Positions 1 to 47,814 of a stretch of 47,814 nucleotides of DNA are shown piece after piece. The stretch spans positions 1 to 47,814 of the forward strand of contig JAAYCY010000011.1 in assembly GCA_012729535.1 (NCBI GenBank), in the 5' to 3' direction. Made by a program: the position numbers and the translations under genes. The stretch comes from Methanomicrobiales archaeon. Its GTDB lineage: Archaea > Halobacteriota > Methanomicrobia > Methanomicrobiales > Methanospirillaceae. How positions within the stretch are numbered: position 1 is the stretch's first letter; each line of letters opens with the position of its first letter. Below the pieces are notes generated by a model that had not been told where the DNA came from, did no database searches, and was given only the letters and a program-made list of their open reading frames with translations.

Positions 1-493
1 TGCTCACCGTAGGGCGGCGCCGAAAATATATAAATGTATCGATTTGAGGTTGGAATTGTATTCTTGCTTAGTAACACTGATTTTTGCTTAGTTAGGTATC
101 AGGCCATAAAGCTGTCTTACATGGATTAGTATTTATATGTAATGTCTGCCTAAAATTTTCGATAGACATTTCTTTATGAAAAAAAAGGTACTATTTTTTT
201 TATGGGTACTAAATCATGTAATATTTTTTTTTGAATATCATATTCAAAATATCTCTTAATAATATCATGCTGCTATTAAAGATGGGTAAAAATTTTTTTT
301 TGCTTCTTTCTAACCCGTTTATAGAATTGAAAGCCTTTGGGATAATTTACGTTTATTCTTATTCCCATTGCAATCAGGCAATATCACCAGTGAATTGATG
401 TTTGTAAGAATATTTCTTATGCTATCATGTAATGCCCTTCGTTCTGTGAAAATTATATCTAGGCATTGATTTTAATTACAAAAGTGAGATGTT
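1..493. other. Gene-free region downstream of the cdh operon
   Basis: No convincing open reading frame lies here. The first 22 bases are GC-rich and may be the edge of an element outside the window. A strong promoter-like sequence is at 18-34. Two copies of the 9-mer TTGCTTAGT (64-72 and 84-92) are spaced 20 bases apart. A 7-bp stem pairs 141-147 with 164-170. Runs of 8 to 10 T occur near 194-201, 223-232 and 292-301, and would stop plus-strand transcripts. A 17-base perfect palindrome sits at 231-247. Confidence 0.5.
18..34 (+). promoter_or_regulatory. Orphan archaeal BRE/TATA promoter
   Basis: The sequence CCGAAAATATATAAATG is an almost ideal archaeal promoter: a purine-rich BRE followed by the TATA box TATATAAA at 27-34. 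Transcription would start near 53-60 on the plus strand. No ORF follows, so the product could be a short RNA ending at the T8 run at 194-201. The BRE side argues for the plus orientation. Confidence 0.45.
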
Positions 494-2320
494 TTAAGAA
501 TTGGAATAATTTTCTATTTCAGGAAGTCTTAATGCCTTCCAGTATTCTTCTATAAAATCATTGTCAACCATCAGGTCGATATATCCCATATGCTCAGCAA
601 TTTTGACAGAGTTTTTTCGTTGTGCAACCGACAACAAACAAGCGTATGCTCCGGCCAGAGAGCCATTACCAATCCGGTGAAATTTTGCATTCGGTAATTG
701 GGGTAATATACCAAATGATGTTAAGTGATAAACAGAACCATAAGTTCCCAAGGCACCAGCCAGAAAAACATCGGTAATATCATCAGGACCAATGCGATAT
801 TTTTTCATGAGCACATGAATTGCTGCTAATGCAGCAGCTTTTGAATCCATAAGGTATGCCATATCGTCTCTGGTTATGACGATGTCCCTTCCAATAGCTG
901 TTTTTTCTGCTGGTACGAGAATATATTCTAATCCGTTCTCACCTGTTCTGACCCCTGGAGCATTATCAACCAGTTTTCCACTAAAGTCCAGGATTCCAGC
1001 AGATGCCATAGCAGCTGCTGCTTCAATGATTCCGGATCCGCAAATACCTTTTGGCAGGGTTTCTCCGATTACATGAATGTGAACCGTTCCATTAGTTTCT
1101 ATCGTTACCTGGTCAATCGCTCCTCTCATTGCTCTCATACCGCATCGCATCCCGGCACCTTCAAATGCAGGGCCTGATGCACAGGATGTAGAGACCAGCC
1201 AGTCATTATTGCCGAGAATTATCTCTCCGTTAGTCCCAAGATCAACGAGAAGAGATACTTTCGGCCGGATGTGCATTCCTGAAGTCAGAACATCACCAAT
1301 CACATCTCCGCCAATAAACCTGCTTACCGCAGGAAGACAATATATTGATATGGAAGAGTTCACACCAATACCACATTCACCAGCATGTACCAATATAGGG
1401 TCTTTTGGTATTTTTGTGTCAACATATTCGAGAGGTTCCGGATTTCTCCCTGCAAATAGCCATGTCATGACCGTATTTCCAGCAAGACATATATCAGAAA
1501 TATCCTGGTCTGAAATGTCTGCTATGCGGGTCAACTTATAAATTACGTCATTGATACTGGCTATTGCTGCTGACTGGAGATTTTTTTGACCTGTTTCTTT
1601 TCTCCCAATGGCAATCCTGGTAACCAGTTCTTCTCCAAGTGTTATCTGTCTGTTCAGGGTCGATGCCACTCCTAAAATTTCTCCTGATATCAGGTCTGCC
1701 AGGATTCCAACAACGGTCGTCGTTCCAAGATCAATTGCAATACCATACAAAGCAGGTGTTGTATCCCCCTCTTCAAGATTGAGAACATGGGATGTATCTT
1801 CAGAAAAAACAATTGTTGCAGTCAGTGGACCAGATGAATGTAAAATATTTTTTTTCTGTTCGTCATTTATGAATGGTCTGATACCATTATATCCGGAAAA
1901 TTTTATTGAAGGGCCTAAAAAAGAAGAATATGCAGAAATTTCCTTTTCCACAAGAAATTTTTTGACAGATGGATCTGGTTTAACAATAATCTTTGAAATA
2001 TCCAATAAAATTTGAGGATTATCAATCCGGCTCTCCACAGGGATGGTAAATTCTGCATCAGACCATACCCTTACCATACAGGCAAGACAATATCCTTTCC
2101 TCTGCTCATCAAGGGTTAGGAATTTTACGCAGATACTATCATCGCCAGAAATATCTCCAGATATCCTGATAACTTTGCACTTGCCGCAATTTCCTTTTCC
2201 TCCGCATATCGCTTCAAACTGGATACCTGCCTCTCTGATGGCATCAAGGACTGTGATTCCTGCCCTGACCGTGACCATCCGGTTCATCGGCTGAAAAGTA
2301 ATGGTTACAGAAGTTACCAT
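494..2320 (-). CDS. RACo-like reductive activator of the corrinoid iron-sulfur protein (2Fe-2S ferredoxin plus ASKHA/DUF4445 domain)
   Basis: This protein probably reactivates oxidised Co(II) corrinoid on the CdhD/CdhE complex by ATP-driven one-electron reduction, the role known for RACo of acetogens. Counted from the ATG at 2320, it has an N-terminal [2Fe-2S] ferredoxin domain with C39, C45, C48 and C78 (CxxxxxCxxC then C). A linker follows, then an ASKHA ATPase core starting with DLGTTT near residue 197 and continuing with a CLAGNT motif. About 608 residues is normal for COG3894. The ATG at 2320 follows one base after the cdhE stop, which favours it over an upstream TTG at 2332. Its place as last gene of the operon ties it to the corrinoid protein. 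RamA-type activators of methanogens are a different family. The function is inferred from family and context. Confidence 0.85.
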   Translation of the reverse strand: MVTSVTITFQPMNRMVTVRAGITVLDAIREAGIQFEAICGGKGNCGKCKVIRISGDISGDDSICVKFLTLDEQRKGYCLACMVRVWSDAEFTIPVESRIDNPQILLDISKIIVKPDPSVKKFLVEKEISAYSSFLGPSIKFSGYNGIRPFINDEQKKNILHSSGPLTATIVFSEDTSHVLNLEEGDTTPALYGIAIDLGTTTVVGILADLISGEILGVASTLNRQITLGEELVTRIAIGRKETGQKNLQSAAIASINDVIYKLTRIADISDQDISDICLAGNTVMTWLFAGRNPEPLEYVDTKIPKDPILVHAGECGIGVNSSISIYCLPAVSRFIGGDVIGDVLTSGMHIRPKVSLLVDLGTNGEIILGNNDWLVSTSCASGPAFEGAGMRCGMRAMRGAIDQVTIETNGTVHIHVIGETLPKGICGSGIIEAAAAMASAGILDFSGKLVDNAPGVRTGENGLEYILVPAEKTAIGRDIVITRDDMAYLMDSKAAALAAIHVLMKKYRIGPDDITDVFLAGALGTYGSVYHLTSFGILPQLPNAKFHRIGNGSLAGAYACLLSVAQRKNSVKIAEHMGYIDLMVDNDFIEEYWKALRLPEIENYSNS

Positions 2321-2321
2321 A

Positions 2322-3749
2322 TTATTCTTCAACCGGTGGCCAGCGTTCCCGTATCATTTGTCCAATACCAGAAGAATCTCTGGGACCAACAAGCACTTTC
2401 CACCCGGTTTCTTCTTCTGTTTCTCCAGACAACCGGGCTGCGAGTCCTGGAATTATGAGATAATTGTGCGAGACCAGGTCACCAGCTTTAAATTCATTCA
2501 GAGAATCTGCAATTTTTAAAGCGGTAAGGTATCTTCCTGCAACTGCAGCTTCAACAGATAATCCTCCAGTATCGATAACGATAAGGTAACAATCTATCTT
2601 TGCTGCTTTAATATCTGATTCAACGGTGAAAAATGTAAGGGCATAGTTGGTAGTAATCAGAACTGGCGATTGTGCATCAGGACTTCCAAAAATTCTGACA
2701 CCAGGATCTACAGATACCGGTTTTCTGGGATCGGTATAAATTCCAAATCTCCAGATTAACTGGGGGAGTAGAGCCCAACCTTCAATGCTATGCATAATGA
2801 GAAGATCAGCATAGCGGGTGATCAACATTGAAGTAAGGTATGCTTCCTGCCACCGGTTCAGATCCTCTGACAATTCTCCACCGGCCCAGACGGAAATTGG
2901 TGTTCCTAGCAATGGGAAACCAAATATCGGATCAAATTCACTGCATGCAGTTTTTCGTATGGAAGAAAACTGGTGGATTGTATGCCCAATCTGTTCGCCA
3001 TGAAAAGTTCCCGGGTCAAGAACCAGGTTATCGATACCCCATTTTATCATGGTTGTTACGAGTGATCTTAATAAGGAAAGATCACCCTGGGAAGATACTA
3101 CCACCGGACAGGAATACTTCAGGGCAATTTCTCCGACTTCTTTCCAGTTATTATGGTTTATTGCATAAATCAGTGGATTTCTGTCTGCACATTCTGATAA
3201 TCCGGCAGATAAAACCTCTGGATCATAACTACAAAGGATCAGCGGGAGGTCAGACAATTCACAAACCAAATGGACTATTTCGCGAAATATATCCGGATCT
3301 TTCGTGACTGAACGTATTGCAATAGCATCCAGACCTAATGGCCTCCCAATATAGGTATAAGAGAAATCCTCGATCAGTCTTACTCGTTGAGCGACCTTGT
3401 CAGGATCAGTGTCATCGGCGATATCAATAGCAATGGGAGGGGGGTTATGATAGGTAAATTCATGCCTGAATAGGACGTGTTTTCCTCCGATTGCAATCTT
3501 TCTCTTCCCCGTTCCGATGGTTATGGTTTTTACTGGTGGTGCCAGAAGATCCTGTATCTTTTCCAATTCTTTTGTATATTTCGGAGTGTATAATGGAGAA
3601 CAACCTTCGATTACTGCTTCACCATTGACAACCTTTGTTGCAAAAGCCATACAGTTTGATTCCTGGCATTCACCACAATTAGTTCTGGGGAGAATTTTAT
3701 AGACATCAATGGGACTTATCTCTTTTATTCCTTTTTTCCCTATTTTCAT
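2322..3749 (-). CDS. cdhE: Acetyl-CoA decarbonylase/synthase gamma subunit (corrinoid iron-sulfur protein, large subunit)
   Basis: CdhE is the large subunit of the corrinoid iron-sulfur protein and carries the methyl group between methyl-tetrahydromethanopterin and the A-cluster of CdhC. The N-terminus holds the [4Fe-4S] motif CGECxxxxC followed by a distant Cys (C25, C28, C33 and C50 counted from the ATG at 3749). The middle is a TIM-barrel methyltransferase-like domain and the last 140 residues form the corrinoid-binding domain. I chose the ATG at 3749 because AGGTGA lies six bases upstream; a GTG at 3758 is inside that ribosome-binding site. At 475 residues it has the usual length. It starts 11 bases after cdhD ends. 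Confidence 0.95.
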   Translation of the reverse strand: MKIGKKGIKEISPIDVYKILPRTNCGECQESNCMAFATKVVNGEAVIEGCSPLYTPKYTKELEKIQDLLAPPVKTITIGTGKRKIAIGGKHVLFRHEFTYHNPPPIAIDIADDTDPDKVAQRVRLIEDFSYTYIGRPLGLDAIAIRSVTKDPDIFREIVHLVCELSDLPLILCSYDPEVLSAGLSECADRNPLIYAINHNNWKEVGEIALKYSCPVVVSSQGDLSLLRSLVTTMIKWGIDNLVLDPGTFHGEQIGHTIHQFSSIRKTACSEFDPIFGFPLLGTPISVWAGGELSEDLNRWQEAYLTSMLITRYADLLIMHSIEGWALLPQLIWRFGIYTDPRKPVSVDPGVRIFGSPDAQSPVLITTNYALTFFTVESDIKAAKIDCYLIVIDTGGLSVEAAVAGRYLTALKIADSLNEFKAGDLVSHNYLIIPGLAARLSGETEEETGWKVLVGPRDSSGIGQMIRERWPPVEE

Positions 3750-3759
3750 CCTGTTCACC

Positions 3760-5016
3760 TCAGATTTTAACCGATACCCATTCTGACATCTCTGGTTTCA
3801 AAGGTTTTGGATTCATAAGTCTGGTCGATACGTCCCGCAATGTAGATACTGCCAAAGGATGCATCATTAAAAAGAGATCTACACCGGCAAGAAGCAGAGT
3901 AATACCACCGATTGATTCCCAGAGGGGTCCGCGAAGCTCATTACGTCCAAATTCCGGGCCAAGATTCATCCATGCTTCACGGGCTGACCAGGCATTCGTG
4001 CATGCTGATAATGTTGGGTGTGATAATTCGCTATCGCCCATGAGTGCTGCAGTTCGTGCACGTTCATGTATTGAAAATGAGTATTCAAGCCCATACCCGA
4101 GAGCAACAGTGGTAAGGTCAATAAGAAGGCGGTCGGGAGAAAAAAACTGATAAATCCTTCTGTTAAGTTCTTTTGCACTGTTAAGATCAAGACCAGTAAA
4201 TCCAAGAAGACAATGGCCGCATTTATCCGCTGCTCTGCAGACCGGTTCCAGTGTCTTCGCGTCGGCCATGTCTGTTGTGACAGAATTCAGGAGTAATCTC
4301 TCTCCTTCTGCCATCTCTGAAATCTCTATAAACGTCTCTGCATCTTTTTTCGGATCACCACATCCCCCGATAATGAGTGGGACATCAACTGCCTGCAGTA
4401 CTTCTTCTACAGTTTTAGATGCATCTTTTACAGAACGGTTCTGAATCAGGGGATCTGTTGAGAGGAGATGAACCGTTACCATGTCAGCACCAAACTGCTC
4501 AACATTCATCTTAGCCCAGTCTGCTGGATCGTCTAAAACATCTTTCACATGATTTTTTAGAGCTTTTGGCATCGGAACCGGAGTATCGAATACATCAAGG
4601 GATATAACGGGTGAATGTGGAGGTGGAGATTGTGGATCATGAAAAGGAAGGGATGAAGATCCGCCAACTGTTACAGTACTGCCTCTCGTCCCACCATCTG
4701 AACGGGCCCCTCCAAGTTTAATTTCCCTGATTTTTGCAGGATATGGTATTGATGAAGGATTAAATGGTACATCAGCAAGGTTTTCTGGTCTTGGTCGTAT
4801 CCTGATCTCCGGACCGGTTGTATCCTGAATAACTGACGAATGTATAGTGGGGTATGAACCAGCGATAGTTCCACCGATAGGAAGATACAGTTCCAGTTCC
4901 TCAAGTTCTATTTCCACATGTTCAAGTTCTACCTGTTTCCCTTTTAATAACTCCAAAATTCCGGGACCAAACAGTTTAATCAGATTTGAAATGTCAGATT
5001 TATCAGCATCAGACAT
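3760..5016 (-). CDS. cdhD: Acetyl-CoA decarbonylase/synthase delta subunit (corrinoid iron-sulfur protein, small subunit)
   Basis: CdhD pairs with CdhE to form the corrinoid iron-sulfur protein. Its TIM barrel helps to bind the corrinoid and the methyl donor. The typical block VISLDVFDTPVPMPKAL begins the barrel near residue 140 and is followed by the GADMVTVHLLSTDP strand. The first 130 residues are the lower-complexity archaeal N-terminal region, including a glycine- and proline-rich linker. The length of 418 residues is normal. The ATG directly follows the cdhC stop (TAAATG) and has a strong GGGGGA ribosome-binding site, so translation is probably coupled. No frameshift or missing block is visible. 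Confidence 0.95.
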   Translation of the reverse strand: MSDADKSDISNLIKLFGPGILELLKGKQVELEHVEIELEELELYLPIGGTIAGSYPTIHSSVIQDTTGPEIRIRPRPENLADVPFNPSSIPYPAKIREIKLGGARSDGGTRGSTVTVGGSSSLPFHDPQSPPPHSPVISLDVFDTPVPMPKALKNHVKDVLDDPADWAKMNVEQFGADMVTVHLLSTDPLIQNRSVKDASKTVEEVLQAVDVPLIIGGCGDPKKDAETFIEISEMAEGERLLLNSVTTDMADAKTLEPVCRAADKCGHCLLGFTGLDLNSAKELNRRIYQFFSPDRLLIDLTTVALGYGLEYSFSIHERARTAALMGDSELSHPTLSACTNAWSAREAWMNLGPEFGRNELRGPLWESIGGITLLLAGVDLFLMMHPLAVSTLRDVSTRLMNPKPLKPEMSEWVSVKI

Positions 5017-6414
5017 TTATTTTCCCCCGGATTTCAGGTTTTTATTATCAACTGGTTGAATTATTATCTTTTCTGCGTATATTTTGGCATTTTTCAGGAT
5101 AATTTTTATTCCTCCAGCCATTACTGGCAACTCCCCCATTGAAAAAACAGGAGCATTGCCTGAATACCCGGTTTCTATTTCCCTTTCTTCACTCTCTTCT
5201 TCTCTCCATCCAGAGACCAGCGGATGGTTATTATCTATAAGAAATGTTTTCAAAGATGCGACATCCTGTGCATCATTCTCTGTTGCAATTGCTGAAACGA
5301 CACTATCCGGAATAATGCCGGTAAGAGTGTTTTTAATTTCAGCAGGCATCCATACAATTGCATTCCAACCACCATCGGCCTGTAGAAATTTTACTGACCG
5401 CATGTACTCAATCGAAATACCATGGAATCCTTCAATCTGTCTTCCACCTGCGGTAGAATCTGCTAATGTCGAGAAGGCAAGGCCATTTACTGTTGGTCCG
5501 GCAAATCGGCGGTGTACAATCCCAAAACCCTCTACCTCCGGAATGAAAAATGCAATGGCTTCAAAGCAACCACAGGATGTATGAGGATATCCAAAAGCAG
5601 AATAAAGCCATACCCTATCTACTTCTCCCATTGAGCGCCTGGATGCATGCTCGTTTACACCTGCATACTCTCCATGCTCACAATCAATCAGGTCTCCTTT
5701 CGCAATAGAAAAAATCGGGCCGTCAGGATCCATTCTTGCAGCAGCCCTTCCATCAAACCAACTGATTGCGCCACAGTTTGCATACCGCTGTGGAGTGATA
5801 ACGCAGATATGTGAAGGGGCAAAAGACTGGCAGAGAGCACATCCATAAAAGGTATCTACTTCCTCGTCAAGCAGACCACGTGCACGGGAATCCCTGTTTT
5901 CGTACCGTTCCATTGCTTTGTGATAGTAAGATTTGAACTCTTCACCGCCGGTAAAGAACGTTATCTGAATTTTTTCTATGATAGGGAGTTCATTCCGGTA
6001 TAGACTGATAAGAGCACTGCCAATCTGCATGAATGAGGTTAATCCCTTGGAAAATGATTTTTTCCCTACCCTGATCCAGATATCATATCGCTGGTTTAAA
6101 TGCATAACTCCCTGGATATAATTGAAATATTCATGAATACGACGTTCAAGAACGCCCTCCAGGTCATTCTCAAGTTTTTCTCCGGAAACTTCAACCAGGA
6201 TACCAATGGGATAACTTTTACCCTCTTCAAGTTCAGATAAATCCTGTCCCTTTATGAATATTTTACCATCTTCGATCTCATCCTGACCTTTTACCAGAAT
6301 TATTTCAAATTTTTCAGAGACTTTCGGTCCACCAAGTTCTACCCTCATATCCTCTTTCCGGATACGCTCGCCTTCGTAAACAAGACCGACTTCGACTGGA
6401 ATGTCCTCAAACAT
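5017..6414 (-). CDS. cdhC: Acetyl-CoA decarbonylase/synthase beta subunit (acetyl-CoA synthase, A-cluster)
   Basis: CdhC joins CO, a methyl group and CoA to make acetyl-CoA at a nickel-iron-sulfur A-cluster. The A-cluster block is clear: YGCALCQSFAPSHICVITP followed by ANCGAISWFDGRAA, and further on the GCFE motif. It has the short archaeal form without the N-terminal CODH-contact domain of bacterial AcsB. An open frame extends upstream to 6486, but the ATG at 6414 gives the family N-terminus (MFEDIPVEVGLVYEGERIR), has GGGAG upstream, and avoids a 59-base overlap with cdhB. That leaves 13 bases after cdhB and a protein of 465 residues. Confidence 0.95.
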   Translation of the reverse strand: MFEDIPVEVGLVYEGERIRKEDMRVELGGPKVSEKFEIILVKGQDEIEDGKIFIKGQDLSELEEGKSYPIGILVEVSGEKLENDLEGVLERRIHEYFNYIQGVMHLNQRYDIWIRVGKKSFSKGLTSFMQIGSALISLYRNELPIIEKIQITFFTGGEEFKSYYHKAMERYENRDSRARGLLDEEVDTFYGCALCQSFAPSHICVITPQRYANCGAISWFDGRAAARMDPDGPIFSIAKGDLIDCEHGEYAGVNEHASRRSMGEVDRVWLYSAFGYPHTSCGCFEAIAFFIPEVEGFGIVHRRFAGPTVNGLAFSTLADSTAGGRQIEGFHGISIEYMRSVKFLQADGGWNAIVWMPAEIKNTLTGIIPDSVVSAIATENDAQDVASLKTFLIDNNHPLVSGWREEESEEREIETGYSGNAPVFSMGELPVMAGGIKIILKNAKIYAEKIIIQPVDNKNLKSGGK

Positions 6415-6427
6415 TTTTATACTCCCA

Positions 6428-6976
6428 TTACATGTTATCCGGCGAAAAAAGACTAATAAATCTGTCAATTTCTGCCTGCCAGGCATCAGGTTTCATATTT
6501 GGATATGACCAGGTTGCATGGGGATGATATTTTGGATCAAGCGAAATTACTTTTGTATCCGGTGCTCCTTGTTTTAGTCCGGATAGCAGAAGAGATAACA
6601 GAGTATACGAAAAACCGGCAACAAATATCAGATCATACTGCCCGTTACCATCCAGACCTTTCCATTGAGGGTCGCAAAGACGGCCTGTTATTTCCATGCT
6701 TCCCAGATTTGCATCTGGTTTTATACCATGAGCAATAAGTTTTCCAAAGATATGAGCCGTTGAAAGGACAGGAGTATGATAGGTATTCTGAAGTTTTAAA
6801 ATAAGTTTAATCAGTGTTTCGGTTCTTTTCCCTCCGGATATCGTTTCATTTCCGATTATAACTAGTGAACGTCGGGATTTTTTTAGCATAGCCACCATAA
6901 TTTCAGGTTTTGAAATTACATGAGCCTGCTTTGTTCCACCCATTTCAGATCGTATCCACGGATCCTGATCTGCCAT
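6428..6976 (-). CDS. cdhB: Acetyl-CoA decarbonylase/synthase epsilon subunit
   Basis: CdhB is the small partner of CdhA in the alpha2-epsilon2 CO dehydrogenase component. It has a Rossmann-like fold similar to the TPP-enzyme central domain and no catalytic cluster. At 182 residues it has the expected length, with the IIGNETISGGKRTETLIKL segment and a C-terminal ISLDPKYHPHATWSYPN segment in keeping with the family. Its ATG overlaps the cdhA stop by one base (TAATG), which indicates translational coupling. It is found only with the archaeal complex, so its presence marks the operon as the archaeal rather than the bacterial type. Confidence 0.92.
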   Translation of the reverse strand: MADQDPWIRSEMGGTKQAHVISKPEIMVAMLKKSRRSLVIIGNETISGGKRTETLIKLILKLQNTYHTPVLSTAHIFGKLIAHGIKPDANLGSMEITGRLCDPQWKGLDGNGQYDLIFVAGFSYTLLSLLLSGLKQGAPDTKVISLDPKYHPHATWSYPNMKPDAWQAEIDRFISLFSPDNM

Positions 6977-9336
6977 TATTTTGCTCCATTCCGCTTTCTG
7001 ATCTGTGAGGTCAGAAGGGTAGGATCCGGAATTATCTGATCACTTTGTCCTTTTTCTGTAATAATGGGAAGAATTTCTTCTTTCATAGTAATGGGAATAT
7101 CTGCAGAAGAACGGATGTAAAGATGAATGTCATCAGGCATAATTCCATAAAGACGTTTATAGAGGTCAATGTAGTGAGTTAATTTCATAGACCTGCCCCT
7201 GGACGTGTCATTCGGCCTCATGCAGAGCTTCGCAATTAAGACCATTGCCTCTTCCTTGGTTTCAGCAGTAATAAACAGGTGCTCAGGTACCGGACCTACA
7301 TAGACTTTCTCACCCGTACGGGTATCATAGACATACCAGTCCTCTTCATTATCCTTTCTTCCCATGAGCATACGGCGATATTTTGCCCCATGAGGTCCGA
7401 CAATTACTGGTATTCCAAGTCTCCAGAATCCAGATGCTATTGCTGCAGCTTTCTGTGACATTGCACCCCAGGCGACTCCGACAGCTCCTACGCGGTTGTA
7501 GACATAATCCGCAATTTCTTCGTAATTTCCCCGAAGATTCCGCTTGGCAAAAATACTAGCAATTTTTATCGCTGCACCAGAAATGTGAGCATTTGATACG
7601 CAGGAACCAACATTTACAATTCCTCCTGCCTCAAACCGGCCATGGTATTCTTCATACGGGGTTTGTCCATCTTCATTTTTGTACATACCAATTGCCATGG
7701 CAGAACACCCTGAAGCTACGCAGATATATCTTCTCTTTGCAAATTCTCTGGCCATTTCGGCTACTTCAGATACCCCCTTTGGGAAATTTGCACATCCGAC
7801 AAAGGCAACAACTCCCGGGATTTCTCCGAGAACGATAGGTCCTCCAACTTCCCGTATCTCGATATCCTGAATTGCTCCCCGACCGGCACGAACAAAAAAC
7901 TGTTCTGAAATAACCTTTTTTCGGGCTGCAGCAACCAGGGTATTGTGTATCGGTATATCCTTATTGCACACATCTTCACACCTTCCACACCCGATACATG
8001 AATCGTAAATTTCTGCAAGAGAAACAAAATTACCAAGAGCTGCAGATTTCATGGCCTCAGGAATAGGGGTTTCATTTGGACATGCCCTTGTGCATTCCAT
8101 GCACCCCCCACACCTTTTGGCAAGTTCTATTAATTCCTGATCCGTTGGTATGAAACTGACTTTTTTTGTTCTTCTGGTTTCCTTCACCAGGACAGCAGTT
8201 CTGACAGCAATTTCCCCCACTTTGTCAGGATCCAGTATGAGGACTCCGGGTACTTTTCCTGATACCAGATCTGAGATAATATCGTCAGGGTTGTCCAATG
8301 TCCGGTCAACAAGTCCTGCACAGTTTTTTGAGCTGGTCGCAATTAATGGGGCACTAACGTTACCTGCTTCAATCAAAAGATCTGCCCTGACACATTGTTC
8401 ATCTACAACGATAACATCCGGAACCCCGCTTCTGATATACCTCAGTTGCCAGGATATAGGACCGACAATTTTTGCATGAGGGTCTTGCCTGGTGAGATCT
8501 ATGGCAGTGCAGCATATCCCGGTCACCTCAATCTTATCAGAAAGATCATGCTTTTGTGAATACCTGATAATATCAACAGCAGGCGGGACATTGTGACCAA
8601 TAACTAATATAACCGGTTTTTTTGAATCAATTGTTCCAAGTCCGAGTTTTACAAGCTCAGCATCAGGATCTGCTTTTGGAAAATCAAAAACTGATATCTG
8701 TGCCATATCAGCAAGTTCAAGAGCGACATGATCGAGCATTCCTGCATGGAATACTTTCGATTCAAAATCAATAGGATCACTCTCCTGTCCGGTATGGGCA
8801 GTTGCAAGAAGCTCTGTCAACTGACTTTCAAGATAATCCAAAACCGTTTCCAGATCTGATAGAGTTTTGGGTTTTATTCCACACACCAGACGGATCACAG
8901 GTGCCTCAACATCGACATTTGATCCTCCGACATTTATCGGAGTTCTTCGTCCATATTTTCCAATCAGGTGTGTTACCAGATGCCGTCCATGACTGGTATG
9001 TGTAGCTGCTCCGATACATGCCGCAAGCAGAACAATTCTGGACTGTTGAGCTTCCATTCCGATTCCACAGGCACCTCGTTTCCCTCCTGACAGGTCACAT
9101 TTACCATATGTGCAAAGGCAGCAGAGATCACAAAAAGGCAGGTAGAGCGGTTTATATCTAGCAAGAAGAGTCCTGTCCCAGTTTCGGAGATCTATATGAT
9201 CTGGAAAAGGAGTTGGGCCCTCTTTTTCATCCCAGAATTCTCCTTTAATTTTTCCGACTTGTATATCCAGACCCTTCAGGGATCCGGCAGAACTTTTAGC
9301 TTCGTTCAGACTAATATGAATATTTCTTTTGTTCAC
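6976..9336 (-). CDS. cdhA: Acetyl-CoA decarbonylase/synthase alpha subunit (nickel CO dehydrogenase)
   Basis: CdhA reversibly reduces CO2 to CO at the nickel-iron-sulfur C-cluster and passes CO to CdhC. Cysteines at about 69, 72, 75, 80 and 90 (FCDLCCLC, GKCDLSGGKRGACG) match the B/D cluster region. Two ferredoxin-type [4Fe-4S] motifs follow near residues 407-418 (CGGCMECTRACP) and 445-456 (CIGCGRCEDVC), as in archaeal alpha subunits. C-cluster ligands lie in the segments around 513 (FVGCAN), 542 (ASGCSAMA) and 577 (VGSCVSN), and the C-terminal GPHGAKYRRML is present. The start is GTG, which suits the family N-terminus. At 786 residues it is full length. The gap to the upstream ATPase gene is 73 bases, the longest in the operon. 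Confidence 0.95.
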   Translation of the reverse strand: MNKRNIHISLNEAKSSAGSLKGLDIQVGKIKGEFWDEKEGPTPFPDHIDLRNWDRTLLARYKPLYLPFCDLCCLCTYGKCDLSGGKRGACGIGMEAQQSRIVLLAACIGAATHTSHGRHLVTHLIGKYGRRTPINVGGSNVDVEAPVIRLVCGIKPKTLSDLETVLDYLESQLTELLATAHTGQESDPIDFESKVFHAGMLDHVALELADMAQISVFDFPKADPDAELVKLGLGTIDSKKPVILVIGHNVPPAVDIIRYSQKHDLSDKIEVTGICCTAIDLTRQDPHAKIVGPISWQLRYIRSGVPDVIVVDEQCVRADLLIEAGNVSAPLIATSSKNCAGLVDRTLDNPDDIISDLVSGKVPGVLILDPDKVGEIAVRTAVLVKETRRTKKVSFIPTDQELIELAKRCGGCMECTRACPNETPIPEAMKSAALGNFVSLAEIYDSCIGCGRCEDVCNKDIPIHNTLVAAARKKVISEQFFVRAGRGAIQDIEIREVGGPIVLGEIPGVVAFVGCANFPKGVSEVAEMAREFAKRRYICVASGCSAMAIGMYKNEDGQTPYEEYHGRFEAGGIVNVGSCVSNAHISGAAIKIASIFAKRNLRGNYEEIADYVYNRVGAVGVAWGAMSQKAAAIASGFWRLGIPVIVGPHGAKYRRMLMGRKDNEEDWYVYDTRTGEKVYVGPVPEHLFITAETKEEAMVLIAKLCMRPNDTSRGRSMKLTHYIDLYKRLYGIMPDDIHLYIRSSADIPITMKEEILPIITEKGQSDQIIPDPTLLTSQIRKRNGAK

Positions 9337-9409
9337 TGGTATCCAGCCGGGTAGTTGCTGATAATAAATTGAACTGTCTGGTAATGTTAAGATTTGTATC
9401 TGCTGATCA

Positions 9410-10171
9410 TCAGTACCCCGCTTTTTTCATAATCTCAACAACAGAAAGATATGCTGAATTATCCGAAGAGAGTCCTAATACGGGTTTTCCATGAAGAGTT
9501 CTTTGTGCAACCTCATGGTCATGAACAATTTTTCCAAGATACGAAACTCCCCCAAGATTGCCGGCGTTTGTAATGTATTCTTCAGGGAACAGATAACCTC
9601 CCACACAACAAAACCTTTCATATAATATTCCACATTCATCGGCAATTCGTCTTGCCCGGTGTAAATGTGCAAAAGATTTTGCAGATGGTCCCAGGACATC
9701 GATAATGTCATTAACCTGCATCGTGACTTTCCTGTTCAGATGTTCAAGTCCCCCGGGAGCATCAATAATGACGTATTTGTATTGTTTTGTGAGTCTTGTT
9801 AGTGCATCCCGAAGAGCAGCATCCGGCATACAATAACAGCCCTCTATCCATTTCGTACCAATAGCAATAAAATCAAAACCATTTCCTTCAAACATGCCAT
9901 CCTCCCAGATTCGGTGCTCAATACGTTCGGAGGGAGCAACACCGATGGTTGTTCCCCCTTTTGAAATAAAAGTGTCTTCAACTAATTCAGCAATACTTTT
10001 TTTGCCTTCCATGGAGAGATCAACTCCTATCATTTCTCCAAGGCTCTGGTCTGGATCAAGATCTACGAGCAAAATCGGAGTCTCACTTTTTCTGATCAAA
10101 TAATCAGCAATAAGACTTACAAATGATGTTTTCCCGGTTCCACCCCGGCCCATAATTACCAGTTTTTTCAT
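9410..10171 (-). CDS. CooC/AcsF-like nickel-insertion ATPase, second copy
   Basis: This is a MinD/ParA-family ATPase with the deviant Walker A GRGGTGKT (residues 8-15) and the LLVDLDPDQSLG switch. A CxC pair (C112, C114, in EGCYCMPD) sits at the place where CooC dimers bind nickel. It therefore looks like a maturation factor for a nickel cluster of the CODH/ACS complex. It differs clearly from the neighbouring CooC, so a likely split of labour is one protein for the C-cluster of CdhA and the other for the A-cluster of CdhC, as proposed for CooC and AcsF in acetogens. Which does which cannot be told from sequence. It lies 14 bases after cooC and 73 before cdhA. Confidence 0.85.
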   Translation of the reverse strand: MKKLVIMGRGGTGKTSFVSLIADYLIRKSETPILLVDLDPDQSLGEMIGVDLSMEGKKSIAELVEDTFISKGGTTIGVAPSERIEHRIWEDGMFEGNGFDFIAIGTKWIEGCYCMPDAALRDALTRLTKQYKYVIIDAPGGLEHLNRKVTMQVNDIIDVLGPSAKSFAHLHRARRIADECGILYERFCCVGGYLFPEEYITNAGNLGGVSYLGKIVHDHEVAQRTLHGKPVLGLSSDNSAYLSVVEIMKKAGY

Positions 10172-10185
10172 GATGATCTCTCTCT

Positions 10186-10947
10186 TTATAAGATCTCAAC
10201 CAGTTTTATTATCTGATCTGTTGCAGGAGAATGAAGAAATACGGGAGATTGATCTTCAATCCCGGCAGACATAACTGATTGGTCAAATGGAATAATACAT
10301 GCAATATCAATTTCACGTTCGGATGCAAATTTTCTGAGTTTCTTTTCCATTTCCTCATTGGAAATTTTGTTTCCGACAATGAGAATTCTGGGAATGCCTC
10401 CATTTCTTGCCAATGTGCATATCCTATCTGCAGTAACCAGAGAGGCCTGATGTGCATCTGTCACAATAAGCATAGTATCCACATATTCTGCAGTCCCCCG
10501 ACCCAGGTGTTCAATTCCGGCTTCCATGTCCATGATAACAACCTCATCAGGAGTTGTTACCAGATGAGAAATCAACATTCTGACAAGACTGTTTACAGGA
10601 CATGCACATCCGGAACCTATGGATTTTACCGCTCCCATTACTAATAAACGAGCACCACATGGTGTAAGAACCGCTTGTGATGCAATAACATCATCAACGG
10701 TAAAAGAAAGGTTATAAACGCCGGGATAGTCTGTTTTGGTTTTTTGTTCAATAATTAATGAATTTTCTACGATGGGGATTATTAATTCTGATTCTTTTTC
10801 GGAAAGACCCAGAGTCAAAGCCAGGTTAGGAGAAGAATCTGCATCTATTGCCAGGGTTTTATGCCCTTCTTTTGCATATATATATGCCAGGGATCCAGCA
10901 ATAAAAGTCTTGCCCACCCCTCCTTTTCCGGTAACTGCAATCTTCAT
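10186..10947 (-). CDS. cooC: CO dehydrogenase nickel-insertion accessory ATPase CooC
   Basis: CooC inserts nickel into CO dehydrogenase in an ATP-dependent step. The protein starts with the deviant Walker A GKGGVGKT (residues 7-14), has the switch IDADSSPNLALTLG, and carries the metal-binding CxC pair at C114 and C116 (GSGCACPVN), the hallmark of the family. The Walker B-type segment VVIMDMEAGIEHLGRG follows. The length of 253 residues is typical. A GGAG ribosome-binding site lies nine bases before the ATG. As first gene of the cdh operon it probably sits just behind the promoter, but no convincing TATA box is visible in the 92 bases up to the ABC gene. Confidence 0.92.
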   Translation of the reverse strand: MKIAVTGKGGVGKTFIAGSLAYIYAKEGHKTLAIDADSSPNLALTLGLSEKESELIIPIVENSLIIEQKTKTDYPGVYNLSFTVDDVIASQAVLTPCGARLLVMGAVKSIGSGCACPVNSLVRMLISHLVTTPDEVVIMDMEAGIEHLGRGTAEYVDTMLIVTDAHQASLVTADRICTLARNGGIPRILIVGNKISNEEMEKKLRKFASEREIDIACIIPFDQSVMSAGIEDQSPVFLHSPATDQIIKLVEIL

Positions 10948-11039
10948 CTTGTATACTCCAGGGGAAATTTAAAAAAATGTTTGTAAGTTATCGTTCTATC
11001 TCAATGATCATATCACAAAGATAACTGGAAAATACCTGG

Positions 11040-11753
11040 TTATGAATAATTACAACCCTTCTGGTAAAATTCTTCCGGGGGTTTTCCATCAGATATAATG
11101 AGTCCGTCACGAAGAATAATTACCCGGTCAAAATATTCCATGTGCCAGTCCTCGTGGGAGACCATAACAATGGTCTGTGCCATTTCCCTGTTTATCTGTC
11201 TGAAGAGATCAAGAACATTTCTTGAACTTTCAGAATCAAGATTGGCACAAGGTTCATCAGCAAATAAAATCTCTGGTTTGTTTACCATAGCCCGGGCGAT
11301 TGCGACCCGTTGCTGTTGGCCACCAGATAGTTCATTGTGTTTATGAGCCAGGCGATCTGCCAGACCAATCCTGTTTAAAATTGCCAGGGTTTGTGCCTGA
11401 TATTCCTCTTTTGATGTTCCCCTAATCATAGAGGTGAGATATACATTTTCTTCAACGGTTAGTTCAGGAACCAGAGCATAGTCCTGAAATACATAGCCCA
11501 GACGTTTCAACCGAAACCGTGTTCTTTTTCGGTCACTAAGGGTTTTAACATCAATACCTCCCAGCATAATCTGACCTCCTGTTGGTTTGTCCAGGAGTCC
11601 GAGAAGATGGAGAAGAGTTGATTTCCCTGATCCACTCGCTCCCATGATGCCTACAAATTCTCCTTTCTGAATAGTAAGGGAGATTCCACGAAGAGCGTGA
11701 ACTATCACTTTTCCCATATCATAGGTTCTTGCCAGATTTTCAGCGACAATCAT
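11040..11753 (-). CDS. ABC transporter ATPase, LolD/MacB type
   Basis: This is the ATP-binding subunit of the exporter or lipoprotein-release-like system encoded with the permease upstream. All ABC motifs are intact: Walker A GASGSGKST, Q-loop with FQDYALVPELT, signature LSGGQQQR, Walker B ILFADEP and the H-loop VMVSHE. At 237 residues it is the usual size. It begins four bases after the permease gene ends and is the last gene of a three-gene set (CARDB protein, permease, ATPase). The substrate cannot be read from the ATPase; the family moves lipids, lipoproteins, peptides or drugs, or drives mechanical work on the cell surface. Confidence 0.9.
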   Translation of the reverse strand: MIVAENLARTYDMGKVIVHALRGISLTIQKGEFVGIMGASGSGKSTLLHLLGLLDKPTGGQIMLGGIDVKTLSDRKRTRFRLKRLGYVFQDYALVPELTVEENVYLTSMIRGTSKEEYQAQTLAILNRIGLADRLAHKHNELSGGQQQRVAIARAMVNKPEILFADEPCANLDSESSRNVLDLFRQINREMAQTIVMVSHEDWHMEYFDRVIILRDGLIISDGKPPEEFYQKGCNYS

Positions 11754-11757
11754 GGTT

Positions 11758-12963
11758 TCAGCTCCTCATTGCGGTGAGAATATCTTCAGATGCCACACGC
11801 CAGGCCGGGATATATCCGGCGATAAATGAAGCAATATAGAGCATAATGGTGTTATTGATAAGATCAGATGTCGCAACAACAGGAGTTACATCACCGTCTG
11901 GAAACCTGAAGGGATATACTGTCAGAATTGCGACACTTGATTCAACCAGGACTGTCCCGACAATAATACCGATTGTGGTGAGGATAAGGACCTGAAATAC
12001 ATAATTATGAATGATGATATTTTTCTCAACACCAAGTGCTTTTAGTACACCTATCTGTCTTCTGCTGTTTAGTGTCTTAATCATGATAACAATGAAAAGT
12101 ACTACTACTGCAATTATGAGAGAAACAACTATGGTAATTGAATTAAGCATGGCAAAATTTTGCACGGCCCTCCCCATTGCTTCTTCAAGAATATCCTGCC
12201 ACGTCTGAACATTCTCTCTGACACCAAACCGGTATATCTGTGTCTTTACATCTGGTTCAAAGGCATCTGGATAGGTTTTTATGATGATATCAGTTGCGAT
12301 ATCCATTTTTTTCCCATATACAGATTCCAGTTCGTCCCAGGTGATATAAGATCCCTGATCAGCGTAATACGATCCAGTCTCTATGATGCCCTTTACATGG
12401 TAGACTTTACTGACACCGTTTGTATATTCAACAGTTACCGGATCTCCTGCCTGTAGGTATCCCAGAGTCGGACCCATATCAAGACTTTCATCTTTATGCC
12501 CTGAAGTCTGAATGCCGATAATAATCTCATCATTCTCTCCATCTGCCAGGTAATACCCGTCTTTTATTTTCCTGTACACATCGGTGACCAGCCGTTCATC
12601 ATCTGGTTTAATTGCAACTACCGTAGATCCAATGGAATATCCTTTATGACGGAGTGTAACTCCGGTTCCATAATGTACAGAAGCCCTTAAGACTCCGGGA
12701 ATTCGGTTAATTTTTTCCTGAAGACTAAATGCATCCTCAATAAATGGTTCATCTTCATGGGGAGAAATAAGGATGTTTCCCGTTTGGTATGTAATAATCT
12801 GGTCTTCTGCCACCTTGATAAAACCCAGGATAATCGAGGGCATAAAGATCATGTTGGTGAAAACCATGGCTATGATAAGAATCGTGAGGTAAAGACTTCC
12901 CCTGCTCCCTCTGATGATACTTCGTAATGCTAAAAAAAATGATACCCGAAGGTCGGTAAGCAT
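11758..12963 (-). CDS. FtsX/MacB-type ABC transporter permease
   Basis: This is the membrane subunit of the system. It has one N-terminal membrane helix (about residues 24-48), a roughly 220-residue extracellular domain, then three C-terminal helices (about 275-298, 325-352 and 375-395). The second block includes RRQIGVLKALGVEKNIII, the coupling segment typical of FtsX-like permeases. The extracellular part looks like a MacB periplasmic core domain. Its ATG overlaps the stop of the upstream CARDB gene by one base (TAATG). A single permease gene suggests a homodimer. Confidence 0.9.
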   Translation of the reverse strand: MLTDLRVSFFLALRSIIRGSRGSLYLTILIIAMVFTNMIFMPSIILGFIKVAEDQIITYQTGNILISPHEDEPFIEDAFSLQEKINRIPGVLRASVHYGTGVTLRHKGYSIGSTVVAIKPDDERLVTDVYRKIKDGYYLADGENDEIIIGIQTSGHKDESLDMGPTLGYLQAGDPVTVEYTNGVSKVYHVKGIIETGSYYADQGSYITWDELESVYGKKMDIATDIIIKTYPDAFEPDVKTQIYRFGVRENVQTWQDILEEAMGRAVQNFAMLNSITIVVSLIIAVVVLFIVIMIKTLNSRRQIGVLKALGVEKNIIIHNYVFQVLILTTIGIIVGTVLVESSVAILTVYPFRFPDGDVTPVVATSDLINNTIMLYIASFIAGYIPAWRVASEDILTAMRS

Positions 12964-14207
12964 TAGTCATCCTCGTTTTTACGCCTGATGTACCAGAATC
13001 CTCCACCGACAACTGCGATTATTATGAGGATAAGAAGGATTAATCCGGTAGAATCTTCACCATTTGATATTGTAAGGATCAGATCTTTATCAAGCGTATG
13101 AGTGCCCCAGTCATCAACATAAATTATCGTAGTATGGTATTCGTATTCACCTGAATCAGTCCCTTCAAGGATAAATGTTGCAGGTGCATCGTTACCGGAT
13201 TTTATCCGGCCGATAAATGCCTCTTTAGCTCCTTTGATGGGAAGGTCGATTGTCGCACTGACGGACTTTGCTTCTCCGGTACCGGTATTTTGAACACGGA
13301 TAATCAGGTCAAATGGTTCACCAGGATTGACCCTGGCAGGAGTCGTTTCGACTGAGGTGATACTAATTTCAGATTCTCCTCTTACATCCAGACCGATAGA
13401 TCCGGTATCCTCAATTACAGAGCCATCCAGGATTGCATATGTCATTCTCACAGGGATTTTAATAATCCCTGTAGGAGTGTTTTTGTCGATAAGCAGAGAG
13501 ATGTTTTTTTCCATAAACATGCCTGTTCCCAGACTTTCAATCATGAATGAACTGATTCCTGAAGGTATTGCATATGGAGGGGTACCATTGATAAATATCC
13601 TGATATTATCAGCCTGCGTAGAGCCATCGTTACTGATCTTAATCGTTCCTTCTATTTTTTTTCCCGGTTTTACAGGTTCAGGAAAATTATTTTCCAGAGA
13701 TAACGAAGGAGTCCGGAGAACAGAAATCTGGGTGTTAACATTTACTGGAACCGGGTATTTCAGACTTTGTCCATCCCTGACACGTATCCATACTTCCGGG
13801 AAATACATACCACTTTTTTGCGGTGCCCTGATAAGGAAGGTTATTGGTATCGGCTGGTCAGGGCCAATATTTCCTTTGAATTTGGAATCTCCATCCATTA
13901 CCTCAAAATCTTTTGATTTTATGATGACACTTTCAATATACGGAGTAATACTTGTGGTAGTTTGTGCAACATCTGTCCCATAGGAAACTGAACTGGTTGA
14001 TGTAGTAGCAGATATGCAGGTAAGGGTGACAGTGAGCGTTCCAATTTCTCCGGGCATGAGAACCGTAGGAGATACCTTGTAATCCGAGATGACTACAGAA
14101 TTCTGCGGTGAAGCAGAAATTGGAATGACCAACATTAACACCATTACTAATACAGAGACCGATATAATAAATATCGATTTTTCACATAATTCTTTAAAAT
14201 TTCTCAT
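12963..14207 (-). CDS. Membrane-anchored surface protein with CARDB/COG1361 repeats
   Basis: A hydrophobic N-terminus (residues 11-33, ending before SASP) looks like a signal peptide, and a single helix near the C-terminus (STGLILLILIIIAVVGGGF) is followed by basic residues. Between them lie beta-sandwich repeats of the S-layer-related COG1361/CARDB type, visible as PVKPGKKIEGTIKISNDG and VNPGEPFDLIIRVQNTGTG. The protein should be displayed outside the cell on a membrane anchor. Co-translation with the permease suggests it is the extracellular partner or substrate-binding element of the ABC system, comparable in position to MacA. That role is inferred. A second protein of the same design is at 17938-19284. 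Confidence 0.8.
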   Translation of the reverse strand: MRNFKELCEKSIFIISVSVLVMVLMLVIPISASPQNSVVISDYKVSPTVLMPGEIGTLTVTLTCISATTSTSSVSYGTDVAQTTTSITPYIESVIIKSKDFEVMDGDSKFKGNIGPDQPIPITFLIRAPQKSGMYFPEVWIRVRDGQSLKYPVPVNVNTQISVLRTPSLSLENNFPEPVKPGKKIEGTIKISNDGSTQADNIRIFINGTPPYAIPSGISSFMIESLGTGMFMEKNISLLIDKNTPTGIIKIPVRMTYAILDGSVIEDTGSIGLDVRGESEISITSVETTPARVNPGEPFDLIIRVQNTGTGEAKSVSATIDLPIKGAKEAFIGRIKSGNDAPATFILEGTDSGEYEYHTTIIYVDDWGTHTLDKDLILTISNGEDSTGLILLILIIIAVVGGGFWYIRRKNEDD

Positions 14208-14250
14208 GATTATCTAATTTTTTTTGGTTACTCTTCATTTTCTGATTTTC

Positions 14251-14258
14251 TTATAAAA
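14251..14258 (-). promoter_or_regulatory. TATA box for the CARDB-ABC operon
   Basis: On the minus strand the sequence reads TTTTATAA, preceded by purine-rich GAGAAC. It lies 44 bases before the ATG at 14207, which predicts a leader of about 15-20 bases. It means the ABC genes can be transcribed apart from the padR set upstream. Confidence 0.5.
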
Positions 14259-14284
14259 GTTCTCGCATTCACGGGTAATTTTTA

Positions 14285-15043
14285 TCATGGCACTGTTTTG
14301 AGGGTTAGATCTCCTAGTCCTTGTGAGATGTGGACAATAATTTCAGAATTTCCTGGTGATACACTTTCATGCGAATAACCCTGATTATTTGCAGTAAACC
14401 CGGAAACAATAGAATTACCTATGCCTCTCTCAAGAAATACGGAAATATCTGACTTTTCCGGAAATAATAATGTCATTTCTCCCACCCCGTTTACGATTTT
14501 TACCTGCAATCTTTTTCCTTCCCATTCATGCAGGTCGAGGGATAATGAACCCGCTCCGTTTTCAATACCTAATTCGGATAAATTCATCTTGCCAGAGGTA
14601 ATATTTAGTTCTCCTGTTCCAAGGCTGACAAGCAGGCTGGTCGGGGTTTTGTTCTGCAGTTCAATATCCCAGTTCTCTTCTCCTCCGATAATATCCTGCA
14701 TGAAATTTTTCGATCTTTCAATTACTATGTTTCCAGTTCTGTTTGTTATCGTGTGAGAAAGCCGGGGAGAAGGCAACACTCCGTTAACAATTACCTGGCC
14801 CTGAATTAAATCCGGGCCCGGACCCGATGTGAGGTTGACTGTTCCAGAATCGATTTCAAGATTTACCTGTGCTTTTTCAATTCCACTGGAGGGGATATGG
14901 ATTCTTTCCTGTTTTTCCAGATTTTTTTCATGGTTATCGGATTCAAGTATGATAAGCACTCCACCGATCGCAAAACATATTACCATTATTCCAAATAGCC
15001 AAATCATGGTCACCTTAAGGGAAGGGATAGTAAATCCGTTCAT
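14285..15043 (-). CDS. Membrane-anchored toastrack (DUF4097-like) protein
   Basis: The protein has one N-terminal membrane helix (about residues 13-31) and then an extracellular beta-solenoid-like region rich in short strands with Gly/Asn turns (for example SGTVNLTSG, TGELNITSG, GVGEMTLLF and GLGDLTLKT). This repeating pattern is typical of the DUF4097/LiaF C-terminal toastrack fold. In Firmicutes such proteins travel with PadR and HAAS (DUF1700) genes, the same trio seen here. The ATG overlaps the HAAS stop by four bases (ATGA). A role as envelope sensor or scaffold is likely but unproven. At 252 residues it is complete. Confidence 0.7.
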   Translation of the reverse strand: MNGFTIPSLKVTMIWLFGIMVICFAIGGVLIILESDNHEKNLEKQERIHIPSSGIEKAQVNLEIDSGTVNLTSGPGPDLIQGQVIVNGVLPSPRLSHTITNRTGNIVIERSKNFMQDIIGGEENWDIELQNKTPTSLLVSLGTGELNITSGKMNLSELGIENGAGSLSLDLHEWEGKRLQVKIVNGVGEMTLLFPEKSDISVFLERGIGNSIVSGFTANNQGYSHESVSPGNSEIIVHISQGLGDLTLKTVP

Positions 15044-15621
15044 ATTTTCTCACTTCCATGAATGACTGCAATATTCCATTTCAGATACCTGATAGCCAGG
15101 TGATATAAAATCCGTGCGAGCCAGAATTCTCCAAGAATTCCCAAAAGACCCATACAAGTCATACCGACTCCGATAAAAATGGCTCCAAGCGAAGATATTG
15201 GCAGATCTTCTGGAAATATTCCGATTAACTCAAGTACTGCACATCCTATCAGAATAGGGCCCGAACAGGCGATTGAAAAGAACAAAATGAGCAAAATTGC
15301 TAAAATACCAATAATGAAGAGAAATGGTAAGAGAACGATAATGAGATTGAACAATCCTAATCCTAAAGTTGCAAGAATTGCCCTCCCGATACCACCTGCA
15401 GATGGTGTTTCTTCTGCACGTTTAACTAGAATCAGAGCTGAATACTCTTTTCCAATGCTACGTGGATCTCCAAGTCCCAGAGATATTTCTTCTTCGGACC
15501 TTCCATTTAGTGCTCCGATTTCATAGTGCTCTGCATAATCAGATATAATATCTTTTTTGTTTTCATCTGACATGCCTGCTAGTGAAAGCTCCAATTGCCT
15601 TAAAAATTCATCCTTCAGCAT
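15040..15621 (-). CDS. HAAS-domain (DUF1700) membrane protein
   Basis: The first 65 residues are a HAAS/DUF1700 domain: short helices with FLRQLELSLAGM, IISDYAEHYEIG and ISLGLGDPRSIGKEY. After a linker come three or four membrane helices (about residues 78-120 and 125-175). HAAS domains are thought to couple membrane stress sensing to PadR-type regulators. The gene overlaps padR by 14 bases and the toastrack gene by 4, so all three form one transcript. The length of 193 residues is normal. Its biochemical activity is unknown. Confidence 0.75.
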   Translation of the reverse strand: MLKDEFLRQLELSLAGMSDENKKDIISDYAEHYEIGALNGRSEEEISLGLGDPRSIGKEYSALILVKRAEETPSAGGIGRAILATLGLGLFNLIIVLLPFLFIIGILAILLILFFSIACSGPILIGCAVLELIGIFPEDLPISSLGAIFIGVGMTCMGLLGILGEFWLARILYHLAIRYLKWNIAVIHGSEKI

Positions 15622-15934
15622 TGGTCATCTCCTCAATTAAACCACATACAGCAGTAGAAAAATCATTCCATTCTTTTATCAATTCATCTCGTGCAAAAAT
15701 CCCATTTTCAGTCAGGGAATAATATTTCCTGGCCGGCCCCTCGACAGATTCCTGAAGATAAGTAGAAACGTACCCTTCGGTCAGAAGACGCCTGAGAAGG
15801 GGGTATATACTTCCTTCTGATATTTCAAAGCGTTCGGATATTTCATGGACAAGTTCATATCCGTACCGGTCACGAAACCCAAGTAGTGCCATGACACACA
15901 TTTCAAGAACACCTTTCTTAAATTGCGCGTTCAT
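15608..15934 (-). CDS. PadR-family transcriptional regulator
   Basis: This 108-residue protein is a winged-helix repressor of the PadR family. The N-terminal helix CVMALLGFRDRYGYELVHEI, the recognition part SEGSIYPLLRRLLTEGYV and the wing GPARKYYSLTENG are all present. It is first in the set with HAAS and toastrack genes. PadR proteins normally repress their own operon until a ligand or partner releases them. A 19-base palindrome at 16020-16038 lies where transcription of this gene should start, which supports autoregulation. No ligand can be predicted. Confidence 0.9.
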   Translation of the reverse strand: MNAQFKKGVLEMCVMALLGFRDRYGYELVHEISERFEISEGSIYPLLRRLLTEGYVSTYLQESVEGPARKYYSLTENGIFARDELIKEWNDFSTAVCGLIEEMTNAEG

Positions 15935-16019
15935 GTTCCCTCCTCCTCAGGATTCCACGTTAATTCATCTGTGTTTATTGAAGGCATGTGTTTACTATCA
16001 GCTTCCTGTCTTTTTCTAG

Positions 16020-16038
16020 TATCTTACATTGCAAGATA
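16020..16038 (-). promoter_or_regulatory. Candidate PadR operator (palindrome)
   Basis: The sequence tATCTTaCAtTGcAAGATa is an inverted repeat in which eight of nine symmetric pairs match. A minus-strand TATA-like TATTAAT at 16042-16048 would place the start of padR transcription within or beside it. That is the usual layout for repression. Confidence 0.5.
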
Positions 16039-16127
16039 GTGATTAATACTTGTATCCAATCCTATTAAAGCATTTCTTGTCCGTAGAAACGATTTTCAAT
16101 GATAATAGGTTTTTTTCCCATACCAAA

Positions 16128-16136
16128 CCTATAAAT
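16128..16136 (+). promoter_or_regulatory. TATA box for the DUF4013 gene
   Basis: CCTATAAAT lies about 30-38 bases before the ATG at 16166, which predicts a leader of only a few bases. No ribosome-binding site precedes the ATG, consistent with nearly leaderless translation. Confidence 0.5.
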
Positions 16137-16165
16137 GTAGTTTCCTCAAACCTTGTTTTGATAAA

Positions 16166-16843
16166 ATGGATTATGCAGTAGCACTTACTGATTCCTTCCA
16201 GTTTACCCGGGACACATTCTGGGGAAGATGTGGAAGGTGGATATTACTAACGATTTCTACAATAATTTTCCCGTTTATGCTGGGATACACAATGGAAATT
16301 TTCAGAGGTAGTTCTGTCCCACCAGAATGTAACAGTTGGCTGAAAAAATTCGTTGATGGAATCAAATACTTTATTGCAAGTATTATTTATGCGATTCCTG
16401 TCATTATTGTTTTGATTCTTTCTATGTTGCCATTAATTATGGAATTCATGAATCAGGTTAACACAGAAAATATTGATTTTAACTTTTCAGCATTTTTACC
16501 ATACCTTATTCCATTGATTGGAGGAGTAATTATAGCAATTATTCTGGGGATAATTATTTCCATTATATCTATGATTGGTATCATCAGGATGGCAAGAACA
16601 AACAGATTCCTTGAAGCATTTAATTTTTCTGCAATTCTCAAAACAATAAGAAGCATTGGCTGGAAAGTCTATATCATCGGTCTTATTAACATCTGGTTGA
16701 TAACATTTTTAATTGGGATGGCAATTGATACGCTCATTACGATAGATGTTACAAACATTATTATCGCGTTGTTTTTCTGGCCATTACTTATTGTTTTCGA
16801 ATCCAGGTATCTAACACTCCTATACGAGTCATCCGGGGAATAA
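16166..16843 (+). CDS. DUF4013-family multi-pass membrane protein
   Basis: This 225-residue protein has five or six hydrophobic segments (about 27-48, 66-96, 109-145, 168-187 and 190-210). The opening MDYAVALTDSFQFTRDTFWGRCGRWILL and FPFMLGYTMEIFRGS resemble DUF4013 proteins, which are common in methanogens and halophiles and have no known function. It is divergent from padR and shares the 231-base intergenic region with it, so common control is possible. The gene that follows 46 bases downstream is also a membrane protein. Confidence 0.65.
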   Translation: MDYAVALTDSFQFTRDTFWGRCGRWILLTISTIIFPFMLGYTMEIFRGSSVPPECNSWLKKFVDGIKYFIASIIYAIPVIIVLILSMLPLIMEFMNQVNTENIDFNFSAFLPYLIPLIGGVIIAIILGIIISIISMIGIIRMARTNRFLEAFNFSAILKTIRSIGWKVYIIGLINIWLITFLIGMAIDTLITIDVTNIIIALFFWPLLIVFESRYLTLLYESSGE

Positions 16844-16889
16844 CCCGGATAATTCTTCTTATAGTATCAGTGATTACATCACTGAGTGT

Positions 16890-17396
16890 ATGCAGGATTC
16901 TTTACCAAAAAAATTTACACATGAGGAGATTGACAAATCTCACAGTAGTTTTTTCACCCGACCTTTTTTTCTTTCATTAACAATTGGACTTCCATTTTGT
17001 CTTTTTAAAATTCTTTTTGGGATTCAGTTTATCAGGGCTTCTGGTATCTATAATCAGTCTATTTTTCTTGTTCCGGGAATAATTCTAATTATCTGGGCAG
17101 GAATTGACATGATGTTTAACCTTGTCCGGGCAGGATATGATCTTATTGGAATACCTGATAAAATAGAATTTTGTATTCTTGCTCAATTGGGCAGATATCT
17201 GAATGCATCAATGGTATTTCTGGCTTTGGACACCCTTATTACGTTTTCAATTATTTGTGCGGCCTTATGGTCTGGCTGGATCGTTCACCTGAACCAGATA
17301 GAATCTATTCTCTGGTATTTTGCAACAACATTAAATCTTATCAGTTTATCTCTTGTAATTTTATGGAATGAGATCAAGAGAATGGTGATTGAATAA
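16890..17396 (+). CDS. Hypothetical four-helix membrane protein
   Basis: I do not recognise this 168-residue protein. It has a polar N-terminus of about 25 residues, then four hydrophobic segments near residues 26-48, 57-79, 107-133 and 141-160, and a short basic end. The ATG at 16890 lies 46 bases after the DUF4013 gene on the same strand, so the two are probably co-transcribed. Codon use and composition are like the neighbours. It may be a partner of the DUF4013 protein or a lineage-specific membrane protein. Confidence 0.55.
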   Translation: MQDSLPKKFTHEEIDKSHSSFFTRPFFLSLTIGLPFCLFKILFGIQFIRASGIYNQSIFLVPGIILIIWAGIDMMFNLVRAGYDLIGIPDKIEFCILAQLGRYLNASMVFLALDTLITFSIICAALWSGWIVHLNQIESILWYFATTLNLISLSLVILWNEIKRMVIE

Positions 17397-17937
17397 AATT
17401 ATCAGGTGGAAATCAATTGTTATTCGATTCCGGGAATTGCTGACTAATAATATCGCTGGTCATCCCTTTTTTTTAGAACTGATAGATATTCAACTAAAGC
17501 TGGTTCATTAAGAGTTGATATTAATAATCCTGCACCGAGGATCCTCATATGCATAAACAAAGGGAGGAGTTTAAAGATCCGGATATCATATGTTCCGGAT
17601 CTGATTATGTCTCCATCCAGGGAACTGATGTTCTTTTGGATCCTGTTTATCTTGCATTAATATCCATAATCACTTCGGTAAATTCCTGGAATGATTTATA
17701 AAAAGCGAGAATTGTATGGTATCGGATTTACCTTCTAAAAACTGTTCTTTTATCCATATAGAGATGAGATCCAATCGTCCCCGTACCCAAAATAGTTATC
17801 CTGATATCAAAGCCTACGATCCTCGTCCATATTCATATATGGTAATTGACAGGTAAGTATTTTTAAGAAAATCCGGTACTTAAAAAAAATGTATAATAAT
17901 AATATGAGAAAGAGGATTGTAATTTTTTTATAAATTC
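17397..17937. other. Sparse region with two tiny open frames
   Basis: No clear gene lies between the membrane protein gene and the convergent CARDB gene. Two short plus-strand frames are visible, 17549-17701 (50 codons, separate entry) and 17764-17856 (30 codons, ending YSYMVIDR). Both could be remains of a decayed gene. An A-rich, T-poor stretch at 17883-17906 may help to end the minus-strand CARDB transcript. Confidence 0.4.
17549..17701 (+). CDS. Possible small ORF or gene remnant, 50 residues
   Basis: The frame begins MHKQREEFKDPDIICSG and ends SVNSWNDL. The composition is protein-like and acidic, but no family is recognised. An in-frame GGGAGGAG lies inside the frame rather than before it, and no good ribosome-binding site precedes the ATG. 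It could be chance or the relic of a longer gene. Confidence 0.2.
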   Translation: MHKQREEFKDPDIICSGSDYVSIQGTDVLLDPVYLALISIITSVNSWNDL

Positions 17938-19284
17938 TTATGCTGATCCGGGTTTTCTACGAGTTGTGGAAAACCGGTAAGCTGCACCAATGATAATGAT
18001 TAGGATTAATGCTATTACTATAGGGTTTGTAAGTATGGCTGCCAATCCTTCAGATTTAACAACCCTGACCTGAACTTTAATGGTATCTGAAATCTGGCTG
18101 TTCTCAAGAGCATCACGATACCTGATTTCAGAATCAAGTCCATATGTTTTCTCAATTGCATCCGATGTAGTTGAGATTTTAAACTTGGCAATAACAGATT
18201 CACCCGGTTTGATATCACCAAGATATGCAAGGTCATCATCACTTGAGAATGGATCAACTGCACTAATTCTAGCTTCAGAGCTGTATGCAATTGCATCTCC
18301 ATCATTACGATATTCTACTTCAATAACCTCTTTTGCACCAGATTTTACCTGGGGAGGTTCGTTTACCATCGAAAATTTAATTTTTCCGCCAACGGGAATA
18401 CCAATACTCTGAACTGGAGTATCAAGTGCTTCTCCATCTCCATTCTCATATGAAACCATTATTTCAAGAGGATAATCCTGGGGTTCTGCGTCACGGGTTA
18501 CAGATACCTTAAATTTCGCTTCAAAAACATCACCCGGATTAAAATCACCAATATAAACAGTACTGTCAACAGGGACAACTGGAGAATTGCCGGAACGGTT
18601 TAGTTTTGCAATTGATTTTCTACCGATGTCAGCACCGCTGTTTTTCAGAGTAACAGTAATAAAACCCTCTCCTCCTGCATTAATGTCCGAAGGGGTAACA
18701 TTGAGAACTTCAAGATTGATAGCTGATTTTACAACAAATGGAACGAGAAGGTTCTCTGTCTTTGAATTATAACGATTGATGATGCTATCTGTTCCTATCT
18801 GTTCAGCTGATGCCAGATAGGTATACTCAATTTGTACTGGAAGGTTATATGTCCCAGCTTGACCATCATCTTTTACACGAATCTGAAAATTTACTGTTTT
18901 TCTTTCAGAACCGGCAATATCCCCTGCCATCTGGGTATCTGATTTTATCAGAATTGGAGCCCCATCAGGAAGCAGAGTAACACGTACCATTTTTGCTGTT
19001 GATGGTATATCATCCCTTTCAACGATTCCTGACTGAACCATCTTGATATAATTTAATCCGGAATTTTCGATATTTATGGGTAAATCTATACTGGCTCCGG
19101 GAGTAAACTCATTGATTCCTGATATTGTTGCACTGATACTTGGTTCTCCTGTCATGTACTTAGTACCTGCCATGACTGGTTGAGTACAGATTATTGCCAG
19201 GCATAACCCGAAGAGAAGAATCGCGGGCACACCGAACAAAGGATTATTTCTTGGTAAAAAGAAAGATTTCAGAGGATTTGACAT
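17938..19284 (-). CDS. Second membrane-anchored CARDB/COG1361 surface protein
   Basis: The layout repeats that of the protein at 12963-14207: a hydrophobic signal segment (about residues 18-39, ending VMAGT), several extracellular beta-sandwich modules, and a C-terminal helix (NPIVIALILIIIIGAAY) followed by a basic tail. Module starts such as EFTPGASIDLPINIENSGL, INAGGEGFITVTLKNSGA and VKSGAKEVIEVEYRNDGDA are typical of CARDB/NEW3-like repeats. It should sit in the S-layer space. No ABC genes accompany it. The ribosome-binding site is AGGTGA. A TATA box and a palindrome lie just upstream, and the divergent HTH-PAS gene is a likely regulator. Confidence 0.75.
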   Translation of the reverse strand: MSNPLKSFFLPRNNPLFGVPAILLFGLCLAIICTQPVMAGTKYMTGEPSISATISGINEFTPGASIDLPINIENSGLNYIKMVQSGIVERDDIPSTAKMVRVTLLPDGAPILIKSDTQMAGDIAGSERKTVNFQIRVKDDGQAGTYNLPVQIEYTYLASAEQIGTDSIINRYNSKTENLLVPFVVKSAINLEVLNVTPSDINAGGEGFITVTLKNSGADIGRKSIAKLNRSGNSPVVPVDSTVYIGDFNPGDVFEAKFKVSVTRDAEPQDYPLEIMVSYENGDGEALDTPVQSIGIPVGGKIKFSMVNEPPQVKSGAKEVIEVEYRNDGDAIAYSSEARISAVDPFSSDDDLAYLGDIKPGESVIAKFKISTTSDAIEKTYGLDSEIRYRDALENSQISDTIKVQVRVVKSEGLAAILTNPIVIALILIIIIGAAYRFSTTRRKPGSA

Positions 19285-19320
19285 ACTTGTTCACCTAAGT
19301 TGGATTTTGTTGCGTATAAT

Positions 19321-19347
19321 TGCATTGTAATGCACTAGTTATAAATC
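19321..19347 (-). promoter_or_regulatory. TATA box and palindrome between the CARDB gene and the HTH-PAS regulator
   Basis: ATTTATAA (minus strand, 19340-19347) is a TATA box for the CARDB gene. Just downstream, at 19321-19334, is the inverted repeat TGCATT-gt-AATGCA, which falls at the expected transcription start. A second inverted repeat, GTTAT-tg-ATAAC, is at 19386-19397 on the other gene's side. Both are plausible operators, perhaps for the divergent HTH protein. Confidence 0.45.
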
Positions 19348-19434
19348 TTATGTTCATTTGTTACACATGAGTGAAACACACGTTTGTTATTGATAACAGT
19401 AACTTATTTGTGTATCGAATGCACATGTAGTAAC

Positions 19435-20793
19435 ATGCATCGGTTGGCTGATGAACTTGCCATGGTCAAGGAACTTCTCAGAAATCATCCCCAGGGGATG
19501 AGTGTTACCGAGATCGCAACTGCTCTTGGCAGGAACAAGCATTCAACCGGGCGTTACCTGGATATCCTGCATGCTGCTGGTCATGTTGATCTTCGGACAT
19601 TTGGCATGGCTAAAGTTTTTACACTCTCTTCACGAGTCCCCCTCTCTGCCTTACTCTCCTACACAACAGATCTGGTCCTTGTACTTGACCGGGACATGCG
19701 GATTATCCAGGGAAATGATCCCTTTTTTGAACTGCTCAGTATGAAGAGTGAAGCAGTCCTGGAAAAACGAATTTCACAGTTAAATCCTCCTGATCCTGAA
19801 ATAACTACTCTCCTTTCTGTTATTGAAGAGAAAATTCATGAAGATAGTGAGACATTTGAAATTTCCCGGACTGCGATTACAAACGGTGAAGAACTAATAA
19901 GATTTTTCAGAGGAAAAATAATTCCAACCGTTTTTGAAGATGGAAGTTCTGCTTTCACTATTATTCTAGAGGATATTACCCTGGAAAGGAAAGCCTTAAA
20001 ATCGCTGAAAGAAAGCGAAGAGTTCTTTAGAAGTGTTTCTGATCACCTATCAGATGGTCTAATTGTATCTGAAATTGAATCCGGACAGAAAAAAATAATT
20101 TTTTCCAACCAGAGGTTATGTGAAATTACTGGATATAATCAGAAAGAAATATTATGTATTGATCCCCAGGAACTGGCCCTCCCAGAAGAAAAAGAAAGGT
20201 TAAAAAAAGCAATCAGTGATGCCGAAAAAAACCAGGGATCTTTGATAGAACTTCGTTTTTGGGCCAGGAAAAAAGACAGAACCCCGGTTTATCTCTCAAT
20301 CCGTGTAAAAATTGTTCCTTTCGGGAGTAAAACCAGGTGTTATATTCTCATCACTGATATAACATCATGGAAAGAACAGGAAGAAGCACAATTGTTACAA
20401 GCTACTCTCATTAAGCGACTTCTCACGAATTTTTCTCACCCGATTTTTATTCTCCGAGAAGATGGTACTTTCTTTTCCGCTAATCCTGCCTTTTGTGAAC
20501 TAATTAATACTAAACCCGAAGAAGTTACCGGTAAACATGCTCATGAAGTAATGCCTGAAGCAATCGCCAGGGCTTTTTTGGAGGGAAATGATTCTCTTAT
20601 TTGCATGACTCCATCCACTCATGTTGTCACAACAATTACCTTCTTTCAGAAGGATGGAAATATCGGGCCGGTAACAGTTGAAAAATCCCCCGTCTCAACT
20701 GGTCAAAATGCTCCAATATACATTTTTGGTATCATGGTAAATGATTATGAAAACGATTGTTTTTCCCATAATATAATAAAAAAAGAGGGATAA
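19435..20793 (+). CDS. HTH-PAS one-component transcriptional regulator
   Basis: An N-terminal winged helix-turn-helix (about residues 1-65, with LLRNHPQGMSVTEIATALGRN and HSTGRYLDILHAAGHV) is followed by three PAS domains (about 70-190, 200-320 and 330-440). No kinase or phosphatase domain is present, so it probably senses a small molecule or redox state and binds DNA directly. An upstream ATG at 19384 adds 17 residues rich in Cys, but the ATG at 19435 matches the usual N-terminus of such proteins. It is divergent from the CARDB gene with palindromes between them. Confidence 0.75.
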   Translation: MHRLADELAMVKELLRNHPQGMSVTEIATALGRNKHSTGRYLDILHAAGHVDLRTFGMAKVFTLSSRVPLSALLSYTTDLVLVLDRDMRIIQGNDPFFELLSMKSEAVLEKRISQLNPPDPEITTLLSVIEEKIHEDSETFEISRTAITNGEELIRFFRGKIIPTVFEDGSSAFTIILEDITLERKALKSLKESEEFFRSVSDHLSDGLIVSEIESGQKKIIFSNQRLCEITGYNQKEILCIDPQELALPEEKERLKKAISDAEKNQGSLIELRFWARKKDRTPVYLSIRVKIVPFGSKTRCYILITDITSWKEQEEAQLLQATLIKRLLTNFSHPIFILREDGTFFSANPAFCELINTKPEEVTGKHAHEVMPEAIARAFLEGNDSLICMTPSTHVVTTITFFQKDGNIGPVTVEKSPVSTGQNAPIYIFGIMVNDYENDCFSHNIIKKEG

Positions 20794-20836
20794 GAAATTT
20801 TTCTGATAATTCTCTGTATTGTTTGATTCAGTAGGA

Positions 20837-21856
20837 TTATTTTTGTGGGATTAATTCCCGATCCATGGTAATAGTCTCCCCTTCCAAAGGATGAATCCAT
20901 TCAGTACTATTCTGATAACCGATTAAAGAAAAGGTTAATGAATATCTGGCAGGAGGAAGATTCTTCAGTTCGAAATAACCAAAGGGTGGTGTCTGTCCTA
21001 TCCAGATACTACTTAAATAAATATCTGCACCATATGGTTTCGTTCGAATACGAAGAGTTGCAGGAACCGGGTTAGCATTCATTGGTATAAGAGCAAGATC
21101 CAGATTTGTTGAAACAAATTCCTGTGTGATAACTTCTACAAAAACATCTTTATATCCTTTCATTCTGGCTTGAACAGAATGGCTTCCATCAGTCAGGGGT
21201 CCAATAAGAAGTGGAATATCTTTCAGAGTAGTGCCCCGGTAAATACCATCAACAAGTATTTCTGCATCTGGTGGCGTAGTTGTTACAACAAGAACTTTTT
21301 TTTCAACATTTGATATTAAAAAAATCCTGAGTTTTGTATCAATATCTGGCTTGACAAGAACATTGGGATTTGTATACGGTTTATATCCGCTTTTTGTAAC
21401 GGTGACTGAGTGATTTCCTATGGGAACTTTCTCAAAAGTATATGGAACCTCAACGGTTTTTTGACTATTAAGACTTACAAGGCTCCCATCAGGTTTAGCT
21501 GATACAACTATCCTCCCAAATTGAGGTGACAATTCGAGAAAAAAAGATAATGTCAGGGTATTACTGATTCGTGGAATTTCGGATATTGTGCGTCTTTCCA
21601 CAATATATCCCTGCTTTCTTATCTCAATCTCAAAGGGAACCTGCAGGTCAGAATTAGGAATATAAATCAAAGGAGTCAGACCCAGAGAAGTATTATTAAT
21701 AAATGCTTCAGCCCCGGAAGGTTCGCTGATAATTGAATACATTCCTGGGATTTCAGGTTTTACAATTTCTGTTGCTGCACTAATCCCGGTAAAAAATACA
21801 GTACAACTTACTAAGATCAGAATAATTAGTGCCTTTATAATTGAATACAACTTCAT
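20837..21856 (-). CDS. Secreted PEGA-domain protein with four repeats
   Basis: An N-terminal signal or anchor (about residues 5-27) is followed by four PEGA modules near residues 40-105, 113-180, 188-250 and 262-335. Each has the shape of a short beta-sandwich: SEPSGAEAFINNTSLGLTP, AKPDGSLVSLNSQ, TTPPDAEILVDGIYRGTT and TKPYGADIYLSSIWIGQTP. PEGA proteins are surface proteins thought to bind S-layer or glycans; they are numerous in methanogens. It is complete at 339 residues. The next gene on the same strand, desulfoferrodoxin, lies upstream with a 65-base gap and no functional link is evident. Confidence 0.8.
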   Translation of the reverse strand: MKLYSIIKALIILILVSCTVFFTGISAATEIVKPEIPGMYSIISEPSGAEAFINNTSLGLTPLIYIPNSDLQVPFEIEIRKQGYIVERRTISEIPRISNTLTLSFFLELSPQFGRIVVSAKPDGSLVSLNSQKTVEVPYTFEKVPIGNHSVTVTKSGYKPYTNPNVLVKPDIDTKLRIFLISNVEKKVLVVTTTPPDAEILVDGIYRGTTLKDIPLLIGPLTDGSHSVQARMKGYKDVFVEVITQEFVSTNLDLALIPMNANPVPATLRIRTKPYGADIYLSSIWIGQTPPFGYFELKNLPPARYSLTFSLIGYQNSTEWIHPLEGETITMDRELIPQK

Positions 21857-21921
21857 TACCCATCAGGGAATAGATTAATATAAAAGATAAACATTCCGTT
21901 TTTAGTTGAGAGAAAAAAAAT

Positions 21922-22296
21922 TTATTTTTTAATCCAGAAACCATGTTTATTACAGAATATCCTGACCTTTTTTACTTTTTCAAAGGGAACACAAAACTCT
22001 TTTTCAGGATTTTCTCCAGGTTTTAATGTTTCTGTTTGAAGGAAACTATCTCCAATAACTTCGATCCACTGTATAAAGTGATCATCCACCATGGGATGAG
22101 GTATTGATCCTACTTTTACACGAGTGCCTTTTTCAGTCTTCTCCACAACTGGTATATGTTTTTCTTTTCCTTCTTCTGCTCCGGATTTTTCCTGCATCTG
22201 AATCATTGGCTGATCGCAACAGACGAGAGATCCAGGTCCTTCCTGAACAATTAAAACCATCTGTTTACATTTATCACATTCATACAACTCAAGCAT
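21922..22296 (-). CDS. dfx: Desulfoferrodoxin (two-iron superoxide reductase)
   Basis: This enzyme reduces superoxide to hydrogen peroxide, protecting the strict anaerobe. The N-terminal desulforedoxin-type iron site has CDKC and, 15 residues on, VCCDQ. The catalytic SOR domain has its ligands in KHIPVVE, SIPHPM, DDHFIQW and the C-terminal IFCNKHGFW. The length of about 124 residues matches the two-iron class. I start at the ATG at 22296 because GAGG lies six bases upstream; a further ATG at 22308 has no such site. Electrons would come from rubredoxin or a similar donor, none of which is in the window. Confidence 0.93.
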   Translation of the reverse strand: MLELYECDKCKQMVLIVQEGPGSLVCCDQPMIQMQEKSGAEEGKEKHIPVVEKTEKGTRVKVGSIPHPMVDDHFIQWIEVIGDSFLQTETLKPGENPEKEFCVPFEKVKKVRIFCNKHGFWIKK

Positions 22297-22308
22297 ACGT
22301 GTCCTCAT

Positions 22309-22659
22309 AACTGAAATTATTGTAAGATTATTTAGATTTTGTGGTTAAAGGATTTGTATTACAAAAAGAACAGGGAGATTAAATATCCCAATTTATTCAT
22401 ACTCAAGTCTGCTACTACCAATACGACTTTTGAAAAACGGAGAATTAATCGATGAAGATGACGAGCCCGATTAAAAAAGACGTATCTAATCGGGCATCAT
22501 CAATCCCCCCATCGAATTTTTGATTAATAAATATATAAATATATGCCATGCAATACATCTTATAAAAAAGATTGAATAATAATCATCACTAATTTAAATG
22601 GTAATATCGGGTAGGATTTTACAAAAAAGGTATATGCACTTGTTTTTAGCAGATATACA
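22309..22659. other. Intergenic region with a strong hairpin
   Basis: The 351 bases between the sensor kinase gene and dfx hold no gene. The main feature is the hairpin at 22457-22501, described separately. A TATA-like TAAATAAT for dfx lies on the minus strand near 22326-22334. Confidence 0.45.
22457..22501 (-). other. Extended perfect hairpin of unknown role
   Basis: GCCCGATTA (22465-22473) pairs perfectly with TAATCGGGC (22487-22495) around a 13-base loop. A further five pairs (22457-22461 with 22497-22501) extend it past a small internal loop. On the minus strand the loop, not the 3' flank, holds the T-run, so it is not a normal intrinsic terminator. It lies 160-205 bases downstream of the kinase gene and 150-200 upstream of dfx. 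Confidence 0.5.
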
Positions 22660-25278
22660 TTAGTCTACATAACGGTACAATCCCTTTTTTGCGAAAATTT
22701 CAAACTGTACTCCCACTCTATATGTTCCAGACTCATGTATCGTAAGGCCAGTCAAAGATAATATTTCCCTGGATAAGAAAAGGCCCAGACCGGTATTTTG
22801 TCCATATCCATGGTTGAATATCAATTCCTTTTCTTCATCCATTATTCCATATCCATTATCAATGTAAATAATTTTCAATCCATTTTCTTTTTCTTGTGCT
22901 TGAATCTGGATGTGGGTTACTCTACCTCCATGACGGATAGAATTTTCAAACATCGTGAATATTACTTTTTCAACCATTGGATCAGCAAATATTTCCAGGT
23001 TAGAGATGCGGTTATCAACGGTTATATTTGTCATCGAGAACTGTATTACAGTCCTTTTTATTACTGATGCAACGTCCTGCCAGAGAGGTTCATGAAGTCC
23101 GATTTCATGGTACTCCCGGGCAAATTCTATCTGGTTATAAATGGTTGTACCGACTTTTCTTTCAATTTCATTTCTCCTGATATACTCCGGGTCTGTTAGA
23201 TCTTCTTTGTCAATGTGAAGGAAACCCATTAGGATCGTCAACTGGTTTTTTATATCATGGCGGGTAATTGAATTCAGAACGTTAAGTTTGTGCAGGGCAA
23301 TTTTTAAGGAATCTTCAACTTGTTTCCTGGTTGTGATATCATGGGCAACTCCGGATATTTGGAATAGTTTGTCTGATGAATCACGAACCGGATTAAAAAT
23401 ACTACTATACCATTGGACCGTTCCCTTTGCATGAATAATTCTGAATTGAACCGGATCTGAACGTTTTTCTGCAGTGATAACATTTTGAATTATCTGATTT
23501 AGTTCTCTAATGTCGTCTGGATGAATATGTTCACCATATACTTGTCCTATGGTATCCAGAATTTTATATCCGCTGTTTTTTTCCCAACTGGGTGACAGAT
23601 AAGTATATTCTCCCTGTAAATTCATGGTAAATATTATGTCATGAGAATTTTCTATGATTAACCGGTATTTTTCTTCCGAAGATATGAGAGCTTCTTCAGT
23701 TGTTTTTAACGCAGTAATATCCCTGATGGTTTCAATTACTGCAATAATATTACCATTTGTATCATAGACCGGACCAGCTACAGCAAATAAATAACGGGGT
23801 TTTATTTGGCCTGCGAGAGTTGTCCATCCTTTTGTATAGGTAGTTTTCTGTATTTTGTAATCTGTAAAAGCGATTGTCCTTTTTAAGGTTGGATCCAGAA
23901 TACAATTAGCAATGAGATAATTATTTCCTGATAAAAAGATTGATGAATATACTTCCTTGTCTGCATCAATCATTTCAGACCTTGAAAAACCAGTAAGATC
24001 TTCCATTGCGTTATTCCATCCGATAATTCTGTGAGAATTATTAATAATCAAGATTGGTTCAGGTATACTTTCAATAATCTGTTTTAATAATGTGTTTTTT
24101 TCTGTCAGTTGTTGATTGGTATATTGTTCTGATAATATACTATCTTTAAATCGATAAATTGCCTGAATTAATGAATTGAATTCCTCAATTCCTGGATCAC
24201 GGATTACATGATTTAAATCTCCCTGTGATATCTGATCAATATCCTGTATGATCTCCTGAATCGGACGGGATATTCGACTTAAGGTAATAAAAAGGAGTAA
24301 TCCTGAAAGTAATGCCACAATAATAAACAAATTTAGCATTTTTAATTGAATGGATAGAATTTCCTTTTTTATATACAATAGATCTGTATCCACTTGTGCA
24401 ACTAGAGAAGATTCATAGCCATAAATTGAGCGATCACTCATTAAAAAGAACAGGTATCTTGAAGGAATATCTTCTTCATAATCCGTTAGGGACAGGCGTG
24501 AGTTAAAAATCTTTTTTATTCGATCATCTGGTGTAAACTTTAGCAATTCCGATGAACTTCCCACTGGTTCCAACAAGAAATTATAAAATGTAATATTATT
24601 GATGTAGGGATTTGAAGAAACAATATCACTGGATATTTCAGAAAGATTCATGATATAATTTCTATCTAAACCAAAAGTTGACTCTTTTAAACCAATTTCA
24701 AGTATGTATTTGTGATCAGGGGTCGGCATGTATGCCCATTTTCTCACTTCATTTCCGGATAATTCACCAGTTACTTCATCAGGGAAAAAGCCCTTTGTTT
24801 TTCGTATCTGATCCAGATAATCTGCGAATTGTGGTGCCTTTTCTGTAAAATTTAGAAATAAATCGTTGGAATTGGTGGTTGCAATAATTACCCCTGATTC
24901 GTTGATAATATAGAGATCTATCATATCCGGTTGTTCATTCATCTCTTTTCGGATTTGAACCAGATCCATTTTATCAATATTTCCATCACGTAACACGTAT
25001 GCATCAAAAAAAGGAATGAAGGCTTCTTTTAAACGGTTGTTTAAAGAGTCATCATAGAGTTTAAATGCAGCAAACCGTAATTGAACACTTTTTTCAAGCG
25101 AATGAAGTGATAATTTATTGACAAATTTTACCGTATCTTTTAGTTCTTCAGTCTGGTTATGGGCATACAGGAGTACAACAATACCAAATACGATTAAAAA
25201 TAAGAAAAAAAATCTGATAAGAACTGCGGTTGAGAAACGCTTATGAATTTTTTTTGATATCTCAACCCATATATCCAT
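22660..25278 (-). CDS. Membrane sensor histidine kinase (extracellular sensor, HAMP, two PAS, HATPase)
   Basis: An N-terminal helix (about 20-40) and a second near 312-332 enclose an extracellular region of roughly 270 residues, probably a double-Cache sensor. A HAMP domain follows (about 335-390, with RISRPIQEIIQDIDQIS), then two PAS domains (about 400-530 and 540-660, the second with an HPDD motif and a PAC region). The H-box is ITRHDIKNQLT (His near 672), the form usual in methanogen kinases. The ATPase part shows MFENSIRHG, DNGYGIMDEE and NTGLGLFLSREI. No receiver or regulator gene adjoins it, so it is an orphan kinase. Confidence 0.85.
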   Translation of the reverse strand: MDIWVEISKKIHKRFSTAVLIRFFFLFLIVFGIVVLLYAHNQTEELKDTVKFVNKLSLHSLEKSVQLRFAAFKLYDDSLNNRLKEAFIPFFDAYVLRDGNIDKMDLVQIRKEMNEQPDMIDLYIINESGVIIATTNSNDLFLNFTEKAPQFADYLDQIRKTKGFFPDEVTGELSGNEVRKWAYMPTPDHKYILEIGLKESTFGLDRNYIMNLSEISSDIVSSNPYINNITFYNFLLEPVGSSSELLKFTPDDRIKKIFNSRLSLTDYEEDIPSRYLFFLMSDRSIYGYESSLVAQVDTDLLYIKKEILSIQLKMLNLFIIVALLSGLLLFITLSRISRPIQEIIQDIDQISQGDLNHVIRDPGIEEFNSLIQAIYRFKDSILSEQYTNQQLTEKNTLLKQIIESIPEPILIINNSHRIIGWNNAMEDLTGFSRSEMIDADKEVYSSIFLSGNNYLIANCILDPTLKRTIAFTDYKIQKTTYTKGWTTLAGQIKPRYLFAVAGPVYDTNGNIIAVIETIRDITALKTTEEALISSEEKYRLIIENSHDIIFTMNLQGEYTYLSPSWEKNSGYKILDTIGQVYGEHIHPDDIRELNQIIQNVITAEKRSDPVQFRIIHAKGTVQWYSSIFNPVRDSSDKLFQISGVAHDITTRKQVEDSLKIALHKLNVLNSITRHDIKNQLTILMGFLHIDKEDLTDPEYIRRNEIERKVGTTIYNQIEFAREYHEIGLHEPLWQDVASVIKRTVIQFSMTNITVDNRISNLEIFADPMVEKVIFTMFENSIRHGGRVTHIQIQAQEKENGLKIIYIDNGYGIMDEEKELIFNHGYGQNTGLGLFLSREILSLTGLTIHESGTYRVGVQFEIFAKKGLYRYVD

Positions 25279-26128
25279 ATGGTAGATGGTATGTCCGGAC
25301 TAGATAATAATATTCATGAGAAATCCAGTAATTAAATGCATATATGTGACTGTATAAAATTGCGGTTTTTTTTCCATTTATCGACTCAATTAAGAGTTAT
25401 ACACAGTGTAGATAATCATAGGCAATTGCGGCTTTATGTGGAGTGAAAAAGGCTTTTCATCATTGCAACAATATCCTTGGTGAGGAGATAAGGGTAATTT
25501 TCGCTCTGAAAATGATGCTAAACTCTTCCCCTGAATCAAAAATATCTAATTATTATTATCAGTTCTATTTTGAGTATGTTTTCTTTATTATAATTGCATA
25601 ATAAATAATTTTAATATTATATATGTTAATAGAATTCTATAAACACCTATCATTAAGGGTATATACTTTAATGAATATTTGAATCATTTTTTTAAGATCC
25701 TGTGGTGGAAATTCTACGAAAAATTATCCTCTTCATATTCAGTGATTAAATCTTATATTTCGAGATATTATGACTTATATGGGGCGCAATATAATCCGAG
25801 AAATATATGAAATTCCGACCATGATTAATAAACTTTCTCTATATATCCCAGGTTATATTTGATGAAATAACTGGATGTTCATAATGAAGAATTCCCTGGA
25901 GAGAATAACCGGATAATTCATATGTCATTATCTCTCAGGAAACAATTTATCCGGATTTCTTAAAAATATCTCCTCTTTCAATATTTTCTTTTAATGGAAA
26001 AAATGGGTTTAATTGTTTTTTAAAAATAAAAAAACCTGTTAACAAATATAAAAATTCCATTTCCTGATCCTTTTATTCATCACCTGGATGAAAAAACGAC
26101 AGGGATTTTTATTTTAAATGTTATATAT
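25279..26128. other. 850-base non-coding stretch
   Basis: This long AT-rich region lies between two minus-strand genes. It has no credible gene. A plus-strand open stretch without a start codon at 25422-25601 (59 codons, AIAALCGVKKAFHHCNNILG onward) reads like protein and could be the tail of a decayed gene. A pseudoknot-like element is at 25895-25954. A-rich runs near 26028-26037 may end transcription of the minus-strand gene at 26129. Confidence 0.4.
25895..25954. other. Pseudoknot-like or alternative-stem element
   Basis: Stem A pairs 25895-25908 with 25928-25939 (CCTG, AGAGA and TAA arms, 12 pairs with two single-base bulges). Stem B pairs CCGGATAA (25909-25916), which lies in the loop of stem A, with TTATCCGG (25947-25954) outside it. 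The topology is that of an H-type pseudoknot or of two exclusive conformations. Strand is unclear since the complement folds alike. Confidence 0.4.
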
Positions 26129-26602
26129 TCATGGAATAGAAATATCTCCTTCCGAGATTGAAAATGGTAATATTGCTCTTCCATCTGATATAAATGAAAG
26201 ACGATGAGTATATAGCGAGGGCATCGTATCTGCAGGAATTGCATATGATAATTCATGTAATACAGAATGATTCACCTCATCAGAAATTTGGTTTAGTAAA
26301 TCAACTTTTTCACCCCCAAATGTGTATATTACTCTCCCTGATTCTTTTTCGATGAGTTCGATTTTCATCAGTTTTAAATCATTATCCTCATAGGGGGGAG
26401 TTTTTAAAAAATAGGAGAGATGAATAGTATCACCGGCTTTGTTTATCACCGGATTATCTGATACGACTATTGAAATGTTTCTAACATCCTCCGTACCTGG
26501 CGGATCAGCGTGTCTATCCGATGAGATGATTAATATGGCTGCAATAATCATAGCAAAAATAATTATTGAATAACCAATCCAGATAACCTGTCTTTTTTGC
26601 AT
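26129..26602 (-). CDS. Hypothetical membrane-anchored protein
   Basis: I do not recognise this protein. It has one N-terminal hydrophobic helix (about residues 6-26 from the ATG at 26602) and a roughly 130-residue extracellular part with alternating beta strands (for example NISIVVSDNPVINKAGDTIHLSYFL), perhaps one Ig-like domain. A longer frame to 26641 would need a TTG start, so I prefer the ATG, giving 157 residues. It is divergent from the permease gene, with a TATA-like AATATA on its side near 26658-26664. Confidence 0.55.
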   Translation of the reverse strand: MQKRQVIWIGYSIIIFAMIIAAILIISSDRHADPPGTEDVRNISIVVSDNPVINKAGDTIHLSYFLKTPPYEDNDLKLMKIELIEKESGRVIYTFGGEKVDLLNQISDEVNHSVLHELSYAIPADTMPSLYTHRLSFISDGRAILPFSISEGDISIP

Positions 26603-26700
26603 GATAGGAGTATTAGTATGTAAGTTATGAAAATAATTCAATCGGCTTTTTTCTCTATATTAATGGTCTGAATATTAAACAGATTAATGTATTTTAAAAA

Positions 26701-26707
26701 TTTATAA
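26701..26707 (+). promoter_or_regulatory. TATA box for the amino-acid permease gene
   Basis: TTTATAA, preceded by an A-rich BRE-like stretch, lies 41-47 bases before the ATG at 26748. This predicts a leader near 20 bases. Confidence 0.45.
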
Positions 26708-26747
26708 GCTTGAAATAAAACCTGATAGTTACCTTTTTTTTACTCGG

Positions 26748-28043
26748 ATGATAAAAGATAGGGTTTCAGCCATAAATAAAAAATCTGTGATATCTGTGGA
26801 ACCATCAATACCAAGAACCGCTTCACTCTCACTGCGACAAATAATTCCCTTATATATTGGATCAGTTTTGGGTTCAGGAATTCTTTTACTTCCAGGACTT
26901 ACCGCAGATTCAGCCGGACCTGCCTCATTGCTTGCCTGGACACTAATGAGCATCCTTGCCATACCTATGGCCCTCAGCATGGGGTATCTTTCGGTTAAAT
27001 ATCCTCATGCGGGTGGAGTTTCGTATTTTGTAACAAAAGCATTTAATAAGGAAATAGGAATGCTGGTCGGATGGTTTTTTCTCCTTTCAGCAATCATTGC
27101 TGTTCCAATTATTGCACTGACCGGGGCAGGATATGTCTCTTCTGCTTTTGGTATTGGTGATACAGGAAGATATGTAATTACTGCCATTATCCTGACCTTT
27201 GCTGTGATTACTAATTTTCTGGGAATGAGACTGACAGGAAAAGTTCAGATGACAGTGGTTGTATCAACCATCTCCATTCTCATCCTCGCAGTGGCCGGAA
27301 GTATGCCTTCAATTGACCGGACCAATTTTTTACCGTTCATGCCACATGGCGTGATGAGTGTGGGTCACTCTGCGACTCTAATATTCTGGTGTTTTTTAGG
27401 TTGGGAAGCAATCTCACATGTTACAGAGGAGTTTGAAAATCCGAAAAGAGATGTTATCAGGGGGACTATTATTTCTTCAGTCATAATAAGCGTCCTTTAT
27501 TTAGCCACAGCCTATGCTGTTGTCGGAACACACAGTTATGGTCCGGGGATATCGGAGATTTCATTGATTTTTCTCATTAGTAATTCATTTGGAACCTTTG
27601 GAATGATAATTGCCGGAGTTGTGACATTATTTATTACTACTGCTCCGGCAATAGCATATACCGGAGCTGCCGGCAGACTTGCATATTCCATTTCAAAAGA
27701 AGGATATGCTCCCAAGTCCTTTTCTCTCCTTCATTCTCAGTTTTTCACACCAGTGGGAGGCCTGATATTTATGTATCTGTGTTTTATTATTATCCTCCTC
27801 GTTTACATGAGTGGCGTTATCCCTCTTGCAGTCCTTATCCAGATACCGAATACTACCTTTATTCTTACGTACTTTGCAGGATGTGCAGCAGGATTAATAC
27901 TTTTAAGGGATAACTGGGCCGGCATGCTGGTTAGTGGAATTTCTCTCATTCTTACTGGCCTGATTTTTTGTTTTTCCGGGGAAGCTATAGTCTGGCCATT
28001 ATTCCTTTTTATAATCTGGATAATATTCCTGAAATACCGGTAA
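26748..28043 (+). CDS. APC-superfamily amino-acid permease
   Basis: The 431-residue protein has about 12 membrane helices. The first, IIPLYIGSVLGSGILLLPG, contains the GxG(I/L) substrate-binding kink of APC transporters, and the sixth region holds FWCFLGWEAISHVTEEFENPKRD, the typical helix-6 and loop signature. It imports an amino acid or related compound by cation symport. The next gene, 93 bases on, is TrpB2 with its own promoter, so import of tryptophan, serine or indole-related compounds is possible but unproven. Confidence 0.85.
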   Translation: MIKDRVSAINKKSVISVEPSIPRTASLSLRQIIPLYIGSVLGSGILLLPGLTADSAGPASLLAWTLMSILAIPMALSMGYLSVKYPHAGGVSYFVTKAFNKEIGMLVGWFFLLSAIIAVPIIALTGAGYVSSAFGIGDTGRYVITAIILTFAVITNFLGMRLTGKVQMTVVVSTISILILAVAGSMPSIDRTNFLPFMPHGVMSVGHSATLIFWCFLGWEAISHVTEEFENPKRDVIRGTIISSVIISVLYLATAYAVVGTHSYGPGISEISLIFLISNSFGTFGMIIAGVVTLFITTAPAIAYTGAAGRLAYSISKEGYAPKSFSLLHSQFFTPVGGLIFMYLCFIIILLVYMSGVIPLAVLIQIPNTTFILTYFAGCAAGLILLRDNWAGMLVSGISLILTGLIFCFSGEAIVWPLFLFIIWIIFLKYR

Positions 28044-28103
28044 TTTATTTTTATGTTAAATTTGCAGTTGTCTAATGGAATGTAATATATTCATACACAA
28101 ATG

Positions 28104-28111
28104 TATAAATA
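28104..28111 (+). promoter_or_regulatory. TATA box giving a leaderless trpB2 transcript
   Basis: TATAAATA begins 33 bases before the ATG at 28137. With a start about 25 bases after the box centre, the mRNA would begin at or within a few bases of the ATG. No ribosome-binding site precedes it, which fits. The surrounding bases are full of ATA/TAC repeats, so other boxes are possible. Confidence 0.45.
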
Positions 28112-28136
28112 TGTGCATCTATATACATAAATCTAC

Positions 28137-29495
28137 ATGCAGACAAAAATTATTTTGGATGAGAATGAACTACCCAGAAAATGGTATAATATACAGGCAG
28201 ATCTTGTCACTCCCCTGGATCCTCCAATGCACCCACAGACACAAAAACCGGTATGTCCGGCAGATCTTGAACCAATTTTCCCCAAAGAGTTGATCCGGCA
28301 GGAAATGTGTCAGGATAGGTATATTGACATTCCACAGGAGGTCAGGGACATATTGACATTATGGAGACCATCACCTCTTTACCGTGCTCACCGTCTTGAA
28401 AAAATGCTAAAGACACCGGCAAAAATTTATTACAAAAATGAAGGAGTGAGTCCGCCTGGTTCTCATAAACCTAACACTGCCATTGCCCAGGCTTATTATA
28501 ATATGAAAGAAGGGATTGAGAGAATTGCCACAGAAACCGGTGCAGGTCAATGGGGTTCTTCCCTGGCTTTTGCAACCCAGCTCTTTGATATGGAATGTAA
28601 AGTTTACATGGTAAGAGGAAGTTATGATCAAAAACCATATCGAAAAATGATGATGCAGACCTGGGGTGCCTCGTGTGTTCCATCACCATCACCAGATACT
28701 AATGCAGGCAGGGCAATCCTTAATAGAGATCCCAAAACCCCGGGAAGCCTGGGTATCGCAATTTCTGAAGCAGTGGAAGATGCTGCAACACATTCCAATA
28801 CCAACTACTCACTTGGTAGTGTCTTAAATCATGTCTGTCTTCATCAGACAATAATTGGCCAGGAAGCTCAAAAGCAACTGGATATGGCAGATGAGAAAGC
28901 AGATGTAGTTATCGCTTCGGCAGGAGGAGGATCAAATTGTGCTGGTATCTGTTTTCCGTTCATAAAAGACAAACTCGATGGGAAAAATCCGGATGTAGAA
29001 ATAGTTGCTGTTGAGCCTTCTGCATGCCCTTCTCTCACAAAAGGACTGTATGCGTATGATTTTGGTGATGTTGCAGGCCTGACTCCACTTCTGAAAATGT
29101 TTACATTAGGACATGATTTCATTCCTCCTTCCATACATGCCGGAGGATTACGCTATCATGGTATGTCTCCCCTCATTTCAAGATTACATGCAGATAAGTT
29201 GATTGATTCAACATCTGTGTACCAGAATGAAGTATTTGATGCTGCTGTACTGTTTGCCCGATCAGAAGGAATAATTCCCGCACCTGAATCTGCACATGCA
29301 ATCAGGATTGCAATAGATAAGGCAATTGAATGCAAACGTACCGGAGAAGAAAAGACCATACTTTTTAATAATAGTGGTCATGGACATTTTGATCTCTCCA
29401 GTTATGAAGCATACTTTGCCGGGTCTCTGGCTGATTATGAATATCCCGCTGAATTAATTAAGGAATCACTTCAAAAACTTCCAGTAATCGCATGA
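28137..29495 (+). CDS. trpB2: Tryptophan synthase beta-like protein TrpB2
   Basis: This PLP enzyme joins L-serine and indole to give tryptophan. It belongs to the TrpB2 branch (COG1350), which is longer than TrpB1 (452 residues here) and does not bind TrpA in the usual way. The PLP lysine is K111 in [10 protein letters not shown]; the substrate loop [12 protein letters not shown] and the phosphate-binding [10 protein letters not shown] are intact. The N-terminus [18 protein letters not shown] is typical. No trpA or other trp gene is near, which points to indole salvage or a serine-related side role. The next gene overlaps by four bases. Confidence 0.92.
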
Positions 29496-30604
29496 TATCT
29501 ATAGGATTTCTTGTAAATCCCTATGCAGGAATGGGTGGACCGGTAGGTCTGAAGGGCACAGACAATTGTGTTGTAGAAGCATTACATCGGGGAGCAATCC
29601 CCCAATCTCCTTTAAAAGCCAAACGCTTTTTATCCGGCCTTAATAAATCTGATTTCTTGTTCTATACCGCTGGTGGTAATATGGGAGAGAATGAATTAAA
29701 GTCTGCAGACATTCCCTTTATTACCATTTACCAGCACAAGAAAACGGAGCAGACTCATAAGGTTATAACCTCAGCATTGGATACTAAAAAAGCCTGTATT
29801 GAGATATTGAAAAGAAATGTAGATATTATCATCTTTTGTGGTGGCGATGGAACAGCACGTGACATTTTTTCCTGTACCGGACCGTATATGCCGTTACTTG
29901 GAATACCAGCCGGAGTAAAAATTTATTCCAGTGTTTTTGCGATAACTCCTGATATTGCCAGTAAGGTTCTGAATGAATGGGATGGATTTCGGGTATCAGA
30001 GGGTGAAATCATAGATGTTGATGAAGAACGATACCGAAATGGTTATCTTGATACTCATACGTACGGGATTGCAAAAATTCCCTCATCTCCGAAAAATATT
30101 CAATCATGTAAAATGGTTTCATCAGGTGATGATTCCCAGATGATGCATGAAATAGCATCATTCATAATTGAAATTATGCAGGAAGATACGCTATATCTTC
30201 TTGGTGCCGGTTCAACAACAAAAGCCATTACTGATAAGCTGGGGTTATCGAAAACTTTACTTGGCATAGATGCAATATTTCAAAAAAACCTCATTGCATC
30301 AGATCTTAATGAAGAAAAAATATTAGAGTTGTCAGATCGATATCCAAAAACAAAAATTATTATCAGTCCTATAGGAGCACAGGGTTTTGTTTTGGGAAGA
30401 GGAAATCAGCAGATCAGTAAAAAAGTTATTCAAAAAACCGGAATTGAATCCCTGATTATTGTTGCAACCGAATATAAGTTAAAAAATACCAAAACCCTTT
30501 ATATTGATACTGGTGATCCCGTGATAAATCATTCATTTGGCAAAAATATTTCCGTTATTGTTGGTTATCGGATGGCAGTAAGAAAAAAACTTAACAACTA
30601 TTAA
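29492..30604 (+). CDS. ATP-NAD kinase family protein (COG3199)
   Basis: The central [10 protein letters not shown] matches the NAD kinase/diacylglycerol kinase nucleotide-binding motif GGDGT. The N-terminus [19 protein letters not shown] and the segment [14 protein letters not shown] are diagnostic of the COG3199 branch, which is longer than the canonical NAD kinase (370 residues here). It may phosphorylate NAD or a related cofactor; the substrate of this branch is not firmly established. It overlaps trpB2 by four bases (ATGA) and is co-translated with it. Its stop faces the pfk stop with one base between. Confidence 0.8.
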
Positions 30605-30605
30605 T

Positions 30606-31595
30606 TCAATGGATGAGAATCTGTGATAACCTCACGATATTTTTCTCTGGTTTTTTTACTGACTTCATAATTTCACAAAGAGGTGTCAGTTTTATACTTC
30701 TTTTTACTTCTCCTACCATAACACCGGCGAAGCCTTTCGTGTAGGCATTAACTGCACTCACTCCTAGTTTACTGGCAAGAACTCTGTCTCTTGCTGTAGG
30801 ACTACCACCACGCTGAGTATGACCCAGGATGCATACTCGTGACTCCATTGAAATTCTTGATGATACGTCTTTTGCAATCTGGAAACTCCATCCAGGGTTT
30901 TCTCCTTCAGCAACAATTACAAGCGCATATTTTTTTCCTGCTTTAAAAGCAGGGACCAACATGTCACATAATTCATCAATATATTTTTCATTGCCTGGCA
31001 AAATCAGGAATTCTGCCCCTCCTGCTATTCCACTTTCTATTGCTATCATATCAGAGGTACGACCCATTACCTCAACAAAAAAAAGTCTTCCATGGGATAA
31101 TGCGGTGTCGCGTATTTTATCTATTGATTCAAGAGCAGTGTTAATTGCTGTATCAAATCCAATTGAAAAATCTGTTCCAGGAATATCATTGTCAATTGAA
31201 CCAGGTATACCGATAGTTGGAATTCCTGTTTCTTCATTAAAGTGGTTAGCACCGATTAAAGAACCTTCACCGCCAATTATTATCAGTGCATCTGCTTTGG
31301 CATTTTTCAGGTTCTCAGCTGCTATCTTCCTGCCTTCTTTCGTTTTAAATTCTTCATTTCGTGATGTACCTAAAATTGTGCCACCGGTATGGATGATGTT
31401 TGCAACATCCCTACGGGTCATCAAAAAAATTTCCCCTTTAATAAGACCTGAAAAACCTTTTCGTATTCCGATAACCTCTATTCCACATTCTTCAGCCGCT
31501 CGGTATATTGCCCTTATTGTGGTATTCATCCCTGGGGCATCGCCACCGGAAGTCAGTACCGCTATTCTTGATGTTCCTGGTTTCTTTCCATCCAT
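30606..31595 (-). CDS. pfkA: ATP-dependent 6-phosphofructokinase, bacterial PfkA type
   Basis: This enzyme phosphorylates fructose 6-phosphate. Motifs are all there: VLTSGGDAPGMN at the N-terminus, IIIGGEGSLIGA for nucleotide binding, PGSIDNDIPGTD for catalysis (TIDND in most) and VEVMGRTSD for sugar binding. The Gly after GGE and the Gly in PGS favour ATP over pyrophosphate use. The usual Asp of GGDGS is Glu here. At 329 residues it is full length. Archaea more often use ADP-dependent or other kinases, so this PfkA-like form suggests acquisition from bacteria. A TATA-like AATATATTA near 31618-31628 would give a very short leader. Confidence 0.88.
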   Translation of the reverse strand: MDGKKPGTSRIAVLTSGGDAPGMNTTIRAIYRAAEECGIEVIGIRKGFSGLIKGEIFLMTRRDVANIIHTGGTILGTSRNEEFKTKEGRKIAAENLKNAKADALIIIGGEGSLIGANHFNEETGIPTIGIPGSIDNDIPGTDFSIGFDTAINTALESIDKIRDTALSHGRLFFVEVMGRTSDMIAIESGIAGGAEFLILPGNEKYIDELCDMLVPAFKAGKKYALVIVAEGENPGWSFQIAKDVSSRISMESRVCILGHTQRGGSPTARDRVLASKLGVSAVNAYTKGFAGVMVGEVKRSIKLTPLCEIMKSVKKPEKNIVRLSQILIH

Positions 31596-31661
31596 GAATG
31601 GAGTATACGGATTTAGTAATATATTAATTAGTGTATCGTTTAATTGATAGAAAAGGAGCTA

Positions 31662-32696
31662 TTATTTCAACCTCTCCAGGATATCGCTTGCATACAATCG
31701 AAGCCTTTCAAATTCTTTACGGGTTAACGGGCGTGAGTGAGCGATTTTTTTTCGGATAGGATCGAGTTCACCTAGTTTACTGTGTACGGTTTTTATCTCT
31801 TCATAAGAAAAAATATCTGAAAAAGATTCATGATTACGACCTTTCTCCAGTATCTTCTTTAAATCAGTAAAATCACAATATTCTATTAATTCGTAGTTGC
31901 CATCCGCTATTGGATTGTTTTCTTCAATATTCTTCCTTTTTTTCATACCCTCAAGAACATCCTGAGGGATTTTAGTTTGAAGGTTATCATAATTCGGTTT
32001 AATGATACGTTCATGGATGAGGTCACGAATAAGACGTTCCAGGGTATAGAGTAGTTCATATCCTGCAATGTTAAAGGAAATTTCCTGTTCGGTTTCAATA
32101 ATCTCATCAATTTTTGCGATTAAATTTTTTTTCTTTAAATTGTTTTCGTCGATCTTATTTTTCCGGGATAATTCCGGCATAATCCGGATTACTTCGGTCA
32201 AGGCACTTATAGGCGAAACAAACAAGGATATTTGAGGTAATTTTAACAAATCTGGTTCAATATTAGTTTTTTGTTGAATGAAATCAGAGTATAACCCATT
32301 ATCAGTTCCATCCCTTCCTTCTGAAAACTGTTGTCGCAATGCCTTTGCAGTGACTTGAGAAAGATCAAAGACATTCGCAATGTTTATTACTTTTTTCAGG
32401 GCATTTTCCAACGATCCAGAATATCCTGCAACAATATCAGCATGTGAAACAAGGGATGCTTCAGGGTTTTCCACATCTGTTTTCAGGAGAGGTTTTAATG
32501 CATCCTGGATTTCTGCATGGTTATTTTTATTCAATTCATCTATAATCCGGTCTGAAAACGCATCGGGAAGGATAGAACGATGTTGAGTTAGTACTGTGAC
32601 AGCACGAAGTTTATCTTCTACCCGTCTGCTGGCTATGAGGGATGATATAGTAGCCATGATCGTCTGAACCTGTTTATTCTGACTATCTGGGTTCAT
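31662..32696 (-). CDS. HEPN-domain protein, Swt1-like C-terminus
   Basis: The function is not known. The last 130 residues look like an all-helical HEPN domain: an early helix AGYELLYTLERLIRDLIHERI and a late LDPIRKKIAHSRPLTRKEFERLR, which holds the Rx4H motif (R-KKIA-H) used by HEPN ribonucleases. The first 100 residues resemble a small helical-repeat region. The 344-residue protein has no signal or membrane segment. HEPN proteins serve in toxin-antitoxin and defence systems or RNA processing. No nucleotidyltransferase antitoxin partner is next to it; it lies alone between pfkA and a divergent GH57 gene. Confidence 0.55.
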   Translation of the reverse strand: MNPDSQNKQVQTIMATISSLIASRRVEDKLRAVTVLTQHRSILPDAFSDRIIDELNKNNHAEIQDALKPLLKTDVENPEASLVSHADIVAGYSGSLENALKKVINIANVFDLSQVTAKALRQQFSEGRDGTDNGLYSDFIQQKTNIEPDLLKLPQISLFVSPISALTEVIRIMPELSRKNKIDENNLKKKNLIAKIDEIIETEQEISFNIAGYELLYTLERLIRDLIHERIIKPNYDNLQTKIPQDVLEGMKKRKNIEENNPIADGNYELIEYCDFTDLKKILEKGRNHESFSDIFSYEEIKTVHSKLGELDPIRKKIAHSRPLTRKEFERLRLYASDILERLK

Positions 32697-32891
32697 AACA
32701 GTTATGTAAAAAGAGTACTGAGATTTCCATATATGTTTTGTGGATTAGACTCTGGCCAAAAAAAATGTAACTGGTTTGCCCAATTGATAAAATATTTTAT
32801 CAAACTTCTCCCGCAGCTGGAAATATATATTAGTTGTAAAGAAAAGAAAATCTTACACGATAACAGATGATTCTCCATCAGATATTATTAT

Positions 32892-35414
32892 ATGTTTTAC
32901 TATCGCTTCGAGGTGAACATCATCAATAAGTACATCTGTATTCATGGACATTTTTATCAGCCACCTCGAGAAAATCCCTGGCTGGAAGAGATTGAAATTG
33001 AAGAGTCCGCGTATCCATTTCATGACTGGAATGAGCGTATTACTGATGAGTGTTATGCCCCCAACGGAGCATCCCGCATTTTAGATGCTAATAAAAAAAT
33101 TATTAATATTGTCAACAATTATGTAAAAATCAGTTCAAATTTTGGTCCAACCCTTCTTTCATGGTTGGAAAATAATAATCAGGAAGTTTATCAGTCTATC
33201 CTGGAAGCAGATAAAGAGAGTCAACAATTTTTTTCCGGACATGGTTCAGTCTTAGCCCAGGTATACAACCATGTTATCATGCCTCTGGCTTCTTCCCGGG
33301 ACAAGAGAACTGAAGTAATTTGGGGGATTAAGGATTTTGTTTATCGTTTTGGAAGAATGCCAGAGGGTATGTGGTTATCAGAAACTGCTGTAGATACTGA
33401 TACGCTTGAAACCCTTGCTGAACATGGAGTATTATTTACAATACTTGCACCTCATCAGGCAAAACGTATTCGTCTTATTGGAACAAATACCTGGATTGAT
33501 GTAAATAAGGATACATTGGATATCGGAATGCCTTATATCTGCAATCTTCCTTCAGGGAAAAAAATCTCCCTGTTCTTTTATAATGCTGAAATCTCTCATG
33601 AAATAGCATTTCAAAAAATTCTGGAGAACGGGGAAAATTTCGCAAAAAGGCTTATAAATTTTTTCCCTGATAACCTTTCCACTCAAAAATTGCTGTCAGT
33701 AGCAACCGATGGTGAGACGTACGGACATCATCACCGCTTTGCTGACATGGCTCTGGCGTATGCATTAAACGAGATAGAAACTAAAAATCTAGCCCACATT
33801 ACCATATATGGAGAATTTCTGGAAAAATTTCCACCAACATTTGAAGTATCTGTTACAGAGAATACATCCTGGAGCTGTGTCCATGGGATTAAACGATGGG
33901 AGGATAACTGCGGTTGTAGGGCAATGTATGCCTGCCTCATATCCGATACTTCAACATGCTATCCAATTGCTCTCCAGAATCATCAATCTTCCAAAAAAAT
34001 CAAGGAATGGGACCAGAAATGGAGAAGACCTCTGCGGGATGCTATTACATGGCTGAACATCCAGTTATCACATATTTTTGAAACTGAAATGAAATTTTTG
34101 TTTCAGGACCCATGGCATGTTCGTGATGTATATTACGAATTAATGGTCGTAAGGTCACCTGAAAACATCAAAGCATTTTTTAATACCTATTCAAAAAGAC
34201 AACCATCCCCCGAAGAAGTTACTAAATCTCTGAAATTACTGGAAATGCAAAAAAATGCATTATACATGCAAACCAGTTGTGGATGGTTTTTTGATGATCT
34301 TGCAGGAATTGAAACGGTCCAGATTATGATGTATGCCAGTCGGGCAATGCAACTCGCACGTGATGTTTCCCATCATGATTTAGAGCCTCAATTTATTAAT
34401 CTTCTTGCAAAAGCAGAATCAAACTTGCCGGAAATAGGAAACGGAGGGAGTATATACATAAAATACGTTGCAACAGCAATTTTTGATATACACCGGGTTG
34501 CATTTCAATATGCAATCAGTTCTCTTATTAATGGGAAACCAGATGAATCAGTAATAACAACCTATAATATATCAACAAAATCCTTCAGAACTGAAAAGAA
34601 GGGGACCATAAATCTTGCTACCGGATATGCCCGGTTACAATCAAAAATTACTCTTAAAGAATCTACACTGGTTTTTATCACTCTTCATATGGGAGAACAT
34701 AACTTTCTCGGTGGAATAAAACCATTTGTATCACCTGAAAATTTTGAGCAAATTACTGAAGACATATGGTCATCTTTTAACCAAAACAATCTTCCGGAAT
34801 TAATTCTTGGAATTTATCGATACTTTGGGTTTCATACTTATTCACTAGGGCATTTATTTAAAGATGGGAAAAGAAAGGTCCTTTATAATGTCCTGAATGA
34901 TGCATTAAATGAAGTTAGTTTTGAATACCAGCAGTTATACAAGAGGTTTTATTCTCTTGTAACCATAATGAAAGAGTCAAACATATCACCCCCGCCATCA
35001 CTGGAATTACCGATTCAATTTACACTTAATAATAAATTATTATCATGTTTTTCTATCTCTGACTATGATACAAATCAGGTAAAACACATTATTGGTGAAC
35101 TATTGAAAGGACGCTATCAACCAGACAAGAAAAATCTTTCATTGTATGCCAAAGAATCGATTGCAATACAAATAAAGGATATTTCAATAAATCCTTTTGA
35201 TATAAATAAAATAATTAAGGTAAATCAATTTTTTTCATTGATAAATCCCCTGAAGTTGAATTTAGACCTTCAAATTTGTCAGAATATGTATTTCAAAATA
35301 GGAGTAATGATGTGTCCCCGTATGGAGATAGAAAAAGAATCAGGTGATAATATTGCTGCAGATTGGTTGGAGCAATATATAATACTAGGAGAACACCTGG
35401 GAGTAAAATGTTGA
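32892..35414 (+). CDS. GH57 family glycoside hydrolase (DUF3536-containing)
   Basis: This is an intracellular alpha-glucan hydrolase or transferase of the GH57 barrel family. The first motif HGHFYQPPRENPW is at about residue 19, the nucleophile region RMPEGMWLSETA near 156-167 and the acid region VATDGETYGHHH near 271-282. The C-terminal half matches the DUF3536 extension. It has no signal peptide and 840 residues. The start is uncertain: the ATG at 32892 has no ribosome-binding site, while AGGTGA at 32911-32916 lies inside the frame. The malQ gene follows after 92 bases, so the two probably mobilise glycogen. Confidence 0.85.
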   Translation: MFYYRFEVNIINKYICIHGHFYQPPRENPWLEEIEIEESAYPFHDWNERITDECYAPNGASRILDANKKIINIVNNYVKISSNFGPTLLSWLENNNQEVYQSILEADKESQQFFSGHGSVLAQVYNHVIMPLASSRDKRTEVIWGIKDFVYRFGRMPEGMWLSETAVDTDTLETLAEHGVLFTILAPHQAKRIRLIGTNTWIDVNKDTLDIGMPYICNLPSGKKISLFFYNAEISHEIAFQKILENGENFAKRLINFFPDNLSTQKLLSVATDGETYGHHHRFADMALAYALNEIETKNLAHITIYGEFLEKFPPTFEVSVTENTSWSCVHGIKRWEDNCGCRAMYACLISDTSTCYPIALQNHQSSKKIKEWDQKWRRPLRDAITWLNIQLSHIFETEMKFLFQDPWHVRDVYYELMVVRSPENIKAFFNTYSKRQPSPEEVTKSLKLLEMQKNALYMQTSCGWFFDDLAGIETVQIMMYASRAMQLARDVSHHDLEPQFINLLAKAESNLPEIGNGGSIYIKYVATAIFDIHRVAFQYAISSLINGKPDESVITTYNISTKSFRTEKKGTINLATGYARLQSKITLKESTLVFITLHMGEHNFLGGIKPFVSPENFEQITEDIWSSFNQNNLPELILGIYRYFGFHTYSLGHLFKDGKRKVLYNVLNDALNEVSFEYQQLYKRFYSLVTIMKESNISPPPSLELPIQFTLNNKLLSCFSISDYDTNQVKHIIGELLKGRYQPDKKNLSLYAKESIAIQIKDISINPFDINKIIKVNQFFSLINPLKLNLDLQICQNMYFKIGVMMCPRMEIEKESGDNIAADWLEQYIILGEHLGVKC

Positions 35415-35506
35415 TGAATAACCGGATATTTCAAATTATTAATCAGTTATGAGGGCCATTCATTGAATTATTTCCTAATAAATAGAAAAGATCTGGAGTT
35501 TTTACG

Positions 35507-37003
35507 ATGAAAACAAGAGGTAGTGGAATTCTTCTTCATATCACATCCCTCCCATCACCTTACGGAATAGGAGATGTGGGGCCTGCTGCATATACTTACT
35601 TAGATTTTTTATATAAAACCGGACAGAGATACTGGCAAATACTTCCGATTCATCCAACTGATATCAAATATGATGATTCACCTTATCATTCCCTTTCAGC
35701 TTTTGCCGGAAATATTCTTCTGATAAGTCCTGATCTGCTTATTGAAGAAGGGTTGCTGGATTATTCTGATTTAGATCCTCTTCCTGTTTTTAATTCTACA
35801 ACCATAGATTTTAATGCAGTAACTCTTTACAAAAAACGGCTATTGGAAATAGCGTTTCACCGATTCAGATATTTTGGATCCAACAATGATTTCTCGATTT
35901 TTTGTGAAGAACAGGCATGGTGGCTTGATGATTATGCACTTTTCATGGCAATAAGAGATCATTACCCGGATAGTATCTGGTATGATTGGCCTGAAGAATT
36001 AAAAAACCGGGATGAAAATTATATCCGGGAGTTTAAAAGAATCCATAGTGAAGAATTTGAACGGGAGCGATTTTTTCAATATGTATTCTTTTTTCAATGG
36101 ACTGTTTTTAAGAAAAAATGTAATGAATATGGCATCTGGTTAATAGGGGACATCCCGATTTACGTTGACTATGACAGTAGTGATGTATGGTCAAATCCCG
36201 AACTGTTTCAATTGGATGAGCTGAAAAAGCCGGTAAAAATTGCTGGTGTTCCCCCAGATTACTTCAGTTCTACCGGCCAGGTCTGGAATAATCCACTATA
36301 CTCCTGGGATACTATGAGAAAGGATAATTTTTCATGGTGGATCAAAAGGATAAAACGGGAATTACAATGTGTTGATTATCTTCGTATAGATCATTTCAGA
36401 GGTCTTGTGGGCTACTTTGCTATTCCAGCAGGTGCTGAAACCGCGATTAATGGAGAATGGGTAGAGGCACCGGTATGGGATTTTTTGCGAACGTTAGAGA
36501 GAAATTTTTCTTATCTTCCGATTATTGCTGAAGATTTGGGGATCATAACTCCTGATGTCCGGGAAGTGATGAGAGAATTTAGCATTCCTGGAATGAAAGT
36601 TTTATTATTTGCTTTCACCTCAGAAACATCTGAAAATCCATACATCCTTCATAATACCACAAAAAATTCTCTTATTTATACCGGTACACATGATAACAAT
36701 ACGATTATCGGCTGGTTTACTACTGCAGCATCAGAACTCGAAAAACAGAGGTTGTTCTCGTACATTGGCAGAGAAATTAATCAATCAGAAATTTGTGATG
36801 TTTTTATTCGTATGGCCATGATTAGCAATTCGAATACTGCTATAATACCAATGCAGGACCTTTTGTGTCTGGATGACTCAGCTAGGATGAATATACCTGG
36901 TACAGATAATGGTAACTGGAAGTGGATTATGCAGAAGGAAATGATAACAGATGAACTGGTATATTATCTAAATAATTTATTGGTTACATATGGCAGAAAA
37001 TGA
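35507..37003 (+). CDS. malQ: 4-alpha-glucanotransferase (amylomaltase, GH77)
   Basis: MalQ transfers segments of alpha-1,4-glucan between chains and releases glucose. The catalytic residues are visible: nucleophile Asp in YLRIDHFRG (near 295), acid/base Glu in IIAEDLG (near 342) and stabilising Asp in GTHDNNT (near 393). The N-terminal RGSGILLHITSLPSPYGIGDVG is typical. At 498 residues it is full length. GGAG lies ten bases before the ATG. With the GH57 gene upstream and pfkA nearby it suggests a route from stored glycogen to glycolysis. Confidence 0.95.
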   Translation: MKTRGSGILLHITSLPSPYGIGDVGPAAYTYLDFLYKTGQRYWQILPIHPTDIKYDDSPYHSLSAFAGNILLISPDLLIEEGLLDYSDLDPLPVFNSTTIDFNAVTLYKKRLLEIAFHRFRYFGSNNDFSIFCEEQAWWLDDYALFMAIRDHYPDSIWYDWPEELKNRDENYIREFKRIHSEEFERERFFQYVFFFQWTVFKKKCNEYGIWLIGDIPIYVDYDSSDVWSNPELFQLDELKKPVKIAGVPPDYFSSTGQVWNNPLYSWDTMRKDNFSWWIKRIKRELQCVDYLRIDHFRGLVGYFAIPAGAETAINGEWVEAPVWDFLRTLERNFSYLPIIAEDLGIITPDVREVMREFSIPGMKVLLFAFTSETSENPYILHNTTKNSLIYTGTHDNNTIIGWFTTAASELEKQRLFSYIGREINQSEICDVFIRMAMISNSNTAIIPMQDLLCLDDSARMNIPGTDNGNWKWIMQKEMITDELVYYLNNLLVTYGRK

Positions 37004-37065
37004 GAGATATATAATTGTAACTTAATAAAATTACATATATTTATTCTAATCTCTCTATGTTATTT

Positions 37066-39759
37066 TCAAATTTTTTCAATAATCCTGAAAAATCCTTCAG
37101 GGATTACGATATTGAATAATACACCTTTTCCAAAGACACCATTTTCATGTATTGAGATTTTTGTGAGTGATAATATTTCCCGGGTTAGAAACAGGCCATA
37201 TCCGGTATGAGTTCCAACACCACGTTCAAATATTCGCTCTTTCATATCATCATGAATACCAGTTCCATTATCACAATAGTTGATTATTAACTGGTTATCA
37301 TTCTTTACAACAGTAATCTGAATCTTTGAAACATGTTCTCCATGCCGGATAGAATTATCCAGCAGGTTAGAGAAGACTCTTCCCAAAAGGCCATCTGCAT
37401 AAATTTCATATTCACAATCTTCGAATGAAAACTCAATAGAAGAGGGGAGGTTGTTCTCGATTTCTTCCTGAATTAGGTTTATTAGATTCTGCCAATATGG
37501 TGCAGTAATTCCCAGATTCTGATAATCCCGGGTAAAGAGAATTTGACGATAAATTGTACCCAGTGCTTTTTCAACCGGACTTATATCTGTCTCAAAGTTC
37601 TTTTCTGCAATCTCATCTTTTATTATATCAAAGGCTCCTGAAAGAACGGTTAATGTATTTAATATATCATGACGGGTAATATCAGCGAGAAGGTTCAGTT
37701 TTTTGTTAGCCTGCCTGAATCCTTCTTCATTCATTTTTTGTTCAGTAATATCTTCAAGAGTCTCAAGTCCCCCCCAAATATTCCCATTAAGATCCCTTAA
37801 CAAAGCCCCGGTAAAAAAAAGCCATATGCCATTTTTTCTAAGATGGGGGAAAAAATCTATTGATGAATATGCATCTCTAACCAGGTTAGATTTTTTTGCG
37901 TTATTTTCATACCATTTACCTATTTCTTCAAAATTCTCATCAATGACCAAATCAACAAGACAAGGTCTTTCATTCGGATAAAATGCTTTCCAATGATCAG
38001 ATGTCCCGATAATTTCATGGGATGGTATGCCGCTATAACGCTCAAGAGCAAGATTCCAGAACATCACCCGATGATTTTTATCTATTACAAATTGGGGTAT
38101 AGGGGATTCCTGTAAAATTGCGTTAAGCATGGCCTTACTTTTACGTAAGGAATGCTCTACCTGTTCATATACTCCTTCAGCCGAATGGGTAGTTCCTATA
38201 CATGCTTTTTTTCCTTTATAATTTCCAATACGCAGAGACAACAGAACCGGAACAATTTTGGCATTCTCTTTGTGAATCAGGTTAACTTCATAAGATTCAA
38301 GGATTACCGAATAATCCTCTGCATTATGGCATTTCCATATCAACTCATCCCGGTTTTCCGGACTGATATGATCAAAAATTACTTTTCCAACAATTTCTTC
38401 AGGACGGTATCCCATGATATCAGCAAAATTATTATTACAAAAAACAAGAACATCATCCTGAATGATAAATACCCCATCTTCAATGTGTTCAACGAGGAAC
38501 CGATATAACTCCTCACTTTCAAGAATTGCGTTATTGGCTAATTTTACGTCAGTAATATCCCGGATATTACCTTCTATTCCGCCTAATGTCCCATCATTGT
38601 TATAATAGTAATGAGAATTTGTTGAGACAAATATTGTTTTTTTGTCCTTTCTTACCAGTGTTGATTCAAAATTATATATGGATCCTGTCTCATTCAATTT
38701 TTGAAGAAGAATCTCTCTGTCTTGTGGGTGCTGGTAAAAAGTATCTGATATTTTTTTCCCTAACAATTCATCAAGAGAATCATATCCAAGAAGGGACAAG
38801 GCACTAGGACTTACCATTATAAGCCGTCCTTCATTATCACAACGATATAATACGTCCTGTGCATTTTCCACTACAGAACGATAACGTTCTTCACTTTCTT
38901 TTAAGCGTTCTTCACGATCAAGGATTTCCTTGAATTGATGTTTTAATTCATCTTTAGATGATGCAATTTCCTCATATGCCATATTTAAATTATTTAAAGC
39001 ACGTTTAGTCTCGGTAATATCAAGGGTAACTTCAAGTCTGACATCTCTGCCATCCGGCCATCTGATAATCCGGTCAACAATAGAAAAATACCTCTCAAGA
39101 ACCGGATTATAAAATTCCCAGGTATGTGGAAGCGGTTTTTGACTTATAATGATATCATTTGTACAAAATTCACAGGGACTGGATTTATTTTGAAATTCTT
39201 CATAACATATTTTTCCAATTACCTCTTTGTTGAGTAAATTCTGAAGGTATCGGTTTACATAAAGAATTTCATAGGTATCAGGATCAGCAACATAGACATT
39301 TTGTTCAAGGCTGTCAAAAATAGACAATAACTGTTCGCGTTCCTGCACCAATGCAGAGTCTGCCTGTTTTTGTCGGATGGCATGCCCCACCTTTGATTTC
39401 AATTCGGTAAATTGTGCAATTGGATCTCCACCTTTTTGCAGGTAAAAATCAGCTCCACTATTTAGTGATTCGATAACAACTTCTTCTCTTCCCCTTCCGG
39501 TAAAAATTATAAATGGTATATTATTTCCTGAAGATCTTATTTTATTTAACAACTCAACACCATTCATACCGGGCATTTTATAATCCGATATAATGGCATC
39601 GTACTCTTTTTCTGCCAGTTTGGTAAGTGCCTGCATTCCTGACGTAACAGTATCTACGTTATAATCTCCTTCTTTTTCAAGATATAGAGTGCAGAGTTCC
39701 AGGAATAATGTTTCGTCATCTACGCAAAGTATCTGGAAAGGTGATACTGCAATAGGCAT
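37066..39759 (-). CDS. Hybrid signalling protein: receiver, multiple PAS, histidine kinase
   Basis: A receiver domain is at the N-terminus (residues 8-125; phospho-acceptor Asp59 in IISDYKMPGMNG, conserved IIFTGRG and Lys in YLQKGGDP). Four PAS domains follow (about 145-255, 290-410, 418-540 and 550-675). The H-box ITRHDILNTLTVLSG is near residue 695, then a HATPase with LLDNSIRHGEH, DNGTGIHDD and HTGYGLFLTREI. No membrane segment is seen, so it is cytosolic. A first PAS with several Cys (FCT, CEFC) could bind metal. The N-terminal receiver suggests that another kinase controls this one. The kinase at 22660 has the same C-terminal design. Confidence 0.88.
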   Translation of the reverse strand: MPIAVSPFQILCVDDETLFLELCTLYLEKEGDYNVDTVTSGMQALTKLAEKEYDAIISDYKMPGMNGVELLNKIRSSGNNIPFIIFTGRGREEVVIESLNSGADFYLQKGGDPIAQFTELKSKVGHAIRQKQADSALVQEREQLLSIFDSLEQNVYVADPDTYEILYVNRYLQNLLNKEVIGKICYEEFQNKSSPCEFCTNDIIISQKPLPHTWEFYNPVLERYFSIVDRIIRWPDGRDVRLEVTLDITETKRALNNLNMAYEEIASSKDELKHQFKEILDREERLKESEERYRSVVENAQDVLYRCDNEGRLIMVSPSALSLLGYDSLDELLGKKISDTFYQHPQDREILLQKLNETGSIYNFESTLVRKDKKTIFVSTNSHYYYNNDGTLGGIEGNIRDITDVKLANNAILESEELYRFLVEHIEDGVFIIQDDVLVFCNNNFADIMGYRPEEIVGKVIFDHISPENRDELIWKCHNAEDYSVILESYEVNLIHKENAKIVPVLLSLRIGNYKGKKACIGTTHSAEGVYEQVEHSLRKSKAMLNAILQESPIPQFVIDKNHRVMFWNLALERYSGIPSHEIIGTSDHWKAFYPNERPCLVDLVIDENFEEIGKWYENNAKKSNLVRDAYSSIDFFPHLRKNGIWLFFTGALLRDLNGNIWGGLETLEDITEQKMNEEGFRQANKKLNLLADITRHDILNTLTVLSGAFDIIKDEIAEKNFETDISPVEKALGTIYRQILFTRDYQNLGITAPYWQNLINLIQEEIENNLPSSIEFSFEDCEYEIYADGLLGRVFSNLLDNSIRHGEHVSKIQITVVKNDNQLIINYCDNGTGIHDDMKERIFERGVGTHTGYGLFLTREILSLTKISIHENGVFGKGVLFNIVIPEGFFRIIEKI

Positions 39760-39884
39760 TATTCAAAGTCTCCGATTAATATAGCTACTACGGTATTCCT
39801 TTTATATTCTTTGCAGATTTCTTACCGAAAAAATAAATTACTCATTGGTTTTTCTGTCAGGATAATTTATATGAGTCAGATATA

Positions 39885-40487
39885 TTATTTCCGTTTACCA
39901 ATAAAATAAAAAGGTCTTCTAAATAATCCAAATGGATTGGAATCTGCATCTTTTTGAAAGATACCTTCGGATGCTGTTCTTACATCTTCAATGGTATAGA
40001 AAGCATGTGGACTGAATTCACGGATAAGAATTGCCAGTTCAGGAATTTTTGATCGTTTCACCACCATGAAAATAACTGTCACCGGGCTTTTTGCACCCTC
40101 TGCATGGATACGGGTTACACCATATCCGTACTGACGAAGACGTGTGATAAAACCTTCAGCAGGTAAGGGAGTAATGAGACGAATAATCGCCATACCAAGT
40201 CTCATCCGCTCTTCAATTACCATTCCTATATATGTACCTGCTGCAAATCCTCCTCCATATGCAATGTAACATATAGGATTTGTAATATTTGCCATGACCT
40301 GGCCAATAGCCAGCAGCCATATTGTTACCTCAAAAAAACCAAAAATTGGCGCGATTGTTTTAAATCCACGGGATATCAGGATGTATCTAATTGTTCCAAT
40401 TGATACATCAATAATTCTGGCAAAGAATATCAGGATTGGAATAACGACAAACGCAAAAAAATCCGATGAAATAAAGACAAATACCAT
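39885..40487 (-). CDS. UPF0316 membrane protein (DUF5698/DUF2179)
   Basis: The protein has three N-terminal membrane helices (about residues 10-30, 40-62 and 68-88) with the family motif RIIDVSIGTIRYI, and a C-terminal DUF2179 domain (about 115-180) with GVTRIHAEGAKSPVTVIFMVVKR. The 200-residue length is normal. DUF2179 domains are ACT-like and may bind a small molecule; transport or sensing roles have been suggested for relatives but are not settled. It is divergent from the universal stress protein gene. Confidence 0.8.
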   Translation of the reverse strand: MVFVFISSDFFAFVVIPILIFFARIIDVSIGTIRYILISRGFKTIAPIFGFFEVTIWLLAIGQVMANITNPICYIAYGGGFAAGTYIGMVIEERMRLGMAIIRLITPLPAEGFITRLRQYGYGVTRIHAEGAKSPVTVIFMVVKRSKIPELAILIREFSPHAFYTIEDVRTASEGIFQKDADSNPFGLFRRPFYFIGKRK

Positions 40488-40594
40488 GACTTTGGTTTCT
40501 TTACCATTAATCTATTCTTCCACTAATTAAGTCTGACGGGGTTTTTCTTTTTTTTCCCACAGGATGATCCGGCATAATCTTAAACTCATGAAAG

Positions 40595-40602
40595 TATATA
40601 AA
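40595..40602 (+). promoter_or_regulatory. TATA box that sets a leaderless start for the universal stress protein
   Basis: TATATAAA lies only eight bases before the first possible ATG (40610) but 27 bases before the next (ATG at 40622). Since archaeal transcription starts about 25 bases after the box, the mRNA should begin at the second ATG. Confidence 0.55.
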
Positions 40603-40621
40603 AGCAACTATGTCTGGAACG

Positions 40622-41053
40622 ATGTTAGTAGCTGTTGACGGTTCTCCTGAAGCATACAATGCTCTTATCTGGGTATTAGAGCATATTAAAGAGGGGGGCA
40701 GGGCTTGTGCAGTATACGTTATCTCACCAACAAAATACGCTGCTATAGAAGGAGCAGCAGGTTATGAGGGTATTTCCACGTTACATGAAATCAGGGAGCG
40801 TATTGTAAATGATGAACGTGAACAGGTTACAAACCGGGTAAAAGAGCTGGCACATGATCGTAGTGTTGATATTGAAATTCTTGTTCGCACAGGTGATCCC
40901 AGAAGCGAAATACTCAATACTGCAGAAGAGATTGGTGCAGATCTGATTGCAGTGGGTTCAACGGGCAAAGGGCTTGGTGCCAGAATTCTTCTGGGCAGTG
41001 TGAGTACCTATATAATCAGTCATGCCAAAGTCTCAACAATTGTGGTCAGGTAG
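40622..41053 (+). CDS. Universal stress protein, UspA family
   Basis: This small cytosolic protein probably binds ATP and takes part in stress survival. The first strand MLVAVDGSPEAYNAL and the C-terminal nucleotide loop GSTGKGLGARILLGSVS (GxxGx9-10GS) are those of the ATP-binding class. I start at the ATG at 40622 (143 residues) because the TATA box at 40595-40602 would put the start of the mRNA there; an in-frame ATG at 40610 adds four residues. Confidence 0.88.
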   Translation: MLVAVDGSPEAYNALIWVLEHIKEGGRACAVYVISPTKYAAIEGAAGYEGISTLHEIRERIVNDEREQVTNRVKELAHDRSVDIEILVRTGDPRSEILNTAEEIGADLIAVGSTGKGLGARILLGSVSTYIISHAKVSTIVVR

Positions 41054-41119
41054 TCTATAACTTCAGGTTTTCTCTTAGTCACCATTGATTTTTTATTTCT
41101 TAATTATCCAGTATAGTGC

Positions 41120-42007
41120 ATGAAGACTTTTTCAGCCCTGTTGATAATGGTGCTTCTTGCCATGCTTTTTACGTTAGGTTGCACTGCTTTTGAGGATACA
41201 CAAAGACCTGGTTCAAATAAAGAAGTCTCATCTGTTGCATATCAAGGGGGGGCTGATGAGTATGCACCGGTACCAATGGTTGCGTATTCTGATGGACTCC
41301 CAATGTCAGAGAATACATATGACCGCTCTCATAATCAGGCTAATTCTGTCATTGAACAGAAAATTATCAAAACCGCCAATATCCAGGTTGAAGTTTCAAA
41401 TGTTACGCAATCAAGTGATAAAATTAAAAAAATTGTAACCACCCATGAGGGCATAGTTCAGTCTGTATCCATTACTACCGGACATAAAAATAATTATACG
41501 GGGATAATTATCGTAAGAATTCCGTCGCTCAATTTTGACCATGTTCTTGACGATTTTAATTCTCTTGGGAAAATTCTATCCAGTTCGGTAAAAAGCGATG
41601 ATGTGACAGAAGAATATGTTGATCTTAATGCCCAGAAAAATTCTCTGATCAATCAACTTGCCCAATATAACCGGTTATTAACAAAAACTGAAAATGTATC
41701 TGAAATTCTGGAAGTACAAAAAGAGATAGACCGGGTGCAGATGCAACTGGACCGAATAACCGGAAAAATGAGATACATGGATAATCAGATATCTCTCTCA
41801 ACCATAACAGTATCTTTAACAGAGCCTGAACAGGTAGAGACTCCGGGAGGGATGTCAATTCCACAGGTAATGAATGAAGGAATAGAAGGATTTTTCAATA
41901 CTATTATCTGGTTGTTTATTCTGATATTCACAATTCTGCCCTTAGTTCTTGTTGGTGGAGTTGTTTATCTGATATATAAAAAATGGAAGAAATCACAACT
42001 GCCATAA
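41120..42007 (+). CDS. DUF4349-family lipoprotein
   Basis: An N-terminal signal with a lipobox-like LFTLGC (Cys21) suggests a lipid-anchored surface protein. The middle has the DUF4349 pattern: a beta-rich part (KTANIQVEVSNV, GIIIVRIPSLNFDHVLDDF) and a long coiled coil (about residues 170-225, EEYVDLNAQKNSLINQL onward). A C-terminal membrane helix (about 260-285) with a lysine-rich tail anchors it again. The role is unknown; the family is widespread in bacteria and archaea. pyrC begins 18 bases later, so they may share a transcript. Confidence 0.82.
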   Translation: MKTFSALLIMVLLAMLFTLGCTAFEDTQRPGSNKEVSSVAYQGGADEYAPVPMVAYSDGLPMSENTYDRSHNQANSVIEQKIIKTANIQVEVSNVTQSSDKIKKIVTTHEGIVQSVSITTGHKNNYTGIIIVRIPSLNFDHVLDDFNSLGKILSSSVKSDDVTEEYVDLNAQKNSLINQLAQYNRLLTKTENVSEILEVQKEIDRVQMQLDRITGKMRYMDNQISLSTITVSLTEPEQVETPGGMSIPQVMNEGIEGFFNTIIWLFILIFTILPLVLVGGVVYLIYKKWKKSQLP

Positions 42008-42025
42008 AAACCTGGAACATAGCAC

Positions 42026-43369
42026 ATGAAAAAAGAAAACCGTGTATTAATCCTTCGAGATGTCCTGATACCCGGAGGAAGAATTGCTGATATCACAATT
42101 ATCAATGGGAGGGTGAGTCATACCGGCTCTGCAGGAAAAGAGGGCTTTGAGATACATTGCAGAGGGAAAATGGTTCTTCCTGCAGGAGTTGACATGCATG
42201 TCCATATGAGAGATGGTGCCCAGAAATATAAGGAAACCTGGGAAACTGGAACAAAAAGTGCAATTGCAGGAGGAGTCACCTTTGTTGTCGACCAACCCAA
42301 TTCTATCCCTCCTCTTACCACCGGTGAAACCTTTAAGACCAGGTTACATCTAGCCCAATCAAGTTCATATTGCAGGTTTGCCCTGAATGGTGCTATAACA
42401 CCGCAATCCGATCTTGAAGGTTTGTGGAAAGCAGGATCCTGTGTATTTGGTGAAACGTTTGTTGGACCATCAAGTTATGGTGAAGCTGTTGATTCAGATA
42501 CCCTATCCCAGGCGATGAGCCGTATATCTGAATGGAATGGACTCATGACAATTCATGCCGAACAGGTATCATCTGGAAAAGATGAAAGTCTTGTAGATCA
42601 TAATTCAATCCGCTCTATAGCAGGAGAAATTGCTACAATCAGGGATGTAATTCACAAAAATAAATCACAATGCAGGCTGCATTTCTGTCATCTTTCATCT
42701 GCTGCTGCTATTAATACCATTCCAAAAGACAAAGTAACAATTGAAGTAACCCCTCATCATCTTTTTCTCTCACATGAACAATTCAAAGCTGACGACACTC
42801 ACGGGAAAGTAAACCCTCCACTCCGGACTGAAAGAGAAAGAAAAGAACTTTTTTCCTGTTGGAATAAAATCGATGTTATCGCATCTGACCATGCTCCCCA
42901 TAGTATACAGGATAAAGATAAACCATTTGAAGAGGCGCCATCCGGAATCCCTGGGGTTGAAACAATGATACCTCTCCTTATGTACTGTGAAAGAGAGAAA
43001 AAAATAACAATACCTGAAATTATCAAAAAAACATCGATTAATCCTTCTCGGATACTGGGTAGTCTTCCACCAGGTTATACTCCCGGTTCAAGAGCGGATT
43101 TTGCTCTTTATCCTGATGAAATCACCCAGGTTGATCCAGATGAACTCCATAGTAATGCAAAGTGGAGTCCATTTGAAGGGATGAATGCGATATTTCCAGA
43201 ATGTGTAATTCTGGATGGAAACATCGTTTACCAGGAAAATGCTTTTACGAAATCCGAGAAAATAAGGCCTGTTACTCAAGGAGGATATAATGAGTTCCAG
43301 TCAGAGAGTGATAGTTCACTCTGGTTTGCAGGGAGAGGTTATTGCCTTGCAGATACTATAGGTAAGTAG
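42026..43369 (+). CDS. pyrC: Dihydroorotase
   Basis: PyrC closes carbamoyl-aspartate to dihydroorotate in pyrimidine synthesis. The metal-binding HxH is in GVDMHVHMRDG (near residue 58), the later His in FCHLSSA and HPH-type region, and the catalytic Asp in ASDHAPHS. The usual carboxylated-lysine position of class I enzymes is replaced here by an EQV/ETF-type segment, as in some class I relatives. At 447 residues it is complete, though the final 20 residues extend past the usual end and run to the edge of the structured RNA that follows. Confidence 0.9.
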   Translation: MKKENRVLILRDVLIPGGRIADITIINGRVSHTGSAGKEGFEIHCRGKMVLPAGVDMHVHMRDGAQKYKETWETGTKSAIAGGVTFVVDQPNSIPPLTTGETFKTRLHLAQSSSYCRFALNGAITPQSDLEGLWKAGSCVFGETFVGPSSYGEAVDSDTLSQAMSRISEWNGLMTIHAEQVSSGKDESLVDHNSIRSIAGEIATIRDVIHKNKSQCRLHFCHLSSAAAINTIPKDKVTIEVTPHHLFLSHEQFKADDTHGKVNPPLRTERERKELFSCWNKIDVIASDHAPHSIQDKDKPFEEAPSGIPGVETMIPLLMYCEREKKITIPEIIKKTSINPSRILGSLPPGYTPGSRADFALYPDEITQVDPDELHSNAKWSPFEGMNAIFPECVILDGNIVYQENAFTKSEKIRPVTQGGYNEFQSESDSSLWFAGRGYCLADTIGK

Positions 43370-43370
43370 T

Positions 43371-43464
43371 GCCCATTCCTCGTTTCCATAGGTCCCCGGG
43401 TGATACGATGAGGAATCATAGAGTGATCCATGGGACAACCCGGAAACGGTACATTTTCGGGCAC
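43371..43464 (+). ncRNA. Structured 5' portion of the pyrC-downstream RNA (second kink-turn hairpin)
   Basis: The block is much richer in G and C than its surroundings. GTCCC (43392-43396) pairs with GGGAC (43432-43436); above a 2x2 loop GG pairs with CC, then U-U (43401/43427) and tandem G-A pairs (43402-43403 with 43425-43426) form a kink-turn with a bulge on the 3' strand. A weak apical stem closes the loop GAGGA. ATTCCTC (43375-43381) is complementary to that loop and flank (43410-43416), so an alternative fold exists. CCCG/CGGG (43439-43442 with 43458-43461) makes a third small hairpin. Whether this part is its own guide unit is unclear. Confidence 0.35.
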
Positions 43465-43541
43465 CGCCTGGCTGAGGGCGTTTAATAGGTGAAGTACGGC
43501 AAAAGCCACTTGTGATCCATATTTGTTAGTGCCAGGCGACA
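43465..43541 (+). ncRNA. Box H/ACA-type guide RNA hairpin
   Basis: The lower stem CGCCTGGC (43465-43472) pairs perfectly with GCCAGGCG (43531-43538) and is followed at once by ACA (43539-43541). Above it is a pocket of 11 bases (43473-43483) and 7 bases (43524-43530). The upper stem has AATA/TATT and GG/CC with one bulged A. Then comes a kink-turn: U90-U16, tandem G-A (43491-43492 with 43514-43515) and the three-base bulge TGT (43511-43513). The top is AGT/ACT and GGC/GCC around an AAAA loop. The pocket-to-ACA distance is 15 bases, inside the 14-16 rule for pseudouridylation guides. L7Ae should bind the kink-turn. Confidence 0.65.
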
Positions 43542-43578
43542 ACCATTCTTTACATAATGTTGTAGGGAAATTTTTTTT
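43539..43578 (+). terminator. Intrinsic-type terminator after the structured RNA
   Basis: ACAAC-c-ATT (43539-43547) pairs with AATGTTGT (43556-43563) and eight T follow at 43571-43578. This fixes the plus strand as the transcribed one and gives a likely 3' end before processing. Confidence 0.6.
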
Positions 43579-43700
43579 ATCACGTATGAATATGATGGTA
43601 TAGAGAATAATTGGTTTTAATGAGTTTACAATAATATTAAGATAATATTGTTTGTTAATTCTGGTGTAAATTATTACAACTATCAAACGGAGAGCAATCT
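43579..43700. other. AT-rich spacer before the DUF167 gene
   Basis: Nothing distinct is visible apart from TATA-like stretches (TATAGAGAATAAT near 43600 and AATATTAAGATAATATT near 43631) that could serve the DUF167 gene. Confidence 0.3.
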
Positions 43701-44027
43701 TTGTCAGAACCCATGGATATAAGTCAGTCAATAGTAGAACAGGATGATGGAATAATTATTGCCCTTGAGGTTACAACTGGATCGAAAAAACCCCGGTTTC
43801 CTGATGGTTTTAATTCATGGAGATCTGCAATTGGAATAGCGGTAAAAGCTCCTCCTGTTGATGGTAAAGCAAACAAGGCAATAGTGGAATTAATCGCAGA
43901 AGTATTACATATTCCAAAACAATCAATTACTATTATTTCTGGCCAGACTTCTACCCTTAAAAAAGTTAAGATACAAGGGATTTCACCTTCCGATCTGTCT
44001 GCGTTTCTACAGGTAGAAAATGGATAG
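43701..44027 (+). CDS. DUF167/YggU-family protein
   Basis: This 108-residue protein has the family core: a beta strand ALEVTTGSKKPRF, then IGIAVKAPPVDGKANKAIVELIAEVL, the invariant APPVDGxAN segment, and IISGQTSTLKKVKIQG. No enzymatic role is known; E. coli YggU is the named relative. A TTG at 43701 has GGAG eight bases upstream, while the ATG at 43713 does not, so the TTG start is a little better supported. dnaG lies 99 bases downstream on the same strand. Confidence 0.85.
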   Translation: MSEPMDISQSIVEQDDGIIIALEVTTGSKKPRFPDGFNSWRSAIGIAVKAPPVDGKANKAIVELIAEVLHIPKQSITIISGQTSTLKKVKIQGISPSDLSAFLQVENG

Positions 44028-44126
44028 TGTATATTTAAACAGAAATCCCAATTCTTATATAGTTTCTAGTTGATGAATCTCCGATATACATGATTCAAAT
44101 GATTATTAATAATGGAGGCTTTCTGA

Positions 44127-45401
44127 GTGCATGAACAGGACACTACCAAATACCGTATTCATCTGGTGGTTCAGACTGAAGGAGTAGTAGACCGTTCAGA
44201 TGTTGTGGGAGCAATTTTTGGTCAGATAGAAGGTCTCCTGGGATCTGAGCTTGAACTTCGTGAACTTCAACGATTAGGAAAAATAGGCCGGATAGATGTT
44301 AAGGTCTCTAGTAAACTTGGGAAATCAATGGGAGATATTATTATTCCCACTTCAATTGACCGGGCTGAAACGGCTATCCTTGCTGCATCAATGGAGACAA
44401 TAAACCGGGTAGGACCTTGTACTGCTGAAATTTCTGTGAAATTAATTGAAGATGTAAGGGTAACAAAACGAACACAGATTATTGAACGTGCAAAAGCATT
44501 GCTCCTGGAATTTGAAGAACCCGGAATAGATCCTGATTCACTCATAGATGCCGTTCGAGAAAGTCAAAGAATTGAGAAAATTGCAACAATCGGGCAGGAT
44601 AATGTACCTGCGGGTCCTAACGTACTAGCTTCAGATGCAATTATTATCGTCGAAGGAAGAGCGGATGTAATAAATCTTCTTCGGTCAGGAATTAAAAATG
44701 CAGTTGCAGTTGAAGGAACAAGCATCCCCCAGACAATCATTGATCTCTGTCACAAAAAGACTGCTACTGCGTTCTTTGACGGTGATCGGGGAGGAGATCT
44801 CATCCTTCGTGAACTATTAGAAGTAACAGATGTAGATTTTGTTGCGTATCCTCCCAGGGGTGAATCAGTTGAAGATCTGACAAGAAAAGAGATCATTAAG
44901 GCATTACGGAATAAAGTGCCCGTTGAATATGTTCTTGAAGACAGGGTCGCAGAATACTATGCGTCTCACCAGGAACATCAGGTAGCTGAGAAAAATTATT
45001 CTTTGGAACCTCAAAAAAATGAGTTATTAGATGAAAATTTATCGGAATATTTGAGAACTGAAGAAATTGACAATGATACTCCTATTGAACCGGAAGAACA
45101 ATCTGATTCCAATGAAGAGCAACCAAGAACAGTCTTTTCTCATATTCGGGAAGTCAGGAATAAAGGAACTGCCCGTTTTATTAAAACCGGAGGAGATATC
45201 GCGGAAGAAATTTTTTCGGGAGATATCGAAGAGTCATTAGGTTCACTAAGTAATGATATGGAGGGACTTATTATTGATCAGGAAGTAAACCAGCAACTTC
45301 TTGATCAAATCTCCCTGCATGGGATCAGATATCTCGCTGCTCCTGCTTTTACTGGAATTGTCAGACTACCAGCGACAATCCGGCTTATTCCCTTTAATTA
45401 A
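44127..45401 (+). CDS. dnaG: Archaeal DnaG-like protein (TOPRIM domain, exosome-associated)
   Basis: The protein has an archaeal N-terminal domain ([32 protein letters not shown]), then a TOPRIM domain with the catalytic Glu in [14 protein letters not shown] (near 176) and the acidic pair in [11 protein letters not shown] (near 216), and a C-terminal extension ending IRLIPFN. It lacks the zinc finger of bacterial DnaG. Archaeal DnaG is known mainly as a subunit of the RNA exosome that helps with poly(A)-rich RNA. The start is GTG, with GGAGG eight bases upstream. An acidic low-complexity linker lies at about residues 285-335. Confidence 0.95.
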
Positions 45402-45459
45402 TATACTCATACTCCCTTTTTTATATCTTTTTAACCAATCAGATAGTGGAGACATACGT

Positions 45460-45744
45460 GTGCATAAAGAAGAACTGATATCGCTCCATACTATGCTCTC
45501 AGATGTCCGGTGCTATGTACAGGAACAAAATCCGGATGCAGATTTTTCTGAATATGACGCATTGGAGATAACACCTACCCAAAGTCATCGGAGCAAAGTC
45601 GAACACAAATATGCAATATTTGTCCTAGGTAATGCAATCGCAAAAGCAATGAGGGAAGTGGATAATCCATCTGCAGCCAGGATGGCTGATCGTATGCATG
45701 AATTGGCTGAAAGAACATTAAAAGAGATAGAAATGGGTGCCTGA
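45460..45744 (+). CDS. UPF0058-family protein
   Basis: This 94-residue all-helical protein matches the archaeal UPF0058 family (VHKEELISLHTMLSDVRCYV, then a conserved ITPTQSHRSKVEHKYAIFVLGNAIAKAM). Function is unknown. An open frame extends upstream into dnaG, but the GTG at 45460, with GGAG eight bases before it, gives the family N-terminus. It lies 58 bases after dnaG and converges on the ATP-grasp gene with 14 bases between stops. Confidence 0.85.
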   Translation: MHKEELISLHTMLSDVRCYVQEQNPDADFSEYDALEITPTQSHRSKVEHKYAIFVLGNAIAKAMREVDNPSAARMADRMHELAERTLKEIEMGA

Positions 45745-45758
45745 AGGCATCTTTTTCT

Positions 45759-46541
45759 TTACTTAGTCTGGGAGACCAGGTAATCTGCGAGTAACTTCGG
45801 GATAGGTGCCTGCATGCAGTGCCAGTTTGGAGTGCCATTTACTTCTAAAACAGTATATGAATCATTCGTAGCAAGCAGATCTACTCCGCCATAGTCAACG
45901 CCGACACAATGGGCAGCACTTACGGCTATTTTTTCCATTTCTTCTGATATTTCTATTGCAGTACCACATCCACCCTGGTGAATATTGTGAGTCAGGTGGT
46001 CTGAAATCCGCATAATCGCTCCAACCGCATGGTCTCCAATAACAAAAACCCTGAAATCCCGATCATTCGGGATGTATTCCTGTAAATAATATGGTGGATC
46101 GCCAAGTTCTGATTCAGATTCAACCAGGTGAATCCCTACACCATCAAATCCATAAACTGGTTTAGATACTGCTTTTTTTTGTTTTCTAATAAATTCTTCC
46201 GCCTGACTACGGGATTCAGTGAAAAATGTCTGGGGAGTTGGCACCCGATTCCTTATTAGTAAAGCAGAGGTCATTACCTTGCTGGCACATGTGACAATTG
46301 CGTCAGGAGAATTTATTATACGGTTTTTTAATGATAAAGCCTGAAGGGATTCAAAGTTATGGCCATTTTGTCTAATGCCACAGGCCCAGATTGTCGCACC
46401 ACATAGTTCATCCGAGAAAGGATCTATTGCCTCAAGAAACCTTACCTGATATGGATACTTCATCCTGTCAAGTTCATCCATTACCATTCTGGTTGAATTG
46501 TCGGATGGAATGTCAGTAGGCTTTGGAATTATAGTTAACAT
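45759..46541 (-). CDS. RimK-like ATP-grasp ligase
   Basis: The protein has the ATP-grasp fold: a pre-ATP domain, then KPVYGFDGVGIHLVES (the nucleotide loop), YYLQEYIPNDRDFRVFVIGD, and the metal-binding GGVDLLATNDSYTVLEVNGTPNWHCM. It ligates an amino acid, often glutamate, to a carboxylate. Close relatives in methanogens include MptN (tetrahydrosarcinapterin synthase) and CofF, but 260 residues is shorter than those and the substrate cannot be fixed. It starts 14 bases after the radical SAM gene ends, so both form an operon. Confidence 0.8.
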   Translation of the reverse strand: MLTIIPKPTDIPSDNSTRMVMDELDRMKYPYQVRFLEAIDPFSDELCGATIWACGIRQNGHNFESLQALSLKNRIINSPDAIVTCASKVMTSALLIRNRVPTPQTFFTESRSQAEEFIRKQKKAVSKPVYGFDGVGIHLVESESELGDPPYYLQEYIPNDRDFRVFVIGDHAVGAIMRISDHLTHNIHQGGCGTAIEISEEMEKIAVSAAHCVGVDYGGVDLLATNDSYTVLEVNGTPNWHCMQAPIPKLLADYLVSQTK

Positions 46542-46555
46542 GTTTTATAAAAAGA

Positions 46556-47814
46556 TTATTGTTTTTCTAATGGCTGACGGTATTTTTGCCAGATTTTTTC
46601 TCTGAATACAGGACCACTATTGTAAGAACAGAACGGAATCAAGGTTTTGTCTGGTGTAGCATAATGGATACAACACTGGCTAACACGTTCGATATCATAA
46701 TTATAGTTATCCATGAAATGCATCATACCAATAAATAGTGCATTCCAGTGGAATTCCCGGAGGGAATCAAAATTATGAGTAATTAGTGCTTTACCCAGAC
46801 TGGTCCAGAGTTCCTTGCCCCCTTCGTCAGCTTTTTTAATGGAAGAATACAGTTCCTTTATGCCATTAACCGCCACCATTTTCCTGCTGATAGGTCCTGC
46901 AGAAGATAATTGGGTAGTAAGGTGTTCGATAGAATCAAAAAATGCATCAACATCTATCATACGATTAATTGGTACTATTTTTTTATCCTTTACAAATACA
47001 TATGTTGCCGCACCACAATGCTGGTGTGCGGTAAAACGGATTTGAGGTCTGCCGGTATACGCTTCCACGAAATCACTGATAGGTACGACACATGGAACCG
47101 GGTAGAAATCTTCCTTCTCTACTTCTCCCTGTGTTTGTTCCTCTATCTTATCAAGTACTTCTGGGATTGTAATGCGTTCTCTGGCAATCGAATCAGGAGA
47201 TGCTGCTCCAGTAAATGAGACCGGCTGGAAGTTTACTCCCCGTATGATTTCGATATGGGATGCTGCAAACCTGACAATATCACCAATTTCATGATCATTT
47301 TTACCTTTAATTATTGTAGGAACAAGAACGATTCCCTGCTTAGCTTTTTTCAGGTTTTCAATTGCTTTAATATCAAGGGAGAGTTTAGTGTTTGTCTCTT
47401 TTGAAACACCATCAAAATGCAAATACACTGTTGATAAACCAGCTTCTTTTAATTGTAAAGCAAATTCTGGATTTTTAGCCAATAATAGTCCGTTCGTTGC
47501 AAGTTGAACCTGCATAAAACCCATACTTTTTGCAAGTCTGATAATGTCAAGGAGATCTTCACGCAGGGTGGGTTCCCCGCCGGCAAATTGTACGGCGGGA
47601 GCTGGTGTTGGTTTTTCAGAACGGAGCATATTGAGCATTTCTTTAACCTGCTCAAAAGTAGGTTCATAGACATAACCACAAGCACGAGCATTAGCGAAGC
47701 AGAAATCGCAATTCAGGTTACATCTATTTGTCAAATCAATATTGGCAAGTAGGGTTGTTGATTTATGGTTATTACACAAACCACAATCAAATGGACAATT
47801 ACTAATCTCTTTAA
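46556..47814 (-). CDS. tes: Tetraether lipid synthase-like radical SAM protein, 5' end outside the window
   Basis: The open frame continues to the last base of the window; upstream of the first in-window start-like TTG it reads NCPFDCGLCNNHKS, so the gene begins beyond it. The radical SAM cluster motif is CNLNCDFCF; the CPxDCGLC segment before it and C-terminal Cys (RVSQCCIHY, IPFCSYN) are as in the MJ0619/Tes family, which carry extra clusters. Tes joins two archaeol chains to make the membrane-spanning tetraether lipid. GGEP and the SAM-binding NGLLL segment are present. Methanospirillum is known to make tetraethers, which fits. Other members of the MJ0619 family have different or unknown substrates. 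Confidence 0.75.
   Translation of the reverse strand, partial: KEISNCPFDCGLCNNHKSTTLLANIDLTNRCNLNCDFCFANARACGYVYEPTFEQVKEMLNMLRSEKPTPAPAVQFAGGEPTLREDLLDIIRLAKSMGFMQVQLATNGLLLAKNPEFALQLKEAGLSTVYLHFDGVSKETNTKLSLDIKAIENLKKAKQGIVLVPTIIKGKNDHEIGDIVRFAASHIEIIRGVNFQPVSFTGAASPDSIARERITIPEVLDKIEEQTQGEVEKEDFYPVPCVVPISDFVEAYTGRPQIRFTAHQHCGAATYVFVKDKKIVPINRMIDVDAFFDSIEHLTTQLSSAGPISRKMVAVNGIKELYSSIKKADEGGKELWTSLGKALITHNFDSLREFHWNALFIGMMHFMDNYNYDIERVSQCCIHYATPDKTLIPFCSYNSGPVFREKIWQKYRQPLEKQ

Follow-up and report, generated by a model that had tools for sequence, protein, structure and literature searches.

Box H/ACA guide RNAs of the HgcG/Pab40/Pf7 type (Rfam model RF00064) have three hairpins in Pyrococcus, and experimental evidence for the guide comes from Thermococcales, Archaeoglobus and Haloferax (PMC2584109, PMC4652768, PMC6138745). 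In Haloferax volcanii, HP1 has been proposed as the guide for the 23S pseudouridine 2621 (E. coli 2586) and HP2 as that for pseudouridines 1956 and 1958 (1915 and 1917), with alternative pairings of the haloarchaeal HP2 also described (PMC2584109); these assignments were subsequently reviewed, and U1915 is given as the site of the orthologous hairpins Pa40.3, Af4.3 and Hvo2 (PMC4652768).

A related RNA is found in a 47,814 nt stretch of DNA (the window) from a Methanomicrobiales archaeon. It is about 173 nt in length, is located between pyrC and yggU at positions 43369–43541 of the forward strand, and is very likely a two-hairpin box H/ACA guide of archaeal type, the orthologue of HgcG/Pab40/Pf7 hairpins II and III and of the haloarchaeal HP1+HP2. 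A preliminary description had reported a single box H/ACA hairpin at 43465–43541. Geometry, covariation, conservation throughout the order and homology to HgcG/Pab40 uphold the class assignment, but the reported segment is only the second half of the RNA, hairpin 1 (43380–43453) having been missed.

Structure and conservation in Methanomicrobiales

Hairpin 1 has a lower stem formed by 43380–43387 and 43442–43449, in which seven of the eight pairs show two-sided changes, and it ends with an ACA box (43451–43453) that is invariant in all 37 sequences compared. The 5′ side of its pocket, AUAGGUC (43388–43394), is near-invariant and includes GGUC, the proposed 5′ guide for 23S GACC (2588–2591) according to the target scan. 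Invariant columns and pair counts define the upper stem and kink-turn (43392–43436), with GUCCC/GGGAC, GG/CC, and U-U and G-A pairs at 43401–43403 and 43425–43427. The 3′ guide AACCC (43437–43441), the same in 37/37 sequences, is complementary to 23S GGGUU (2581–2585).

In hairpin 2, CGCCUGGC (43465–43472) and GCCAGGCG (43531–43538) form a perfect 8-bp lower stem, followed directly by the ACA box (43539–43541), which is invariant and marks the 3′ end of the conserved region. All cells of this stem are paired in 33 sequences, and four of the eight pairs show two-sided changes. The upper stem and kink-turn (43484–43523) contain GA at 43491–43492 and 43514–43515 and the bulge UGU at 43511–43513. 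On the two sides of the pocket are the putative 5′ guide GAGGG (43474–43478), directed at 23S UGACCCUC, and the 3′ guide GUUAGU (43525–43530), of which GUU is invariant and GUUA pairs with UAAC (1911–1914); most relatives have GGGU and then U or A as the 5′ guide. Thus the perfect stem with its adjoining ACA, the two-sided pocket, and the kink-turn with U-U pair, tandem G-A and three-base bulge had been correctly described. The distance from pocket to ACA, which had been put at 15 bases, is 14 when measured from the top of the pocket.

An outer helix, P0, encloses hairpin 1 and its ACA by pairing GUGCCC (43369–43374), which includes the final base of the pyrC stop codon, with GGGCAC (43459–43464). 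It is seen in the fold of the whole RNA and in the alignment. Covariation in P0 is weak, with one clearly compensated case (CCGUC/GGCGG, locus L034) and otherwise GUGCC/GGCAC or variants of it across the 37 sequences.

Geometry is strictly maintained. In both hairpins and in 37/37 sequences the lower stem is followed by the ACA box, and exactly 14 nt separate the upper stem, or pocket top, from ACA, within the range of about 14–16 nt expected of archaeal box H/ACA guides. Hairpin 1 keeps the pattern GGGAC-AACCC, nine nucleotides, ACA throughout, and hairpin 2 keeps the kink-turn GA, nine nucleotides and GUU, with 14 nt to ACA. Tandem GA pairs with a U-U pair are present in the kink-turns of both hairpins, to which hairpin 2 adds the 3-nt bulge; hairpin 1 has a less regular C-stem.

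When 43366–43560 was compared at the nucleotide level with 40 relatives, matches at E ≤ 1 were obtained in 38 of 41 genomes, the genome of the window included. Strong matches begin at about 43369 and mostly end at or near the ACA at 43541. All 36 relatives aligned in detail, which belong to the order Methanomicrobiales and with the window give the 37 sequences counted here, retain both hairpins, and the gene context is shared wherever it is readable. In addition to Methanospirillum, a pattern scan points to Methanoregula, Methanolinea, Methanoculleus, Methanocalculus, Methanofollis and Methanogenium as carriers, the genera being inferred.

The preliminary description had made its assignment depend in part on compensatory changes in relatives, and these are present in both hairpins. 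In hairpin 1, 89.6% of cells are paired and 10 of 19 pairs have two-sided changes; the covariation score is 0.272 compared with 0.148 for shuffled alignments, none of 500 shuffles reaches the observed value, and sliding gives at most 0.11. The corresponding figures for hairpin 2 are 94.4% and 12 of 19 pairs, with a score of 0.308 against 0.147 and again no shuffle of 500 reaching it. The GUCCC/GGGAC stem of hairpin 1 does not vary, so covariation speaks neither for nor against it; this constancy agrees with GGUC serving as a guide. Taken on these comparative grounds, the H/ACA guide RNA is real and almost certainly functional.

One genome of the order (G025, locus L038, about 2051–2490) has approximately 220 nt between hairpins 1 and 2, and a T run after hairpin 1 gives the impression that this hairpin is transcribed separately there. 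Because of this separation, each hairpin counts as an independent unit.

Predicted targets in 23S rRNA

Neither 16S nor 23S rRNA was found in the 97%-complete draft assembly to which the window belongs, and targets were therefore scanned in genomes of the same genus and order. The scan covered about 909 uridines in the rRNAs of ten Methanomicrobiales genomes, three of them from the same genus, each with its own guides. The E. coli numbering of sites is our own assignment, which we take from A2602 and the helix 69 pseudouridines.

For hairpin 1 the best site is 23S U2586, with a score of −207 summed over the ten genomes versus −106 for the next site, a twofold lead. In the sequence CUGGGUU-UA-GACC, pairing involves 7 bp with AACCCGG and 4 bp with GGUC. 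By its position relative to A2602 the uridine corresponds to E. coli U2586, or 2621 in Haloarcula and Haloferax, and it lies in the peptidyl-transferase centre. U2586 is very probably the target of hairpin 1 and is the better supported of the two targets. It should be pointed out that the model assigns the invariant GUC of hairpin 1 to two pairings, that of the upper stem (GUC/GAC) and that with the target, so the stem must open before the target can pair. A further site, 23S U2610 (GGU-UA-CUAUC), ranks third among all uridines; the pocket AUAG could pair there with CUAU, together with ACC. U2610 could be a second site of hairpin 1, and this might explain the invariant UAG.

With hairpin 2, a first, loosely anchored scan produced no clear winner. 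When the 3′ guide is anchored, the best site is helix 69 of 23S rRNA, GGGUAAC-UA-UGACCCUC, with U1915 at −102 versus −91 for the next site over ten genomes; this is a small lead, and the assignment depends on this second scan, adopted once the first had failed to single out a site, and on its match to the site published for the orthologue. Hairpin 2 probably directs modification of U1915, with U1917 as a possible additional or alternative site. In Methanospirillum the 5′ duplex GAGGG/CCCUC sits 3 nt from the target dinucleotide of U1915, and a shifted pairing, UAGU/ACUA plus GAGGG/CCCUC, would select U1917. Both target sites, U2586 and helix 69, are identical in 10/10 genomes.

Thus, rRNA sites able to pair with the pockets, on which the preliminary description had also made its claim depend, are found, with U2586 strong and U1915 ranking first by a modest margin. 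The target that it had proposed, 5′-ACUAACA-UN-AAACGCC-3′, does not survive. In the 16S and 23S rRNAs of three same-genus genomes AAACGCC is absent, and ACUAACA has a single occurrence, close to the end of one 23S locus. In place of the 5′ guide GGCGUUU assumed there, GAGGG is more likely.

Gene context, proposed mechanism and other readings

The RNA is flanked by pyrC (dihydroorotase) on the 5′ side and yggU on the 3′ side, with dnaG beyond. Where readable, the position of the pyrC stop ranges from 21 nt upstream of the RNA to 23 nt inside it, with one genome at 57 nt upstream; the yggU start, where found, is 5–36 nt after ACA, the window being an exception with 159 nt. In the window (at 43369) and at loci L025, L033, L023, L027, L029 and L038, the pyrC reading frame reaches up to or into the RNA. 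In six genomes the stop is inside the RNA, and in five or six of these it coincides with the UAG of the hairpin 1 pocket. Stop codons inside the RNA and the close packing with pyrC and yggU suggest co-transcription with pyrC followed by excision. A run of eight T residues (43571–43578) is a possible transcription terminator and may end the transcript in the window; it is unconserved in the order.

The genome encodes proteins with which such a guide would function: Cbf5 (327 bits), Nop10 (71.5 bits), two L7Ae-family proteins (86.3 and 61.2 bits), and a weak match to Gar1 (25.1 bits, below the curated cut-off of 29.3). The RNA is probably made with the pyrC mRNA and then cut out, and would assemble with Cbf5, Nop10, Gar1 and L7Ae, with L7Ae bound to each kink-turn and Cbf5 bound to the ACA boxes. 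Hairpin 1 would then pair with CUGGGUU-U-A-GACC and bring U2586 into the active site, where it would be converted to pseudouridine, and hairpin 2 would pair with UAAC-U-A-UGACCCUC of helix 69 and bring in U1915, possibly also U1917. A more speculative proposal, to which we give limited credence, is that the Methanomicrobiales guide is an intercistronic element released from a pyrC-yggU-dnaG mRNA, which lost hairpin I, gained P0 for excision or for holding the hairpins, and in which GUC alternates between the upper stem and the rRNA target.

In archaea, L7Ae can act on kink-turns in mRNAs as a regulator, and across the order the RNA fills the gap between the pyrC stop and the yggU start, often ending within a few dozen nucleotides of yggU. 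It might then be a cis-acting element of the pyrC-yggU operon, i.e. a 3′ UTR stabiliser, a leader or an L7Ae-binding switch of yggU, and not a trans-acting guide. This is very improbable, as the 14-nt ACA geometry of both hairpins has no reason in a kink-turn switch, the guides fit known rRNA sites, the upstream gene is a different one at haloarchaeal-type loci, and the RNA is homologous to HgcG. Even less credible, to the point of being negligible, is the idea that the hairpin is fortuitous or that the stretch codes for protein. This would agree with the folding energy of hairpin 2 alone, which is unremarkable (z −1.5), but it is refuted by the compensatory changes, the invariant spacing and the order-wide conservation; moreover, pyrC ends before or at the RNA in most genomes, and indels in the loops are not multiples of three. 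The whole 178 nt give z −2.5, and the opposite strand, at z −0.3, offers no support for a fold there. Folding energy by itself is insufficient, and it is the comparative data that are decisive for the H/ACA assignment.

There is somewhat more room, though still little, for an H/ACA RNA whose hairpin 2 has a different main target, elsewhere in rRNA or in a tRNA or mRNA. The score of U1915 is barely above those of the next sites, and the 5′ guide of hairpin 2 varies between genera. Against this, U1915 comes first in the sum over ten genomes, many other lineages have GAGGGUUA or GAGGGUAA as 5′ guide, GAGGGUUA pairing over 8 nt with UGACCCUC, and the same uridine is the site of the orthologous hairpin (PMC4652768). 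Helix 69 is thus retained here as the probable target of hairpin 2.

Relation to HgcG/Pab40 and other archaeal guides

Two covariance models, R1 for hairpin 1 and R2 for hairpin 2, were built from Methanomicrobiales sequences only. Among 295 genomes drawn from the phylum, R1 matches 131 and R2 matches 88, and in many genomes the two matches adjoin in the same order. RF00064, with a gathering cut-off of 77 bits, gives no match to the window, and in 41 close genomes it produces two weak matches at this locus (23.4 and 19.3 bits). Three loci that match both R1 and R2 score 98.4, 89.9 and 88.9 bits with RF00064 (L142, L133 and L135, respectively), and other loci remain below 77. The HgcG-positive locus L142/L276 has yggU (DUF167) directly downstream, as in the window, and at L209, an archaeoglobal locus, a gene for dihydroorotase lies upstream, also as in the window. 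Because loci found with R1 and R2 also exceed the RF00064 cut-off, and because these neighbours are shared, the RNA is best read, via the intermediate sequences, as the Methanomicrobiales form of HgcG hairpins II and III.

Neither the window nor the order-wide alignment contains hairpin I, and the RNA begins at the pyrC stop codon. An RF00064 match in genome G040 that resembles hairpin I is attributed to chance; the stretch looks protein-coding and its fold is unlike that of hairpin I. In several other lineages (loci L130–L135, L137 and L142–L144), the sequence 5′ of hairpin 1 has ACA or a comparable triplet at its end and is consistent with HgcG hairpin I. The hairpin 1 pattern is also seen outside the order, at L148, L249, L244 and L156, in Thalassarchaeaceae/Marine Group II and in one Thermoplasmata genome.

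The H/ACA RNA of the window is an unannotated member of a known family, and its peculiarities are the lack of hairpin I, helix P0, and the tight packing between two protein genes. It extends the guide to a whole methanogen order that is missed by the Rfam model, predicts pseudouridines at 23S 2586 and 1915/1917 in Methanomicrobiales, and is an example of a guide for ribosome modification that sits tightly between protein-coding genes. R1 and R2 would allow its annotation across the phylum.

With HgcG/Pab40/Pf7 the RNA shares the GGUCCCC and GGGUAACCC pocket edges of hairpins II and III, the GUUA 3′ guide, the ACA boxes and the order of hairpins; it differs in that hairpin I is missing, P0 encloses hairpin 1 as an additional helix, and RF00064 fails to detect it. 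In Archaeoglobus fulgidus, Af4.3 (directed to L1970; PMC4652768) corresponds to hairpin 2 by its published site, and archaeoglobal loci match the models; Af4 however has three hairpin motifs, and the published site of its second motif is L2601. A further likeness is to H. volcanii HP1+HP2 (Hvo1/Hvo2; PMC2584109, PMC4652768), which likewise has two hairpins with identical order and targets, and tandem loci of the haloarchaeal type are recovered by R1 and R2. HP1 and HP2 are set apart by a long spacer, whereas the hairpins of the window are adjacent, as they are in the order with the exception of the G025 locus.
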